Of a DNA stretch of 64,000 bases, positions 1 to 64,000 are shown one piece after another. Below the pieces are notes generated by a model that searched no databases, was not told the origin of the DNA, and saw nothing but the letters and a program-made list of their open reading frames with translations. Each line of letters begins with the position of its first letter. Within the stretch, counting starts at the first letter, position 1. The stretch is from an uncultured Bacteroidota bacterium (GTDB lineage Bacteria > Bacteroidota > Bacteroidia > Chitinophagales > Saprospiraceae). Where the stretch lies: positions 1 to 64,000 of the forward strand of contig CACLQQ010000005.1 in assembly GCA_902609095.1 (NCBI GenBank), read 5' to 3'. A program made the position numbers and the translations under genes.

Positions 1-747
1 GGACGGGCTAATAATTCCAATAGATATTCTTTTGATATTAAGAATACTTGTAATAGTCGATCATGCTTGAATATCGTAGATGCCGATAGCACTTCAGTAC
101 TCATCCGAATGATTAAACAAGGAGACCAGATAGTTGTCATGTCCAGATTCGGTAATGATATTTGGTCTATACAAAACAGATATAATCGTGGTGCCTTTCC
201 GATGAATGGATCAATAGTAAGCTGCGGTGGAACATGTAGTACACCATTCCCAGATACAGTACAATTAGGATTTTTGACTTATACTGACTGGCCCAAAGTG
301 AGTTGTCTAAGTACAGCATTTCATAATAGTAATACAATTCATCCTGATTCTCGCGGCATGGATAATCCTACTCCAGGAATAACTTTTAATCCTGATCTCA
401 AAGGAAGTTTCGACTTCATCCGATTTGACTCTCTGAATATACCGGCTGATTGGATCGATAATAATTATGATGTCTCGTATCCTGGCAACATCGCTGATTA
501 TGAGTTCATTGCTGAGTATAACTACCATACAGATAATCATTGTCCAGAGTATCATGACGTTATAAGTTTACCAACTTCTGACTCCTTTATCCAAGTAACT
601 GCAGATAGTCTAATCAATTGCGCTATCAACATGGATTCAGTATCATCAGTCAACTTCTCAAGTGGTTAAGAAATACTGTTGAGTAATGGTTTTGAACTGA
701 TTAGTGGGACTTCATTTACAGCACAAGTAGCTGACTGTACAAACTAA
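1..747 (+). pseudogene. 3' end of a secreted surface protein, interrupted by an in-frame TAA
   Basis: The reading frame is open from the left window edge, so this is the 3' part of a longer gene; the TTG start at 67 in the ORF track is not real. It stops at TAA 667-669, but the same frame continues without any indel through EILLSNGFELISGTSF to a second stop at 745-747. That tail is the C-terminal module (GFE followed by G-x-x-F) found at the end of many very large secreted Bacteroidetes proteins, and a related copy ends the decayed gene at 29775-34445. The upstream part is Ser/Asn/Asp-rich with scattered cysteines, as in an extracellular domain. I read it as a nonsense-mutated exported protein. 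Its full domain structure is unknown because the 5' part lies outside the window. Confidence 0.6.
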
Positions 748-1000
748 TTATTCCAGTTTATTGATTCGATAAATAGGCGTTTGTATCCAAGAAATAGTCT
801 GTAGGAGACATAGATAATAATTTATGTTGTACGACTTTCTCCTTTTATTGATATCGATCACTTAATACCAACTAATTGCTGGGCGGCATATAACCATAAG
901 GCATTTTCACTGGGAGTTGGTTGTGCTCATAAATACGATCAAATAAATAGAGAATAGTCATATTGGTAGGGACCGTAGCGAGTTATAACTCACTGATATC

Positions 1001-1576
1001 TCAAGTCATTTCATACGTCATTTGGTAAGCTACTCCTAACATTGTTGGCCACTCATAATTATTCTGCCCAAAACGCAATGTGTCTCCTTTAATCTTCAAA
1101 TACTTATCATAGTCATCTGATTGATAACTTAATCTATTCTCGTAGTCTTCGCTCTGGTTAATATCCGTTTTAATGATTTGAGGCTTCCCTGCTTTATCCT
1201 TGATTCCTTGCCAGTATATTCCATCAGGATGTATGATAACCCAATCCGTCATATAATCGCCATAGGAGGCTCCATCTCTTGTTAACAGCATAGTACCAGT
1301 CGGAGGGTCCATATAGATAAACATCTCTCCAGCGTGACCGAATTCTCCTGTCGCAATCAGTTCATTGCGACAACCCCATCGCCATTCCTCAGAGAAATAA
1401 TAGAGACCTTTTTCAAGATTCCAATTTTCATTTCTATATTCCGTCGGCTCCCATCGAGAACTATTAGTCTGTTTTGTTTCTTAGATTAAAGGTTTAGCAA
1501 CAGAGCTTTCGCTCTTCTTGTTATCACAGGACGTGTAAACTGTAATTATGAATAATAGACTAATGATCTCCCTCAT
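1001..1576 (-). pseudogene. Small lipoprotein gene with an in-frame TAA at codon 32
   Basis: The ORF track shows only the last 107 codons. The same frame runs upstream to an ATG at 1576 and encodes a lipoprotein signal peptide, MREIISLLFIITVYTSC, with Cys17 as the likely lipidated residue. One TAA (1481-1483, codon 32) interrupts it just after the signal region, and the frame then resumes as ETKQTNSSRWEP. The product would be about 190 residues. The mature part is rich in Tyr, Trp and Asp and matches no family I recognise. It lies downstream of gldD on the same strand but 36 bases away with no clear shared function. An internal re-start would yield a protein without a signal peptide, so loss of function is likely. 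Confidence 0.55.
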
Positions 1577-1612
1577 ATGATAAACACTTTTTTAGATTAA
1601 GAAATATAACAA

Positions 1613-2206
1613 TTACCTGACCCATTTAACAGAACCAACTATCCTATTCATATCCTCCCTCAAGAAACTAATCACGGGAGCCACACTGTCGAAGTTTACT
1701 TTAGTATCAAAATAAAGAGAACCTCTAAAGAAGTGTTCCTTCTCATCAGAAATATAGAACTGATAGGGTGTAGCTACCGGTCCTTCTATCTTGAAGAGCA
1801 TTCCTTTGGAGCCGTGATCTGTTTCTACAGCTATTTCATCTCTATAGCTGGCCTTAATATTATGTTTGCTGACCATGGTATAAGCGTCTTCTCGCAGCTT
1901 GTCATAAGTATTGACCTCATCTATTGGATAATAGCTACAATGAATTACTGCACCTAAATCTGCAGCTCGAATATCGAACCAACATGGATGTATAAGTCGC
2001 TCGTCATCTCTCTGTGGTTTCATCAAGAGCTGTGCATAGTTAGGCAACTTTATAATAAATGGACAGATCTCTTCAGTATGCAACTCCCAATTTGAGCTGG
2101 GGAAATCGATTCTTGGGTATTGATGAGATCGAGGTTTAGCAATGTTATCTGGACCACATGACAAGCTAAGGAAACAAAGGTTTATTGCCATCAATACTAA
2201 CTTCAC
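1613..2206 (-). CDS. gldD: Gliding motility lipoprotein GldD
   Basis: GldD is a lipoprotein needed for gliding and for type IX secretion-linked motility in Bacteroidetes. The 197-residue product has a short hydrophobic leader ending in LSLSC, a lipobox-like site near residue 17, followed by the family pattern of an early PRIDFPSSNW stretch, a PF-IIKLP segment, a CWFDIRAADLGAVIH core and a C-terminal FRGSLYF segment. The GTG start at 2206 overlaps the gldE stop in a GTGA, supporting translational coupling; an ATG six codons in is an alternative start. It is last in the run mutY-ssb-gldE-gldD, an arrangement known from other gliding Bacteroidetes. Family assignment rests on the sequence pattern plus this context. 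Confidence 0.85.
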   Translation of the reverse strand: MKLVLMAINLCFLSLSCGPDNIAKPRSHQYPRIDFPSSNWELHTEEICPFIIKLPNYAQLLMKPQRDDERLIHPCWFDIRAADLGAVIHCSYYPIDEVNTYDKLREDAYTMVSKHNIKASYRDEIAVETDHGSKGMLFKIEGPVATPYQFYISDEKEHFFRGSLYFDTKVNFDSVAPVISFLREDMNRIVGSVKWVR

Positions 2207-3603
2207 AGACTTATGTTTATCTTTTCTATACGACGTTGAGTCACAGAGATTATTTTAAACTTGAGATGTTTATATACAATTTCTTTGTCCCTTCTTGGGA
2301 GTTGACCTTCTAACTCTAAGATTAATCCAGCTAAAGAGTCAGCATTTCCTCTTCCTTCATTGAACAAGTCACTATCCATATTGATGATTCGTGCTACGTC
2401 ATTAAGGAGGGTCTTGCCATCAAAAATGTAGTTATGGTCATCGATTTTCATATAGTCAACTTCATCCTCTGTATCAAACTCGTCTCTAATGTCTCCAATT
2501 ACTTCTTCCATGACATCCTCTAGGGTTACAATACCCTGAGTACCTCCATACTCATCAACAACGATCGCCATATGAGTTCGCTTTAGTTGAAATTCCTTCA
2601 GAAGCTCATCAATTTTTTTCGATTCTGGAATATAGAGCGTATTAGTCCTTATTAAATTTACCCACTGAAAATTTGCCTTTTCTAATGTATAGTTCAATAG
2701 ATCTTTGACATATAGGATGCCGTTGATGTTGTCAAAATCTTCTTCATAGACTGGAATCCTGCTGTAACCAGAGTCCTTAACGATTTTCATGACTTCCATA
2801 AAATCTGCGGCGATATCGATCGCCGTAATATCTATGCGGCTCCTCATAATCTGTTTAGTAATAAGATCACCAAACTTTATAATTCCCTTGAGAATATCGA
2901 CATCCTCACTATCTGCTTCCTCTGCAACAGCTAAGTCTATGGCCTTATCAATTTCTTTTTTATCTGTAGTACTGTTAGTCGTTAACCGTTGTCGATAGAT
3001 TCTCTCCTCCATACTACTCGAAAACCCCACCAACAAACTATTTAGAGGGCTGAATAAAATAGATAGTAGAGTTAGTGGTAGCGCCATCAGTTTGGCATGT
3101 CTTACATTGTTCAAGTTGGCATAAATCTTAGGAGCTACCTCCCCGAATAATACTAACAAGAACGTAACTCCAACAATCGTAATAGAGACACTTGTAATGG
3201 AAGCCAAAAATGAAATACTTACCCAATCTATACCTAAGCTTGCAATTAATGATTCGGACCACACTTCTAGAGTAGCTTGTGTAATCATCCTACCTAATAA
3301 ATAATCAGATAAAATGACAATACCGATATTAATAAAGTTGTTACTGATTAATATGGTGGCAAGTAGATTTCTAGGATGTTCTTTCAATCTCTTAATCCGG
3401 CTACTATTTTCATTGGGCTCCTCTTTCAAACCCTCTAAGTCCTTAGGAGTAAGCGAGAAATAAGCTACCTCTGACGCTGAGATTAACGCAGATGCGAATA
3501 ATAGCAGTAATAAAAGCGACGTTATGCCTATGTAATCACTTACATCTGATAGTAATTGGACTTGTATAAAGAGTAACTCTAAGGTGGGGGGCTCCGGGTC
3601 CAA
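2203..3603 (-). CDS. gldE: Gliding motility-associated membrane protein GldE (CNNM/CBS family)
   Basis: A 466-residue inner-membrane protein of the CNNM/CorC type: an N-terminal transmembrane block (roughly residues 20-190, four hydrophobic stretches, with the ASEVAYFSLTP motif typical of the DUF21 domain), then a pair of CBS domains (about 240-360, including YSRIPVYEEDFDNINGILYV and VDEYGGTQGIVTLEDVMEE), and a C-terminal CorC/HlyC domain. GldE is a paralogue of metal-efflux proteins that acts with GldD. It starts with a TTG at 3603 and overlaps gldD by four bases. The short MDPEPP leader before the first membrane span resembles known GldE starts. Ion transport by GldE itself is not established. 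Confidence 0.85.
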   Translation of the reverse strand: MDPEPPTLELLFIQVQLLSDVSDYIGITSLLLLLLFASALISASEVAYFSLTPKDLEGLKEEPNENSSRIKRLKEHPRNLLATILISNNFINIGIVILSDYLLGRMITQATLEVWSESLIASLGIDWVSISFLASITSVSITIVGVTFLLVLFGEVAPKIYANLNNVRHAKLMALPLTLLSILFSPLNSLLVGFSSSMEERIYRQRLTTNSTTDKKEIDKAIDLAVAEEADSEDVDILKGIIKFGDLITKQIMRSRIDITAIDIAADFMEVMKIVKDSGYSRIPVYEEDFDNINGILYVKDLLNYTLEKANFQWVNLIRTNTLYIPESKKIDELLKEFQLKRTHMAIVVDEYGGTQGIVTLEDVMEEVIGDIRDEFDTEDEVDYMKIDDHNYIFDGKTLLNDVARIINMDSDLFNEGRGNADSLAGLILELEGQLPRRDKEIVYKHLKFKIISVTQRRIEKINISL

Positions 3604-3633
3604 ATTATAGTGTTTAGTTAATTAATTGATTTT

Positions 3634-4092
3634 TTAAAATGGAAGATCATCCTCTTCTGGAAGCGTCGGAGCACTACTTATCTGTGGACTTTCGACCTTA
3701 GGAAATTGTTCTTCTATGCTCGGGAAGTTTCCTCCTTGCGCTAACTGTTGAGCCATTTCATTTCCTTCTCTTCGTTCGAGAGATCTGAAATAGTTAGATA
3801 CAATCTCAGTCGTTCTGCGATCATTGCCTTCTTGATCTTGCCACTTTCTATGGCTAATCTTTCCATCTACATATACTAAGTGACCTTTTTTCAATATACG
3901 CTCTGCTCTCTCTGCTTGATTTCCCCAACATACTATATCATGCCATTCTGTTCGAGTTTGCCACTGACCAGTACGATCCTGGTAATTTTCATTCGTGGCA
4001 AGAGAAAATTTAGTCACTTTGGACCCTCCTTCAAAATGCCTGATTTCAGGGTCTTTCCCGAGATTACCAATTAAGGTTACTTTATTAATCAT
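3634..4092 (-). CDS. ssb: Single-stranded DNA-binding protein
   Basis: A 152-residue SSB. It opens with MINKVTLIGNLGKDPEIR, the start of the OB fold, and carries the usual TEWHDIVCWGNQAERAER and GHLVYVDGKI strands (residues 1-110). The rest is a Gln/Pro-rich flexible tail ending in EEDDLPF, the acidic tip that binds partner proteins in replication and repair. It lies between mutY and gldE on the minus strand, 30 bases from gldE and 45 from mutY, so is probably co-transcribed. Confidence 0.97.
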   Translation of the reverse strand: MINKVTLIGNLGKDPEIRHFEGGSKVTKFSLATNENYQDRTGQWQTRTEWHDIVCWGNQAERAERILKKGHLVYVDGKISHRKWQDQEGNDRRTTEIVSNYFRSLERREGNEMAQQLAQGGNFPSIEEQFPKVESPQISSAPTLPEEDDLPF

Positions 4093-4137
4093 AGTTATTG
4101 GCTCTAATTAATATACGAAGATATCTATTTAAATTTT

Positions 4138-5175
4138 TTACTCCATCTCAAGAAAATCAATTAAAAACTCATCAATAAGTCGAGGCATCGCATAATCCTC
4201 ATAATTGACGGTGTCAATATAAACTTGATCAGAACTTATTGTACCGATTTGAATAGAATAGAAACTGACATGTACATCTTGGTGTGTCAGTTTTTGCTTT
4301 TTATCTAAGACGTAGGATATGGACTCTTTTGATACATTGATATTCTCTGTAATAATTTCTTTAGCCTTGTCAAAATCAGGTTTAAATTCACATTCGATTA
4401 ACGGTGTTGTATAAAGACCTCTCCAGACATCTTTTTCCAACCTTTTTTCAATAAGCACTTTACCATGGCTTATAGAAACACAAGCTATGAAATAGCGTCT
4501 TCGACGCTTTAACATCTTTTCTTTTTTGGGTAATTCATGAACTATACCCTGTTGATATGCCTTACAGATATCTTGGGTAGGGCAAAACATGCAGTCAGGG
4601 TTTTTTGGTCGGCAACAAAGTGCCCCAAAATCCATGATTGCTTGATTATATGCTGCTGGTCGTTCTTGATCGAGGAGATCTTGAGCTAAGGAAGCAAATT
4701 CTTTCTTACCTGTTGTAGAATTGATCGGCACAAATATTCCATACATCCGACTCAACACTCTATACACATTACCATCAACTACAGCATGGGGTACGCCATA
4801 TGCAAAACTACTGATAGCGGCTGACGTATATGGACCAATACCTGGTAGACGCTCAATCAACTCTTTGCTATCTGGAAAGATTCCATTATACTCCTCAACA
4901 ATTATCTTGGCTGCCTTATGCATATTTCGAGCTCTACTGTAGTATCCTAGACCCTTCCAGAGCCTAAGCAACACATCTTCCTCGGCATCAGCTAAATCAT
5001 AGACGGTCGGAAATGCATCCACCAGACTTAGATAATATTTAGTTCCTTGTTGGACTCGAGTTTGTTGAAGCACGATTTCTGAAATCCAAATTTTATAAGG
5101 GTCATTGGTCTTCTTCCACGGAAGTTGCCGATCTATCGTTTTATGCCAGCTGAGTATCTTCTCCGTAAAACTCAT
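4138..5175 (-). CDS. mutY: A/G-specific adenine DNA glycosylase MutY
   Basis: MutY removes adenine mispaired with 8-oxoguanine. The 345-residue protein shows the WISEIVLQQTRVQQ helix with the catalytic Glu, the helix-hairpin-helix LPGIGPYTSAAI, the VVDGNVYRVLSR segment with the catalytic Asp, and the 4Fe-4S ligands in CRPKNPDCMFCPTQDIC (C-x6-C-x2-C-x5-C). The C-terminal 120 residues are a NUDIX-like 8-oxoG recognition domain. It heads the mutY-ssb-gldE-gldD run. All diagnostic residues are present, so the gene looks functional despite heavy decay of accessory genes elsewhere in the window. Confidence 0.96.
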   Translation of the reverse strand: MSFTEKILSWHKTIDRQLPWKKTNDPYKIWISEIVLQQTRVQQGTKYYLSLVDAFPTVYDLADAEEDVLLRLWKGLGYYSRARNMHKAAKIIVEEYNGIFPDSKELIERLPGIGPYTSAAISSFAYGVPHAVVDGNVYRVLSRMYGIFVPINSTTGKKEFASLAQDLLDQERPAAYNQAIMDFGALCCRPKNPDCMFCPTQDICKAYQQGIVHELPKKEKMLKRRRRYFIACVSISHGKVLIEKRLEKDVWRGLYTTPLIECEFKPDFDKAKEIITENINVSKESISYVLDKKQKLTHQDVHVSFYSIQIGTISSDQVYIDTVNYEDYAMPRLIDEFLIDFLEME

Positions 5176-5205
5176 ATTCCTATTCCCTATTCAAATTGCA
5201 CATAA

Positions 5206-5240
5206 TAAAAAGAGAGACACAGACCTCCGTATCTCTCTTT
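5206..5240 (-). terminator. Intrinsic terminator after the ECF sigma gene
   Basis: On the minus strand AAAGAGAGA pairs with TCTCTCTTT, extended inward by further base pairs, and the second arm runs into TTTTTATTA. It sits between the sigma factor stop (5267) and the mutY start (5175), separating the two transcription units. Confidence 0.75.
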
Positions 5241-5266
5241 GTTCTAGAGCTTTTTATTTTATCTAT

Positions 5267-5815
5267 TTATGCTGATAACTTACTTCTGATAGTACTGTAA
5301 TTACCATATTGGCCCATTATAGTCTTTTTAAGTTCTTTTCTCGCAAAGAAGATTCTGCTTTTAACAGTTCCTAAGGGCAACTCTAATTTGTCAGCTATTT
5401 CTTGGTACTTATAGCCGACATAGTGCATTTCAAAAGGTATACGAATTGAGTCTTCAAGGTCTTTAATCATTTTTGTTAGCTCCTCCATCTGAATATTTGT
5501 ACCAGCGCCGTTACTCACGATTGTACTGCTACTATTGATGAAATATAAATTATCAGTAGTATCAACTATAGTATTAGCCTTAGTTTTCTTTCTATAGTTA
5601 TTAATGAATATGTTTTTCATGATAGTGAAGAGCCATGCTTTTAAGTTGGTTCCTGCCTTGAACTTATCTCTATTGGTCATTGCTCTGAAAGCTGTTTCCT
5701 GATAAAGATCTTTTGCTTCCTCATTGTCTTTAGTCAAATTATATGCAAATGATTTGAGCGAAGGAGTTAGAGAATCAAATTTGATGTTAAAATCGACTTT
5801 ATTCATAGTGTCCAT
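5267..5815 (-). CDS. ECF-type RNA polymerase sigma factor
   Basis: A 182-residue sigma-70 family protein. Region 2 covers about residues 15-80 (FAYNLTKDNEEAKDLYQETAF, then NLKAWLFTIMKNIFINNYRKK), and region 4 covers about 120-170 with the helix-turn-helix YQEIADKLELPLGTVKSRIFFARKEL. There is no region 1 or 3, which places it in the extracytoplasmic-function group. No anti-sigma factor gene adjoins it. It has its own terminator. Upstream (5816-5989) is an AT-rich gap that should hold its promoter. The regulon cannot be inferred from the sequence; the group is common in Bacteroidetes as a stress or growth-phase regulator. Confidence 0.92.
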   Translation of the reverse strand: MDTMNKVDFNIKFDSLTPSLKSFAYNLTKDNEEAKDLYQETAFRAMTNRDKFKAGTNLKAWLFTIMKNIFINNYRKKTKANTIVDTTDNLYFINSSSTIVSNGAGTNIQMEELTKMIKDLEDSIRIPFEMHYVGYKYQEIADKLELPLGTVKSRIFFARKELKKTIMGQYGNYSTIRSKLSA

Positions 5816-5989
5816 AACGGGGTATTAAAGTTACCACAAGATAGGTTAATGTTTAACAAAATCAAAGATTAGCTTGAACATTGTTTAAACATCAATGTGA
5901 AAACATTAATTATATCTGTATATTGTCTTGATAATCAATATATTATGAAATATATATGTGATTTCAATTTTCAATAAAAATTGAAAGTT

Positions 5990-7081
5990 TTATTTCTGAG
6001 CCTTCTTATATAGGTATATCGATATCAGATAAAATAGAATATTAGGTACCCAAACCCCGATCAAAGGCGGAATACTGAGATTACTCGCAAAGGTTTCAGA
6101 AAACTTAGACAAGACTGCATAGGTAGCTCCCAAACCAACCCCGATAGCCAAGTGCATCCCTAATCCCCCTCGAATCTTCTTAGTTCCAATGGTGGCTCCA
6201 ATCAAAGTCAGGATAAATATGGTGAATGGTCCAGCAGTTCGCTTATATGCCTCTATCGTATAACGTTTCGTATTATCGAGCCCTCTGAGCTCTTCATATT
6301 TGATATACTCCTTTAGTTCAGGAGTACTCATGATTTCCATTTGTTTACTGTGCCTAATAAAATCACCTGGCTTCATATTTAATGAAGTATCTAATTGCTC
6401 CGTTCGACCTATTTTGATCCTTTCATCAAGTCTACCAAACGATCGCATTTCATAATTCTTGGCCCTCCATTTATCTATATCCTTAACGTAGGTCAAACGG
6501 TCAGCCTTAAGTATTGACTTTAGATTACCACCCTCATTAAAATGCTCTAGCCTAAAATACCTTAGAGACGAATCCTTTTTATCATAGTAACGACAATATA
6601 TCTTTTGGTCTTCTGATATATAGAACTGAATATCATTACTCAGTACCTTTTTAATCGACCTGCTGATATACTTACTTTTGAATTCATTAAGTTGAAAGGT
6701 GCTCTGAGGAATAACATAGTTTTCTCCTATCCAGTGCAATGAGGCTACGATACCTGCACCTATAATCATCGGTCTTAGAATCCGAGTATAATTCATACCT
6801 GCTGAAAGCATCGCTATGATCTCCGAATCCCGGGCCATCCTCGAAGTAAAAAATATTACTGACAAGAAGGCGAAAAGAGGCCACAGCTCACCATTGAGCC
6901 ACGGAATAAAATGAACATAATAGTCTAATGCGACTTCTTTAAAGCTGAGATCATTAGAGATGAACTTACCTATCCGCTCGCTGACATCCATGGCAACAGA
7001 TACCACAGAGATCATCACAATAGTATACATAAACGTGACTAAGTACTTCTTGATGATATATCTATCAAGCTTTTTAATCAT
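5990..7081 (-). CDS. LptF/LptG (YjgP/YjgQ) family permease
   Basis: A 363-residue inner-membrane protein of the LptFG permease family, which with LptB2 extracts lipopolysaccharide from the inner membrane for export. It has the family layout: a first cytoplasmic/membrane start (LDRYIIKKYLVTFMYTIVMI), further spans to about residue 120, a long periplasmic beta-jellyroll stretch (about 130-280), and three spans at the C-terminus (FTIFILTLIGATIGTKK and the two that follow). Its ATG overlaps the stop of the reductase gene by one base (TAATG), so the two are probably translated from one message, although a functional link is not obvious. LptF and LptG cannot be told apart here. Confidence 0.88.
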   Translation of the reverse strand: MIKKLDRYIIKKYLVTFMYTIVMISVVSVAMDVSERIGKFISNDLSFKEVALDYYVHFIPWLNGELWPLFAFLSVIFFTSRMARDSEIIAMLSAGMNYTRILRPMIIGAGIVASLHWIGENYVIPQSTFQLNEFKSKYISRSIKKVLSNDIQFYISEDQKIYCRYYDKKDSSLRYFRLEHFNEGGNLKSILKADRLTYVKDIDKWRAKNYEMRSFGRLDERIKIGRTEQLDTSLNMKPGDFIRHSKQMEIMSTPELKEYIKYEELRGLDNTKRYTIEAYKRTAGPFTIFILTLIGATIGTKKIRGGLGMHLAIGVGLGATYAVLSKFSETFASNLSIPPLIGVWVPNILFYLISIYLYKKAQK

Positions 7082-7797
7082 TAGCCATAGAGTTCATAAT
7101 ATATGTTCTTATCATCCAGCTTCATGTTATTAGTCAATTTATCTATAGCTTGATCAATCATATTTTGCCAACCACAGAGATAGTATTTGGTATCTCCCTG
7201 CTCCCCGGTAGAAATCCTATCATATAGATTATGAACGTATCCTTGATATCCTTTGTATGACTCACGTGATAAAGCCACATGATAGTTAAACCAATTACAA
7301 CTTTGTTCCAATTCTATAAACTCACTTCCGTATAAGATACTTTCAGCTGTTCGTGTGCCATACACTAAATGAACCTCAGTCTTTACCTCTGATCCATTAG
7401 CAATAGCCTGAATCATACTTCTGAATGGAGCAACTCCAGTCCCCGTACATATCATTATCAGTGTTGATGGCATTTCGGTAGGTAGTACGAATGCCCCAAG
7501 AGGCCCTTTGTAAGTTATTGAGCTACCTCTCTCTACCTGATCAAATAAGTATGTGCTAGCTGTACCTTTAGGAACTCGAGATATACACAGTTCTATAGTC
7601 TCAGACTCCCATAAGTTGGCTATAGAGTAACTCCTCCATCGTTCTAATCTCTTTTCTCCGATCGGCAGATCCATTGTAATAAATTGACCTGGTTTAAACG
7701 ACTCTTTGTGAGACCTATCGGTCTTTAAGGATATTGTTCTATATCCTTCTGCAACATCAACTATTTCATCGATGACACCAGTATTCCATTTAGGCAT
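7081..7797 (-). CDS. Ferredoxin-NADP reductase-like flavoprotein
   Basis: A 238-residue oxidoreductase of the FAD/NAD-binding FNR family. The N-terminal beta barrel (1-100) has the flavin-binding RWRSYSIANLWE motif, and the C-terminal Rossmann half has MICTGTGVAPFRSMI and the YYLCGWQNMIDQA NADPH-binding segment. Length and motifs fit the short ferredoxin/flavodoxin-NADP reductases. It overlaps the LptFG-type permease gene by one base. It is divergent from the gene at 7850, with a 52-base gap between them. Confidence 0.88.
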   Translation of the reverse strand: MPKWNTGVIDEIVDVAEGYRTISLKTDRSHKESFKPGQFITMDLPIGEKRLERWRSYSIANLWESETIELCISRVPKGTASTYLFDQVERGSSITYKGPLGAFVLPTEMPSTLIMICTGTGVAPFRSMIQAIANGSEVKTEVHLVYGTRTAESILYGSEFIELEQSCNWFNYHVALSRESYKGYQGYVHNLYDRISTGEQGDTKYYLCGWQNMIDQAIDKLTNNMKLDDKNIYYELYG

Positions 7798-7849
7798 TTT
7801 AAAATTGATTTACTTTGTTTAAGAATCATTTATAACAGGATACGTATCC

Positions 7850-8815
7850 ATGCTCCACAAAACTACATCAAAGTGCTATGATAAGTTCTGTGCTGATCAT
7901 CAGACAGTTCTACCTTTGTTTTATAATAGCTGGTACTTAGATGCTGCTTGTGGTAAGGAAAGTTGGGATGCCGCTGTTTTTACAGACAAAAATGGGCAGA
8001 CCTTAGGCATATGGCCTTATCATATAAAGTCTAAATATGGTCTTCGATATATCACCATGCCCACCTTGACTCCATATATGGGACCATGGATTGTACTGAT
8101 AAAAGAGGCTAAAAGTTCAACAATCAATAGTAACCAACATAATATCATCAGTACGCTCAATGCCAACATACCAGATGTACATTTTAGCACGATACATACT
8201 CATCCAGACTTATTGAATTTGCTATCGCTGCAATGGGCAGGTTATCAAGAACTCAAAAGGTACACCTATCGACTTGATCTCTCCAATGGGAATCTTTGGG
8301 AGAATCTAGATGCCAAACAAAGAAACATTATAAGAAAAGCAGGATCTACTCTTATAGTAAGACAATCATCAGATATTGAGAAGTTCTACGATTATAATAG
8401 CATGAGTTTTGATCGGCAATCTGAAAAAATTCCATACAAGCTCAATGAACTGACTTCCATCGATAATGCCCTAAATCAACAGAATAGCAGAGTAATATTA
8501 CAAGCGCATAATCCTACAACAGGTAGAACTCATGGTATGATCTACTTGGTATATGATCAACTTACCGTATACCTGATCGCAATAGGGAGTGATTCTGAAG
8601 AGAGGCATCAGGGAAGTATTCCGCTATTAGTTTGGAAGGCCATTTCAAAATTTTCAACTTCTCACAAAATTTTTGATTTTGAAGGAAGTATGATTCCTAA
8701 TATCGAGCGATTCTTTAGATCCTTTGGAGGCACACTGATTCCTTATAGTCGATTATTCAGATCTAAACATATAGGCATTGATTTAATATTAAAGCTGTCT
8801 GGTCGGTATGGCTAA
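7850..8815 (+). CDS. FemAB-like GNAT-fold acyltransferase
   Basis: A 321-residue protein with the look of the FemAB/BioF2-like acetyltransferase group: an N-terminal half ending in YITMPTLTPYMGPWI, a charged linker, and a C-terminal GNAT-like half (about 160-300) with HGMIYLVYDQLTVYLIAIGSD and FDFEGSMIPNIERFFRSFGG. The last motif is typical of this group in Bacteroidetes polysaccharide or glycosylation loci. Its stop overlaps the ATG of the decayed glycosyltransferase at 8808, so the two formed an operon. The acyl donor and acceptor are unknown. With the partner gene dead, the pathway it served may be broken. Confidence 0.72.
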   Translation: MLHKTTSKCYDKFCADHQTVLPLFYNSWYLDAACGKESWDAAVFTDKNGQTLGIWPYHIKSKYGLRYITMPTLTPYMGPWIVLIKEAKSSTINSNQHNIISTLNANIPDVHFSTIHTHPDLLNLLSLQWAGYQELKRYTYRLDLSNGNLWENLDAKQRNIIRKAGSTLIVRQSSDIEKFYDYNSMSFDRQSEKIPYKLNELTSIDNALNQQNSRVILQAHNPTTGRTHGMIYLVYDQLTVYLIAIGSDSEERHQGSIPLLVWKAISKFSTSHKIFDFEGSMIPNIERFFRSFGGTLIPYSRLFRSKHIGIDLILKLSGRYG

Positions 8816-9668
8816 GAAGGCTGTTCTCATCGCTAATATTGATACTGCTGATATCAATAATAATGGCATCACAAAAATATTGATGGGTAAAGCTAAGGGA
8901 CTATCAAGCTGTGACTATGATGTAGATATCCTATCAAACTGGAAAAACGAAGTCAGGCTTAATGGTTCTATGATCCATCAAAATAGGATGGATGCCGAAG
9001 TTGATTAGTAAACTGAACTGATACAAACCCTTATATCCTATATTATCTGCAACTTATGATCTTCTCTGGTTGAGGCGTCATGTGGTAAATCCAGATCTAA
9101 TTCGATTCCTCGACTATCTAAAATTACAGAAGGATGACACAAAAATTATAATCGACCTGCCCACCTATCCTTACAATCAAGAATGGCATGGAATCAAAGG
9201 ATCATTAGCTCTTTTAATAGATAAAACATATGCTAAAAAGCTGCACAGATATATTGACATAATTACGCATAGTGGACCAGAAACTGAACTATTTGTATAC
9301 GCACAGTAAAATTGTCCAATGGTATTGATATATCAGAAGTTCCATTAAATACCGCAGCTAATCCTGAGCTCACCAATATCCTTGGTATTGGTACACTCGG
9401 AATTCATCGCACAGGAGTTCCTATTAATTCTTCTCTCAAACATCAAGAAAATTGTGCACGAGGAATTCCATTCATTTATTCAGGTTCTAATCCCGACTTT
9501 GATACATGCCATATCATCAAGAGATATGAGGAAAATGAGTCTGTTATTCATCTGGATGAGTTGAAGACATTCTACAATAAAATTAAAACTATAAGGGATC
9601 ACGGCAAATATCATTTGAGTTGGAGTCGTAAAATACAACCTGTCATAAAGAAGGTTGTGAACACTTGA
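8808..9668 (+). pseudogene. Decayed GT4-type glycosyltransferase
   Basis: Three fragments of one glycosyltransferase lie in order. The first (8808-9008) is an N-terminal piece ending at TAG. The second, in another frame and with a TGA near 9019, covers the acceptor-side half with IIIDLPTYPYNQEWHGIKGS and YIDIITHSG, then ends in TAA. The third, after a further frame change, starts with LSNGIDISEVPLN (the hinge between the two Rossmann halves) and ends with GTLGIHR, SLKHQENCARGIPFIYSG and a terminal helix. Between NPELTN and ILGIGTLGIHR roughly the whole donor-domain middle seems missing compared with intact family members. So there are at least two stops, two frame changes and one deletion. 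It is clearly dead. Confidence 0.78.
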
Positions 9669-9763
9669 CAGAACAAGTCTCATCATTACCTGACATAATG
9701 ACGGCTAAAACAGTATGGCAGAGATATTGTTACTGAATTTCTAAGTAATTAAACATAGTTGCG

Positions 9764-10309
9764 ATGAGCAAAGAAGATATCCAAAAGGTAGAGAAAAAAG
9801 CAGAAGGCCATAAGAAAGAAAAGAAAAAAGGACGTCAATCAAAGACAGCAAAATTGGAAGAAAAAATCGCTGATTTAGAAGCTGATGTAGCTGAGTCAAA
9901 AGATAAATATATCAGACTATATGCTGAGTTTGATAATTATAAAAAGCGTACGATTAAGGAACGTTTAGACCTCATCAATACAGCGGGTCGAGATACATTA
10001 TCAGCTCTATTGCCAGTATTAGATGATTTTGATCGGGCTAAGAAAAGTGCTGATGATGATTCGATGAATGAAGTGTTCACAGAGGGCGTGACTATGGTGT
10101 ATAACAAATTCAAAGGGCTACTTAATTCCAAAGGGGTTAAAGAGATGTCCAGTACTGGAGAATCTTTTGATCCTGAGCTGCATGACGCAATTACAGAAAT
10201 TCCTGCCCCAAGCGATGATATGAAGGGTAAGATTATAGATACAATCGAGAAAGGATATATGCTCAACGATAAGATTATCAGACATGCTAAAGTTGTCGTT
10301 GGCAAATAA
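9764..10309 (+). CDS. grpE: Nucleotide exchange factor GrpE
   Basis: A 181-residue GrpE, the ADP-release factor for DnaK. A Lys-rich N-terminus leads into a long coiled coil (about 25-75, ending YIRLYAEFDNYKKRTIKER), a four-helix segment with LLPVLDDFDRAKK, and the C-terminal beta domain with FDPELHDAITEIP and the end KIIRHAKVVVGK. It is followed nine bases later by dnaJ, the expected heat-shock pair; dnaK is not in the window. No heat-shock operator is recognisable upstream. Confidence 0.97.
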   Translation: MSKEDIQKVEKKAEGHKKEKKKGRQSKTAKLEEKIADLEADVAESKDKYIRLYAEFDNYKKRTIKERLDLINTAGRDTLSALLPVLDDFDRAKKSADDDSMNEVFTEGVTMVYNKFKGLLNSKGVKEMSSTGESFDPELHDAITEIPAPSDDMKGKIIDTIEKGYMLNDKIIRHAKVVVGK

Positions 10310-10318
10310 GACATAAAA

Positions 10319-11473
10319 ATGGCACAAAGAGATTATTACGAAATATTAGGTGTACCAAAAAATGCTGAAGCTGATGCGATCAAGAAAGCGTACAGAAAAG
10401 TAGCACTTAAATATCACCCTGACCGAAATCCAGATAATAAAGAAGCCGAAAATAAATTCAAGGAGGCTGCAGAAGCATATGAAGTGCTAAGCGATGCGGA
10501 TAAAAAAGCTCGCTATGATCGGTTCGGACATGCTGGTGTAAACAATCAAGGAGGCTTCGGTGGTGGTGGCTCCATGAATATGGAAGACATCTTCGAGCAC
10601 TTTGGAGATATTTTCGGAGATGGTGGAAGTCCATTTGAAAGCTTCTTTGGCGGAGGCCGCAGTAGAAAATGGACTGGTGGACAAAAAGGATCTAACCTCA
10701 GAATTAAGGTATCTCTTACCATGGAAGAAGCCGCTAAAGGGGTAAAGAAAAAGATAAAGGTCAAAAAGCAAGTCGTTTGTAATACATGCAATGGGACTGG
10801 TGCTAAAGATTCCAACTCAATTAGCACCTGCGGAACATGTGGAGGTAGTGGAGTAGTCCGACAAATCAAAAATACGTTCTTAGGCCAAATGCAAACCACC
10901 GGTACCTGCCCTACTTGTAAGGGTACTGGAAAGATCATTACCTCATATTGTTCAGCTTGTAAAGGGGATGGACGAGTATATGCCGAGGAGATGATTGAAA
11001 TCGACATACCTGCTGGAGTAGGTGAGGGGATGCAATTATCGATGAGAGGTAAGGGAAACGCAGGTAAAGCCGGGGGGCCTGCTGGTGATCTCTTAATAGT
11101 AATCGGAGGGATAGAACATGGAGACTTTGTAAGAGATGGTCATAATGTGATCTATGATTTATTTTTGAACTTTGCTGATGCAGCATTAGGGACATCAGTA
11201 CAAGTGCCAACCTTAGATGGACAGGTAAAAATCAAGATTCCAGCGGGAACACCAGCGGGTAAGATATTCAGACTAAAAGGCAAAGGCTTCCCAGAAGTAC
11301 AAGGATATGGCAAAGGAGATCAATTGATCAATGTGAACATCTGGACACCAAAACAAGTTTCGGCAGATGAAATCGAGATGCTTGAGAAAATGAGGACTCT
11401 TCCAAACTTTCAACCAGCACCAGACAAATCAGAAAAAGGCTTTTTCGAACGTATGAAAGACTTGTTTGAATAA
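10319..11473 (+). CDS. dnaJ: Chaperone protein DnaJ
   Basis: A full-length 384-residue type I DnaJ. The J domain (1-70) has [10 protein letters not shown] with the HPD motif that stimulates DnaK. A Gly/Phe-rich linker follows (75-130), then the zinc-binding region with four C-x-x-C repeats ([32 protein letters not shown]), and the C-terminal substrate-binding domains. It acts with GrpE and DnaK in protein folding. The TAATG junction with gldH indicates one transcript. Confidence 0.98.
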
Positions 11474-11901
11474 TGTTAAGTAGGTTCCCAGCTATCAGCT
11501 TAGTAGTATTAACTTTATTTAGCTGTACTCAATCGGCAAAATACTCAAGCCATGACTTAAGCAGTGGATGGTCATATGAAGATGTGGTTCAGTTTAATTT
11601 AGATGAAGACCAGCAGGCAGATGAAATAGAGATTATTGTGAATCATGATATGGAATATACATATGAAAACTTATATCTCAAATTAGATTTGACTGACGGA
11701 CAAAAGATGTTTTCTGATACCATAAGTATTCGATTATCTGATGATAAGGGTTTATGGAAATCCGATTGTTCTGGTACGGATTGTCTGCTTAATTATAACT
11801 ATACACATGCTGGCGAAAAGATTAGCTCATTGGTAATAGCTCAATTCTCTAGAGAGGAGACACTTAATGGCATTAACTCGATTGGGATAAACCTAAAGTA
11901 A
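11473..11901 (+). CDS. gldH: GldH-like gliding motility lipoprotein
   Basis: A 142-residue lipoprotein with leader SLVVLTLFSCTQ (lipid on the Cys at about residue 18). The body fits GldH: W-x-Y-x-D near the start of the mature part, the ENLYLKLDL strand, DTISIRLSDDKGLWK, and the closing ETLNGINSIGINL. GldH is required for gliding and T9SS function in flavobacteria. It overlaps the dnaJ stop by one base, so it is co-expressed with grpE-dnaJ. It is a little shorter than typical GldH, and the assignment comes from motif order, so I hold it below gldD and gldE. Confidence 0.72.
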   Translation: MLSRFPAISLVVLTLFSCTQSAKYSSHDLSSGWSYEDVVQFNLDEDQQADEIEIIVNHDMEYTYENLYLKLDLTDGQKMFSDTISIRLSDDKGLWKSDCSGTDCLLNYNYTHAGEKISSLVIAQFSREETLNGINSIGINLK

Positions 11902-11954
11902 GCTCTCTACAGATCTTATTACTTTTAGGGTGTTCAGTATATGCTAAGTTCATT

Positions 11955-12356
11955 ATGACCCAACCCCAGATAATTAAAAGACCCAAGGTAGAAATTGAAC
12001 CAGAATTACTTGCAATCATCAAAGCTGCTCCTCTCGAAGAAAGTCAAGTTATAATACACTGCATCGTCTCTGCTCCAATCTACGGTGAGATTGGTATCAG
12101 AATTTGGCCAAGTACTTACCTATATGGGAGCCCTGATGTTCATAAGAGTGTATTAGTACACTTCGAAAATATTACGGCTTATCCTGAATGGCAATACGTT
12201 GCTGCTGGCCGATCATCCTTTTTCACTTTATTCTTTAGTGGTTTACCGAAATCAGTCACACACTTTGATCTAATAGAAGAGATACCAGAATCAAATGGTT
12301 TTGAGGTAAGAGGTATAGAACGAAATGAATCTGATGTCTACTATGTTAGATTCTGA
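11955..12356 (+). CDS. Conserved hypothetical protein
   Basis: A 133-residue soluble protein with no signal peptide or membrane span. It is compact and predicted mostly beta, with a central IWPSTYLYGSPDVHKSVLVH stretch and a C-terminal HFDLIEEIPESNGFEVRGIE followed by DVYYVRF. I have the impression of a family that is widespread in Cytophagales and Saprospiraceae, but I cannot name a function. It follows gldH by 53 bases on the same strand and may belong to that unit. The intact frame amid many broken genes suggests it is under selection. Confidence 0.65.
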   Translation: MTQPQIIKRPKVEIEPELLAIIKAAPLEESQVIIHCIVSAPIYGEIGIRIWPSTYLYGSPDVHKSVLVHFENITAYPEWQYVAAGRSSFFTLFFSGLPKSVTHFDLIEEIPESNGFEVRGIERNESDVYYVRF

Positions 12357-12489
12357 TTACCTAATAATTATCATTATTGATGACTTAAATTCAATTCAAA
12401 GTTAATTAAACATATTAATAGGCTAATATCATTCTGATATATAAACATGGCATTGTGATATCTTAGTAATTCATCTAACGAATCATATC

Positions 12490-13824
12490 ATGTCTAAAGT
12501 CATTATCGGAGAAACAGAATATTTCAAAGGGATCAGTCAAATCCAATTTGAAGGGAAGGAGTCCAGAAACCCATTAGCCTTCAAATACTATGATCCTAAT
12601 AGAATCGTCAGTGGCAAAACGATGGCCGAACAGTTCAAGTTTGCTGTAGCGTATTGGCACAGCTTCTGTAATAATGGCGGAGACCCATTTGGCGTTGGCA
12701 CCAAGCTATATCCATGGAATACCTCTTGTGACCCTATCCAAAATGCAAAAAACAAAATGGATGCAGCATTTGAATTTCTCTCAAAACTGGGAGTTAATTA
12801 CTTCTGCTTCCATGATGTTGACTTAATAGATGAAGGGAGTTCCCTATCGGAAACAGAATACCGCTTACAGGCCATAACAGACTATGGGCTTGAAAAAATG
12901 AAGGGTACTGATATCAAGGTTCTTTGGGGTACCGCAAACTTATTCAGCAATCCTAGATATATGAACGGTGCGGCGACTAATCCTGATTTTAATACTGTGG
13001 CCTATGCTGGTGCACAAGTTAAGAATGCCATTGATGCTACTATCAAGTTAGGTGGTGAGAACTATGTCTTCTGGGGAGGTCGAGAAGGGTATATGTCCCT
13101 ACTTAATACTAATATGAAACGCGAACTGGATAATATCGCTCAGTTCTTCCATATGGCAAAAGACTATGCTCGTGCTCGAGGCTTCAAAGGAGATTTCTTA
13201 ATTGAACCTAAACCCGCAGAACCTTCTAAACACCAATATGATTTTGATGCCGCTACGGTGACTGGATTCCTTCGAGAATATAATCTGTTCGATGATTTCA
13301 AACTAAACCTTGAAGTGAATCATGCCACCTTAGCTAATCATACCATGGCCCATGAAATGCAAGTCGCAGCCAATGCTGGCTTATTAGGTAGTATGGATGC
13401 AAACCGTGGGGACTATCAAAATGGTTGGGATACAGACCAGTTCCCTGTTGATCTATATGAACTTACCGAGATGATGTTGGTATTCTTAGATGCTGGTGGG
13501 TTCCAAGGCGGTGGAGGTATCAATTTTGATGCTAAGACCAGAAGAAATAGCACGGACTTAACTGATCTATTCTACGCTCATATTGGCGGTATAGATGCTT
13601 TTGCCAGATCATTAATTATTGCTGATCGGATTAAGTCAGAATCGGATTATGACTCTTTGCGCTCTGATAGATATTCCTCATTTGACTCTGGAATAGGATT
13701 GGAATTTACAGATGGTAAGCTGTCCCTATCTGATCTTCATAAACTTGCTCATCAACAGGGAGAGCCTCAACAAATTAGTGGTAAACAAGAATTGTATGAG
13801 AATATTATTAATCAGTTCATATGA
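12490..13824 (+). CDS. xylA: Xylose isomerase
   Basis: A 444-residue class II xylose isomerase converting D-xylose to D-xylulose, using two divalent metals. Diagnostic segments are all present: [10 protein letters not shown] (catalytic His and Asp), [31 protein letters not shown] (metal-binding Glu and Lys), [16 protein letters not shown] and the [15 protein letters not shown] metal site. No xylulokinase or xylose transporter gene adjoins it, so the rest of the pathway must lie elsewhere or be lost. The 133 bases upstream are AT-rich and should hold its own promoter. Confidence 0.97.
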
Positions 13825-14189
13825 CGTATAATTCACAGCAAATGATATATCAATTATATTTTCGCTTCAAGCGTTTTCGCCATAAGTATTTAATAATGAA
13901 TGTTTTAATTATTTTTAAGGAAGGTGTACTACATACCTAATTGATGCATCAACGACCAAAAGACACAGGGCTTGTCGCTAATTATACTGCCGACATGGTA
14001 TTTATATTTCAATAATTCTTTAGACGACAGCTCACTCAGTATTTAGTTAGGTTTATTAATGCATTGTCGAACTTTTTAATATATTAAAAGCACTGGTATA
14101 TGTGAATTGCTAATATGTTACTTACCGTTCTCTACATCATATAAAAACAAGTTCATCCTAAATTTTAATTATCGGATGGTGGGATTTAG
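13825..14189 (+). other. Non-coding gap between xylA and thrA
   Basis: About 365 AT-rich bases with no convincing ORF, RNA gene or repeat. A very short CGCT-AGCG hairpin followed by TTTT about 40 bases after xylA (near 13861-13880) could be a weak terminator. The 3' end leads into the thrA promoter candidate. Confidence 0.4.
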
Positions 14190-14238
14190 CATCTTTGTAT
14201 ACTTTACATATTTCTCTTCGAACGAGTAGAAGAGAAAT
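14190..14238 (+). promoter_or_regulatory. Candidate thrA promoter and 5' hairpin
   Basis: CATCTTTG at 14190-14197 differs by one defined base from the Bacteroidetes -7 element TAnnTTTG. About a dozen bases on, ATTTCTCTTC (14210-14219) and GAAGAGAAAT (14229-14238) form a perfect 10-bp stem with a 9-base loop. The hairpin ends 7 bases before the ATG at 14246 and would fill nearly the whole leader, so it could modulate translation or message stability. The -33 element is poor, and there is no leader peptide rich in Thr or Ile codons. Confidence 0.45.
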
Positions 14239-14245
14239 CAGAAGA

Positions 14246-16717
14246 ATGAACGTCATGAAGGTATTGAAATTTGGAGGGACTTCTGTTGCCCTGCCCGAAC
14301 ACATTAGATCAATAGGTGCATCAATAGAACAACGTAAAAAATCAGAAAAACTAACTATCGTCTGCTCTGCATTTGGAGGTGTTACAGACCAATTAATTGA
14401 TACGGCTCAAACGGCATCAAAGGGAAATGCAGCCTATCAACAGATTATAGATGACATTTACAATCGCCATCAAGAAGCAATCAAAGACCTTATTAATGAT
14501 GAGCTGTTAGCCAACAGTGTTAGCCTACATGTACAGAATAATTTTGATGTGCTGTCTGACTTACTCAAAGGGGTATACTTGGTACGAGAAGCTTCTCTTA
14601 GAACCATGGATTATGTTCTTTCTTTTGGAGAACGAAATTCTAATTATATCATAGCCTCTTACTTCAACAGTGTTGGTATATCGAGTAATTATACAGACGC
14701 TAGAGAACTAATTAAAACGAATAAAGAATTTGGCAGAGCCAAGGTAATTCCTAAAGTTTCGGACCAACTGATCAAAGCATACTACAAGGAACATAGTAAT
14801 GTTATCAATATAGTCACTGGCTTTATTGCTTCTGACCAAAGTGGCTTAACAACCACTTTAGGACGGGGAGGGTCCGACTATACTGCAGCTTTGTTAGCAA
14901 GTGCGTTAAATGCTGAAGTATTAGAAATCTGGACAGATGTAGATGGTGTTCTAACATCAAATCCACGAATTGTCGGTAATGCCTATACTATACCATCTCT
15001 AAGCTATGATGAGGCTATGGAACTTTCACACTTCGGAGCGAAAGTTATCTATCCACCTACCATCCAGCCAGCCCTATCCAAGTCAATACCAATTTATATC
15101 AAAAACACTTTCAATCAAGACTTTGTAGGAACACTGATTAGTAAGGAAAAAACAGAAGATAACGGGCGTCAGATTACTGGAGTTACCTCAATATCCAACA
15201 TAGCACTCATGACTCTGGCTGGAAGTGGCTTGATGGGAATCCCTGGTTCTGCAGCACGCCTATTTGATTGTTTAGGTCGACATGGTGTGAATATAATCAT
15301 GATCACTCAGGCATCCTCAGAGCATTCAATATGCTTCGCTGTAAACTCTCAAGATGTTAAGAGAGCCATAGAAGCGGTACACGAAGAATTCGCCACTCAA
15401 ATGAAGAGTGATCTTGTCCAAAAGTTAAAGGCAGAAAAGGATCTGTCCTTAATTGCAGTTATAGGAGAAAATATGAAGAGTGTCCCAGGATTAGCTGGAA
15501 GCCTCTTTAAATCCCTTGGTAACAATGGAATCAATATTATAGCAATAGCTCAAGGCTCATCAGAACTGAATATATCCTTCGCAATCAAAAAAGATAATGA
15601 GAAAAAGGCATTGAATTTAGTACATGATGCTTTCTTTCTATCCGAAAATAAAGGATTAAATGTATTCTTAGTTGGAGTAGGTCTCATAGGAAGTACCCTG
15701 CTGAAACAAATACATGAACAGTATAATAGATTGCTAAAAGAACTCAACCTTGATATACAGGTCATTGGAATAGCCAACTCTACGAAGATGCTATTTGATG
15801 CTGATGGTATTGATCTATCAAGGTGGAGAGAGGTTTTAGATGCTGATGGATTGGCCTCCAGTTTTACTGGATTTGTGAATAGGATAAAAGAGTTTAATTA
15901 TGCCAACTCCATATTCATCGACTGTACAGCCAATCTTGAGATTGCTGATTACTATGAAGACATCCTTAATAATAGTATATCGATATCTACAGCTAATAAA
16001 GTAGCAGCCTCTGCTGATTATGACCAGTTTAGGAAACTCAAGCAAACTGCCGTTACTAAGAATGTACACTTCTTGTTTGAGACTAATGTGGGTGCTGGTT
16101 TGCCTGTACTCTCCACGCTCGAAGGATTAGTTAGAAGTGGTGACAAGATAGAAAGCATACATGCAGTAATCTCTGGGTCCTTATCTTTCATCTTTAACAA
16201 TTATGAGCCGGATAAGAACTTCAAAAACTTAATCCTTGAAGCCAGAGAAAAGGGATATACCGAACCAGATCCACGAGATGATCTCTCTGGGCAGGATATC
16301 AAAAGAAAAATCATCATTCTTGCGAGGGTAGCAGGAAATCACATAGAACCCGAAGAGGTTTCCGTAGAGGCCATATTGCCTCAATCCTGTATGGATGCTG
16401 AGACTATAGATGATTTCTTTGTTGAGTTAGAGCAACATGATGCACACTTTAGAGGGCTCATTGAAAAAGCTCATGCCCAAAACGCTAAGCTAAGATACAT
16501 TGCCTCATTAGTAGATGGTAAAGCTTCAATTCACTTAGAGATGGTAAGCTCTGATAGTCCGTTCTACAATTTAGCAAGTACTGATAACATGATCGTATTC
16601 CACACCGAACGCTACAAAGAACGACCATTGGTGGTCCAAGGGCCGGGTGCAGGTGCAGATGTCACAGCAGCTGGTGTATTTGCAGAGATTATCCAACTAG
16701 GGAATGTGAGGGTCTAA
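14246..16717 (+). CDS. thrA: Bifunctional aspartate kinase / homoserine dehydrogenase
   Basis: This fusion enzyme catalyses the first and third steps from aspartate to threonine and methionine. The kinase domain (about 1-290) opens with KVLKFGGTSV and contains TTLGRGGSDYTAALLA; two ACT regulatory repeats follow (about 310-460, each with an SAVNSQ- or SFAIKKD-like strand), which normally give threonine feedback; the dehydrogenase (about 470-823) starts at LNVFLVGVGLIGSTLL and contains NKVAASADYDQF and FLFETNVGAGLPVL. I reject the TTG start at 14195, because it lies in the promoter/hairpin; MNVMKVLK (14246) or MKVLK (14255) fits the family. thrB and thrC lie 3.9 kb downstream rather than adjacent. 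Confidence 0.96.
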   Translation: MNVMKVLKFGGTSVALPEHIRSIGASIEQRKKSEKLTIVCSAFGGVTDQLIDTAQTASKGNAAYQQIIDDIYNRHQEAIKDLINDELLANSVSLHVQNNFDVLSDLLKGVYLVREASLRTMDYVLSFGERNSNYIIASYFNSVGISSNYTDARELIKTNKEFGRAKVIPKVSDQLIKAYYKEHSNVINIVTGFIASDQSGLTTTLGRGGSDYTAALLASALNAEVLEIWTDVDGVLTSNPRIVGNAYTIPSLSYDEAMELSHFGAKVIYPPTIQPALSKSIPIYIKNTFNQDFVGTLISKEKTEDNGRQITGVTSISNIALMTLAGSGLMGIPGSAARLFDCLGRHGVNIIMITQASSEHSICFAVNSQDVKRAIEAVHEEFATQMKSDLVQKLKAEKDLSLIAVIGENMKSVPGLAGSLFKSLGNNGINIIAIAQGSSELNISFAIKKDNEKKALNLVHDAFFLSENKGLNVFLVGVGLIGSTLLKQIHEQYNRLLKELNLDIQVIGIANSTKMLFDADGIDLSRWREVLDADGLASSFTGFVNRIKEFNYANSIFIDCTANLEIADYYEDILNNSISISTANKVAASADYDQFRKLKQTAVTKNVHFLFETNVGAGLPVLSTLEGLVRSGDKIESIHAVISGSLSFIFNNYEPDKNFKNLILEAREKGYTEPDPRDDLSGQDIKRKIIILARVAGNHIEPEEVSVEAILPQSCMDAETIDDFFVELEQHDAHFRGLIEKAHAQNAKLRYIASLVDGKASIHLEMVSSDSPFYNLASTDNMIVFHTERYKERPLVVQGPGAGADVTAAGVFAEIIQLGNVRV

Positions 16718-16923
16718 CTTTTAGTGATGTAATCGTAAGGTAATAGAGACGACAAGCACATGGATCTATAAGTTCTGGACTACTCAGTTTCTTTTAAATA
16801 ATAAATATGCTTGCTGACGAAAAACCATATGAGTTATCTTTTAGCTGCCACATTAAGATAAAATTCTTTGGACTCATTGACACATGCAAATTTGACTTTC
16901 CATTATTTTACCAAGGCCATGAT

Positions 16924-17190
16924 AAACTCACATGACAGAAGTCAAGTTAACTAAAGGTCCATAAATTAAATTATGCCAGATATTTTCAATGGTGCGTATA
17001 TTTTTTAGGTCTTCATTTAAAGGTCCTATCAATATTCTTTTTCTACGCAAAACTTTGTCTTCACCACTCAGATTTTAGAACTTCATTTTTCCGCGCCATT
17101 TATGGATCAGACTAATCACATCTTTCCATAAATATTCCACCAGAATATTTGATACGGATAGCCTCTATCTGCGTAGAGTTCACCAACCAT
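16924..17190 (-). mobile_element. Relic of an IS982-family transposase (C-terminal part)
   Basis: Read on the minus strand from 17190, the DNA gives GELYADRGYPYQIF; after one frame change it gives KDVISLIHKWRGKMKF, a stop, then KVLRRKRILIGPLNEDLKN and IRTIEN. These match the C-terminal DDE region of IS982 transposases (the ADKGY motif and the RKR-IET-N-LKN block). The N-terminal half is absent and there are at least one frameshift and two stops. No terminal inverted repeats or target-site duplication could be made out. It abuts the truncated MG2 gene, so the original insertion may have cut that gene. Confidence 0.7.
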
Positions 17191-17271
17191 ATTTTTTACT
17201 CAACAATTGATTGCCTTCGACTTTTGCGATTGTCAATATTCACATCCGATATGTGATATGATAAAGATTCG

Positions 17272-18065
17272 TCAGTGGCTGATAATACAATAGTCCTTAA
17301 TTTCTGGGACACCCTGTTCGTTGATATGTAGAGTAAACAGGTCCTCTGTAGTCCTCGCGCTCATATTCACTCCCGAAGATCTTATCTCAGGAACAGGATA
17401 TGTCATACCATTATATTTCAAACTATATGTTGATCCTGACTCAGGCCTTAATACAAACTTTCCGAAACCAAATTCATTGGTTTCAAAATCATTAATCCCT
17501 TCACCATTTTGGACAATTTCAATTTCTCCTTCAATTCCCTTTCCTGCTTGGTCCAACTTAATCCCAACAATAGCAACTACTTCTGAAATAAGTTCACCTC
17601 CCTCAGGGAAAGCACTCAATACAATATCAGCAGCCCATGATCTTCTTCTTGAGCTTCCTTACCTATAACCTGGATCGCCTTTCGATAAAAGAACTCTGGA
17701 TCAAAATTTCGCATAGAGCTGGTATATGCTCTAAGCGTCATTAACTGAGAGTTTAACTCATAAGAATTCTCTATGGTCCCTGCTGCTCGTCCATCATCAA
17801 GCTTAATCTGTTGGAATGATATCTTATCTCCCTTATCGTCGATCAATTCTACATACAGAACCTGGCTCAAAATAATCGAAGCATCAATGCTTTGCTCCGT
17901 GAGATATGCACTATATTAAATTTCTTCACCAGCACCATATTCAGTTCGATCGGTATGGATATAAACTTTTTCTTAAGGAAATACATCAGGTTGAGCTCGC
18001 ATCCATTGATTAACTAATCCAAAAACAAGTGTCAACACCAACCATTTCATCTTTCCTTTTTTCAT
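17272..18065 (-). pseudogene. Truncated MG2-domain surface protein
   Basis: From an ATG at 18065 the minus strand encodes a signal peptide (MKWLVLTLVFGLVNQ) and then EKVYIHTDRTEYGAGEEI, LYVELIDDKGDKI, GRAAGTI, LRAYTSSMRNFDPEFFY and, in another frame, AFPEGGELI. This is the N-terminal part of the alpha-2-macroglobulin MG2-like exported proteins of Bacteroidetes, normally 700-900 residues. Lesions seen: TAA at 17972-17974, TAA at 17916-17918, a frameshift near 17617, and loss of everything after about residue 260. The second TAA sits where the family normally has Trp (GE-IW). It is followed by the IS982 relic. Confidence 0.75.
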
Positions 18066-18207
18066 TCCCCTTAATTATATGTTCCAAGTATCATTTATAT
18101 TAGTTAAAATAACATAGATCAGCAGATAATCTGTTTTAACTTAACACAAATAAAACAACTGATTAGAATTTGAATCGTTAAGTATTACATACTAACTAAT
18201 CTTTAAT

Positions 18208-18942
18208 ATGAAAAAAAGAACCTTTGTTAAGGTCAGCTCAATATTGCTCGCCGGAACCGCTGTAAGTCCCATCATTAAATCTTGCGATACTCCGAGAAAA
18301 AAACACAAGTCAGTTACTGATAGTTCTGATCAACCATCAGGAGTTTTTACACTCCCAGACTTAGGCTATGATTTCAATGCTTTAGAACCTAACATTGACG
18401 CTATGACGATGGAGATTCATCATGACAGACACCACGCAGGTTATGTACGAAAATTTAATGCAGCATTGGAAGGTTCGACCATGACAGGAAAGAGTTTGAA
18501 TGAGGTAATGGCGGCTATGGGACCAGATGATACTAGCATTAGAAACAATGGTGGTGGACACTTCAACCACTCTTTATTTTGGAGTGTGATGTCCCCTAAT
18601 GGAGGTGGTATTCCATCAGGAAATTTGGCAGATGCTATTAACAGAACTTTTGACAACTTTGAGAGCTTCAAAGAGCAATTCTCTAAAGCAGCAGGAACAA
18701 GGTTTGGCTCAGGTTGGGCCTGGTTATCTCAAGGTGCGGATGGAAAACTATTCGTGAGCTCTACACCTAATCAGGACAATCCAATGATGGACAATGTAGT
18801 TTCCGAGGTTGGAACACCTCTATTAGGCATAGATATATGGGAGCACGCATATTATCTCAACTACCAGAACAAGCGTGGCGACTACATCAACAACTTTTTC
18901 AATGTAATTAACTGGGATGCTGTAGCATCTCGATTAGCATAA
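18208..18942 (+). CDS. Exported Fe/Mn superoxide dismutase
   Basis: A 244-residue SOD. After a 30-residue hydrophobic leader (KVSSILLAGTAVSPIIKSC, possible lipobox) comes the standard fold: YDFNALEPNIDAMTMEIHHDRHHAGYV with the first metal His, FNHSLFWSVM with the second, and GIDIWEHAYYLNYQNKRGDY with the Asp and third His. The Gly/Gln pattern does not let me choose iron or manganese. The leader implies it acts in the periplasm or on a membrane surface, unlike most bacterial SODs. It sits between thrA and thrB and ends in a strong terminator. Confidence 0.93.
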   Translation: MKKRTFVKVSSILLAGTAVSPIIKSCDTPRKKHKSVTDSSDQPSGVFTLPDLGYDFNALEPNIDAMTMEIHHDRHHAGYVRKFNAALEGSTMTGKSLNEVMAAMGPDDTSIRNNGGGHFNHSLFWSVMSPNGGGIPSGNLADAINRTFDNFESFKEQFSKAAGTRFGSGWAWLSQGADGKLFVSSTPNQDNPMMDNVVSEVGTPLLGIDIWEHAYYLNYQNKRGDYINNFFNVINWDAVASRLA

Positions 18943-18969
18943 ATAAACCAATCTCAGATTTGATGAGAG

Positions 18970-19003
18970 ACCCGGACTAGCAGAAATGTGGTTCGGGTTT
19001 TTT
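18970..19003 (+). terminator. Intrinsic terminator after the SOD gene
   Basis: ACCCGGAC pairs with GTTCGGGT (one G-T wobble) across a 13-base loop, followed by TTTTTT. It shows that the ORF-track start at 18986 for the next gene cannot be right, since it would lie inside this hairpin. Confidence 0.8.
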
Positions 19004-19015
19004 AATGAAGTCATT

Positions 19016-20599
19016 ATGAAAACACTTTTGCAGGTCTTCCTTCTTTTGATCTTTCCTGTAGCTCTTATAGGGCAAAATGGATCACCATATGATTGCATCA
19101 ATAATCATCTTGAATATCTCCAGCCCGATCAATTTGATCCTTTGCTTTCTGCCAAAAGCTTCTATGGTTCTGATTCATTAAGTATGGTAGAATATTCCAA
19201 AAAGCTCAAGCAAATCTATGATGGTAAGGGACTATATGTGTTTTTAGACAATATCAGTGCTGATCATAACTACTATGATAGCATCAGACAACGTTCTATA
19301 TTTTATCCCTTTCCCTCAGAGTTACCTAAGATATATGTACGATCTATCGATGGTCAGTGGTATTATCCCACAGAAGTCCGGGACGCTATATATGAATATC
19401 ATCAAGAAACCTATCCATTAGGTCTTCATCTCTTGATGAATGCATTACCTCATAATTCTCATACAGAACTTTTTGGGGTCTCATTATGGCAGATTATCGG
19501 ATCTATTATACTGATCGCTCTTTTTGTAATCCTATTCTTTCTCTTCAGAGCAATCAGTATGAAGGGGTTGAGGGCCATAAGCGCAACCTCGATCAACTTT
19601 TTTCATAACCATCAGAAGTTATTTCAGCGGATATCCACTCTTATTAGTGCACTGATTGCATTTAATATTACCAAGGTGCTGTTACCTGGTCTCCAGTTTG
19701 GTCCGAAAACCTCTTGGTTGATTATTAGCTTCCTTAAGATTATCACTGCGCTGCTGATTATGATTCTTATCCTCAAAGTAGTAGATATCATCTATCAGTA
19801 TTTCTATCGATTTACACAGTCCACCAGCAGTAAAATGGATGAGCAGCTGCTCCCTGTACTGAAAAGAGCAATACAAATTATCCTTTTGTCTTTCTGGTTA
19901 ATCTACCTCCTTACCTTATTGAACGTCGATGTAACCGCGCTGTTAGCAGGTATTTCTATAGGTGGTGTCGCCGTAGCCTTGGCAGCACAGGACACTATTA
20001 AAAATCTCTTTGGGTCCGTTACCATATTCATGGATAAGCCCTTCCAGATTGGGGATTGGATTAAGTTTGGAAACGTTGAAGGTACCGTAGAGGAAGTAGG
20101 TTTTCGGTCAACCCGCATACGCTCATTCGAAAACAGCCTCATGTCCGTTCCTAATGCTCGATTGCTCGACACCAGTGTCAATAATTATGGTTTACGACAT
20201 TATCGACGTTTCAAAACGACCATCCAGATTACCTATGATACTCCCCCAGATAAGATTGAAATCTTTGTAGAACATATCAGAAAAATAACGGAGTTACACC
20301 CATATATTGTGAACGAGAGAACACAGATCCATTTTAATAACATGTCGGAGTCATCTCTCAATATTCTCTTCTATACCTTTTTTGATGTCGCTGATTGGGA
20401 AATGGAGTTGAAAGCCAAACAAGAAATCCTATTGGCTATTATGAAGTTGGCTGAGCAGATGGATATCAACTTTGCCTACCCAAGTATCTCTATTTACCAG
20501 TCTAATGAAAGAATGAAATCTAAAAGTCGTAATTTCGTTTCAACTGCATTCATTGATGACTATCAAAAAACACTTAATGATTCTTATGATCAGACATAG
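19016..20599 (+). CDS. MscS-family mechanosensitive channel with periplasmic N-domain
   Basis: A 527-residue protein starting MKTLLQVFLLLIFPVALIGQ, a signal peptide. A periplasmic domain of about 130 residues follows, then four or five membrane spans (about 150-330), and the MscS core with AGISIGGVAVALAAQDTIKNL (pore helix TM3) and IFMDKPFQIGDWI (start of the beta domain), ending in a cytoplasmic alpha/beta cage. It would open under membrane tension. The start at 19016 is chosen because the upstream 18986 start lies in the SOD terminator. A second, partial MscS gene lies at the right window edge. Confidence 0.9.
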   Translation: MKTLLQVFLLLIFPVALIGQNGSPYDCINNHLEYLQPDQFDPLLSAKSFYGSDSLSMVEYSKKLKQIYDGKGLYVFLDNISADHNYYDSIRQRSIFYPFPSELPKIYVRSIDGQWYYPTEVRDAIYEYHQETYPLGLHLLMNALPHNSHTELFGVSLWQIIGSIILIALFVILFFLFRAISMKGLRAISATSINFFHNHQKLFQRISTLISALIAFNITKVLLPGLQFGPKTSWLIISFLKIITALLIMILILKVVDIIYQYFYRFTQSTSSKMDEQLLPVLKRAIQIILLSFWLIYLLTLLNVDVTALLAGISIGGVAVALAAQDTIKNLFGSVTIFMDKPFQIGDWIKFGNVEGTVEEVGFRSTRIRSFENSLMSVPNARLLDTSVNNYGLRHYRRFKTTIQITYDTPPDKIEIFVEHIRKITELHPYIVNERTQIHFNNMSESSLNILFYTFFDVADWEMELKAKQEILLAIMKLAEQMDINFAYPSISIYQSNERMKSKSRNFVSTAFIDDYQKTLNDSYDQT

Positions 20600-20649
20600 C
20601 CTCATGTGACCTCGATATCCTTACCTTCGCAAGGTTTTACGATTATCAG

Positions 20650-21591
20650 ATGGCTAAGAGACAACAAGTCGTTAAGGTTTTTGCACCAGCAACTGTCGCT
20701 AATGTAGCAGTTGGTTATGATATTTTAGGGTTCGCTATAGAACGACCAGGTGACGAGATTATAGCGAGAGCAAGTCCGACTCCAGGATTACGGATCACTA
20801 AAATTCATGGTACTACTAAAAAGCTTCCGCTTGATCCAGCTAAAAACACAGCAGGTTTAGGAGCTTTGAAATTGTTAGAAGATCTGGACATGCTCGATGA
20901 AGGCATCGAATTAGAAATCTACAAGAAAATGCCCTTCGGCAGTGGTATGGGCTCTAGCGCCGCTAGTGCTGCAGCGGGTGTTCTCGCGGTGAATGAACTT
21001 CTAGGGAAACCTCTACAAAAAAGAGAATTAGCTAAGTATGCAGTTCTTGGAGAGAGTGCAGCAGATGGAGCTATTCATGGTGATAACGTTATTCCTTCCT
21101 TATTGGGAGGTATTATTCTCATTAGAGACAATACTACTTGTGATTTCATTAAACTTCCGACTCCGAGAGGTATGAGTGTCTTCTTAATATATCCAGAGAT
21201 AGAAATTCTTACTAAGGATGCCAGAGCCGTATTGAGCGATCAAGTTGATCTTTCGCAACTGATTGGACAGACGGGTAACATGGCGGCGTTTGTTGCCAGC
21301 CTCTATACATCTGACTTTGAACTGATGAAACGTAGCCTAAAGGACCACGTCATCGAACCTCAACGAGCACAATTAATTCCTCACTTCTATGGCTTACAGG
21401 ATATAGCACTTAAGCATGGTGCTATGAACTATACGATCAGTGGAGCAGGCCCAAGTATGTTTGGTTTTGCTCAGAATACACTCATCGCTGAGAATGCTGT
21501 AAAGGAAATCACCGAATTTTTAAATCTGACGTCCATACGCTCACAAGCTTATATATCACCGATTAATAATCAGGGGGCTTATAAGATGTAA
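20650..21591 (+). CDS. thrB: Homoserine kinase
   Basis: A 313-residue GHMP-family kinase phosphorylating homoserine. It shows an N-terminal FAPATVANVAVGYDILGFA motif, the ATP-binding loop PFGSGMGSSAASAAAGVLA (about residues 95-115) and the C-terminal ISGAGPSMFGF. TACCTTCG just upstream, around 20629, resembles the Bacteroidetes -7 element, so it likely has its own promoter. It is followed 143 bases later by thrC. Confidence 0.96.
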   Translation: MAKRQQVVKVFAPATVANVAVGYDILGFAIERPGDEIIARASPTPGLRITKIHGTTKKLPLDPAKNTAGLGALKLLEDLDMLDEGIELEIYKKMPFGSGMGSSAASAAAGVLAVNELLGKPLQKRELAKYAVLGESAADGAIHGDNVIPSLLGGIILIRDNTTCDFIKLPTPRGMSVFLIYPEIEILTKDARAVLSDQVDLSQLIGQTGNMAAFVASLYTSDFELMKRSLKDHVIEPQRAQLIPHFYGLQDIALKHGAMNYTISGAGPSMFGFAQNTLIAENAVKEITEFLNLTSIRSQAYISPINNQGAYKM

Positions 21592-21734
21592 GAGTTGGTC
21601 AACAGATAATGAATGTACTTACACTGATCTTAGAGTTGCAAACTGTACTTTTAAGCTCACAAGCATATAAATTTATAAAGGATATCAGTTAACCGGCAGA
21701 TTAAGAAACTGTCATCTAATATACAAATGAGGAC

Positions 21735-23030
21735 ATGAAATATTACAGCACCAAAAATAAGAGTCACCAGGTTGATCTCAGATCAGCTGTCTTACAGAGT
21801 CTGCCCCCTGATAACGGCTTATATATGCCCGAAAGAATTGACACGCTTAGTGATAATTTCTATAAGAATCTATCAAAGCTTTCTCTGCAGGACATAGCTT
21901 ATGAGGTATCACGACAATTTTTGAAAGAGGACTTCTCTGGCGCTGAAATACTTGATATCGTTGATGAAGCGATAAACTTTCCTGCGCCTATAGTTACGCT
22001 TAATGAAACCATAAGTATCCAGGAATTATGGCACGGACCATCACTGGCTTTCAAAGATTATGGTGCTCGATTCATGGCTAATCTCATGGCCCGATTAGTC
22101 TCGGATGAAGACAAGAAGTTAACTATACTCGTGGCAACCAGTGGAGACACTGGTGGCGCTGTAGCTGCAGGGTTTTTAGGAGTCCCGGGAGTTGAAGTGG
22201 TCATCTTATATCCAAAGGGAAAAGTAAGCCCTATACAGGAAAAGCAATTAACCACATTAGGTCAAAATATTACTGCTCTGGAAATAGACGGCACCTTTGA
22301 CGATTGTCAGGCCTTAGTTAAAATGGCATTTCTGGATCATGATGTAAATAAAAGCTATTTCCTTAGTTCTGCGAACTCGATTAATATCGCCCGACTCATT
22401 CCACAGTCGTTCTACTACTTTGATGGATATAAGCAACTAGGAGCGACAGATGACCATGTTAATTACTGCATTCCATCTGGAAACTTTGGGAACTTAACGG
22501 CAGGTCTATTCGCTAAGCGTATGGGGCTACCTATCAATAGGTTCCTCGCCGCAACTAATGTGAATAATGTGGTTCCGACGTATCTTGATACAGGGTCTTA
22601 CGAACCTAGACCATCTGTACAGACTACATCAAATGCCATGGATGTTGGTAATCCATCCAATTTTAGACGTATGGAAGATTTATATGACTCTACTCAGAAA
22701 ATGACTCAGGATATCATTGGCTTCTCCTATATAGATAAGCAAACTGATTTTGCAATACAGGAAGTCAGTCGAGATTACAGTTACATCATCGACCCTCATG
22801 GTGCTGTAGGTTACTTAGCTGCTAAAGAATATAACCTCCTATACCCTGGAGAAAAAACTGTTGTCCTAGAAACAGCACACCCGGCCAAGTTCTTACCAGT
22901 GATGAATCCAATACTCGGAGAAATTAATATTCCTGATCGGCTGGTTAAACTATCAGAAAAAGAAAAAGTTACGACTCCTCTTTCTGCAAATTTTGATGGC
23001 TTCAAGGGTTGGTTTCTCTCAAATGCTTGA
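21735..23030 (+). CDS. thrC: Threonine synthase
   Basis: A 431-residue PLP enzyme converting O-phosphohomoserine to threonine. It has the N-terminal SLPPDNGLYMPE region, the PLP lysine in GPSLAFKDYGARFM (about residue 107), the ATSGDTGGAVAAGF phosphate loop and CIPSGNFGNLTAGLFAKRMG. Length and motifs match the bacterial class related to yeast THR4. It completes the threonine branch with thrA and thrB. Confidence 0.96.
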   Translation: MKYYSTKNKSHQVDLRSAVLQSLPPDNGLYMPERIDTLSDNFYKNLSKLSLQDIAYEVSRQFLKEDFSGAEILDIVDEAINFPAPIVTLNETISIQELWHGPSLAFKDYGARFMANLMARLVSDEDKKLTILVATSGDTGGAVAAGFLGVPGVEVVILYPKGKVSPIQEKQLTTLGQNITALEIDGTFDDCQALVKMAFLDHDVNKSYFLSSANSINIARLIPQSFYYFDGYKQLGATDDHVNYCIPSGNFGNLTAGLFAKRMGLPINRFLAATNVNNVVPTYLDTGSYEPRPSVQTTSNAMDVGNPSNFRRMEDLYDSTQKMTQDIIGFSYIDKQTDFAIQEVSRDYSYIIDPHGAVGYLAAKEYNLLYPGEKTVVLETAHPAKFLPVMNPILGEINIPDRLVKLSEKEKVTTPLSANFDGFKGWFLSNA

Positions 23031-23582
23031 GATTCAGGCTGAGAATCAACTGAGTTATTCTATTTAATTTTATTAAAATTTGTATTTTAAATTATTGATT
23101 TTCAAATATCTGTATTCTCAATTTACCTTATTTGTTAGGCCTGAGATTTCAATAAATCCTCGTAGTTTGTACTGTTACACAGGATATCTAATTCTCAGAA
23201 GGCGGTTTTAAGTCAATTTGTCATTGTACCTGACAAAAAAGGGAGAAACATACTGACGTAATAACTACGCCCTCCAATTCAGCTAATTCCTTACAACAGG
23301 TATCTCCCGTGCGGGGCCGGGGGTGGACAGACCAAACAATCAGGATTTTCATCGCAGTAATCAGAAAACGAAAAAAATGCACTAACAAAAAGAGGGTGTC
23401 AATGACACCCTCCATTTTCTTTGAATGATGGATTCAAAAAAATAAGGTTCTAAAATTCAATCACCTCAGATTGTTAATTAGATGAATCTAAAATAAATAT
23501 AACGTGTCACGTGCACTGATAGTTCACGCATATAAATTTTTAGAATTTGTTAAGATTCCAGTAACTTAATCTTTTTTTTAGA
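23031..23582. other. Non-coding region with a GC-rich patch
   Basis: About 550 bases with no convincing protein gene; the 64-codon minus-strand ORF at 23221-23415 has no protein-like features. Within AT-rich DNA, 23307-23332 is strikingly GC-rich (CCCGTGCGGGGCCGGGGGTG) and is followed by a strong hairpin at 23392-23412. A small structured RNA is possible, but it matches no RNA family I know. Confidence 0.35.
23387..23412 (-). terminator. Strong hairpin terminator, minus-strand polarity
   Basis: GAGGGTGTC and GACACCCTC form a perfect 9-bp stem with a 3-base loop. On the minus strand it is followed by TTTTT, so it fits an intrinsic terminator for minus-strand transcription from the 67-codon gene at 23583-23786, or for an RNA starting in between. 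The plus-strand side lacks a good T run. Confidence 0.65.
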
Positions 23583-23786
23583 TTAAGCCATATCCTTCTC
23601 AAAATACAGACAGTTATATTGAGCCATACCGAATGAAGCTGTATCTGTAGAACAGAGTTGCCCACCTTGAAGCACATAATCGTCTATCATGGCTTGGATT
23701 TCTTCAGTTGAGGATTTTATGATATGATAATTATCAAAAGAAACTTTAGAATAGTAGGTTCTTGCTTCAACCTTATATTTTTTCAT
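23583..23786 (-). CDS. Small hypothetical protein (67 residues)
   Basis: A short soluble protein, MKKYKVEARTYYSK..., with a beta-strand-rich start, a helical middle (STEEIQAMIDDYVLQGGQL) and a final NCLYFEKDMA. The ATG-to-stop layout and composition look protein-like, but I do not recognise a family. A short hairpin (CTTAATCT/AGATTAAG) overlaps its stop codon. A strong terminator lies about 170 bases further on. Confidence 0.45.
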   Translation of the reverse strand: MKKYKVEARTYYSKVSFDNYHIIKSSTEEIQAMIDDYVLQGGQLCSTDTASFGMAQYNCLYFEKDMA

Positions 23787-24436
23787 CGTAATAGTATTTA
23801 TCCATTAAGATCTCAACAGAGCATAAACTCTCCTAAACAAAATTCAAATGATCATCTAATCGATCACAGATCAGATCACTTAAAACCATCCATATTCACA
23901 TTAGATGGAATGGCGAATTGTAAAGACAAAAAATGGCCTGAGTAATTTAACCAAGCCACTGAAAACTATAATACCGTACTTAACGGGATGTATTTTTTTA
24001 CTCCTCTATATTTCGTGTTATCATTACTCTAGTCAGTTTTACTGGCAAACCTACTTGTGCCAAGTAGGTTCCTTAAACCTTTCCTCTGTTAAAAATTGTA
24101 AATCCAATCCTGAAGAGTCCTACAGACAGAACCCTAAGGGGATCACTGGCTTCACTCTTTTATCTCAATAGAGAATTATAATTACTACCCTGAGGCTGAG
24201 CATAGATTTCTCCAGAATCGGCATTATACTTTAGACAAGTTCAAGTCGCGTTATAGTCAGCACTTTTAGAAATATCATCTAACGAGAAAATATTAGAATG
24301 CTTAATCGTGATATACGTATCATAGAAACTTTTATCATCCTTGTGCACTTCATAATTAGAGGCAATTATTGGCTTCTTAATTTTTGCATCACCTTGAAAC
24401 ATCAAAACATTGATAACACAACTAATCTAAATTACA
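23787..24436. other. Region without a recognisable gene
   Basis: The 88-codon plus-strand ORF at 23905-24171 has one hydrophobic stretch but no family resemblance. At 24173-24270 a plus-frame stretch rich in Tyr, His and Arg (PEAEHRFLQNRHYTLDKFK) ends in TAG and looks like a gene fragment. I cannot assign either. The region is probably decayed DNA upstream of the metallopeptidase relic. Confidence 0.3.
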
Positions 24437-25304
24437 ATGCCTTGGCAAGGCAGAGAACAAAGCAGAAACATAGAGGACAACGAGAAGGAGAAATGAAAAG
24501 AGTAGGCGGAGGAGTTGGAATCGGAACAATTCTCTTAGTTGGATTGACTCTATTATTAGGAGGAGATACCTCTGCTATCATAGGTTCCTTACTACGGAGT
24601 GGAATACAACAAACGCAAGGTCCTACAACAAATCAACCCTATCAAGGGAGTGCACAAGAAGAAGCTCTGGCAGAGTTGTTAGGATAACCTTAAAGGATAC
24701 TGAAGATGTTTGGCATAAGGTTTTCAGATAACAACTGGGACGTAATTATCAAAAGGCAAAATTAGTGCTGTTCACTACAGCTACTCAGTCAGCCTGCGGA
24801 GTAGGCCGGTCTGCAACAGGACCTTTTTACTTTCCCGCCGATAGCGGAATATATATCGATTTGTCCTTTTATGATCAACTGAATAAACGGTTTAGCACTG
24901 GAGGTGACTTTGCCATGGCATATGTAGTTGCCCATGAGGTAGCTTATCATATCCAAAGTCAATTAGGTATAACAAAACAGATAGATGCCCAAAGAGGGCG
25001 AATTAGCAAAGCTGAACAAAATGCTCTAACTGTTAAGTTGGAGTTATAAGGAGACTTCTTAGCTGGTGTCTGGGCACATCATGCTCATAAGGCAAACAAT
25101 ACCATCGAGCGTGGACATATAGAAGAAACCATGAGAGCAGCGGAAGCCATAGGCAATGACAATATTCAGAAGAATTCTCAGGGTTTTGTGGTTCCTTAAT
25201 CCTTTGCGCATAGAACATTTGAACAGCGTATGAGATGGTTATGTAAAGGCCACGAGACTGGAGATATCAATCAGGGAGATACGTTTGGAGCAAGAGTGCT
25301 ATAA
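24437..25304 (+). pseudogene. Decayed YpfJ-type neutral zinc metallopeptidase
   Basis: The start MPWQGREQSRNIEDN matches the conserved opening of YpfJ-type proteins, then a frameshift leads to GGGVGIGTILLVGLTLLLGGD, the membrane anchor. A second frame change near 24684 gives DTEDVWHKVF, QSACGVGRSATGPFY, YIDLSFYDQL and HEVAYHIQSQLG. Three in-frame TAA codons follow the family alignment exactly (24729-24731, 25047-25049 where Gln is usual before AD-FAGVWA, and 25197-25199 in VP-x-SF-H). The zinc motif HEVGHH has become HEVAYH, losing a ligand. A membrane-anchored peptidase has clearly been lost. Confidence 0.85.
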
Positions 25305-25312
25305 GGAAGTTA

Positions 25313-27733
25313 CTAACCTTGTGCAATCATACGCTTAACCCGATCTGCCATACTTTCTGAGGATAGTCGCTCTCGGTTTAATCGATCTACAATAATTGGA
25401 AAGGAAAATGGAGTATAACCCTCTGGTTGGGTTATGGTCAACTCTTGTTCCTGAACTCTGTTGAGGGCCATTCTGAGGCGAGTTTCCTCCAGTTGAAAGG
25501 TTAGTACCTCTTCATAGGTTTGTTGAAACAACAGATTATCTGGTTCATAAGTTTTAAACACATCGAATAATAAAGAAGAAGAGGACTGCAGATGACGTTG
25601 CTTCTTAGCTTTACCAGGAAAGCCCTGGAAGATTAATCCCGATATCTTAGCAATGTCTCTGAATCTTCTGCGAGCCATCTCTACTGAGTTCAGACTTCCT
25701 TGAATATCCTCTACAAGATGTTTAGTACTAAATAAGTTCTTTTGAATGATCCCTAAGTCAATTTCTTGATCAGATAATAACTCAAAACCATAATCATTCA
25801 TAGCAATAGAGAATGTGATGCTATAGAGATCAGCGATCCTCTTAGCAAGTAATGCTACCATTCCTTCATGAACCGCTCTACCCTCGAATGGATACATCAT
25901 CAGGTGATAACCATCCTTAGACTGAATGTACTCAATTAGGAACTCATGATTTCGTGGTAGAATGGATTTCTGTGCTTGTAGGTCGAAGAGCGGGCTTAAT
26001 AGTTCAGTCTCCATCTCGTCAATATTACCCTCAGCATACCCATGAATTTTATTCTGGATCATCTCCGATAACATGGATGATAGTGGCATTCTACCTCCTC
26101 CCCAAGAAGGCACTTTCGCTTTTTTCTTTTTGGATCTTTTAACCTGTACCGTCATATCCTTCACTCGGATAAACTCCAAAGCTTGACCCGCAAACCAAAA
26201 AGCATCTCCAGGTTGGATATTCGCAATGAACCACTCTTCGATAGTTCCAATTCGCTTTCCTCTCTGAAAAGCAACACTCAATGATGCCGCACTGACAATG
26301 GTCCCGATCGATAGACGATGCATACGTGCAATACGACGATTGGTAACCTTATAAAGGCCATTGATCACTTCAATCTTTTGATATTCATCATAAGCTCCGA
26401 GAGAGGAGCCACCATGTAGGAGAAAGCTTAAGGTCCATTGCCATTCAGCATCATTCATAGATTCAAAGCAATGGGTGTTCTTGATTTCTCTATATATAAC
26501 ACTTGGAAGAAAGCCCTCTGAGACAGCCAGTGTCATTAGGTACTGTATCAATACATCGAAGGATCGAATAAAAGGAATTCTCGGTTCTTGTATTCCTCGG
26601 GCTATAGCTGATCGAAGTGCAGCACCTTCAATAAGCTCCAAGGTATGAGTAGGCACAAAATAGATCTTACTTACCGCTAAGGGTTGATGGCCGCTGCGTC
26701 CAGCTCGCTGTACAAATCTAGATATCCCTTTAGGACTGCCCACCTGAATAATCGTTTCAACAGGTCTAAAATCCACTCCAAGATCTAAGCTGCTTGTGCT
26801 GACAACCACTTTGAGTCGTCCTTCATGTAGAGCACCTTCTACCCACTCTCTTATATCCCTACCTATAGAGCCGTGGTGCATCGCCATGACTCCGGCAAAA
26901 TCACTATGCACATCGAGCAATCGTTGATACCAAATTTCACATTGTGAGCGAGTATTGGTGAATATAATGGTACTCGAACTCTTCTGAATGATAGGAACAA
27001 GTTTCTCCAGTAGCTGAATGCCCAAATGGCCTGCCCAAGGGTAGCGCTCTATCTCATCTGGGATTATCGACTCTACGGCTATCTTCTTGGTTAAACCAGA
27101 CTTGATGATGATGTTTGGAATGTCTCCTTTCTGAGGACCAATTAGGATATCCAAGGCTTCATCTATATTCTGAATTGTGGCAGAAATACCCCAGACTTTG
27201 AGATCTGGACAGAGGCCTTTGATTCTCGATATCCCTAACTGGACTTGGACCCCTCTTTTGGACCCCATAAGTTCATGCCACTCATCTACGACGATGGCTT
27301 TCATCTGTCTGAATAATTTTTCATAACCCTTGGTAGCCATCATGACATGAATACTTTCTGGGGTTGTAATCATGATTTCTGGTGGATTCTCCAATTGCTT
27401 TCGGCGCTGAGTAGTATCCGTATCTCCTGACCTTACCTCTACCCGCCAGTCCGAACCCAACCCTTCTAAGGCTCGTTCACAGGTCATTTTAATTTCTGAT
27501 GTTAGCGCACGAATTGGCGCAACCCATATCGCCCTGATTCCTGATTTATTAAGTTTTGGATCATGGAGCCCTTCTAATATGATTGGGACCATGAGTGAGT
27601 AGGTCTTACCAAAACCTGTAGGCGCATTAATCAATCCGGAATAGCCATCTAAATAGTGCTTCCAAGCTTTCTCTTGGAAAGGGAATACCTCCCAGTCTTT
27701 AGATTTGAACCAATTGACTCCGTGATCGATCAC
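25313..27733 (-). CDS. Ligase-associated DNA damage response DEXH-box helicase
   Basis: An 806-residue Lhr-like superfamily 2 helicase. The first RecA domain has PTGFGKTYSLMVPI (motif I), WVAPIRALTSEI (Ia), TTPESIHVM, VDEWHELMGSKRGVQ (II, DEWH) and WGISATIQN (III). The second has IIFTNTRSQCEIWY, VVSTSSLDLGVDF and QRAGRSGHQP (VI). A long C-terminal half with a winged-helix and a Lhr-core region follows. The DEWHEL box marks the subgroup that usually sits beside a metallo-beta-lactamase-fold exonuclease and an ATP-dependent ligase; neither is here. It is convergent with the metallopeptidase relic and 16 bases from the nitroreductase gene. Confidence 0.92.
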   Translation of the reverse strand: MIDHGVNWFKSKDWEVFPFQEKAWKHYLDGYSGLINAPTGFGKTYSLMVPIILEGLHDPKLNKSGIRAIWVAPIRALTSEIKMTCERALEGLGSDWRVEVRSGDTDTTQRRKQLENPPEIMITTPESIHVMMATKGYEKLFRQMKAIVVDEWHELMGSKRGVQVQLGISRIKGLCPDLKVWGISATIQNIDEALDILIGPQKGDIPNIIIKSGLTKKIAVESIIPDEIERYPWAGHLGIQLLEKLVPIIQKSSSTIIFTNTRSQCEIWYQRLLDVHSDFAGVMAMHHGSIGRDIREWVEGALHEGRLKVVVSTSSLDLGVDFRPVETIIQVGSPKGISRFVQRAGRSGHQPLAVSKIYFVPTHTLELIEGAALRSAIARGIQEPRIPFIRSFDVLIQYLMTLAVSEGFLPSVIYREIKNTHCFESMNDAEWQWTLSFLLHGGSSLGAYDEYQKIEVINGLYKVTNRRIARMHRLSIGTIVSAASLSVAFQRGKRIGTIEEWFIANIQPGDAFWFAGQALEFIRVKDMTVQVKRSKKKKAKVPSWGGGRMPLSSMLSEMIQNKIHGYAEGNIDEMETELLSPLFDLQAQKSILPRNHEFLIEYIQSKDGYHLMMYPFEGRAVHEGMVALLAKRIADLYSITFSIAMNDYGFELLSDQEIDLGIIQKNLFSTKHLVEDIQGSLNSVEMARRRFRDIAKISGLIFQGFPGKAKKQRHLQSSSSLLFDVFKTYEPDNLLFQQTYEEVLTFQLEETRLRMALNRVQEQELTITQPEGYTPFSFPIIVDRLNRERLSSESMADRVKRMIAQG

Positions 27734-27749
27734 AATTTAAGCCTGTACA

Positions 27750-28310
27750 TTAACTAATCCACTCTACCTTATCATCTATTGATCCTCGCTCATATGGAGG
27801 TAGATCTACTGAACTATAACCCATGTAAAATAACCCAAGACACGTTTCCCCCTCTGATAGATTGATATGTTTATGCATGTTATGAATGGCCTTGGGAGAA
27901 CTCCAATAGCAGCCTATACCCAGTTCCGTGCAGGTCAACCACATATTTTGAACAGCCATAGCGGTAGCTGATACTTCTTCCCATTCTGGGACTCTCTCTT
28001 CTGGATCTCGCCACATACAGATCAGTATCATGGTTTGTGTTTTCACAGCTTTTTTCCTGATCTTGTTAGTCTTGAATTCGCTGGGACTTTCCTCAGCGGC
28101 GATATATTCTTGAACTAAGAATTCTCCTAATGCCTGTATCGCAGATCCTTGTAATACTTTGAATCGCCATGGTTCAGTCTTACGATGTGTCGGTGCATAA
28201 TTCGCGGAACTAAGTACTTTGAGGATATCATCCTTTTCTATGGGTCGATCTTCATACATGCCAGGGAAGCGACTTCTGCGTTCCTTTATATTGTTCTGGA
28301 TAATAGACAT
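27750..28310 (-). CDS. Nitroreductase-family FMN oxidoreductase
   Basis: About 186 residues from the ATG at 28310; the longer TTG start at 28334 in the track adds a poor leader. Motifs fit the nitroreductase family: IKERRSRFPGMYEDRPIEKDD at the start, NYAPTHRKTEPWRF (FMN-binding loop), AVQNMWLTCTELGIGCYWSSPK and a C-terminal LGLFYMGYSSVDLP. It presumably reduces nitro compounds or quinones with NAD(P)H. The promoter side faces the decayed gene at 28394. It is likely in one transcript with the helicase, which follows 16 bases after its stop. Confidence 0.88.
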   Translation of the reverse strand: MSIIQNNIKERRSRFPGMYEDRPIEKDDILKVLSSANYAPTHRKTEPWRFKVLQGSAIQALGEFLVQEYIAAEESPSEFKTNKIRKKAVKTQTMILICMWRDPEERVPEWEEVSATAMAVQNMWLTCTELGIGCYWSSPKAIHNMHKHINLSEGETCLGLFYMGYSSVDLPPYERGSIDDKVEWIS

Positions 28311-28393
28311 CTTATAGTGTTTGTTATATAACAAGAGAGAAATGAGTATTGATGTCTTTTCACAGAACTTTATTATTTAGGCAAAGTAAATTC

Positions 28394-29314
28394 ATGAAAA
28401 CAATCTTAATCTACCTTTTAGCTGCAGCAAGCCTAATTGCACAAGACATAAATGAAAATCCTTTTGAATTAGGTTAAATAATCTGGTTACGGGACTATGA
28501 TCAAGCGGTTCAAGCAAGTCAAAAGCCTGGAAAACCCATTTTCTTATTGTTTCAAGAGGTGCCAGGATGTCAGAACTGCACCAAGTACGGTAGAGATATC
28601 ATCAGCCACCTTCATATGGTAGAGATCATAGAAACGGCCTTCATCCCACTGGTTATATATAATAAGTCCGGGAAGGATAGAGAAACCTTACTCCAATTTA
28701 AGGAACCCTCGTGGAACAATCCCGTGGTGCGCATCATTAATCAAGATGGCCGAGATTTGGTAGATCATACTGGTGAATTCAAGTCTGAGTCTCTAATTCT
28801 ATCAAAAGTCATGGAGGTACTAGAACAAAAGAATGAGGATATCCTACCTATGTAGACTTATTACACCAAGAGTGGGCCGCTGAAAAGGATAGTGCCAAAG
28901 TAGACTATCTAAGCATGTACTGATTTTGGACTGGAGAAAAAGAGATCGCAAAAATAGAAGGCGTCATAGGAACAGAAGCCGGCTTCATGCACGGCAGAAA
29001 AGTGGTGAAAGTTTCCTATGATGAGAGTAAAACTGATCTCGTATCTATCTGTGAGCAAGCCTCAAAGGTGAGATGTGCTGATGCAGTATTTACCGATAAC
29101 AAGATCAAGACTATAAAAGGAAGGACGGTACAAAAAAGATCGTCAGGATAAATACTATCTCAGACACACCGATTATCAATTCATCCCACTAACAGAATTG
29201 CAAAAAACAAAGGTGAATTGTGCTATAAGACACGAACACGATCCTAGTAAATATCTCTCAACAAGGCAACTCCAAATGCTCGCTGATTTGACTGAGAAAC
29301 AGTCTCTAATTTGA
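28394..29314 (+). pseudogene. Decayed exported thioredoxin-like / MsrA-like protein
   Basis: Starts with a signal peptide, MKTILIYLLAAASLIAQD, then NPFELG, an in-frame TAA (28475-28477), and IIWLRDYDQAVQAS. A thioredoxin-like half follows with FQEVPGCQNCTKYG (C-x-x-C) and SWNNPVVRI. Near 28845 the frame changes; the next part has FWTGEKEIAKIEGVIGTEAG, like the catalytic half of peptide-methionine sulfoxide reductase A. In that half the codon for the catalytic Cys before FW is TGA (28921-28923). The end (HTDYQFIPLTELQKTK, YLSTRQLQMLADL) is again in another frame. With one TAA and two frameshifts it is not functional as a single protein. Confidence 0.7.
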
Positions 29315-29446
29315 GAGGAATTTATGTCCACCTGGTGAAAAATGGCGTTATTATCTGATTTCTTTCAAGACATTTTTCTTCTTCAATTTCAATCCCATAG
29401 CAGACAACCTGAAATTTAGTTAGCTGATTATTAATTAATTAAACAT

Positions 29447-29789
29447 ATGTCCACTTTTGTCTACCCCCAATTTTTGGATCAGGGCCGATTTAATTGAACT
29501 TGCGATCAGTTCGCTAATCAAAATTTTAAATCGATGCCGGCTATCATGACTTCCTATCACACATAAACCAAAATCTTTTCTCGTGAACGAGAAGTATTAG
29601 AGTTAATCTCCTATGACTACTCCTCACCAGAGATTGCTTCATCGCTCTATCTGAGTCCATACACTGTCAGTGATCATCGTAAGGCACTTATGTCAAACTC
29701 AGCGTCAAGAATGTGGCTCAGATGATCCGCAAGCATTTTGAGCTTCAATTATTGAACATATCAAATCAGACATCACGAAAAGGATAGTT
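29447..29789 (+). pseudogene. Decayed LuxR-type HTH regulator
   Basis: From ATG 29447 one frame carries a short N-terminal stretch, TGA (29495-29497), TAA (29564-29566), and then a clear LuxR helix-turn-helix: SREREVLELISYDYSSPEIA, SLYLSPYTVSDHRKALM. After a one-base frame change the domain finishes as KLSVKNVAQMIRKHFELQLL. Intact relatives are small stand-alone regulators common in this group. The three lesions make it dead. It immediately precedes the large surface-protein relic it may have controlled, and its end overlaps that gene's start. Confidence 0.75.
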
Positions 29790-32700
29790 TTAATCGTACT
29801 ATACTGTATCCGTTTTCAATTTGTTTTTGGTCAGGTTACAACTGGGAATTTAGATTACAGACTTTATGCACATTCGGTGAATTACTATAATAATTCAACT
29901 GAAGGTTCGTATGACCCTGAACCAGCCTGGAAGTTTTCCCATCCAACATCTACATGTATAACGGCTCCAAATGAACCTGCCCACACAGTCCAAAGATAAG
30001 TTAAGACTGGAGAGTATGTAAGCCCTACTACATCAGTTTATTGGAAGCTATCAACCTGAGAAAATGATGATACCAATTCTTCTCGATATTGTGAATATGA
30101 TACTGGGGGTGATGAGTATCACAGCGGTGAGGGAAACCTAAGTGTTAAATATGGTTCTCAAGCGTCCTATAATACAGTAGGTAATATAGGAATGGGCTCT
30201 TCTGAATGGAAACTAGCATATATTTGGACATATCACAATGGTCAATGGGGAGAAACTCCTCTCAAGTTTGGTACCACAAGCAAAGGACAAATCAAATCAC
30301 ATATAAACAATAGTGGGAGATATTACATAGGTTATTCGAACACCTTCAGTTTTGAAGTAATTAATATACAAGACCCCTATGATGTTGCCTACAATTTTAT
30401 AGTTTCTGATGGGGCCTTATTAGTTGATATTGATATTAGTAATACAAATTTTGATGGAAACTTATACTTGTTACGGAAGATTGGGTCTGCGTACGAACTC
30501 ATTAAGACTGACCCGAACAAAGCCTCTCCGTCAATTTCGGAAGTCTTAGAAGAAGGCACCTATTATGTTGTTTTTGAAGGTCAAGGTCAGATACGCCCAC
30601 AAGTAGGTTATACAGGAATTGAAGGCCAATTCAAAATATCTATTGACGGAATAGAACCTGAGCTCACAGCAGGTTCTATTGTAAATAATTCTCCTTATGT
30701 TAATAATGGATATAGCATTACTCAAGGAATCTCTAATGTGAACGGTGCTACCACCACTTATGATACCTTCACATATTCGTGGTACAAAAAGATTGACAAT
30801 AATAACCCAACCTGGGAGCTAATTCCAGGAGCCTCTAATGAGAACCTTACTGCAGCAGAATTAGAAACATTATCAGGAAAGAACGTCTACATAAAGAGAA
30901 GGGTGTCTCAATTAGACTTTGGGTTGAAACTGACTTCGTCTTGATTACTCTGAAAAGTATTGGAGAAAGTGGTCATAATGGAACCATATCTAGAAAAGTT
31001 ACGGGTAAGGACCGTGTCGGATCAATCGGCGATGTAAGAATAATTCCAACGTCAAACTCTAAAGGTGAGTGTTTGAATTTTAGTGATACTACCTATTCTA
31101 ACCCAAATAATGGTTCATATTCATTTGGGAACTTATATTATGATAACAATTCAGTCGGAGCGCATTTCACCTTATGGGCTGAGTTTTTAGACCGTAGCTT
31201 TAAGCCCGATACAATATTCAATATGCTCATCAAGAATGGTGTACCAAACGATAATAATACCAATTTAATTTTTGAAGATACCACCTCTATATTCATTAAT
31301 GGTCGTGTCTATCAAGTTGACGAAAACTTAAATACATGCGGTCTGCCTGACATTAGCTTTTATCTGAATGATATCCTACAGACAACTACTGAAAGTAATG
31401 TTTTAGGAGAGTATCGTCTGGTAATCTCTCAAGGGGATAATGACAACCTATATAATGTTCGGCCCGATAGTAGCCTATATGAGTTTGATCCAATTGACAT
31501 AAAAGATGTTATTGTAGTTCGAGATTTTTTTAACTATGACTTCGAGAATACTCGTCGAGATACCATAAGAGGCTCTGTCACGGCTTGTGGTAGTTTTTAT
31601 TTCGGATCAGTAGAACTTCGTGTTGAAAAGTTAAATGGCGGTTGCTTTAGATATACTGTTGAGACAGATAAGACAGGTAACTATGAAATTGTGGTGCCCG
31701 CCCGATCATATGCCGTTACAGCAAACACTGTGACAACTGATCAAAACTCTCTGCCTGATGGATATACTATTATAGATATTATGGGATACTTTGAGGATAC
31801 TGTTGATACAGTAGATGTTACTACAAGCTCTGCTGTATCCAACTTTTTATACCGTCAAGCTCCTATACTTAGCATAGACTACTTACCTACTAATAGTTGT
31901 GGAGACATGATTGATACGGTCTTTTATGAAGGTATTCATGTAAATATCATATTCAACGTCGTAGAACAAAATACAGGGAACTGTCCATTAGATACAGTTA
32001 GATTAGTGATTCAGGATAACACCCCTGGGAGATCCGAGAATATTGAATTGTCCGTAATAGCCGGCAGAGTACTATATGAGGTGTTCCCAGGTCAACCATT
32101 ATTGGTCGATGATCATAAGAAAAGCTTTACTGCAACAGCTATGGATGTAGAAGATGCTCATAACATCGATATAGTTTCTTTTCGAGCCATCATTGATGGA
32201 ACCGTTCCTCAAGAGAGTGTGGAACAAACGGTTTCACCAGATATCCCAATGTTATTTCTCAGATACCCTCCAAGAGATGTTAGTTTTTCCTTTTTTAAAC
32301 AAGACTCCTGCACCTCTTTCTCGAGTAGCTTCGGGGCATTTAGTTGGAGAAGAAGTTAAACAATGGAAAAATGAAGGCTAGCGTATAATTTAGTACTGGG
32401 CTCGGTTTCATTACGGATTTTGAAACATCAGTTTCGGTAAGTGGTGCTTATATCATGTCTACTCAAAGACAATCACAAAATGTAACAACAAATACTTCAA
32501 CCTTATCTCAAGAGTCTCAAACCTCAAGTGATGACGACGCCATAGGAACGGATGCTGATCTATTTGTTGGTGGAGCTTTCAACATTTCTTATGGGCTTAC
32601 AGATATCATAGCGTATGATAAAGAAAGATATCGCTCTAATCATGTCTCCAGACTCCTTGGTAACCACATTTGCCTATACAGCCAAGACAATCAAAGGAGT

Positions 32701-34445
32701 ACTCATACCAAGATTCGCACAACTCCTCGAATTATCAACAGATGAAAAGAAAAAGAGGAGATATGAGAATCCAATTAGCGTTTGGACCCAAATGATTGAG
32801 AGGAACGACGAACTTAAAAAAGATGCAATAGCTACAGATTCTACATTTTCTTTTGGAGGAGATGTTTCACGGACGAGATCCACAACTGATAGTTCAACCA
32901 GCCAGTCCTTTTTTGAGTTTAACTTAGGTATAACAAAGGAAATTGCTGCATCAGCTAAATTAGAAACTTCTGCATCCTACATAGAAAAATGCGTTGATGC
33001 TAAGTTTAAATATTATCTCGGTGGACGCAGAGGTCTCGTAACAGAAAAAACAACTACTGTAGGTTATACAATAGAGGATGACGACGACAGCGATCTCTAC
33101 GTAGTAGATATCAAATATGATGAAACATACGGAACACCTGTTTTTGATGCAACAAGTCAAACATCTTCTTGTCTATACACCGGTGGTACAAAGGTTAATA
33201 ATCCAGTGTTAACCGTTACTCCAAGTACTCAAACAAATATTGACCCAGACGGACAAGCTACCTATTCATTTCAATTTATTAACAATACTCAAATGCCGCA
33301 GAGGGGGAGATACTGATTTCAGTGAGTGCTCTTACGTCTTGGATATCGACAATTCGAGTAACCCTCATGGTACTGGTATTATAGTCAGGGGAGACAGCAT
33401 TTTCCCTCTTGAATTTAATGATATTGCCAAAGGACAGCAGATTACTCAAGATATTGCCATTAAGAGACAAGGAGCGGCAAATCAAAGTATTTATCCTTAT
33501 AAAGGACTAAAATTTGACCTTCAGCCTGTCTGTCAGGATTTGCCGGAGGAAGATTTTTCAAATGCCTCAGTTCAAATTAATGCATATTTCAATTCTCAAT
33601 GTAGTGTGATAAACCTTATGGAACCGGGGAATAGTTGGATTCACAATTTTGCATCAAATGTAATGTCAATACTTGTCAACAACTATGATAAGACAAAGAT
33701 GACTAATCTAACAGTTCAATATTCTAAAGCAAGCTTAAACTCATGGATCGATGAAATTGATCTTGAACCAAGTAGATTAAACAATTACAGTACTGCAGGC
33801 TATTACTTTGATTGGGTGATTCCTGATACGCTGCTATCAGAATATAATCTCGGGATGGAATTGACCTGCAACAATGGAGTGCTCTATTCCTTGAGAAGCT
33901 CTGGTCTAATAGATACTAAGGGGCCAATAATCTTTGGTCTTCCTACAACAATAGATGATGTATATGAGCCATCAAAAGATATAATCTCTTTATCCTATAA
34001 TGAGACTATCCGTTGTGAAAATGTAATAAGCAGTTTAACGCACGCTATCACAGGAGTTGAAATTCTACATACCGTTTCTTGCAACGATAATACCTTGCAG
34101 ATTATACCAAATTCTGCTTTAGGTACATCTTTATATAGAGTAATTGTTTCTAATGTTGAGTATAATTAGATCAATGCAAGTACACAATATAGATGGTTGT
34201 TCCTAACTGATGGATATGTGTTTGATCCAAATTGTAATCCGATCAGTGTTAGTAATAACAATCTCAATCAGGATGCTATTAGCCAAAGCACTTATAGATA
34301 AATACAGATTAGTAGTGATGGTACCGTCTGTAATGGAACCACAGTAGAATACAAAGCTGAAGAAAGCATTTCTCTTATGCCTGGATTTGAAGTAGTATCA
34401 GATAGGCAGCTTTTAGCCGAAATCGAAATCTGCGAAAATGACTAA
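29775..34445 (+). pseudogene. Decayed 4.7-kb secreted multidomain surface protein
   Basis: About 1,550 codons in one order but broken many times. The signal peptide IVLIVLYCIRFQFVFGQ is preceded by ACG (29775) where an ATG is expected. Then come TAA 29997-29999, TGA 30057-30059, frameshifts near 30930, 32290, 32600 and 33300, a TAA before 32400, TAG 34167-34169 and TAA 34299-34301. Readable segments include a proprotein-like N-terminal beta domain, a CnaB-like fold with GRVYQVDENLNTCGLPDI, GEYRLVI and a second copy (GSVTACGSFYFGSVEL), an Ig-like stretch (GPIIFGLPTTIDDVYEPS) and the C-terminal SISLMPGFEVVSD module. It was a cell-surface or type IX-secreted protein. The order 30192, 30941, 32455, 32615, 33240 in the ORF track are pieces of it. 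Confidence 0.78.
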
Positions 34446-34454
34446 TTCACCTAT

Positions 34455-34721
34455 ATGACCGAGGCAGAACAAAAGGATTATCTACGAGATCATCTGCTCC
34501 TCTACTCCGGATACCAATCGAATTTGCTGTCTATTAAGAAGAGTGTTGAAAAAGATCTGAATTTGCTTAATCAGCAGCTATTTGAGTCTATTGATGAAGT
34601 TTTGTTTTCGATCCATAGAACAATGAATAGTAAAGAGTTAAATCAATCAGGTCAAGCACACTATGATCAATCGCACAAGCTTTCTATTTTTTCTAGTTTT
34701 TATTATTCAATATGCTCTTAA
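34455..34721 (+). CDS. Small helical hypothetical ORF
   Basis: An 88-codon ORF directly after the surface-protein relic. The first 65 residues (LRDHLLLYSGYQSNLLSIKKS onward) look like an amphipathic helical bundle; the last 20 are hydrophobic and read out of frame over the signal peptide of the next gene, which starts inside it at 34663. It may be a true small gene whose 3' end is altered, or the front of the TPR regulator after a frameshift. Family unknown. Confidence 0.3.
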   Translation: MTEAEQKDYLRDHLLLYSGYQSNLLSIKKSVEKDLNLLNQQLFESIDEVLFSIHRTMNSKELNQSGQAHYDQSHKLSIFSSFYYSICS

Positions 34722-36340
34722 AGAACAAAATACTTCTGCTAAAGTAGATAGCATGTCAATTGCGCTCCCAGAGAAAAGAGACTCTAATTGGGTAAAAACG
34801 CTAAATGCCGTATTTTGAGAATAAACATCTCAAGGTATATCGCTGCTGGGTGCTATTATCAAGGAGCATGTATCGCTATTCAAAGAATTTCAAGATAAGA
34901 AGCTGATCGCTAAGAGTACCAATTCACTTCGCGTGTTCTACTATTATATTAGTGCGATTGATCCTGCCTTTTAGGCATGTGATACAGCCCTTGATTTGTT
35001 TAGGCAATCAGGAAATACAAACCGTGTTAGTTCTTGTCTCAACAATCTTGCTAGTATGGCGAATAATAAAGGTGATTTTGATCTTGCCATTGACGATGGT
35101 TTACAGTCTTGAGCTCTCAAAGAAGAGTTAAAAGATCGGGAGGGAGTGCATTGCTAACTCACTATTTAATCTCGGTAATACTTGGACTTATATGGATAAG
35201 TATAGTAATGGGAAAGATTACTATAGTGGAGCATTGGAGATTTATAAAGAACTTGGAGATCAGCATTCTGTTGGCGAATGTCACGAATCATTGGCATCTA
35301 TTGAAGTTGTTTATGGAAACTTCAGAGAAGCCATAGAACTTAGAAAAATGGCTTATCGCATTGCTTATGATTTTGACGACATGTATCAACAGTCACTGAT
35401 ATTAGGAAACCTTGGGCAATCTTATAGTAGTCTCAATCTCTGTGATAGTGCTCTTATTGTATTAAAACAAGCATTGCCTAAAGCCTATGAGGTGATCGAT
35501 CATGGTGGCGAATCGATGATTAAGAGAACAATTGGCGAATGTCTATCCAAGCAAGGAAAGTATATTGACGGAATCGCATATATCAATGAAGCGTTGGAAG
35601 AATCTAAAGAATTTGGCTTTACAGAAAGACTATCTGTTGATTATTGGTATTTATATGAAGCGAACAAGCGACCATCCCGCTACAACGGTGAGATGCATGC
35701 GCTGAAAAAACATATGATTCTAAGTGATTTTACCAGAGGTGTAGAAACCAAAAGACTCATACGTGATATAGAAACCAAGTACGACACTGCCAAAAAAATG
35801 CGGACATAACTTTATTAAATAAACAAACCGAACTCGAGGCAACTCGTAAGCAAGCTTTACGGGGAGGCATACCTCCACTAGCGATATCTGCTCTAAGTAT
35901 CATATACTCAATCATTCAGAGAGGAGTGAAGAAGCGACTATTGATAAAACAGGAGAAACAGTTAGAAATACAAAAAGAGAAACTACGGAGAGAGTATTAG
36001 AATACAAATAAAAAGAACTTACAGCCAAGATCTTAAAGTTGGCTATTAAAATTTTCTCCTCAACCTAGGACAAGTTTCCGATCTTAAATCATCCATACAT
36101 GATAAGGTCAACAGAGCATCATCCAAGATTGCAGGAATAATTAATTATGGTTCCGCTGATGATCACGAATGGGAACAGTTTAGTAAAGAATTTTCGAACA
36201 AGCATAATTCATTCCTGGTACGTTTCAAAGGACAGTTCGGTAAATTCAGTAAGCGTGACGTGCGCCTCATCTCTCTAATAAAAATGAACCTGAGCTCTAA
36301 AGAGATTGCGAATAGGTTGAAAAAAGGACTTAGCGAGTGA
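34663..36340 (+). pseudogene. Decayed TPR-containing LuxR-like regulator
   Basis: An N-terminal signal or membrane segment (LFFLVFIIQYAL) is followed by broken TPR repeats; the longest clean stretch (35192-35809) reads GDQHSVGECHESLASIEVVYGNFREAIEL and two or three further repeats. Next come a membrane span (PLAISALSIIYSIIQ), a basic coiled coil and, near 36170-36340, the HTH region EWEQFSKEFSNKHNSF ... KRDVRLISLIKMNLSSKEIANRL. This is the layout of Bacteroidetes TPR-transmembrane-LuxR regulators. Several stops (for example TAG near 34973, TGA near 35111) and frame changes break it. It closes the 8-kb run of dead genes. Confidence 0.72.
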
Positions 36341-36381
36341 TATAGACACCCAAAGCTTTATGCTTAATTACTAATGATCAT

Positions 36382-36397
36382 TGTTCCACGTGGAACA
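36382..36397. promoter_or_regulatory. parS centromere-like site, perfect palindrome
   Basis: TGTTCCACGTGGAACA is a perfect 16-base palindrome differing from the canonical parS TGTTTCACGTGAAACA only by the symmetric T/C and A/G pair at one position in each arm. ParB binds such sites and, with ParA, segregates the newly copied origin. It lies in the 200-base gap before the M1 peptidase gene. parA and parB are not in the window. Confidence 0.8.
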
Positions 36398-36422
36398 AAA
36401 AGCACATATTTGCGACTTACCT

Positions 36423-36438
36423 TGTTCCCCGTAGAACA
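36423..36438. promoter_or_regulatory. Second, degenerate parS-like site
   Basis: TGTTCCCCGTAGAACA matches the perfect site 41 bases upstream at 14 of 16 positions. Paired parS copies are usual near origins. The two mismatches fall in the central CACGTG, so ParB affinity may be low. Confidence 0.55.
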
Positions 36439-36542
36439 TCCCAAATTTAGAACACGGTTTCAGAACTTAGACTATAGTTTAATGTTATTATTATCTTCAT
36501 CCCACTTTTATTAATTAATTATTAAACCATAATAATACGCGC

Positions 36543-38873
36543 ATGAGAAAACTGCTTCTTTTAGTATCTCTTTCCTTGACGATATCACTAATTGGGCAAG
36601 ACAATACTAATACCAATCTCTTTAGACAACTAGGTACTGAATTGCCATCTCCTAACAACTACAGAACGGCGTCAGGCGCACCAGGACATGAGTATTGGCA
36701 ACAGCAAGTGAATTATAAAATGTCACTTACACTTCACGACCATGAGAAGAGATTGTATGGTGATGAAACAATCTACTACACGAATAACTCACCAGACATT
36801 CTTCCTTATCTATGGATTCAACTTGATCAAAATGTAAGGGCTAAGGATAGCGATAGTCATGATATCAGAACAGAATCTATTAATCCTGAGTCTACCTCAA
36901 CCACGACTTTATCGCGCCTTAATCCAACATTCGATGGTGGCTTCAAAATAGAATCTGTTACGGACTCTAACGGTCATAAACTAAACTATGTTATTAATAA
37001 AACCATGATGCGCGTTGACCTACCTACACCGATTCAAGCCAAGGGAGGTACAACGACACTTAAGATCAAATGGTGGTATAACATCAATAATACAAGGGAT
37101 ATCGGTGGTCGCTCTGGTTATGAAGAGTTCTCTGATGGTCACAGAGTATACTGTATCGCACAATTTTTCCCAAGGTTATGTAAGTATAATGATGTGTTAG
37201 GCTGGCAGAACAAACAATTCTTAGGACGAGGAGAGTTTACTCTAGAGTTTGGTGACTATGACGTAGAGATCTCTGTTCCAAAGGATCACCTCGTCGCTGC
37301 CTCAGGTGAACTACAAAATGCCAATAGTGTATTATCTAAAGAACATAGAAGAAGATGGGCCAACGCTCAAAACTCATTTGTTCAACCAGTAACAATCCAA
37401 AGTCTCGAAGAAGCTCAAAAAAACGCTCAAAGCGATACAGACAAATATCAGACTTGGCAATTCAAAGCCTTAAATGTGAGAGATTTCGCTTTTGCCACAT
37501 CTCGTCGATTCATCTGGGATGCTCTCGGCGTTAAAATGAGTGATGGTAGAACTGTTATGGCTCAATCCATGTGGGTTCCAGAAGGAGATTGCCTATGGAA
37601 GAAATTCAGTACAAAAGCCGTTGCGCATACTATTAAATGGTATTCTCACTATACATTCGATTATCCTTATCCCGTAGCATGGTCGATTGACGGTAGCATG
37701 GGAATGGAATATCCTATGATATGTTTCAACTATGGTCGATGTGAATCAGATGATACCTATAGTAAGCGAATGAAATACGGACATATTGGCGTTATCATTC
37801 ATGAGGTAGGTCACAACTGGTTTCCTATGATCGTAAACTCAGATGAAAGACAATGGACATGGATGGATGAAGGCCTCAATACGTATGTACAGTATCTAAC
37901 TCAGCAGCACTGGGAACGTAACTATCCTCATAGAAGAGGACCTGCAGATATGATTACTGATTATATGGGTGGAGATAAATCTAAGATTTCTCCGATCATG
38001 ACGAACTCCGAAAGTATCTGGCAATTTGGTAATAATGCTTACGGCAAACCTGCAACTGCACTGAATATCTTAAGAGAAACAGTCGTGGGACGAGAACTCT
38101 TTGACTACGCCTTTAAAGAATACTCTATTCGTTGGAAGTTTAAAAATCCATATCCCGCAGACTTCTTTAGAACAATAGAAGATGCCTCAGGTGTTGACCT
38201 TGATTGGTTCTGGAGAGGATGGTTCTACACGAATGACCATGTTGATCAAGCATTAACTACCGTTAAACATTATAATATAGAAAACGGCAATCCTGTGGCC
38301 GAAAAAGATAGAGCTCGCGACTTAAGAGATAATGGTCCAAAGAATATTAGTAGTATCAGAGAAAAAGATATTGCCCAGACATATGATGAGATAGACACTA
38401 CTTTAAGAGACTTCTATACAACTTATGACGAACTCGTTCCGGATGCTGTAGATGAAGCTGAGTATAATCAATTTATAAAGAATTTATCCGCCTCAGAAAG
38501 AGAGCTTCTTGAAGATGGTAAGAACTATTATGAACTGACTATAGAAAATAATGGCGGCTTAATGATGCCAGTTATACTTCAGTTCAACTATGTAGATGGT
38601 ACTTCAGAGGACTTCAGAATTCCTGTAGAAGTCTGGAGATTCAATCCCGATAAAATCACTAAAGTTATTCCAACGGATAAAGAAGTAGAAAATGTACTAT
38701 TAGACCCTTATTTAGAAATAGCTGATGTCAACACTGATGACAATGCGTATCCTCCACGCAGAACACCTTCACGATTTGAGGCATTCAAGAATAAGAAGCC
38801 GAGAGGACCTCGTGAAAATCCGATGCAACGGGCACAACGAGCCGAACAAATGAAAAAGGAAATAAAACCCTAA
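36543..38873 (+). CDS. Exported M1-family zinc metallopeptidase
   Basis: A 776-residue aminopeptidase-type protein with signal peptide MRKLLLLVSLSLTISLIG. The beta-rich N-domain is followed by the catalytic core: SMGMEYPMICFN stands in the place of the GAMEN exopeptidase loop, and the zinc site is IIHEVGHNWFPMIVNSDERQWTWMDEGLNTY (HEVGH plus the third Glu 19 residues on). The C-terminal part is long and ends in a basic tail. It is probably periplasmic and degrades peptides. It is intact in a neighbourhood of relics. The parS pair sits in its upstream region and a strong hairpin lies just after its stop. Confidence 0.9.
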   Translation: MRKLLLLVSLSLTISLIGQDNTNTNLFRQLGTELPSPNNYRTASGAPGHEYWQQQVNYKMSLTLHDHEKRLYGDETIYYTNNSPDILPYLWIQLDQNVRAKDSDSHDIRTESINPESTSTTTLSRLNPTFDGGFKIESVTDSNGHKLNYVINKTMMRVDLPTPIQAKGGTTTLKIKWWYNINNTRDIGGRSGYEEFSDGHRVYCIAQFFPRLCKYNDVLGWQNKQFLGRGEFTLEFGDYDVEISVPKDHLVAASGELQNANSVLSKEHRRRWANAQNSFVQPVTIQSLEEAQKNAQSDTDKYQTWQFKALNVRDFAFATSRRFIWDALGVKMSDGRTVMAQSMWVPEGDCLWKKFSTKAVAHTIKWYSHYTFDYPYPVAWSIDGSMGMEYPMICFNYGRCESDDTYSKRMKYGHIGVIIHEVGHNWFPMIVNSDERQWTWMDEGLNTYVQYLTQQHWERNYPHRRGPADMITDYMGGDKSKISPIMTNSESIWQFGNNAYGKPATALNILRETVVGRELFDYAFKEYSIRWKFKNPYPADFFRTIEDASGVDLDWFWRGWFYTNDHVDQALTTVKHYNIENGNPVAEKDRARDLRDNGPKNISSIREKDIAQTYDEIDTTLRDFYTTYDELVPDAVDEAEYNQFIKNLSASERELLEDGKNYYELTIENNGGLMMPVILQFNYVDGTSEDFRIPVEVWRFNPDKITKVIPTDKEVENVLLDPYLEIADVNTDDNAYPPRRTPSRFEAFKNKKPRGPRENPMQRAQRAEQMKKEIKP

Positions 38874-38877
38874 TAAT

Positions 38878-38909
38878 AAAGGGTCCAAAGTTAAAACTTT
38901 GGACCCTTT
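38878..38909. terminator. Bidirectional terminator between the M1 peptidase and HxlR genes
   Basis: AAAGGGTCCAAAGT and ACTTTGGACCCTTT form a perfect 14-bp stem with a 4-base loop. It lies between two convergent genes, 5 bases after one stop and 2 bases from the other, so it can end both transcripts. Confidence 0.85.
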
Positions 38910-38910
38910 A

Positions 38911-39195
38911 TTACTTAGTACCCTTAGCGCTGATCAACCAATCACTCATTTCAATAGGCTTACCCTCAAACCTTTCAGCCAATTCTATTAATCGATACTC
39001 CATGCATGGTGAAACCTCTGAGTATACCGTTCCAACAATGAGATCTGAAGATTCTAATTTTTTCAATATTTTTGACAACATCCAGGATGAAATTCCATCT
39101 ATACTACGCTTTAAGTCTTTGAAATACATGATATTATTATAATCATGATTAAATATTACAAATAAACTCCACCTATTCAGAATCGGTGCAAACAT
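38911..39195 (-). CDS. HxlR-family HTH regulator, start uncertain
   Basis: A winged-helix regulator: YFKDLKRSIDGISSWMLSKILKKLESSDLIV is the DNA-binding part and YSEVSPCMEYRLIELAERF the wing. The ATG at 39195 cuts into the domain: upstream in the same frame are YEPCPIKD, the conserved Cys-Pro start of HxlR proteins, but the frame then runs to a stop without any ATG, GTG or TTG at a fitting place (ATATGG is the nearest). Either a rare start is used or the start codon has mutated. If the 94-residue form is made, it lacks the redox-sensing Cys region. Confidence 0.6.
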   Translation of the reverse strand: MFAPILNRWSLFVIFNHDYNNIMYFKDLKRSIDGISSWMLSKILKKLESSDLIVGTVYSEVSPCMEYRLIELAERFEGKPIEMSDWLISAKGTK

Positions 39196-39419
39196 ATCTT
39201 TAATAGGACAGGGCTCGTAAGCATATTTTAGCCATATGTCGACAAAGAATCTTTTATCTTTTCTATAAGTATAAGTCCTTGATTACCTACAATAGCATGC
39301 TTCATGTTCCTGAGCAATTCAGAGTATACTTCTTGTTCACTAATATCAATCTACCTAGCTTAGTTAGTAAAAGTAAGTTGATATACAGTAATTACTTTAT
39401 TAACTCACGCTGTTTAGAG

Positions 39420-39945
39420 TCGCCGAACTTCGCTTGATCCTTCGTAGAACCTTCAGAAATATCATACCTACAACTAATACCATTGACGAAATACATTATA
39501 TTGATACAACCGAATCAGGCAAATAATCAATTAGCGAAATAAACGGTCACCTTATACAAAGTTCTAAAGCAATAAGCGAAGCACTTATTAGACGGACGCC
39601 CATGTTAGAAGCGGCATTTGAAGAAGTGTCTCTATCCGAGTGGTCTACTGATGAGCTTGCCTTCAATTATACAACGGCTCTCACTTAAGGACTGAGAGCT
39701 CCTAAAAAGCTCACTTATATCAGTGCCACAAAAAAGGTTAATGAAAAAATGTTATCACTATCTATTAGAGGACTGGATCATCCGTTAGATCCCAATGATA
39801 GATGAAATGAGCATGAACTCCCAAAATACACACTGTCTCAACCTGCCTTATGAAAGATGACCTTAAAAGAAATGAACTTATTTACTGAATATCATAGACA
39901 TCATCATCATGAGCAGATCATTAGTTTAGCACATCTAATACTATA
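39420..39945 (+). pseudogene. DinB-like gene relic
   Basis: A plus-strand frame reads LRRTFRNIIPTTNTIDEIHY, TTESGK, stop, SISEINGHLIQSSKAISEAL and later KMTLKEMNLFTEYHRHHHHEQI. The last stretch resembles the final helix of DinB/DUF1569 four-helix-bundle proteins (LFT-YH--HH). At least five in-frame stops are seen. The assignment rests on the C-terminal motif alone. The DNA on either side (39196-39419 and 39946-40013) shows nothing further. Confidence 0.4.
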
Positions 39946-40013
39946 AAATGATGGGAAACAGCGTTTTACATTAACTATTGGCTAAGCTAATTTTGATTAC
40001 GTAAACTTGACCT

Positions 40014-41118
40014 ATGTATCAAATAAAGGCTCTTCATTTATACTTAATTTTTTTCTATAGTTACGTAGCGCAAATTAGCTCTGTAACAAGAGATGTAGCA
40101 GGTAATAATCTTACCACAGAAAGCCAGAACTGTTTCTATGAAAGCCAATCTAGCTTTAGCAACACCATCGCATCTTATAATATTTTATGCGAGTTTTTCA
40201 GGACAAAGTAATATCTCCGGCACATACAATAATTATTTAGTTCTCGGCGCAGGCAATAGTCATAAAACTAAATCTTATAATAACTATTTCATCTCCTATT
40301 TTGGCAATAGTGACTCTTTAGATGGGGATAATTGCGCTTATGAACATTCTGGTGCTTTCTGGAATTCTAGTTCTTATAATAGTTTATATGGTTACAATTT
40401 TATTTAACTAAATTCTGGAGACTATAGCTCTGTTTTTGGATATCAAACTGAATATAGTAACGACGACGACTTTAATCGCTTTTTTAGATCTAATTCACGA
40501 TACCAATCAAGAGGCGGTTCTCATAATTTCTTTGGTTCCTACTAAAGATATAACAATACTACTGCCCGATATAACAGTTCTTTTGAAAACGCTTCAGGGT
40601 AAAACAATTCAACCAAAGAATTCAATAGTTCCTTCGGACAGTTATCAGGACTAAAAAATACAACGAGTCCATACAATATCGTCATCAGTTATAGAGCATG
40701 TCCAATTAGCAATAACAGCAACAAGCACCTAAGGCTTAACATGGATGTAAATACTTCAACTAACAATGCGAGCGACGCACCTCTCATCTATAAAGAATTC
40801 GACAATCACTTTATCAAGATTAATGGCACCTTTAAAGTTACTGGTAGTGTCAATAATTCTTCCAGCAAAACTCTGAAAGAACGATTCAAAACCGTATATC
40901 CACAATTATTCCTATATAAAATTACCCAACTTACCATAGATGTATGGTCATACAAAGAATATCCTAAAAGCCGACATATCGGTCCCATAGCGGAAGAATT
41001 CTCTCAATCGTTCCGTTTAAGCAACAACGAACAAAGTATTTCTACTATTGGTGTCACAGGAGTTGCTTTAGTGGCCATAGAAGAACTTAAGAAAGTAAAC
41101 GATCAAATAAAATCTTAG
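40014..41118 (+). pseudogene. Decayed S74-chaperone tail-fibre-like secreted protein
   Basis: A signal peptide (LHLYLIFFYSYVAQIS) and SVTRDVAGNNLTTESQN lead, after one frame change near 40180, into a long frame of Asn/Ser/Phe/Gly repeats (SSVFGYQTEYSN, NSSFGQLSG) like the beta-helical head repeats of YadA-type or tail-fibre proteins. The C-terminus (SRHIGPIAEEFSQSFRLSNN, STIGVTGVALVAIEELKK) is the S74 intramolecular chaperone fold typical of Saprospiraceae surface proteins. From 40138 to 41118 the frame is continuous, broken only by three TAA codons; the terminal TAG may be a fourth, since coiled-coil sequence continues after it. Confidence 0.7.
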
Positions 41119-41190
41119 CTGATTACCTTACAAAAAGCTATAGATAAGCTTTTAACAATAAGAAAGTTATATTATAAGAATAAAACTACA

Positions 41191-41949
41191 CTATGCTGCA
41201 CTCAAAAACTCACCCAAAACTTGATTAAAATCTTCCGGTAACTCCATCATAGGTGCATGCCCGCATTTGTCTATAATGTGTAATTGTGAATTAGGAATTA
41301 ATTCGTTAAACTTCTCACCAACAAATGGTGGAGTAATAGTATCCTGATTCCCCCAAACTAACAATGTTGGGCAACTAATTTTTCCTATTTGGTTTTCCAG
41401 ATTATGCTTTAATGCTGAACGTGCAGTCAAGACTATATTCAGAGCTTTATCTCTATCATTCACTGTATCAAAAACTTCATCAACCAACTCTTTAGTTGCT
41501 ACTGCCGGATCATAGAAGGTCTCGGCGGTCTTAGCTTTGATGTATTCATAGTCTCCACGTCGTGGATATCCGTCGCCCATCCCACTCTCAAATAGTCCAC
41601 TACTCCCTGTCAAAGTCATACTCGCGATAAGATCAGGACGCTCTAATACAAACAACTGTGCCAAATGACCTCCCAAAGAATTACCTAATACGTGAATTTT
41701 ATCATAGCCCTTGTAGTTCACAAACTCCCTTACAAAAGAGAGTAAACCTGCTAATCCTACCTCTTCACGCGGTAATGTATAAATCGGTAATAGAGGGACT
41801 ACAACATTGTGTGTCTCTTTGAAATGATTAATTAGCTGTTCAAAATTGCTTAGAGCACCAAACAAACCGTGTAATAGAAGAAGACAATCACCATTACCTC
41901 CAGACTCTATATATTCAAAGCCACTTTCCTTTGTTATGGCTAGTTGCAT
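41191..41949 (-). CDS. Alpha/beta-hydrolase
   Basis: About 252 residues from the ATG at 41949 (MQLAITKES); the longer track start adds a non-conserved leader. The fold is clear: LLLLHGLFGALSNF oxyanion region, nucleophile elbow GNSLGG (catalytic Ser about residue 95), TLLVWGNQDTITP with the Asp, and IIDKCGHAPMMELPEDF with the His. Such enzymes cleave esters or C-C bonds; the substrate cannot be inferred. It lies 51 bases downstream of heme A synthase on the same strand. Confidence 0.88.
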   Translation of the reverse strand: MQLAITKESGFEYIESGGNGDCLLLLHGLFGALSNFEQLINHFKETHNVVVPLLPIYTLPREEVGLAGLLSFVREFVNYKGYDKIHVLGNSLGGHLAQLFVLERPDLIASMTLTGSSGLFESGMGDGYPRRGDYEYIKAKTAETFYDPAVATKELVDEVFDTVNDRDKALNIVLTARSALKHNLENQIGKISCPTLLVWGNQDTITPPFVGEKFNELIPNSQLHIIDKCGHAPMMELPEDFNQVLGEFLSAA

Positions 41950-42000
41950 GATAGAAATTTTTAGTATCGTAAAAATAGAAAAGTTCTTCATCACAAGCGG

Positions 42001-43077
42001 CTACTCAGACACAGACTGATACTTAATAACGAAATAATGATACAGCAAAGAAGACAGAACAATCACAGCAACCCCTTGATGAAACACGCCCCATAAAACC
42101 GGTATATGTCCGATGCTCTGCAATAGAGTAATTATACCTAAGAGTATTTGTATTAATACTACTCCTATTACTATCATAAAACTCACTCTCATGGATATAC
42201 TAATATTATTCCGAAACCACCAGTAATACACACCTAAAGCCATAACAATAAGATATGCCAATCCTCTATGAATAAAGTGTATTAATGAAAAGGTAAAACT
42301 ACCCGAATCATAAAAGATCAAACTATCAAGCGACCACAGTGACGAGTCACCCAATACTGATGGAATTATTTCTCCACCGATATCTGGCCAAGTGGGAAAA
42401 ATCATAGAAGCCTTCATACCGCTCATAATACCACCGAAGAATAACTGAGCACAAATCAGTATGATCAGATACATAGCTGATCGGGACTGTTTATTAGATG
42501 CTGCAACTTCTCTTCCTCCATGAATATATCCTAAGAAGGTCCACCACAACATAGCAAAAACACTAATTCCAATAGATAAATGAACCGATAACTTATAGGC
42601 ATTTACCCATGGTCTATTCACTAATCCGCTTGCAACCATGATCCAACCAAATATGGCAGCTAATCCAGCCAGACCAACAACCTTAGCAAGATCAGATTTT
42701 ACTTGTTGTGTTAACCATTTCTTATACCAAAAAAATAGGAATGGAAATAGAAAAACAAAACCCATACTTCGAGCCCATAACCTGTGAAAGTACTCCCAGA
42801 AATATATGAACTTGAAAGTGCCCCCTTGAAAAACGTGATCACCTAATTCCATACCCTTATTGATCTTGGCATACTGTGGAGTCTCTTTGTACTTATCAAA
42901 TTCTTCTAACCAAGAGACATCATTAAGAGGAGGCAATGTCCCAGTTACAATTTCCCACTTCGTTATAGATAGTCCAGATCCAGTCAAACGAGTTATACCA
43001 CCAATTATAATTTGAAAGTATACCATTACTAAACCTATGATTAACCATACTGAAACCGCTTGCCGTACCTGTATCAT
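42001..43077 (-). CDS. ctaA: Heme A synthase (COX15/CtaA)
   Basis: A 358-residue inner-membrane protein with eight hydrophobic spans. It has the family start (VMVYFQIIIGGITRLTGSGLSITKW), a WEYFHRLWARSMGF His pair, the GLVNRPWVNAYKLSVHLSIG segment and HFIHRGLAYLIVMALGVYYWW and GVFHQGVAVIVLSS with the other haem-ligating histidines. It oxidises haem O to haem A for cytochrome oxidase. The cytochrome oxidase genes themselves are not in the window. Its start borders the candidate origin region. Confidence 0.94.
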   Translation of the reverse strand: MIQVRQAVSVWLIIGLVMVYFQIIIGGITRLTGSGLSITKWEIVTGTLPPLNDVSWLEEFDKYKETPQYAKINKGMELGDHVFQGGTFKFIYFWEYFHRLWARSMGFVFLFPFLFFWYKKWLTQQVKSDLAKVVGLAGLAAIFGWIMVASGLVNRPWVNAYKLSVHLSIGISVFAMLWWTFLGYIHGGREVAASNKQSRSAMYLIILICAQLFFGGIMSGMKASMIFPTWPDIGGEIIPSVLGDSSLWSLDSLIFYDSGSFTFSLIHFIHRGLAYLIVMALGVYYWWFRNNISISMRVSFMIVIGVVLIQILLGIITLLQSIGHIPVLWGVFHQGVAVIVLSSLLYHYFVIKYQSVSE

Positions 43078-43559
43078 AACTCAAAAATAGTATCAATTCT
43101 TGCTACATGATATATGGCCAAATTGTCCACATTGTTTTTACTAATTATTAATTAATAAAAAAAAAATCATCATTATTAGTGCCGTTTAAATGTGGAAAAG
43201 TAATTAGGCGAATCCTTTATCAACTTAATCTAGTCACTTACTAACATAGTCATCTCATCCATCAGTTGTTGATGCTCAAGTTTTTATATATAAATCTTGT
43301 GAATTACTATGGATTTATAAACAGAGTCATGTTTAAAATAATAAGAGACAACTAAATGGCAATAAAAGTGGATAAAATATATCATTGTGAATAATCACCA
43401 AGGGTGTCTGCTAACATAACGTACCCTGAATTTAGATTATGTATAACTTGTTATTAAAAGTGGAAAAGTGACTATCATATAACCCTGATTATAAGTGATA
43501 AACATATTTTTAATTTTTAATATGTTTGTAATACTCAAAATAGGTATATCCATAAGATA
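43078..43559. other. oriC: Candidate replication origin (AT-rich, DnaA-box-like cluster)
   Basis: A 482-base, very AT-rich gap between divergent ctaA and dtd. It contains TTGTCCACA (43123-43131), TGTGGAAAA (43191-43199), AGTGGATAA (43367-43375), TGTGAATAA (43386-43394) and AGTGGAAAA (43459-43467). The second and fourth fit TTWTNCACA exactly on the minus strand, the others with one mismatch. Runs such as TTAATTAATAAAAAAAAAATC could serve for unwinding. Supporting context: parS sites 7 kb away and a change in strand G/C bias near here. Against it, the ribosomal-protein genes to the right are transcribed toward it. Confidence 0.5.
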
Positions 43560-44009
43560 ATGAGAGCGATCATTCAAAGGGTAATAGGGGCCAGTGTTGT
43601 AGTAGATAATCATACAGTAGGATCAATAGATAATGGTCTATTGATTTTTCTGGGAATAGCAAAAGAAGATCAGAAGGATGATATAGATTGGCTTGTTAGA
43701 AAGATCAGCCAACTACGTATTTTTTCTGATGATGAAGGTAGGATGTATAATAGCTTATTGGATAATCATGGGTCTGCATTGGTTATATCACAATTTACCT
43801 TATTTGCCTCTACTAAGAAAGGGAATAGACCATCATTTATACATGCTGCTAAACCAGATATGGCCATACATATGTATGAAATGTTCATTCAAGAAATGAA
43901 AGATCTCGGGATAACAACAGAAACTGGAATATTTGGTGCGGATATGGCGATTCAATTAACTAATGATGGGCCAGTTACTATACTTATAGATACTAAAAAT
44001 AGAGAATAG
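43560..44009 (+). CDS. dtd: D-aminoacyl-tRNA deacylase
   Basis: A 149-residue DTD that hydrolyses D-amino acids wrongly attached to tRNA. The protein opens MRAIIQRVIGASVVVD and has the two active-site blocks SQFTLFASTKKGNRPSF and NDGPVTILIDT (Gly-cis-Pro motif). Length is standard. Its stop overlaps the GTG start of the MazG-like gene by one base, so the two are coupled. Confidence 0.96.
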   Translation: MRAIIQRVIGASVVVDNHTVGSIDNGLLIFLGIAKEDQKDDIDWLVRKISQLRIFSDDEGRMYNSLLDNHGSALVISQFTLFASTKKGNRPSFIHAAKPDMAIHMYEMFIQEMKDLGITTETGIFGADMAIQLTNDGPVTILIDTKNRE

Positions 44010-44350
44010 TGGAACTGAAGAAATTGCAAGAATCAGTTGATAATTGGATAAAGACTTATGGTGTAAGATATTTCTCAGAAGTTACGAATACTATAGTTCT
44101 GATGGAAGAAGTAGGTGAATTCAGTAGATTGATGGCTCGAGTATATGGGGAACAGTCTTTCAAAAAGAAAGAGGAGCAACAAACAGCTCATGATGATATA
44201 GCCGAGGAGATTGGTGATATATTATTCGTGATTACCTGTTTAGCGAACCAGATGAATATGGATCTCACTCAAGTCATGTACAAGAATATTGCAAAAAAAA
44301 CGGAACGGGATCAAAATAGACATCATCATAATTCTAAATTGAGTGAATAG
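44009..44350 (+). CDS. MazG-like nucleotide pyrophosphohydrolase
   Basis: A 113-residue all-helical protein starting with GTG in a TAGTG overlap with dtd. It has the metal-binding motif VLMEEVGEFSRLMARVYGEQ (EE-x-x-E) and DIAEEIGDILFVITCLANQM (E-x-x-D), which identify the MazG/dCTPase group that cleaves (d)NTPs to monophosphates. The pair with dtd suggests a shared clean-up role. Confidence 0.9.
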   Translation: MELKKLQESVDNWIKTYGVRYFSEVTNTIVLMEEVGEFSRLMARVYGEQSFKKKEEQQTAHDDIAEEIGDILFVITCLANQMNMDLTQVMYKNIAKKTERDQNRHHHNSKLSE

Positions 44351-44374
44351 GATAGAATATCCTATATCAGGAGT

Positions 44375-45403
44375 ATGTACACAAGAGTCATTAGAAATAA
44401 AATAGCGCTCACAACACTTTGTTTTTTAGCAATAACGGTGTTGCTCACACTTTTTTCTTATCTGTTTATACCTGATAGTAGCAAAAATGCAAATAGACAA
44501 ATACCCCAGCTTGCATTAAGCCATCCGTTCTCTAGTCATTCAGTTTGTCAATCGGCCAAGCAAACAAACAAACAAATAACCATACTGAGTAAATTACTAT
44601 ATGGGTATGAGGACAAAAATATCTATTATCCATGCGATTCTATGATATATGCCGTTGGTATTAGCACGATCTATTATAAATATTCTGTGGTAGATCGACC
44701 CGGTGAATATAAACGAACCAAAGTAAACTACTATTTTGGTAGTGATAAATATGGCAGAGATGTACTCAGTAGATTGATATTAGGATTGAGAGTATCTCTC
44801 ATTATTGGATTTCTGGCTGTCTTAGTTTCTATTACTTTAGGTGTAGTTATAGGTTCTATGGGAGGATACTACGGTGGGTGGATTGATCAATTTGTTATGA
44901 TCATCATTAATACCAGTTGGTCAATTCCCACTCTTTTGCTTGCATTTGCAATAATTATTGCTTTAGGTAAAGGCTTTATAGTAATAGTCTTAGCGGTGGG
45001 TCTAACCATGTGGGTAGACGTCGCCAGAATAGTTAGAGGACAGATTAAAGAAGAAAAAGAGAAATCGTATGTGGCAGGTGGTAAGGTTCTGGGATTATCA
45101 GATTTAAGGATTGTCACAAGACATATTTTGCCTAATATCATTGGACCTATATTGGTTATGGCTGCAGCTAATTTTGCGACAGCTATATTAGTGGAGGCAG
45201 GTTTAAGTTACTTGGGATTAGGTATACAACCGCCAGCGCCATCTCTCGGTAATATGTTGAAGGAAAATTATGCATATGCTACTGGAGGATATGTTTATCT
45301 GGCAATTTGCCCGATAATTACAATTATGTTGTTAGTTCTAAATTTTAATCTCCTTGGAACAGCATTACGAGATGTTTTTGAAGTTAAGAGTAAAAAAAAT
45401 TGA
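44375..45403 (+). CDS. Peptide/nickel-type ABC transporter permease (DppC/OppC-like)
   Basis: A 342-residue permease. After the first span (LCFLAITVLLTLFSYLF) is an unusually long exported insertion (about residues 35-120) containing KYGRDVLSRLILGLRVSLI, the usual entry to the permease domain. Five further spans follow, with the EAA-loop-like KVLGLSDLRIVTRHILPNIIGP and ILVEAGLSYLGLGIQPPAPSLGNML, diagnostic of OppC/DppC proteins. The partner permease, ATPases and binding protein are not adjacent; in Bacteroidetes orphan copies of this type are common. Substrate unknown. Confidence 0.88.
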   Translation: MYTRVIRNKIALTTLCFLAITVLLTLFSYLFIPDSSKNANRQIPQLALSHPFSSHSVCQSAKQTNKQITILSKLLYGYEDKNIYYPCDSMIYAVGISTIYYKYSVVDRPGEYKRTKVNYYFGSDKYGRDVLSRLILGLRVSLIIGFLAVLVSITLGVVIGSMGGYYGGWIDQFVMIIINTSWSIPTLLLAFAIIIALGKGFIVIVLAVGLTMWVDVARIVRGQIKEEKEKSYVAGGKVLGLSDLRIVTRHILPNIIGPILVMAAANFATAILVEAGLSYLGLGIQPPAPSLGNMLKENYAYATGGYVYLAICPIITIMLLVLNFNLLGTALRDVFEVKSKKN

Positions 45404-45470
45404 TATGTTTATCCGTGGTAACCCGTATGTTCTTTGTCAGTAAGATATATTGTCAGAAGAATAAGTACGA

Positions 45471-46709
45471 ATGAATAGAGAAATAGCTGTCTTAGAAAAA
45501 CTCGAAAAAGAATTAAGTCTAAAAGAACTTCAAATCAAAAGTCTTCTGACGATCACTCAAGCAATCAATGATAATGTATCTGCTGATGGTCTATTCAATA
45601 TGTATCGATCTTTTCTAAGTTGGGAGATGGGTATAAATAAAATGGGTCTTTTTATACCATCAGAAACGGAATTGAACTCATGGATCTGTGTATCACAGAT
45701 CAATCTCGAAAACAAAATCATCAATCATGAGCGTATTGTAGAAAACATCTTAAAATTCAATAGGCTTCATACCATTAAACCTGATGAAGACGAAAGTCTA
45801 AGGGATTTTGACATAGTTATTCCAGTTTTCCATAAAGATAGACCTATTGCATATTCACTGATAGGCGGAATTAAGTCTAAGGATGATCTATATAATAAGA
45901 TTCAGTTTATCACGACTATTACGAACATCATTGCCGTTGCGATTGAGAACAAAAAATTATTTAAACAGCAGATTCAACAGGAGAGACTTAAAAGAGAAAT
46001 AGAGCTTGCACGAAATGTGCAACAAATGTTAATACCAGACAAGCTGCCAAAGAATGATCAATATGAGTTGTCATCGATTTATCAACCGCATTTTAATATT
46101 GGTGGTGATTATTTAGATTTTATTGATTTCAAGAATGGTCGATTTATCTTCTGCATTGCGGATATCTCTGGGAAGGGGGTAGCAGCCGCTCTCTTGATGG
46201 CTAACTTTCAAGCGATGATACAGAGCTTGATTTATCAGTATCGTGATTTGGAAACTTTCATTTTCGCATTAAACCAAACTGTTCTAAGGGTAACCAAGAG
46301 CGATAAGTTCATTACCTTCTTCATAGGGGAGATTGACATTAACTCTAAAACCTTGAAGTACATCAATGCTGGACATTATCCTCCTGTACTATACATGAAC
46401 GGTCAGATTAAAAGGCTTACAGAGGGATGTACCGTTATTGGAATATTTGACAACCTACCATCCATTAAAGAAGAGAGACTAGATTTAGAGGGTGAATCAC
46501 TTATCATGTGTTTTACAGATGGTTTAGCAGATCTGAAAAATGAAAATGACGAGTTCTTCGAAGACAAAGGAATTGAGAATTTCGTCATCAAACATGGTAA
46601 GTACGATGCAGCCACGTTTAACGAAGAACTACTAATGGAAATCGAGGATTATAAGGGTTCTGAAGATTTTACAGATGACATTGCCGTATTAACATGCAAA
46701 ATCTTTTAA
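45471..46709 (+). CDS. GAF-PP2C (SpoIIE-type) serine phosphatase
   Basis: A 412-residue regulator. A coiled-coil start (REIAVLEKLEKELSLKELQI) leads to a GAF-like sensor domain (about 20-165), a second coiled coil (QQIQQERLKREIELARNVQQML) and a PP2C domain (about 190-410) with FNIGGDYLDFI, FIFCIADISGKGVAAALLMANF, YINAGHYPPVLYM and GSEDFTDDIAVLTC, which hold the metal-binding Asp and Gly residues. It likely dephosphorylates an anti-sigma-factor antagonist or similar. Upstream (45404-45470) is a small AT-rich gap that should hold its promoter. Confidence 0.92.
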   Translation: MNREIAVLEKLEKELSLKELQIKSLLTITQAINDNVSADGLFNMYRSFLSWEMGINKMGLFIPSETELNSWICVSQINLENKIINHERIVENILKFNRLHTIKPDEDESLRDFDIVIPVFHKDRPIAYSLIGGIKSKDDLYNKIQFITTITNIIAVAIENKKLFKQQIQQERLKREIELARNVQQMLIPDKLPKNDQYELSSIYQPHFNIGGDYLDFIDFKNGRFIFCIADISGKGVAAALLMANFQAMIQSLIYQYRDLETFIFALNQTVLRVTKSDKFITFFIGEIDINSKTLKYINAGHYPPVLYMNGQIKRLTEGCTVIGIFDNLPSIKEERLDLEGESLIMCFTDGLADLKNENDEFFEDKGIENFVIKHGKYDAATFNEELLMEIEDYKGSEDFTDDIAVLTCKIF

Positions 46710-46745
46710 GATTTAGTACTTTAAACTGATAGTTGATTCTAAGAG

Positions 46746-47519
46746 ATGAAAAATAGGTTTGTAGCAGCCATTTTGGCTTTTTTACTAGGAATGTTGGGTG
46801 CACACAAGTTCTATTTAAGAGATCCTGGTGCAGGAATATTCTATATCATGTTAACAGTTATGACGGGTGCTCTGCGCTTCCCAATTGCCTCAATACTTGG
46901 TTTTGTAGATGGTCTGAGATATCTCATGATGTCACCAGAGGAATTTCACAAAAAATTCAACTCCAGATATTTCAAATCTCGTCAACGCAAATACCAAAAG
47001 AAGAAAAAACGCCAGCATGAATACTATGAAGTGAAAAAACCGCAAGTTTATAGAAAACGTAAGATTCGTAATAATCCATTCAAGAATAGTGGAATTAAAA
47101 AATACAAGGAGTACGAGATCGAAGAAGCTCTCCAAGATTTTGAAAAAGGAATCAAATTAGAACCCCAAGATATTTCGCTCCATTTTAATATGGCGTGCGC
47201 TTATTCACTGTTAGAAAACAAAGGGTTAGGCTTTAAATACCTGGCAAAGGCTGTGGAACTGGGTTTAAAAGATTTTGATCAGATTCAATCTCATGATGAC
47301 CTGGCATTTTTGAGAATTCAGGAAGATTATGACTCCTTTAAAAAGTCAGGATTTAGGTTTGTCGAAAAGAAAGACACAAAAGAAAAAGTATCGATCTCAG
47401 AAGAACCTATGAGTGACGTGCTACTATCGCAACTCAATCGCTTGATGGAGCTCCGAAAGAAAGGTGTCTTAACGGAAAATGAATATTTAGTTGAACGAAA
47501 GAAAATCTTAGTTCAGTAG
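46746..47519 (+). CDS. TM2-domain / TPR-like / SHOCT three-part protein
   Basis: A 257-residue protein with an unusual combination. Residues 1-65 are a TM2 domain (VAAILAFLLGMLGAHKFYL, two spans). A very basic linker (about 75-118, RQRKYQKKKKRQ) leads to a TPR-like helical pair (IEEALQDFEKGIKLEPQDI, HFNMACAYSLLENKGLG) and a repeat ending in DLAFLR. The last 35 residues are a SHOCT motif (LLSQLNRLMELRKKGVLTENEY). Both end modules are small interaction or oligomerisation elements. Function unknown; it lies between a signalling phosphatase and a dead comF gene. Confidence 0.82.
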   Translation: MKNRFVAAILAFLLGMLGAHKFYLRDPGAGIFYIMLTVMTGALRFPIASILGFVDGLRYLMMSPEEFHKKFNSRYFKSRQRKYQKKKKRQHEYYEVKKPQVYRKRKIRNNPFKNSGIKKYKEYEIEEALQDFEKGIKLEPQDISLHFNMACAYSLLENKGLGFKYLAKAVELGLKDFDQIQSHDDLAFLRIQEDYDSFKKSGFRFVEKKDTKEKVSISEEPMSDVLLSQLNRLMELRKKGVLTENEYLVERKKILVQ

Positions 47520-47535
47520 TAATGTCATTGGAGCC

Positions 47536-48239
47536 ATGATGCTAGATTCTATTAAGTCTGTGGTTCAAGATTTCTGTTCTCTGATATTTATGGATCTTTG
47601 TATTTGTTGTTATGAATCAGAACCGGTACAGAACCAAGCATTTCGTCTAGCTTGTCTAAGTCAGATCCCATATATCGATAAGCAAAGCTCTATATCCTCA
47701 TTACTCATAGGTAAAAAGATTGTCCCACATGAAATAATCAAAATTTACAGTTTATTGACATATTCTAAATCTGGTAAGGTCAAGGAATTGTTACACCAAT
47801 TGAAATATTGTAATAGACCAATGATCCCCACTAAATTGGGTAAACTCTAATTGGCAAAACAAATCACAGGCCCTGGAGATATGCAGAACCATAGTCAGAT
47901 ACCAGTTCCTTTATACCCTCAGCGAAAGAAAAAAAATATAATCAAGCGGTTAAAATTGCTGAGGGTATAAAGAAAGAATTAGATATTACTATAAATTGGC
48001 GTGTCTTCCAAAGAATACAAAACAATGAATCACAAGCGAAGAAGGGTGTTGATGAAAGAGAGGAGGTCCAAGATCAGCGTTTTTCTCTCATGAATAATAT
48101 CACGATTGATCCTGAGAAGCATGCATTAATTATTAACGACATTGTAACTATCGGATCTACATTAGCGGCAAGTTACCACCTACTTAAACAAGCAGGATAT
48201 CAGAACATATCAGTAGCAACATTGGCAATAACTATTTAA
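47536..48239 (+). pseudogene. comF: Decayed ComF-family phosphoribosyltransferase-like gene
   Basis: Pieces of ComF lie in order: DFCSLIFMDLCICC at the start (the zinc cysteines are partly lost), GKVKELLHQLKYCNRP ... LGKL, TAA (47848-47850), then LAKQITGPGD ... QIPVPLYPQRKKK and, after a frame change, VKIAEGIKKELDI ... NESQAKKGVDERE and the PRPP-like loop ALIINDIVTIGSTLAASYHLL. ComF helps take up DNA in natural transformation. One stop, at least one frameshift and the degraded cysteines argue it is non-functional. The DinB gene follows 10 bases on. Confidence 0.85.
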
Positions 48240-48249
48240 AGAAATTAGA

Positions 48250-48747
48250 ATGCTTGATACCATAAAAGAACAATACAAGCTAAGAATCTATGAAGAGGGA
48301 ATATTTCGAATTGGGAAGGTGCTCGACCTTCTTACTGAAGAACAGGTTTGGTATAGTCCGAATAATCAAATGAATAGTATTGGAAACTTAATTCTGCATC
48401 TGAACGGAAATGTTACACAATGGGTCGGAACAGGAATTGCTAAGAATCCAGACATTAGACTGAGAGATGAAGAGTTTACAGCATATAAAACGCATAGTAA
48501 AGAAGAATTAAAAGAGAAGTTAGAGAGGCTTAAGAATTATACTTTTCCAATCATTGATGATCTTACGGAAGAACAGCTTTCTGACCAGAGCAGTATACAA
48601 GGTTTTAATGAAACCGTGCTATCGATAATTATTCACGTGATAGAACATTTCTCCTATCATGTCGGTCAAATTGCATATTTAGCAAAATTAATAACCGAAG
48701 GACATTTAGGGTTCTATGACGGTATGGATTTGAACGTGCTTAGCTAA
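48250..48747 (+). CDS. DinB-like four-helix-bundle protein
   Basis: A 165-residue protein of the DinB/DUF1572 superfamily, a group of metal-binding helical bundles, some of them thiol-dependent enzymes. The metal-binding histidines appear as LHLNGNVTQWVG and IHVIEHFSYHVGQIAYL. The frame is clean throughout. It is convergent with pyrH and overlaps its 3' end by eight bases. The substrate cannot be told from sequence. Confidence 0.85.
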   Translation: MLDTIKEQYKLRIYEEGIFRIGKVLDLLTEEQVWYSPNNQMNSIGNLILHLNGNVTQWVGTGIAKNPDIRLRDEEFTAYKTHSKEELKEKLERLKNYTFPIIDDLTEEQLSDQSSIQGFNETVLSIIIHVIEHFSYHVGQIAYLAKLITEGHLGFYDGMDLNVLS

Positions 48748-49459
48748 CCTTGCTTACTAAGGTTCCGATTTGCTTTCCTAAAATAACTTTGAGAAGATTT
48801 CCCGGTTTGGTTATATCAAAGACGATAATAGGCATGTCATTTTCTCGACACATGGTAAAGGCTGTCATATCCATGACTTTGAGATCTTTACCTATTACGT
48901 TCTTGAAAGACAAATTATCAAACTTGGTTGCATTAGGCTCTTGTTCTGGATCCGCGGTATAGATACCATCAACTCTTGTGCCTTTGAGGATAGCGTCAGC
49001 ATTCATCTCGTTAGCTCTAAGGGCAGCTGCAGAGTCAGTTGTAAAATATGGACTACCGGTACCACCACTAAAAATTACAATTCTACCTTTTTCCAGATGT
49101 CTACTCGCTCTACGACGGATGTAAGGTTCCGCAATTTCTTTCATTTCGATTGCACTCACTAGTCTTGTGTACAATCCGTGATTTTCTAGCATACTCTGTA
49201 AAGCTAAACCATTGATACAGGTTGCTAACATGCCCATATAGTCACCTTGTGCACGATCGACACCGGATAAGTGAACATCCATGCCACGGTATATATTTCC
49301 ACCACCGATGACAATAGCAATCTCGATGCCGAGGGCAGAAACACTTTTTATTTCTTTAGCATAATGCTCAAGCATATCTCTAGAGATACCAAATGGCTTT
49401 TGACCTAAAAGAGATTCACCACTTAACTTAAGAAGGACTCGTTTATATTTCAAGGACAT
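48740..49459 (-). CDS. pyrH: UMP kinase
   Basis: About 239 residues from the ATG at 49459 (MSLKYKRVLLKLSGESLLG); the track start at 49507 adds a non-conserved leader. Motifs include AIVIGGGNIYRGMD, RAQGDYMGMLATCINGLALQ and ATKFDNLSFKNV of the bacterial UMP kinase family, which converts UMP to UDP with feedback by UTP and GTP. It follows tsf, as in many bacteria; frr, often next, is absent here. Confidence 0.97.
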   Translation of the reverse strand: MSLKYKRVLLKLSGESLLGQKPFGISRDMLEHYAKEIKSVSALGIEIAIVIGGGNIYRGMDVHLSGVDRAQGDYMGMLATCINGLALQSMLENHGLYTRLVSAIEMKEIAEPYIRRRASRHLEKGRIVIFSGGTGSPYFTTDSAAALRANEMNADAILKGTRVDGIYTADPEQEPNATKFDNLSFKNVIGKDLKVMDMTAFTMCRENDMPIIVFDITKPGNLLKVILGKQIGTLVSKVS

Positions 49460-49534
49460 GGTCTGAAAGTAAGCGTTATGTAAATAGTAGATAAAAAAGC
49501 GACCCAAATGAATCGCTTAAATATAGTTTAGAAT

Positions 49535-50377
49535 TTATGATAACGAGATGTGTTTGAATTCTGTTACTGTTAATTCTGGATGTTTAGATTTTAGATAAGA
49601 ACCGATCGTTTCGTTAGAGTTCTTAACGAACACCTGATTCAGTAAGGTCGTTTCTTTAAAGAACTTATTCAGTCGTCCGGTTGCAATCTTTTCTAACATT
49701 GCTTCAGGCTTACCCTCATTACGCGCTAGGTCTTTTCCAATTTCAATTTCTTTATCAACGACTTCTTGAGGCACATTAGTCTTATCTACTGCTATAGGCT
49801 TCATAGCTGCAACTTGCATTGCTACGTCTTTACCACAGTCAACTAAGTCTGGACCTTCTTGGTTAAGAGCAACAATTACTCCTGCTCGATATCCCATGTG
49901 GATATAAGGAATCACTTGTCCTTTACCGCCAGTAGTTTCTATTTTAGCATAATCTTTAACCTCTACTTTCTCTCCAATAACACCAATTTGCTCGGTGATT
50001 TTATCTTGGATAGATAGAGCACCTTCATATGGTAAAGCCAAAAGATCACTAAGAGTAGCAGGTAACTTGCTTAAGGCAATCTTAGCAATTAAGTTAGCAA
50101 ATTCAATGAAGCTTTTTCCCTTAGCAACGAAATCTGTTTCGCAGCTTAAGCGGATTACAACACCATTGTTTCTGTTAGGAGACGTAAGTGCTATGACAAC
50201 CCCTTCATTAGCTTCTCTTTCTGCTCTTTTAGCAGATAGCTTTTGACCTTTCTTCCTTAGTATTACTATTGCTCCATCTGTGTCGCCATTTGCTTCAGTT
50301 AGAGCTTTTTTACAATCCATTATTCCTGCGCCGGTCATGTCACGCAGTTGTTTAACATCTTTAGCAGATATACTCAT
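49535..50377 (-). CDS. tsf: Elongation factor Ts
   Basis: A 280-residue EF-Ts, the nucleotide exchange factor of EF-Tu. The N-terminal UBA-like domain (MSISAKDVKQLRDMTGAGIMDCKKALTEANGD) is followed by the core with RLSCETDFVAKGKSF and IGEKVEVKDYAKIE, plus the coiled C-terminal part ending at PELTVTEF. It lies 34 bases after rpsB. No S2 leader RNA was recognised. Confidence 0.97.
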   Translation of the reverse strand: MSISAKDVKQLRDMTGAGIMDCKKALTEANGDTDGAIVILRKKGQKLSAKRAEREANEGVVIALTSPNRNNGVVIRLSCETDFVAKGKSFIEFANLIAKIALSKLPATLSDLLALPYEGALSIQDKITEQIGVIGEKVEVKDYAKIETTGGKGQVIPYIHMGYRAGVIVALNQEGPDLVDCGKDVAMQVAAMKPIAVDKTNVPQEVVDKEIEIGKDLARNEGKPEAMLEKIATGRLNKFFKETTLLNQVFVKNSNETIGSYLKSKHPELTVTEFKHISLS

Positions 50378-50411
50378 TATAGATTAATTGATTTTCAAGA
50401 AAATTTTTGTG

Positions 50412-51128
50412 TTAAGCAGTTTCTAAAGCTGCTTTCGCTTGCTGACGCTCGTCTAATCCTTTCTTGATAGCACCTACTAAGTGATCAGTTATGATCTTAA
50501 TAGACTTGGAGGCATCATCGTTAGCCGGGATAGGGAAGTCAACAAGGTTTGGGTTACTATTCGTATCAACCATAGCGAATGTTCTTATACCTAACGTCTG
50601 GGCTTCTGTGATAGCCAGGTTCTCATTAGTGATATCTACAACAAACATGGCAGATGGAATACGATTAAGTTTTGCAACACCGCCTAATACTTTTTCAAGC
50701 TTATTGCGCTCTCTTGTTAGAGTCAAACGCTCTTTTTTAGTAATAGAGGTAAGGCTTCCATCACTAAGCATGCGATCGATGTTTTCCATTTTTTTAACTG
50801 ATCTTCTGATTGTAGAAAAGTTAGTCATCATCCCTCCTAACCATCTATCAGTTACGTATGGCATGTTAACACTCTTGGCCGCTTCTGTAATGATATCTCT
50901 TGCCTGCTTTTTAGTAGCAACGAATAAGATCTTACGTCCTGACTTGGCAATTGATTTCATAGCCATGGCTGCCGTATCTAAACACTCTATGGTTCTGTTT
51001 AAATCTATTAGGTGTACTCCCTTGCGCTCAGTGAAAATATACTGACGCATTTTAGGATTCCATTTTTTACGCATGTGACCGAAGTGTACACCTGCGGTTA
51101 ATAGGTCTTTATATTGTACTTTTTCCAT
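50412..51128 (-). CDS. rpsB: 30S ribosomal protein S2
   Basis: A 238-residue S2. It opens with LLTAGVHFGHMRKKWNPKM and has FVATKKQARDIITEAAK, YVTDRWLGGMMTNFSTIRRS and FAMVDTNSNPNLVDFPIPANDDASKSI, all standard. Part of the run rplM-rpsI-rpsB-tsf-pyrH, with 11 bases to rpsI. Confidence 0.98.
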   Translation of the reverse strand: MEKVQYKDLLTAGVHFGHMRKKWNPKMRQYIFTERKGVHLIDLNRTIECLDTAAMAMKSIAKSGRKILFVATKKQARDIITEAAKSVNMPYVTDRWLGGMMTNFSTIRRSVKKMENIDRMLSDGSLTSITKKERLTLTRERNKLEKVLGGVAKLNRIPSAMFVVDITNENLAITEAQTLGIRTFAMVDTNSNPNLVDFPIPANDDASKSIKIITDHLVGAIKKGLDERQQAKAALETA

Positions 51129-51139
51129 AATCTTCGATA

Positions 51140-51526
51140 TTAACGTTTAGAGAACTGGAAGCTTTTTCTTGCCTTTGGCTTACCGTATTTCTTTCTTTCA
51201 ACAATTCTTGCATCTCTCATCAAGTACTTATGCTCTTTTAGAGATGTTCTGATTTCTTCATTAAACTCAACTAAAGCTCTTGATATGGCTAATCTGATAG
51301 CTTCAGCTTGTCCTTTGTAACCACCTCCTCTGACATTTACGTTGATGTCGTACGAGTTAGTTGCTCCAGCAATCTTCAGAGGATTCTCTATGTTGTATTG
51401 CATATATGGCATTGGGAAATACTCTTTATAGTCTCTTCCGTTAATGGTAATTTTTCCGGTGCCACTTGAAAAATAAGCTCTGGCTACAGAAGCTTTTCTT
51501 CTTCCGATTTTATTTATAGTATCCAT
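51140..51526 (-). CDS. rpsI: 30S ribosomal protein S9
   Basis: A 128-residue S9, with IGRRKASVARAYFSSGTGKITING at the start and the basic tail DARIVERKKYGKPKARKSFQFSKR, which reaches the P site. It follows rplM by four bases, the usual L13-S9 pair. Confidence 0.98.
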   Translation of the reverse strand: MDTINKIGRRKASVARAYFSSGTGKITINGRDYKEYFPMPYMQYNIENPLKIAGATNSYDINVNVRGGGYKGQAEAIRLAISRALVEFNEEIRTSLKEHKYLMRDARIVERKKYGKPKARKSFQFSKR

Positions 51527-51530
51527 ATAA

Positions 51531-51977
51531 TTATATGCTTAATATTTTAGGCTGTTGGGCAGCATGAGGATGCTCTGCACCAGCGTAAACAAATAGTTTT
51601 TTATAAACTGCTCGTCCAAGTTTGTTTTTTGGTAACATACCTTTTACAGATTTTTCTACGATGGCTTCAGGCTTCTTAATGAGCATTTCTTCAGCGGTTC
51701 TTCTTTTCAAACCACCTGGGTAACCAGAATATCTTAAGTATTCTTTTGCTCTCCACTTGTTACCGCTAAACTGAACCTTATCAGCATTGATTACAATTAC
51801 ATAATCACCTCCATCTATATGTGGTGTGTAGTTGGGCTTGTGCTTGCCCCGTAATACAGTTGCTATCGTCGTACATAAACGACCAACTGTTTTACCCTCC
51901 GCATCTACGATGTGCCAGTCTCTCTGGACATCCTCTTTCCGCAGGGATTTTGTTTTATAACTAAGTGTATTGCTCAC
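51531..51977 (-). CDS. rplM: 50S ribosomal protein L13
   Basis: A 148-residue L13. Conserved segments are [58 protein letters not shown] and [17 protein letters not shown]. It is the first gene of the ribosomal run and has a clear promoter 30-60 bases upstream. An L13 leader RNA was looked for and not seen, since the leader is short. Confidence 0.98.
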
Positions 51978-52008
51978 AATAAATTGTTATATGTTTCTAA
52001 TAGAGGTG

Positions 52009-52040
52009 CAAAAGTACGGCCTCATAATAGTTATAACAAG
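52009..52040 (-). promoter_or_regulatory. Bacteroidetes-type promoter of the rplM operon
   Basis: On the minus strand TACTTTTG (52016 to 52009) matches the -7 element TAnnTTTG exactly, and CTTG ends 20 bases upstream, in the position of the -33 TTTG. Transcription would start near 52004, giving a leader of about 27 bases before the rplM ATG. Confidence 0.75.
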
Positions 52041-52135
52041 CTTTTGACCTTATTTTTCCTGTACACTCTTTTATAACTCGTTGATAATCAGTAAAAAAAT
52101 CGCACAATAAAATTATTTATATAATCGTGGATACT

Positions 52136-54240
52136 CTATTTTTGTGCTAACTCATAAATTTTGACAGTAGATGTTAGCAAACAAGCGGTGTAAATCTCAT
52201 TCCCATTAACAAATGACATGTTTTGATGCACATAGACCAATAAACTTTGGTTCAACAGATCCTCAGGCCAGATCAGTAGGTTGAGTTTTCCATTGTATAA
52301 ATGTCTCGTTTCAAGGAGACTCTTTTCGCTGCTCTCATAGACGAGTATGATGCAATCAGTACGTTGCTCAGGATATCTGTATAATTTGTTTATCATACTG
52401 TTATCATAGCATGATCCAATTGTTGGTATAGCAGCGAGTTCCCCATTAATAGAGAACTACTTATCTGTAAAACAATCATTTAGCGAATATCCTGATAATT
52501 TATACATAACTAAAAAAAGCTTGTGGCTATATCAGGATCTATGATGATATATCTGATTGATCCATATCCATAATCTTTATTTGATCCATTGAGCATTTCA
52601 TAAGCTTCTACTGATGAAGTGAGATTAAACCAGTCCGTCGTTTTAGTTGATGGCCATCTGCTCCACACAGGCTTTCTCGTCGCTCGTTGTATGACCGAGT
52701 TCCCTAAATCCCATGAAGACATAATACCGTAGTCTTTTTCAGTTGGAGTCAAGTATTCATTTGTTAATATAGAATCGACATGAAGACTACTTTCTGGACT
52801 ATTGATTCTGAGCCAATCCATTGCATCTTGATGTGCAGGTGTATAATAGTTAGCTTCTTGGATTTCATCTTTAGAATACTGATAAGGATAGGAAAGTGGA
52901 AATAGGAGTCCCGGGGATGGAAGAATTTAGAAAAACAACTGGTAGTAAAATAAGCCATTTTGTTTTTTGATCAGGATCATACTTGCTGATTAGATCAGAA
53001 AGAGCGACATCAGATAAGAGCGCCATAAAAGGATTTACTATATACCCCAAATCAAATGTCTGATACCAAAAAAGGTAAAAAATAGGCTAAAGGAGATAAT
53101 CGGCATTAGACTATTGCGGCTATGGTTGAAGGTCGCCCATACTATATAAGAGAAACCTCCGAAGTAAAAGAGAACTCCAATAAGTCCAGAATATGATAGA
53201 AAAGAAAGCTTAGTAACAAGATCGTTCTCGGCAATTCATGAAAAGGCATCAATGAGATAGGATATAAATGTTAAACCATATGAGCTCTGAGTTGCTAACA
53301 AAATGCCTATCCCGCCGGCGACAAAAATAGAAAGTATTTTTATCCCAACAAATCGAATTTTCTGTTTGATCCTTCCAATCATGATCACTAATGGAGATAG
53401 GATCATAAGGGCCAAGAATATATAGATAAGCTCATTATTAAATGAGCGAGTTGCAAATACCAGTAAATCAGGATTAAGAAGTAAGATAGACGTGAACCCC
53501 ATGAGTGCCACACCAAAGAATATGAAAAGTCGCTTGGCAATAACATTGGTTTCATCAGTTGAGTAATCTACTAAAATAGAATAGGCGACTAAAGCTCCAA
53601 AAATCGAGATAATGTATAATGCTGCCCCTCCCTAAAGGGTAAAAGATAGACTTAAGAATATCCCCCCAAGGCACAAGACAAATACTTGTTACCTGGTTTA
53701 TTCAAGTTTAGCAGTTTTGTTAGGAGATAAACTATGACTAAAGAGAAGAAGACTTCATAGATGTGGTGATCCAAAAAACCAAGCAATCCTCGAGGGTAAA
53801 ACTTACCTGGTGTGAATAATAGAAGCATTCCGGATATAATGCCAGTTTCAATATTGCTTACGTCGCGGCCTAAGAGAAAGAATAGTAAAAAAGCTAAAAT
53901 CGACACTACTGGTGATGACCACGAGATGGCACTGGTTATCTCACTGCTCGTAGCTGAATCACCAAATAGCAAACGACACACATCTGAAAGGATAACGACG
54001 TGTAGGCCAACTGCATCAGAATAGCCTCCTTGAGAATAATTAGCGCTGTGATCAATTTTCTGTAAGCGGGGAAAAATATTATAGGTGGTCTCTACATGGC
54101 GCAAATAGTAATAGGAATCTATCCCTAACAGATTTGTTTCTACTGGATCACTATGTATTACGTGATAGGCCTCATAAGTCCTGAATTAAAAGGCAAGGCC
54201 GATGATTAGGATAATGGCACCCATTATTAATAGCCTTGTT
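52136..54240 (-). pseudogene. Decayed STT3/AglB-type oligosaccharyltransferase
   Basis: The pieces follow one another on the minus strand in family order. First is a membrane span and GIDSYYYLRHVE (the first catalytic loop). Next are ISWSSPVVSILAFLLFFLLG and YPRGLLGFLDHHIYEVFF, the LGF-DHH motif of STT3/AglB. A frame change leads to a membrane block (GGAALYIISIFGALVAYSI), then DWLRINSPESS, YGIMSSWDLGNSVIQ (where the catalytic WWDYG motif has become SWDLG), IRYIIIDPDIA, and a C-terminal piece ending VKIYELAQK. In-frame stops (a TAA near 54187, a TAG near 53632, TGA at 53236) and frameshifts near 53650, 53050 and 52920 break it. The length matches AglB (about 700-850 codons). Intact, it would transfer a lipid-linked glycan to Asn. 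STT3-type enzymes are rare in Bacteroidetes. Confidence 0.78.
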
Positions 54241-54469
54241 ATGATACTTTATTCAAAAACCAAGCTGTCAAAGGAAGCAAAATGATAGTCAAAGAATTAA
54301 GAATGGCTCGAAATCGATGCAAACGTTCTCCCAAGCATGAACCTAAAATGCATTACTTAATCGAGTAGAATCCCATTCACACAAGTATAATAGACAGTAG
54401 TCATCAGAAAAAAACAAAATAGTCCTGTAGAAAGCCACTAGTGAAGAGGTTGAGACAACAAATCTTGTC

Positions 54470-55019
54470 TTATTTGTTGTTATCAGAAACACAGTTGAAA
54501 GAAATGAAAAGCAACACCGCGATGAAGGAAGCTACGAAATTTAAGATGATATCATTGAAATCTAAGTATACACTGTTGCCAATGGTATATTGCAACAGTA
54601 TGTCTATGAAGCCCAAGAAAAAAGAAAGAATGACTGAGGCAAAGGCATTTCTAATAAACCCATAGCTTAAAAATCCCATAATGCCATATTAAAAAAATGC
54701 ATCGCCTCAGTTTTATAAGACATTACCGTGAAGTAGCATCGGTGAGTAGAGAGATAATGCAAATCCAAAAAGCAATGAGCTTTCTGAGATGAGAATTAGA
54801 AAGTAGTCGTGAATAGAGTCCTAAACCGATAAAGCCTAAGGTTCCTACGACTGATAAACCAATTATAAAATATAGTTTCTGATGCCCGGACTTCTCAGCT
54901 AACCATTTAAGCGGAAGTTATGCTTGGTAATGAGTAAGTAGGGAGAACAGAAAAAATGAAATTAGTAAAATCTTAAATTTATTCTTTGATAAACCGAATA
55001 CAGCGATACTATTGGACAT
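54470..55019 (-). pseudogene. Decayed VanZ-like membrane protein
   Basis: From the ATG at 55019 the frame reads SKNKFKILLISFFLFSLLTH, a stop, LPLKWLAEKSGHQKLYFIIG, two more spans and another stop near 54720. A frame change then gives ALWDFLSYGFIRNAFASVIL and LDFNDIILNFVASFIAVLLF, like the last spans of VanZ-like proteins (D-ND--LN). VanZ-like genes often lie in envelope-glycan loci, which fits the STT3 relic next to it on the same strand. Two TAA codons and one frameshift make it inactive. Confidence 0.6.
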
Positions 55020-55137
55020 AAACTATCTTCAAAATCATGAAAACATGCTAATTCACCGAATTAGCATTATAGATTCTATTAATTCAAGTATGGAGCAAAT
55101 ACATATGATAGTTGTATATTTCTTGAAAAGCTTCGAT

Positions 55138-55800
55138 ATGAACCGATTGTTTGTTTTAATCATGCTCTTAAGTCCAATTCTTTTATTCTGTCAGAACCCA
55201 GAGCGATTTCAAAAAGAGTATGATGTTTTTTTGGAAAAGGATACCAAGATGCTTTCTGAGGAAGGAAGCCTCTCTACTGATTGTTTATTTGTAGGTTCAT
55301 CGAGTATTAGGTTTTGGACTAGTTTACCAGATGACTATACTGATGTTAAGCTTTTAAATCGTGGTTTTGGAGGATCACAAATGAGTGATTTGTTGGCTAT
55401 GCGTGAAACTCTTATTTCAAAGTACAAACCCAAAAAGATTTTTATCTACGAAGGGGATAATGACATAGCTGATGGTGAGCATATTGCTGAAATCCTCTAC
55501 GAAACAGAACAGCTATTAGCCTATATATTTGATAAGCTTCCTGAAGCAGATGTATATCTACTTGCAGCAAAACCCAGTATCCAAAGGTGGGGTTTTTTGG
55601 TAGAGTACCAAGAACTTAACCGAGAGTTTCTAAAGTTATCATTAATGAATGATCAAGTACATTTCATCGACATTTGGACTCCAATGATTGATGATGATGG
55701 AGAGGTACTCCAGGATATCTTCATAAGAGATAACCTACATATGAATAATAAGGGATATGATATCTGGCGAAAGATTCTCGCTCCATATGTCTATGAATAA
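55138..55800 (+). CDS. Exported GDSL/SGNH-type esterase
   Basis: About 220 residues from the ATG at 55138 (MNRLFVLIMLLSPILLFC), a signal peptide; the longer track ORF adds an unlikely leader and overlaps the VanZ-like relic. The SGNH blocks are present: VGSSSIRFW (the Ser, in a GSS version of GDS), NRGFGGSQMSD (Gly), YEGDNDIADG (Asn), and DNLHMNNKGYDIW (Asp and His). It likely cleaves acyl or glycan-ester groups in the periplasm. Convergent with the nucleoside hydrolase gene; three bases separate the stops. Confidence 0.88.
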   Translation: MNRLFVLIMLLSPILLFCQNPERFQKEYDVFLEKDTKMLSEEGSLSTDCLFVGSSSIRFWTSLPDDYTDVKLLNRGFGGSQMSDLLAMRETLISKYKPKKIFIYEGDNDIADGEHIAEILYETEQLLAYIFDKLPEADVYLLAAKPSIQRWGFLVEYQELNREFLKLSLMNDQVHFIDIWTPMIDDDGEVLQDIFIRDNLHMNNKGYDIWRKILAPYVYE

Positions 55801-55803
55801 TAG

Positions 55804-56823
55804 CTACTCTTCTAATAGATATAAGACATACTCATAAAACGAGTCGACATCAACTTGTTTTACAACATTAACCCACTGATTATTACCAGGACTTCTGAAT
55901 GTTTGTCCCTCATTAGGAAGCTCAATTGAAGAATCGAGTTCGATTCGTTCAGCTTCGAAAAGCCCTGGTTGGTTTACATAAGAGGTTGCCAACACATCCC
56001 ACATAAAATATGTATATTCATAACTGGAAATAGTATTGATCGTAGTCGCCCATAGCTGTGCGGCTATGTCAGACAGAGGAAACTCAGATTGTTGTGCTAA
56101 TCGTTGGAGGAATGTTAAGTTAACAGGGACACTATTAGTAACATCTAAAGATATCAACCTTAGGTTTAATTGTTGTTTCAATAGGCTATTAGTAGCGATT
56201 GGGTCCCAGTAAGCATTCCATTCCGCGGTTTTATTATGTTTGTGTGTTGCAACATTGCCTCCTACATCTACAGCTCCACCCATCCATACGACTTCATTAA
56301 TCTTTACCTTTAATTCTGGGTGTTTTTCCAGCATCGAGACAAAGTTTGAACAAGGGCCAGTAATCAGAATTGTAACTGGTTCTACACTACTTCGGATTTG
56401 TTCGGCCATAAACTCATCTGCACTGAGTTTACTTAGTTGAGCATAGTTTTCTGTGGTATTCAACATCCTTGGTAGGGCATTTGCTACCATTGGCTGTGCT
56501 CGCCATTCGTTAGGGAAAGGGTTTACTGCACGATTATTTCCTTTGGCAACCTGGCAAATATCATGTCCTGTGAGCTTCAATATTTTTAAAGAACTGATAG
56601 TGGCATCCTCGAGGAAGCAATCTGCCGGTGTAACACAGACTCCTATTAGTTCAATACCGTCCATCTGCGTTAAGAGCATTAGTGATAGTAGGTCATCTAT
56701 GCCGCCATCATGATCAAAAATCACTTTTTTGGTAGGTTGAGCAAATTCTGATGGACCAAATGAAAAGTTACTAATAACGAAAATTAGAAGAATTAGCCTA
56801 CTAAAAATTTTTCTTTGCCTCAT
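55804..56823 (-). CDS. Exported nucleoside hydrolase-like protein
   Basis: A 339-residue protein with a signal peptide (RLILLIFVISNFSFG). The metal-binding motif VIFDHDGGIDDLLSLML is a variant of the DTDPG-DD motif of inosine-uridine nucleoside hydrolases (family IUNH); VTILITGPCSNFVSMLEKHPEL and WMGGAVDVGGNVATHKHNKTAEWNAYWDP are further family segments. Export suggests scavenging of extracellular nucleosides. The replaced threonine and proline in the first motif could alter activity. It is intact. Confidence 0.88.
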   Translation of the reverse strand: MRQRKIFSRLILLIFVISNFSFGPSEFAQPTKKVIFDHDGGIDDLLSLMLLTQMDGIELIGVCVTPADCFLEDATISSLKILKLTGHDICQVAKGNNRAVNPFPNEWRAQPMVANALPRMLNTTENYAQLSKLSADEFMAEQIRSSVEPVTILITGPCSNFVSMLEKHPELKVKINEVVWMGGAVDVGGNVATHKHNKTAEWNAYWDPIATNSLLKQQLNLRLISLDVTNSVPVNLTFLQRLAQQSEFPLSDIAAQLWATTINTISSYEYTYFMWDVLATSYVNQPGLFEAERIELDSSIELPNEGQTFRSPGNNQWVNVVKQVDVDSFYEYVLYLLEE

Positions 56824-56931
56824 AATTTTGATTTGCTCAAAAATGCCCAGCTAAGATAGACACTTTATTAAGCCTATAAGAGAATGGAAGTCTTCCAAAC
56901 TAATTATTAGAATCTTTGTCCAAGTCTTGCC

Positions 56932-57660
56932 CTAAAAAAATCTGTGGATATGTACAACCTTTTCATTAGTTATAATCGGAGTAGTCTGATATTGATATTT
57001 AACAAAGTGAAATTTTCTTTGAACCGATACGGAATCAGTATAAAATTGAACTATCAATTTATTTTCTATCGAATTGGTCCCGTAATTGACCCAAAATACA
57101 TCATCTGTTATAGGGCTAATTATTGTTGTTAAGTTATTGTTGTTATAGTTCACACCTTCAATAGAGATAATGTAATGATTTAGATCAGAGTCCCATTCTA
57201 CGTCACCAATGTTCTCCGTATTTGATAGGATGGTACCATCCATAGCAATTGTGCCAAAAGCAATTTCTGATGATGCACGAGTTTGGATATTGTAGTTTTC
57301 ATGAGTAGGGTTTTAGAACGCTAGTTTATCAAACATAGTCGTCGTACCATAGAAAGAGGCCAATCCTCCATTTTTATTAAAGATGACATTGCCTCTAAGA
57401 GGCTGAATATTTAAGAAGCCGCAGTAACCACTAGGATTAGCGTAGGTTGAATATGTTGGAATATTTGAATCGTCCAAGTATTACGGCTGAAGGTAAATAG
57501 TATTATTACTGAGTTGATTTAACTTAAGCATTTCATTTCCTCCAGAATTACCTACACTTTGTCCATAATTGATTTCGTATCCTGTGCTCTGACAACAGAC
57601 GTCGGATAATAAGCAGATAATAAATGAAAGAATGATAAGATATTATAGTAGGCTTTTACA
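56932..57660 (-). pseudogene. Decayed secreted protein of unknown function
   Basis: Read from 57660, the minus strand gives CKSLL, stop, YLIILSFIICLLSDVCCQ (a signal peptide), YEINYGQSVGNSGGNEML, stop, YLDDSNIPTYSTYANPSGYC and GNVIFNKNGGLASFYGTTTMF. After a third TAA, in the same frame, comes the ORF 57243-56932 (GDVEWDSDLNHYIISIEGV). A TGT stands where the start codon should be. So three in-frame TAA codons and a lost start, with no frameshift seen. The product would be about 240 residues, all-beta; I recognise no family. Confidence 0.55.
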
Positions 57661-57754
57661 TGGTAAGAGTAATATAAACTCAAATTAAATGCCTTCAAAC
57701 TTTTCTATGCATATATGTCGTGAATGGTCAACACTGTGTCACGAATTGATTTAA

Positions 57755-58891
57755 TCAGTTATCACCACAGGTTGAAGCGATATGATAAAAAGCGTCTTGA
57801 TATCCTAACCTTGCAGCTTGTCGCATATCCTCACAAGCCATACTATTATTTTTCAAGGCGATAGCGGCCGTTGCTCTATTATAGAATGCTGTGGCCATCT
57901 CTGGATTCTGCGCGATCACAACATTAAAGTCATTGATGGCATCATCATAAAGTTTTAGTTGCATTAATGATAAACCCCTGTTGAGGTGAAGTGTTGGATC
58001 ATCGGGATTAGCGGAAATCAGTCGTCCATAGCTTTTTGAAGCAGTTTGATAGTCTTTCAGTATGAAGCTCGTAAAAGCAAGATTCTTTAACGTTGGAATA
58101 TGATCGTTTTTACGTTGTGCAGCTGTTTTAAAAGCTTCATGAGCCTTATCAATATTCTCTAACTTGAGTTGACAGTATCCTTTCAAATAGAACACTTCGA
58201 ATTCTTCATTATCGGAATACTCGGCTGCGACATTAAACGCTTTCAATGCATGTGAATAGTTCTCTTTTTTAACTAATGACTTTCCTAATTCCTTAGCTGT
58301 AATATTGGGCTTGTATGCCTCATTGACTAAGAGCTGATAATCATCAATTGATCTTTGGTATGCTTCTAATTTGGCATAACAAATTGCTCTATTATAGATG
58401 ACAGATAGGTCTTCTGGTTTGTGCTTGTAAGCTTCTGAGAAATCACTTACGGCATTTTTATACTTACCTTCTTTCATGAATGCAATACCACGATTTTTAT
58501 AGGTATCGGTCAGGTTCAGGTCTTTTGACAGTGCTCGGTTATAAGCAGATATGGCAGCGGGATATTCTTTGCTCTGCAGATGAGAGTATCCCAAATAGTA
58601 GTAGGCCATAGCATGATCTAAATCAAGCGTTGTTACTTTTTTAAAGTCTTTCATAGCCTTCTGATATTCTTTTAATTTGAGGTAACTTTTTCCTCGGTTG
58701 TAATATGCTTTCAAATAGTTGGGTTCTACATTGATTGCTTTCCCATAGGATGCGATAGCGGCTCGTACATCTTTTTGTTTGATAGATAGAACAGCTTCAT
58801 TATAGAGTTTAGCAGCTTCCCTACTTACTTGGCCATTTACCGTAGAGTGGAAACCAATCCCTAAACAGAATATCAATAATAGCGTTTTCAT
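57755..58891 (-). CDS. Exported TPR-repeat protein
   Basis: About 378 residues from the ATG at 58891 (MKTLLLIFCLGIGFHSTVNGQ), a signal peptide; the track start at 58963 adds a poor leader. Eight to ten TPR units follow, for example AAIASYGKAINVEPNYLKAYYNRG and AISAYNRALSKDLNLTDTYKNRG, and the C-terminus has SMACEDMRQAARLGYQDA. It is a periplasmic scaffold. It is divergent from fni with a 95-base gap. Confidence 0.88.
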   Translation of the reverse strand: MKTLLLIFCLGIGFHSTVNGQVSREAAKLYNEAVLSIKQKDVRAAIASYGKAINVEPNYLKAYYNRGKSYLKLKEYQKAMKDFKKVTTLDLDHAMAYYYLGYSHLQSKEYPAAISAYNRALSKDLNLTDTYKNRGIAFMKEGKYKNAVSDFSEAYKHKPEDLSVIYNRAICYAKLEAYQRSIDDYQLLVNEAYKPNITAKELGKSLVKKENYSHALKAFNVAAEYSDNEEFEVFYLKGYCQLKLENIDKAHEAFKTAAQRKNDHIPTLKNLAFTSFILKDYQTASKSYGRLISANPDDPTLHLNRGLSLMQLKLYDDAINDFNVVIAQNPEMATAFYNRATAAIALKNNSMACEDMRQAARLGYQDAFYHIASTCGDN

Positions 58892-58986
58892 ATACATAAT
58901 TAATGATGATTGTGGGCGATAGACAAACGTTACGAATCCAAGAGTTAGTACATTTACAATCATTAAGACATCGTTAAATAGCTACA

Positions 58987-59991
58987 TTGACAAAAAATAA
59001 CGATCGCAAAAAAGATCATATCGATCTCGCTATAGCATCTGCTACACAAGTTTCTACTAAGGATAATAGGTTCTATTACGAACCTATGCTCACTGTTCAT
59101 CCCCCTGCAGATGCACCGATCTATACGGTGTTTCTACGCAAGGAGTTCTTAGCACCTATTTGGGTCTCTTCGATGACAGGAGGTACTGGTATAGCAAAGG
59201 TTATTAATGAAAACCTTGCTCGAGCTTGCAATGATTTTGGACTTGGAATGGGCTTAGGGTCTTGCCGAAAAATTTTATTTGATGATCAGTACTTGGAAGA
59301 TTTCATGGTTAGGCCGTTCATAGGAGATCAGCCCTTATATGCTAATCTTGGAATTGCTCAAGTGAGTGAACTGTTGAGAAACAACCAAGCCTCAGTTATC
59401 GAAGAAATGATTAAAAAGCTATGTGCAGATGGGTTGATCATACATGTAAACCCAGTGCAAGAATGGCTGCAGCCTGAAGGGGATGAGATTACGGGACTTT
59501 CTCCAATCAGAGTTATTGAAGAGGCGCTCGATCAGCTATCCACAAGTATCATAGTTAAAGAAGTTGGTCAGGGAATCGGACCACAGAGTCTATTAGCGCT
59601 TATGAAGTTGCCTTTAGCAGCTATAGAGTTTGCTGCTTTTGGAGGAACCAATTTTGCCAAGTTAGAAAACTTAAGAGACTCCAGAACCGAAACAATTGAT
59701 CCGATCTGTTTCGTGGGACATGACCCAAGTGAAATGATTGATTTAGCGCATCATATTTTAGAGAAACATCAAGGAGACGTGAGATGTAAGGAGTTTATCA
59801 TCTCCGGAGGAGTAAAGAATTATCTGGATGGGTATTACTTCAATGAAAGATTAAGTTGTAATAGTATATATGGTCAGGCAGCTGGATTCTTAAAACATGC
59901 TCATGGAGACTATGATGATTTAGCTTATTATATAGATCAGCAAGTACAGGGATATAAGTTTGCAATGAGATATCTCAGATTAAAATCCTAA
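58987..59991 (+). CDS. fni: Type 2 isopentenyl-diphosphate delta-isomerase
   Basis: A 334-residue FMN enzyme that interconverts IPP and DMAPP. Motifs: RKKDHIDLAIAS at the start (RK-DHI), APIWVSSMTGGTG (FMN site), GMGLGSCRKIL, IIHVNPVQEWLQPEGD, IIVKEVGQGIGPQSL, and FIISGGVKNYLDG. The start is the TTG at 58987. It is followed four bases later by HMG-CoA reductase, so the two form a mevalonate-pathway pair. Type 2 isomerases are typical of bacteria using that pathway. Confidence 0.95.
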   Translation: MTKNNDRKKDHIDLAIASATQVSTKDNRFYYEPMLTVHPPADAPIYTVFLRKEFLAPIWVSSMTGGTGIAKVINENLARACNDFGLGMGLGSCRKILFDDQYLEDFMVRPFIGDQPLYANLGIAQVSELLRNNQASVIEEMIKKLCADGLIIHVNPVQEWLQPEGDEITGLSPIRVIEEALDQLSTSIIVKEVGQGIGPQSLLALMKLPLAAIEFAAFGGTNFAKLENLRDSRTETIDPICFVGHDPSEMIDLAHHILEKHQGDVRCKEFIISGGVKNYLDGYYFNERLSCNSIYGQAAGFLKHAHGDYDDLAYYIDQQVQGYKFAMRYLRLKS

Positions 59992-59995
59992 AGAC

Positions 59996-61321
59996 ATGGA
60001 GGGGAGAAAAACGATATCAGGATTTTCTAAACTCAATAAGAGGGGTAAGATTAAATGGATTGTAGAGAACTTTTTCAAAGATCCAGAAGTGGTGATGAGA
60101 GAGCTGATGAGTTATTGGCTTAAAAATGAAGAGCAGCAGAAAATATTAGACGGGTTCAGCGAGAATACTATCTCTGTATTTCCTATGCCTTTTAGTGTAG
60201 CACCAAACTTCGTGATTAACGATAAAGACTATTGTGTCCCAATGGTAATAGAAGAAAGCTCGGTTGTTGCTGCCGCCTCCAGTGCTGCTAAGTATTGGAT
60301 GAAAAGGGGAGGCTTTACAGCTCGAGTAATTGACGTTATGAAGCTTGGTCAATTGCATTTCAATTTCAATGGTCAGCCAGATCGTATACAACTGATTCTT
60401 ACAAAGTATGAAGCTTACTTCAAGAAAAATCTAAAGCCATATACTGAAAATATGGAAGCCCGAGGTGGAGGAATTATGGATTTCAAACTGAGAACCTTCG
60501 AGGTGGAGCCCGATTATTTCCAGGTCATGATTTCTTTCAACACCTGCGATTCTATGGGGGCGAACTTCATTAATACCATTTTGGAGGAGTTTGCTGTACT
60601 ACTTGAATCTAAGATTCATAGTGAGTTTGATGGTCTGTATGAATATAGGACTATCATGTGTATCCTCTCTAACTATACCCCAGACTGTGTAGTAGAAGCT
60701 TATGCTTCTTGCCCCGTTGCTGATTTAGGACCACTAGCGGGAGGAATTAAACCAGAGGAGTTTGCTGATAAGTTTGCTCAAGCAATAAGAATAGCTGAGA
60801 TAGACCCATATCGTGCAACCACCCATAATAAAGGAATTTTTAATGGGATAGATTCCGTCGTAATAGCTACGGGTAATGATTTTAGGGCTATAGAGTCAGG
60901 AGGCCATACTTACGCGGCTAAAGACGGACAATATAGGTCTTTATCTCATTGTGAAGTTAAGGATGGAATCTTCAAGTTTTGGTTGACAGTCCCATTAGCA
61001 CTTGGAACCGTAGGAGGATTAACTAAACTTCACCCAGTAGCCCGTCGGAGTTTAGAGATGTTAGGAAATCCAGGAGCTGAAGAACTGATGCAGATTGTCG
61101 CTAGCGTAGGCTTAGCTCAAAATTTTGCCGCGGTTAGATCCCTTGTGACTACAGGTATACAGCGAGGCCATATGAAAATGCACTTATCCAACGTGCTCAA
61201 TCAGCTCAAAGCGACCGAAAAAGAGTTCAAGATGGCGGTAGAACACTTTAGTAATGAGATTGTTTCCCATCGATCTGTCAAAGATTTTATTGATGCACTG
61301 CGATCGCAGCGTATGAATTAA
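59996..61321 (+). CDS. mvaA: Hydroxymethylglutaryl-CoA reductase (class II)
   Basis: A 441-residue class II HMG-CoA reductase. It has ISVFPMPFSVAPNFVINDKDY, VIEESSVVAAASSAAKYW (catalytic Glu), FNTCDSMGANFINTI (nucleotide site), THNKGIFNGIDSVVIATGNDF (catalytic Lys and Asp) and TGIQRGHMKMH (catalytic His). It lacks the membrane domain of the animal enzyme. In the biosynthetic direction it makes mevalonate; the pairing with fni argues for synthesis of isoprenoids rather than breakdown. Confidence 0.94.
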   Translation: MEGRKTISGFSKLNKRGKIKWIVENFFKDPEVVMRELMSYWLKNEEQQKILDGFSENTISVFPMPFSVAPNFVINDKDYCVPMVIEESSVVAAASSAAKYWMKRGGFTARVIDVMKLGQLHFNFNGQPDRIQLILTKYEAYFKKNLKPYTENMEARGGGIMDFKLRTFEVEPDYFQVMISFNTCDSMGANFINTILEEFAVLLESKIHSEFDGLYEYRTIMCILSNYTPDCVVEAYASCPVADLGPLAGGIKPEEFADKFAQAIRIAEIDPYRATTHNKGIFNGIDSVVIATGNDFRAIESGGHTYAAKDGQYRSLSHCEVKDGIFKFWLTVPLALGTVGGLTKLHPVARRSLEMLGNPGAEELMQIVASVGLAQNFAAVRSLVTTGIQRGHMKMHLSNVLNQLKATEKEFKMAVEHFSNEIVSHRSVKDFIDALRSQRMN

Positions 61322-61328
61322 ATTACAA

Positions 61329-62249
61329 TTAGAATTTAAACCCTACAGATAGGAATAGACCGAATGTTCGGTCATTATCATCGTTAAAAACGAATGTTTG
61401 ATCTGGATTGAGTTCTTGATAGGAAACATCACCTTCTGTTCTTGTGATATCGTTCAATCCATACTCAACACGTAGAGAAGTATAGAAACCACGATTTAAG
61501 TAATATGAGAATCCAGCGATCAAGCCATAATCCAAGGATTTGAACTTATTCTCGAACTGCTCTTCATTTTCGAATAGATAGTATGCTCCAAGGGCACCGG
61601 GGATATCAACATCTTGGTCATTCACAATGAGCAATCGAGCATTAACTAAGCGACTGAATTGACCAGGCCTATCAGAGTTATAATCAAAATCTAATCCTTG
61701 AGTAAAAATGTATGGGTTGTCAAGAGGAAGTCCTTCTCCGAATGATAAGGTTCCCGTAGCTAATGGATTCAATAAGAAACTGATATAACCTCCTGCAAGA
61801 GCCTCCCAACGGTCATTAATTCTGAAATGGACAGTTTGAGGTAGTTGTAAGTAAGCGAAAGAATGATCTAAATTTATGTCAGTGACATCTCGTAATAAAG
61901 CCCAATCATCTCCAGTCGTTGTAGGATCCAGAGATAAAAGTCCAGTAATTAGAGGTCGATAGAAGTAATAGCCATCTTGAGAATGAAACGTATAGTTTGA
62001 ACCAGTTTGATTGTAGAGGATCTCCGTTCTTAAGCCTACTACCTCGGTGAAGTTCCACTGAAAATTGACGCCAAAGTGAAAACCTCCAGATAAACCGAAA
62101 GACTCATTTGCATTAGCTTCGGATGGGCCTAAAAACTGTGACTGGCTAATGCCAGCGCGAATACCAACATTATAATCCTGACTGTATCCATTGGCGAACA
62201 CAAGACATAGCAAACTAAGGATTGTTAATCTCAATGTAGTTAATGACAT
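61329..62249 (-). CDS. Outer-membrane beta-barrel protein (PorT-like)
   Basis: A 306-residue protein with signal peptide LRLTILSLLCLVFANGYSQ. It is built of alternating hydrophobic and polar strands with frequent Tyr and Phe at strand ends (VGIRAGISQSQF, GFHFGVNFQWNF, AYLQLPQTVHFRIND) and ends TFGLFLSVGFKF, a C-terminal Phe typical of a barrel signal. It belongs to the broad PorT/OmpW-like outer-membrane group of Bacteroidetes. Function unknown. Confidence 0.85.
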   Translation of the reverse strand: MSLTTLRLTILSLLCLVFANGYSQDYNVGIRAGISQSQFLGPSEANANESFGLSGGFHFGVNFQWNFTEVVGLRTEILYNQTGSNYTFHSQDGYYFYRPLITGLLSLDPTTTGDDWALLRDVTDINLDHSFAYLQLPQTVHFRINDRWEALAGGYISFLLNPLATGTLSFGEGLPLDNPYIFTQGLDFDYNSDRPGQFSRLVNARLLIVNDQDVDIPGALGAYYLFENEEQFENKFKSLDYGLIAGFSYYLNRGFYTSLRVEYGLNDITRTEGDVSYQELNPDQTFVFNDDNDRTFGLFLSVGFKF

Positions 62250-62354
62250 GAGAGTCGTTAATAGGAGTACAAAGATATATCGTTATTTGAGATCTACATA
62301 TATCTCTATACATCGGAAGATCTTTTTTAACAAAACTATAAAGGCTCAGTCCAA

Positions 62355-62966
62355 TTATCCCATCTCAGAGACAACCTCTTTCACCTCTGGAACCATACGC
62401 TTTAGCATACCTTCTATTCCTGACTTAAGAGTTACAGTAGATGATGGACATCCACTACAAGACCCCTGTAGTACAACCGTTACGATACCTTCATCAAAAG
62501 ATTTGAATTCGATATTTCCTCCATCCATTTCGACCGCAGGTTTTACGTAAGTATCTATGAGTTCTTTAATCTTCTTCACAAGCTCTGCTTGATCTCCAGT
62601 GTACTCATAACTCACGCCATTTTCAGATTCTTTGGCTTTCATGGCCTCTTCAAAGCCTTCTTTCAATATAGCTTTATCATCAGAGACGTAAGTCTTGATA
62701 AACTCTTTGAGCTTAAGCATGATATCTTCCCAAGAGTAGTTGAACTCTTTGGTTATAGTGACGAAGTTATTGCAGATATAAACTCCCTTCACATAGGGAA
62801 AAGTAAACAGTTCACTCGCAAGTGGAGACCACTCCTTAGCTAATTCTTCTCCTCTGAAATCAGCGGTACCTCTATATATTATTTTGTTCATGACAAACTT
62901 TAATGATTCTGGATTTGGAGTTTGCTCTGTATAGAGCATAATCGGGCTTTGTGTAGCTGTATTCAT
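62355..62966 (-). CDS. NifU-family iron-sulfur scaffold (Nfu)
   Basis: A 203-residue two-domain Nfu. The N-terminal Nfu_N domain (about 10-100) has YTEQTPNPESLKFVMNK and VKGVYICNNFVTITKE; the C-terminal NifU domain (about 125-203) has VDTYVKPAVEMDGGN-like sequence (IDTYVKPAVEMDGGNIEF) and the cluster site LQGSCSGCPSSTVTLKSGIE (C-x-x-C). It carries iron-sulfur clusters to target proteins. Confidence 0.95.
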   Translation of the reverse strand: MNTATQSPIMLYTEQTPNPESLKFVMNKIIYRGTADFRGEELAKEWSPLASELFTFPYVKGVYICNNFVTITKEFNYSWEDIMLKLKEFIKTYVSDDKAILKEGFEEAMKAKESENGVSYEYTGDQAELVKKIKELIDTYVKPAVEMDGGNIEFKSFDEGIVTVVLQGSCSGCPSSTVTLKSGIEGMLKRMVPEVKEVVSEMG

Positions 62967-63025
62967 TATATATGTTTGTTATTGTAACAATGGAACAATA
63001 CGATTGATCACAAAGATCGGTAATT

Positions 63026-64000
63026 TCAATCTAACTTTCTTATATCCCTTAGCCAGACATCTCTCTGTGGAAAAGGAATATTGATTTCAAGCTTATTGAA
63101 GCGTTGATATATAGCGAATCTAAGGTCACTCTTTATGTTTTCAACCAGAATAAACTGTCTAGTGAAAAATATAAGCTCGAAGATCAATGCACTATCTCCA
63201 AAGTCATTGAATCTGACAAATGGTTTAGGATATTTGGAGATTAGGGGGTGCTCTTGGCAGACCCGCAAGAGTTCTTGTTCAATTTGACGATCATCAGAAC
63301 CATAGGCAACGCCGATACTTATACTAAATCGGGCTAACTCTTCAAGATTAGACCAATTAACCACACGGTCATTTACCAGTTGGGAGTTTGGGATAATGAT
63401 CGTTTTATTGTCTCGTGTTTCTATAGTTGAAGCCCTTAACCCGATGCGCCTTACATTACCAGCTTTAGTTCCGATTTCTAAAAAGTCACCCACTTTGACA
63501 GATCTCTCGAACAAGAGAACGATACCACTGAAGAAGTCACTGATCGTTTGCTGTAGGGCAATTCCAATACCCACTAAAAGTGCAGCAGCCCCAGTCCATA
63601 TGAGTGTCATATTGATTCCCAAAAACTGAAATGCGAACAACGCCCCGAAAAAGTACACTAAGTAGCTCAGCAATTGATTGTATGCATATTGCTTACCCCG
63701 ATCTATATCTCTACGCCTGTAGAGATTCAGGAAGAAGAGATTAGTCAATAACCATACGATCAGTCTTGAGACTAAGAGTATCAGAATGGCAATGACGATA
63801 TTAGATAAGCTAATATCAATCTGATTTCCGTTGACATATACCGTGTTAAATGTAAAATCGAGAAAGTCAAAATTCTTAAGGAGCAAGCAGATACAGAGTC
63901 CTAGTATGATATACTGAGCAATTCGAACTCCAAGGCCGTGAGATTTATTTTGGATGATGTTATTATCGGTCTTACCGCGCTCTATGATTTCCTCATCAAT
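63026..64000 (-). CDS. MscS-family channel, 5' end beyond the window
   Basis: The frame is open from 63886 to the right edge (IDEEIIERGKTDNNIIQNKS, GVRIAQYIILGLCICLLLKNFDF), so the TTG start at 63886 is a track artefact and the gene continues outside. It has a first span there and more at 35-120 of the track protein, the MscS pore helix ALLVGIGIALQQTISDFFSGIVL, LLFERSVKVGDFLEIG and the beta-domain GLRASTIETRDNKTIIIPN. It is the second MscS in the window and is distinct from the one at 19016. Confidence 0.88.
   Translation of the reverse strand: MDEEIIERGKTDNNIIQNKSHGLGVRIAQYIILGLCICLLLKNFDFLDFTFNTVYVNGNQIDISLSNIVIAILILLVSRLIVWLLTNLFFLNLYRRRDIDRGKQYAYNQLLSYLVYFFGALFAFQFLGINMTLIWTGAAALLVGIGIALQQTISDFFSGIVLLFERSVKVGDFLEIGTKAGNVRRIGLRASTIETRDNKTIIIPNSQLVNDRVVNWSNLEELARFSISIGVAYGSDDRQIEQELLRVCQEHPLISKYPKPFVRFNDFGDSALIFELIFFTRQFILVENIKSDLRFAIYQRFNKLEINIPFPQRDVWLRDIRKLD

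Follow-up and report, generated by a model that had tools for sequence, protein, structure and literature searches.

The window, a 64-kb stretch of DNA forming part of contig C5 of a Saprospiraceae MAG, contains a 482-bp intergenic region from which COX15/CtaA and dtd are transcribed in opposite directions. A first-pass annotation of the same DNA had placed it, rightly, in the Bacteroidetes, had described the divergent genes correctly, and had put forward the region between them (hereafter the gap) as a candidate chromosomal origin. The features discussed below are as follows.

36382..36397, no strand: parS palindrome TGTTCCACGTGGAACA, predicted ParB centromere site, 6.7 kb from the gap
42001..43077, minus strand: COX15/CtaA, heme A synthase family (Pfam PF02628, 5e-78), left flank
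43078..43559, no strand: candidate oriC, the 482-bp region between divergent COX15 and dtd, with AT-richness, a DnaA-box cluster and the window's cumulative G-C minimum (43263)
43082..43089, minus strand: TATTTTTG, fits TAnnTTTG, probable COX15 promoter
43123..43131, plus strand: DnaA box TTGTCCACA, 1 mismatch, beyond the AT-rich unwinding stretch
43150..43179, plus strand: DnaA-trio run of ten 3'-NAN-5' triplets with the end TAG (3'-GAT-5' beside the boxes), putative AT-rich unwinding element by the criteria of PMC8287927
43180..43182, plus strand: spacer TGC, 3 bp separating the trio run from the paired boxes, of equal length in relatives
43183..43191, minus strand: degenerate trio-proximal DnaA box (CGTTTAAAT on the plus strand; TGTGGATT- or TGTTAGTT-like in relatives)
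43191..43199, minus strand: DnaA box TTTTCCACA (TGTGGAAAA on the plus strand), the stronger of the tandem pair
43367..43375, minus strand: DnaA box TTATCCACT (listed at 43367 as AGTGGATAA), 1 mismatch
43386..43394, minus strand: DnaA box TTATTCACA (listed at 43386 as TGTGAATAA), fits TTWTNCACA
43459..43467, minus strand: weak DnaA-box-like sequence TTTTCCACT (listed at 43459 as AGTGGAAAA)
43521..43528, plus strand: TATGTTTG, fits TAnnTTTG, probable dtd promoter, kept in the three-species alignment
43560..44009, plus strand: dtd, D-Tyr-tRNA deacylase (Pfam PF02580, 2e-55), right flank

Each flanking gene has a probable promoter at its own edge of the gap. Both promoters fit TAnnTTTG, which is the consensus of the Bacteroidota -7 promoter element; a sigma-70 scan gave no more matches than were found in shuffled sequences. 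A perfect 9-bp inverted repeat (AAACATATT/AATATGTTT, 43500-43527) lies beside the likely dtd promoter, and a short ORF at 40741-41118 on the plus strand gave a weak match to Peptidase_S74 (endosialidase chaperone), barely above the Pfam cut-off. To the right, 5-9 kb off, the rplM-rpsI-rpsB-tsf-pyrH operon (51977-48740, minus strand) points toward the gap, head-on to the presumed rightward fork, and such a placing near oriC is unusual for a highly expressed operon. The orientation had been reported correctly and had been held against an origin; we dismissed this objection because the same gene order around the gap, with the facing ribosomal operon included, is kept in both congeners, in one of which (G001) the GC skew switches here.

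A DnaA-dependent oriC requires an AT-rich unwinding region and a cluster of DnaA boxes beyond chance, and both are found in the gap. Of all 480-bp stretches of the window it has the lowest GC (26% vs 37.7%), in line with the earlier claim that no long intergenic region of the window is richer in A and T. All of the five DnaA-box-like sequences that had been reported within 350 bases are present, starting at 43123, 43191, 43367, 43386 and 43459 and spanning 345 bp; two of them (43191 and 43386) do fit TTWTNCACA exactly, and the perfect box TTATCCACA is absent among the five. A 21-bp direct repeat (43186-43206 and 43454-43474, 86%) contains the weak box at 43459..43467. Four boxes in the gap lie within one mismatch of TTATCCACA; dinucleotide shuffles of the gap predict 0.26, and not one of 5000 shuffles reached four. 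This density, four boxes in 272 bp, was matched by none of 200 shuffles of the whole 64-kb window, in which no 300-bp window held four boxes. On the other hand, the strict-box count alone does not single out the gap in the host genome: TTWTNCACA occurs at 233 places in the host assembly vs 220 for the reversed control, so that the motif is not enriched, and at least two other close pairs of strict boxes (C9:3684/3725 and C17:758/1041) are found among the first 100 of the 233 places listed.

Because the host genome is a MAG of 2.76 Mb in 144 contigs and 59% complete, relatives were used for the further tests. A comparison of the gap in related genomes, which had been proposed at the outset, revealed a conserved DnaA-trio/DnaA-box unwinding module that was absent from the first-pass annotation. 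The module (43150-43199) is the most conserved block of the gap; it begins with 3'-NAN-5' trios that have ...TTATTAG as their end, and these are followed by a 3-bp spacer, a degenerate box and a good box. When the gap was aligned among three congeners, 67.5% of the columns in 43160-43199, the top 40 columns of the alignment, were identical in all three vs 31% overall. According to the published BUS rule, at least three 3'-NAN-5' trios lie no more than 16 bp from a DnaA box (PMC8287927); here ten trios lie 11 bp from the box at 43191-43199. The boxes are in tandem as in the BUS, with the distal box the closer match and GAT proximal, the proximal box being very degenerate in the window and clearer in the relatives. 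The arrangement resembles the BUS of the Bacillus subtilis oriC (PMC6669920, PMC8287927), which has tandem boxes (strong distal, degenerate proximal), a short spacer and at least three 3'-NAN-5' triplets from GAT, whereas the module predicted here has its 3-bp spacer after the proximal box and is linked to COX15.

With up to 3 mismatches allowed, the window's version of the module is matched nowhere else in the 2.76 Mb host assembly. In 80 Saprospiraceae loci we found the module by a hand-made score, which was tuned on some of the same loci and is therefore partly circular; it lies mostly 95-300 bp upstream of COX15 and on the strand opposite COX15, and scores of at least 16 occurred 34 times in origin regions vs 3 times in 1.2 Mb of background. 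A whole-genome scan with the family consensus, which is a less circular test, gave 43 family places, 31 of them, in 31 genomes, 95-528 bp upstream of COX15 and all 31 in the same orientation, with 5 further places upstream of dtd in genomes where COX15 lies apart or was not found. The module keeps to COX15 in G058 and G020, and to dtd in G043, G044, G051 and G036, genomes in which the two genes are separated or COX15 was not found; in G058, a closed genome outside the training loci, it is located at 2,052,334.

The position of the candidate origin is likewise conserved among the relatives. In many genomes of the family COX15 (minus strand) and dtd (plus strand) stand on either side of a gap about 470-1700 bp long, and COX15 is the steadiest neighbour across the family. 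When 23 orthologous COX15-dtd gaps were pooled, they contained 89 boxes vs 9.4 expected. Over 80 Saprospiraceae loci the number of boxes per kb falls from 6.9 in the 500 bp nearest to COX15 on its upstream side to 2.1 in the following 500 bp and to about 0.4 beyond, and at least three boxes in 1 kb were found at 61 of 74 loci. The scan for boxes elsewhere that had been suggested separates the spot from surrounding unrelated DNA, in which the density is about 17-fold lower, but not by strict boxes alone, which are not unique to the gap.

In part of the family the 80 loci (L086-L165) show a second box peak between +500 and +1500 relative to the start of COX15, made up largely of tandem boxes 12 bp apart just past the COX15 stop codon, and at least two boxes lie within 400 bp after the stop at 24 of the 80 loci. 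The origin could therefore be bipartite or wider than the gap, the cluster downstream of COX15 belonging to it in part of the family and the host perhaps needing sites outside the gap as well. We consider this unlikely: the window and its two congeners have no box after COX15, and the trio-linked module is located upstream of COX15 in nearly all loci.

Proximity of parS to a bacterial oriC is common, not universal, and a parS site is found nearby in the window and, at a distance of a few kb, in most relatives. The palindrome had been correctly placed 6.7 kb from the gap, and it is the only exact parS in the host assembly. Exact sites are present in 81 of 101 genomes, 1-5 in each, and where contigs allow they lie about 1-30 kb from COX15 or the module; 37 of 80 loci have parS inside their 10-kb flanks, in many cases 4.2-4.6 kb beyond the start of COX15, and G058 has four at 2.040-2.045 Mb, beside its COX15 gap.

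Within the window the cumulative G-C minimum falls in the gap at 43263, although divergent genes alone could produce such a minimum. The host MAG is too fragmented for whole-chromosome skew, and skew was sampled in relatives. In the closed genome G058 (4,345,237 bp), presumably Saprospira grandis (Lewin), the mean skew of 39 evenly spaced 20-kb samples was -0.026 up to the COX15 gap (2.052 Mb) and +0.021 past it; COX15 starts there at 2,051,806 with about 18 boxes upstream. The switch at this pre-specified gap was significant (t-test p 0.0005), and when every possible two-arm split was allowed, the best fit had its origin in the interval from the 1.99 Mb sample to the 2.10 Mb one (permutation p 0.038). 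For G001, a congener, 22 samples cover the 1.22 Mb up to the gap; 21 were negative (mean -0.049), and the skew was positive past it, but only 36 kb of the contig remain there. Elsewhere in the family the skew is weak and approximate only: the sampled minimum of G018 misses the gap by about 30-70 kb on one side, G034 has two dips, the second and slightly deeper one about 90 kb away, and G020 is nearly flat. These three are weak or only roughly in place and are not taken as proof. The cumulative-skew check proposed for the candidate, when carried out on relatives, was thus borne out at the orthologous gap by the minimum in closed G058 and by the one arm of G001, the negative one, that ends there, and was rough or weak in the other three.

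The location next to dnaA is common for oriC, not defining, and it is not the case here. In G058, dnaA is at about 1.35 kb, about 2 Mb from the COX15 gap and near the opposite pole, and in G001 it is at C11:285 kb, 936 kb off and within the negative arm; neither place has a skew switch. The G058 record itself starts at dnaA, nearly opposite the skew-defined origin. In all nine relatives where dnaA was sought and found it is located elsewhere than the gap, and it was not found in the 2.76 Mb host assembly, which is 59% complete. Throughout the Saprospiraceae this very probable origin, with one shared motif for DNA opening, occurs at the COX15-upstream spot, far from dnaA, the gene at which origins are commonly looked for.

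Promoters and titration sites, too, carry DnaA boxes, and two probable promoters lie inside the gap; the boxes might then form a regulatory site bound by DnaA, either a DnaA-controlled COX15 or dtd promoter or a locus that, like datA or DARS, serves titration or reactivation, with the true origin elsewhere. This is very improbable, because both G058 and G001 have a skew switch at the orthologous gap, the gap holds the trio/box unwinding module and has parS beside it, and the module stays beside COX15 or dtd where the pair is separated or COX15 was not found. A purely regulatory DnaA site was rejected on the skew switches and on the recurrence of box enrichment in relatives. A chance cluster, to which the AT-richness of the gap and the other close strict-box pairs (at least two among the first 100 of 233) might point, was rejected as next to impossible, since dinucleotide-preserving shuffles do not yield it, enrichment recurs at the same place in tens of diverged relatives, and the module scan finds the same spot.

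These independent lines, namely the skew of relatives, the box density, the conserved module and parS, agree in pointing to the COX15-dtd gap as the chromosome replication origin, as the first-pass annotation had proposed. The probability of this is roughly 0.94. The points against it are the weak skew of the family, the head-on ribosomal-protein operon 5-9 kb off, and the boxes of the host species, few and none of them perfect. The gap is very probably a DnaA-dependent oriC of the known kind, unlinked to dnaA and linked to COX15. Its elements are conserved, lie at the skew minimum in relatives and are linked to parS; DnaA binding, unwinding and firing would proceed here by analogy with other bacteria. 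DnaA-ATP would first occupy the strong box (43191-43199) and its degenerate neighbour, and from there it would polymerise over the 3-bp spacer and along the run of ten DnaA-trios (43150-43179). The AT-rich DNA would open toward COX15, allowing helicase loading and the departure of two forks, while the boxes at 43123, 43367, 43386 and 43459 would serve to concentrate DnaA locally or to control firing. In other bacteria, parS near the origin is known to mark the part of the chromosome that is segregated first (PMC7333895), and ParB loaded at the parS 6.7 kb off would likewise cause new origins to be segregated first.

The gap resembles the DnaA-dependent origins predicted by Ori-Finder and collected in DoriC (PMC10225481, PMC6323995) in its box cluster, AT-rich intergenic location, GC-skew minimum and nearby parS, but unlike the usual ones it is not beside dnaA, the indicator gene being COX15 (ctaA) and the gene on the opposite flank dtd. 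The oriC of Melioribacter roseus, of the Bacteroidetes/Chlorobi group, was also predicted from skew and DnaA boxes, but is located between dnaA and dnaN (PMC3534657). Neither the COX15-dtd location, unlinked to dnaA, nor the family-wide module appears to have been described; a literature search of partial coverage, with DoriC entries (e.g. Saprospira grandis) outside it, gave no description of a Saprospira or heme A synthase-linked origin.

The COX15-upstream gap with its trio/box motif offers an origin marker for a large and mostly uncultured family whose MAGs are fragmented and whose skew is weak, and such a marker allows read-depth estimates of growth rate, correct genome orientation and oriC plasmids for genetics. 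As dnaA of the closed relative is nearly opposite the origin, numbering from dnaA can err by half a chromosome in the Saprospiraceae.

It is possible, though we would sooner doubt it, that the module is the ancient fixed core of the origin of the whole order, whose sequence, spacing and orientation are kept while flanking genes change, COX15 and dtd being merely the usual neighbours, and that the origin is bipartite around COX15 in a subclade. Hints of this are the box pairs downstream of COX15 and the presence of the module motif near parS in other families of the order, at G084:C6:169168 (1.3 kb) and G099:C36:46121 (1.7 kb).
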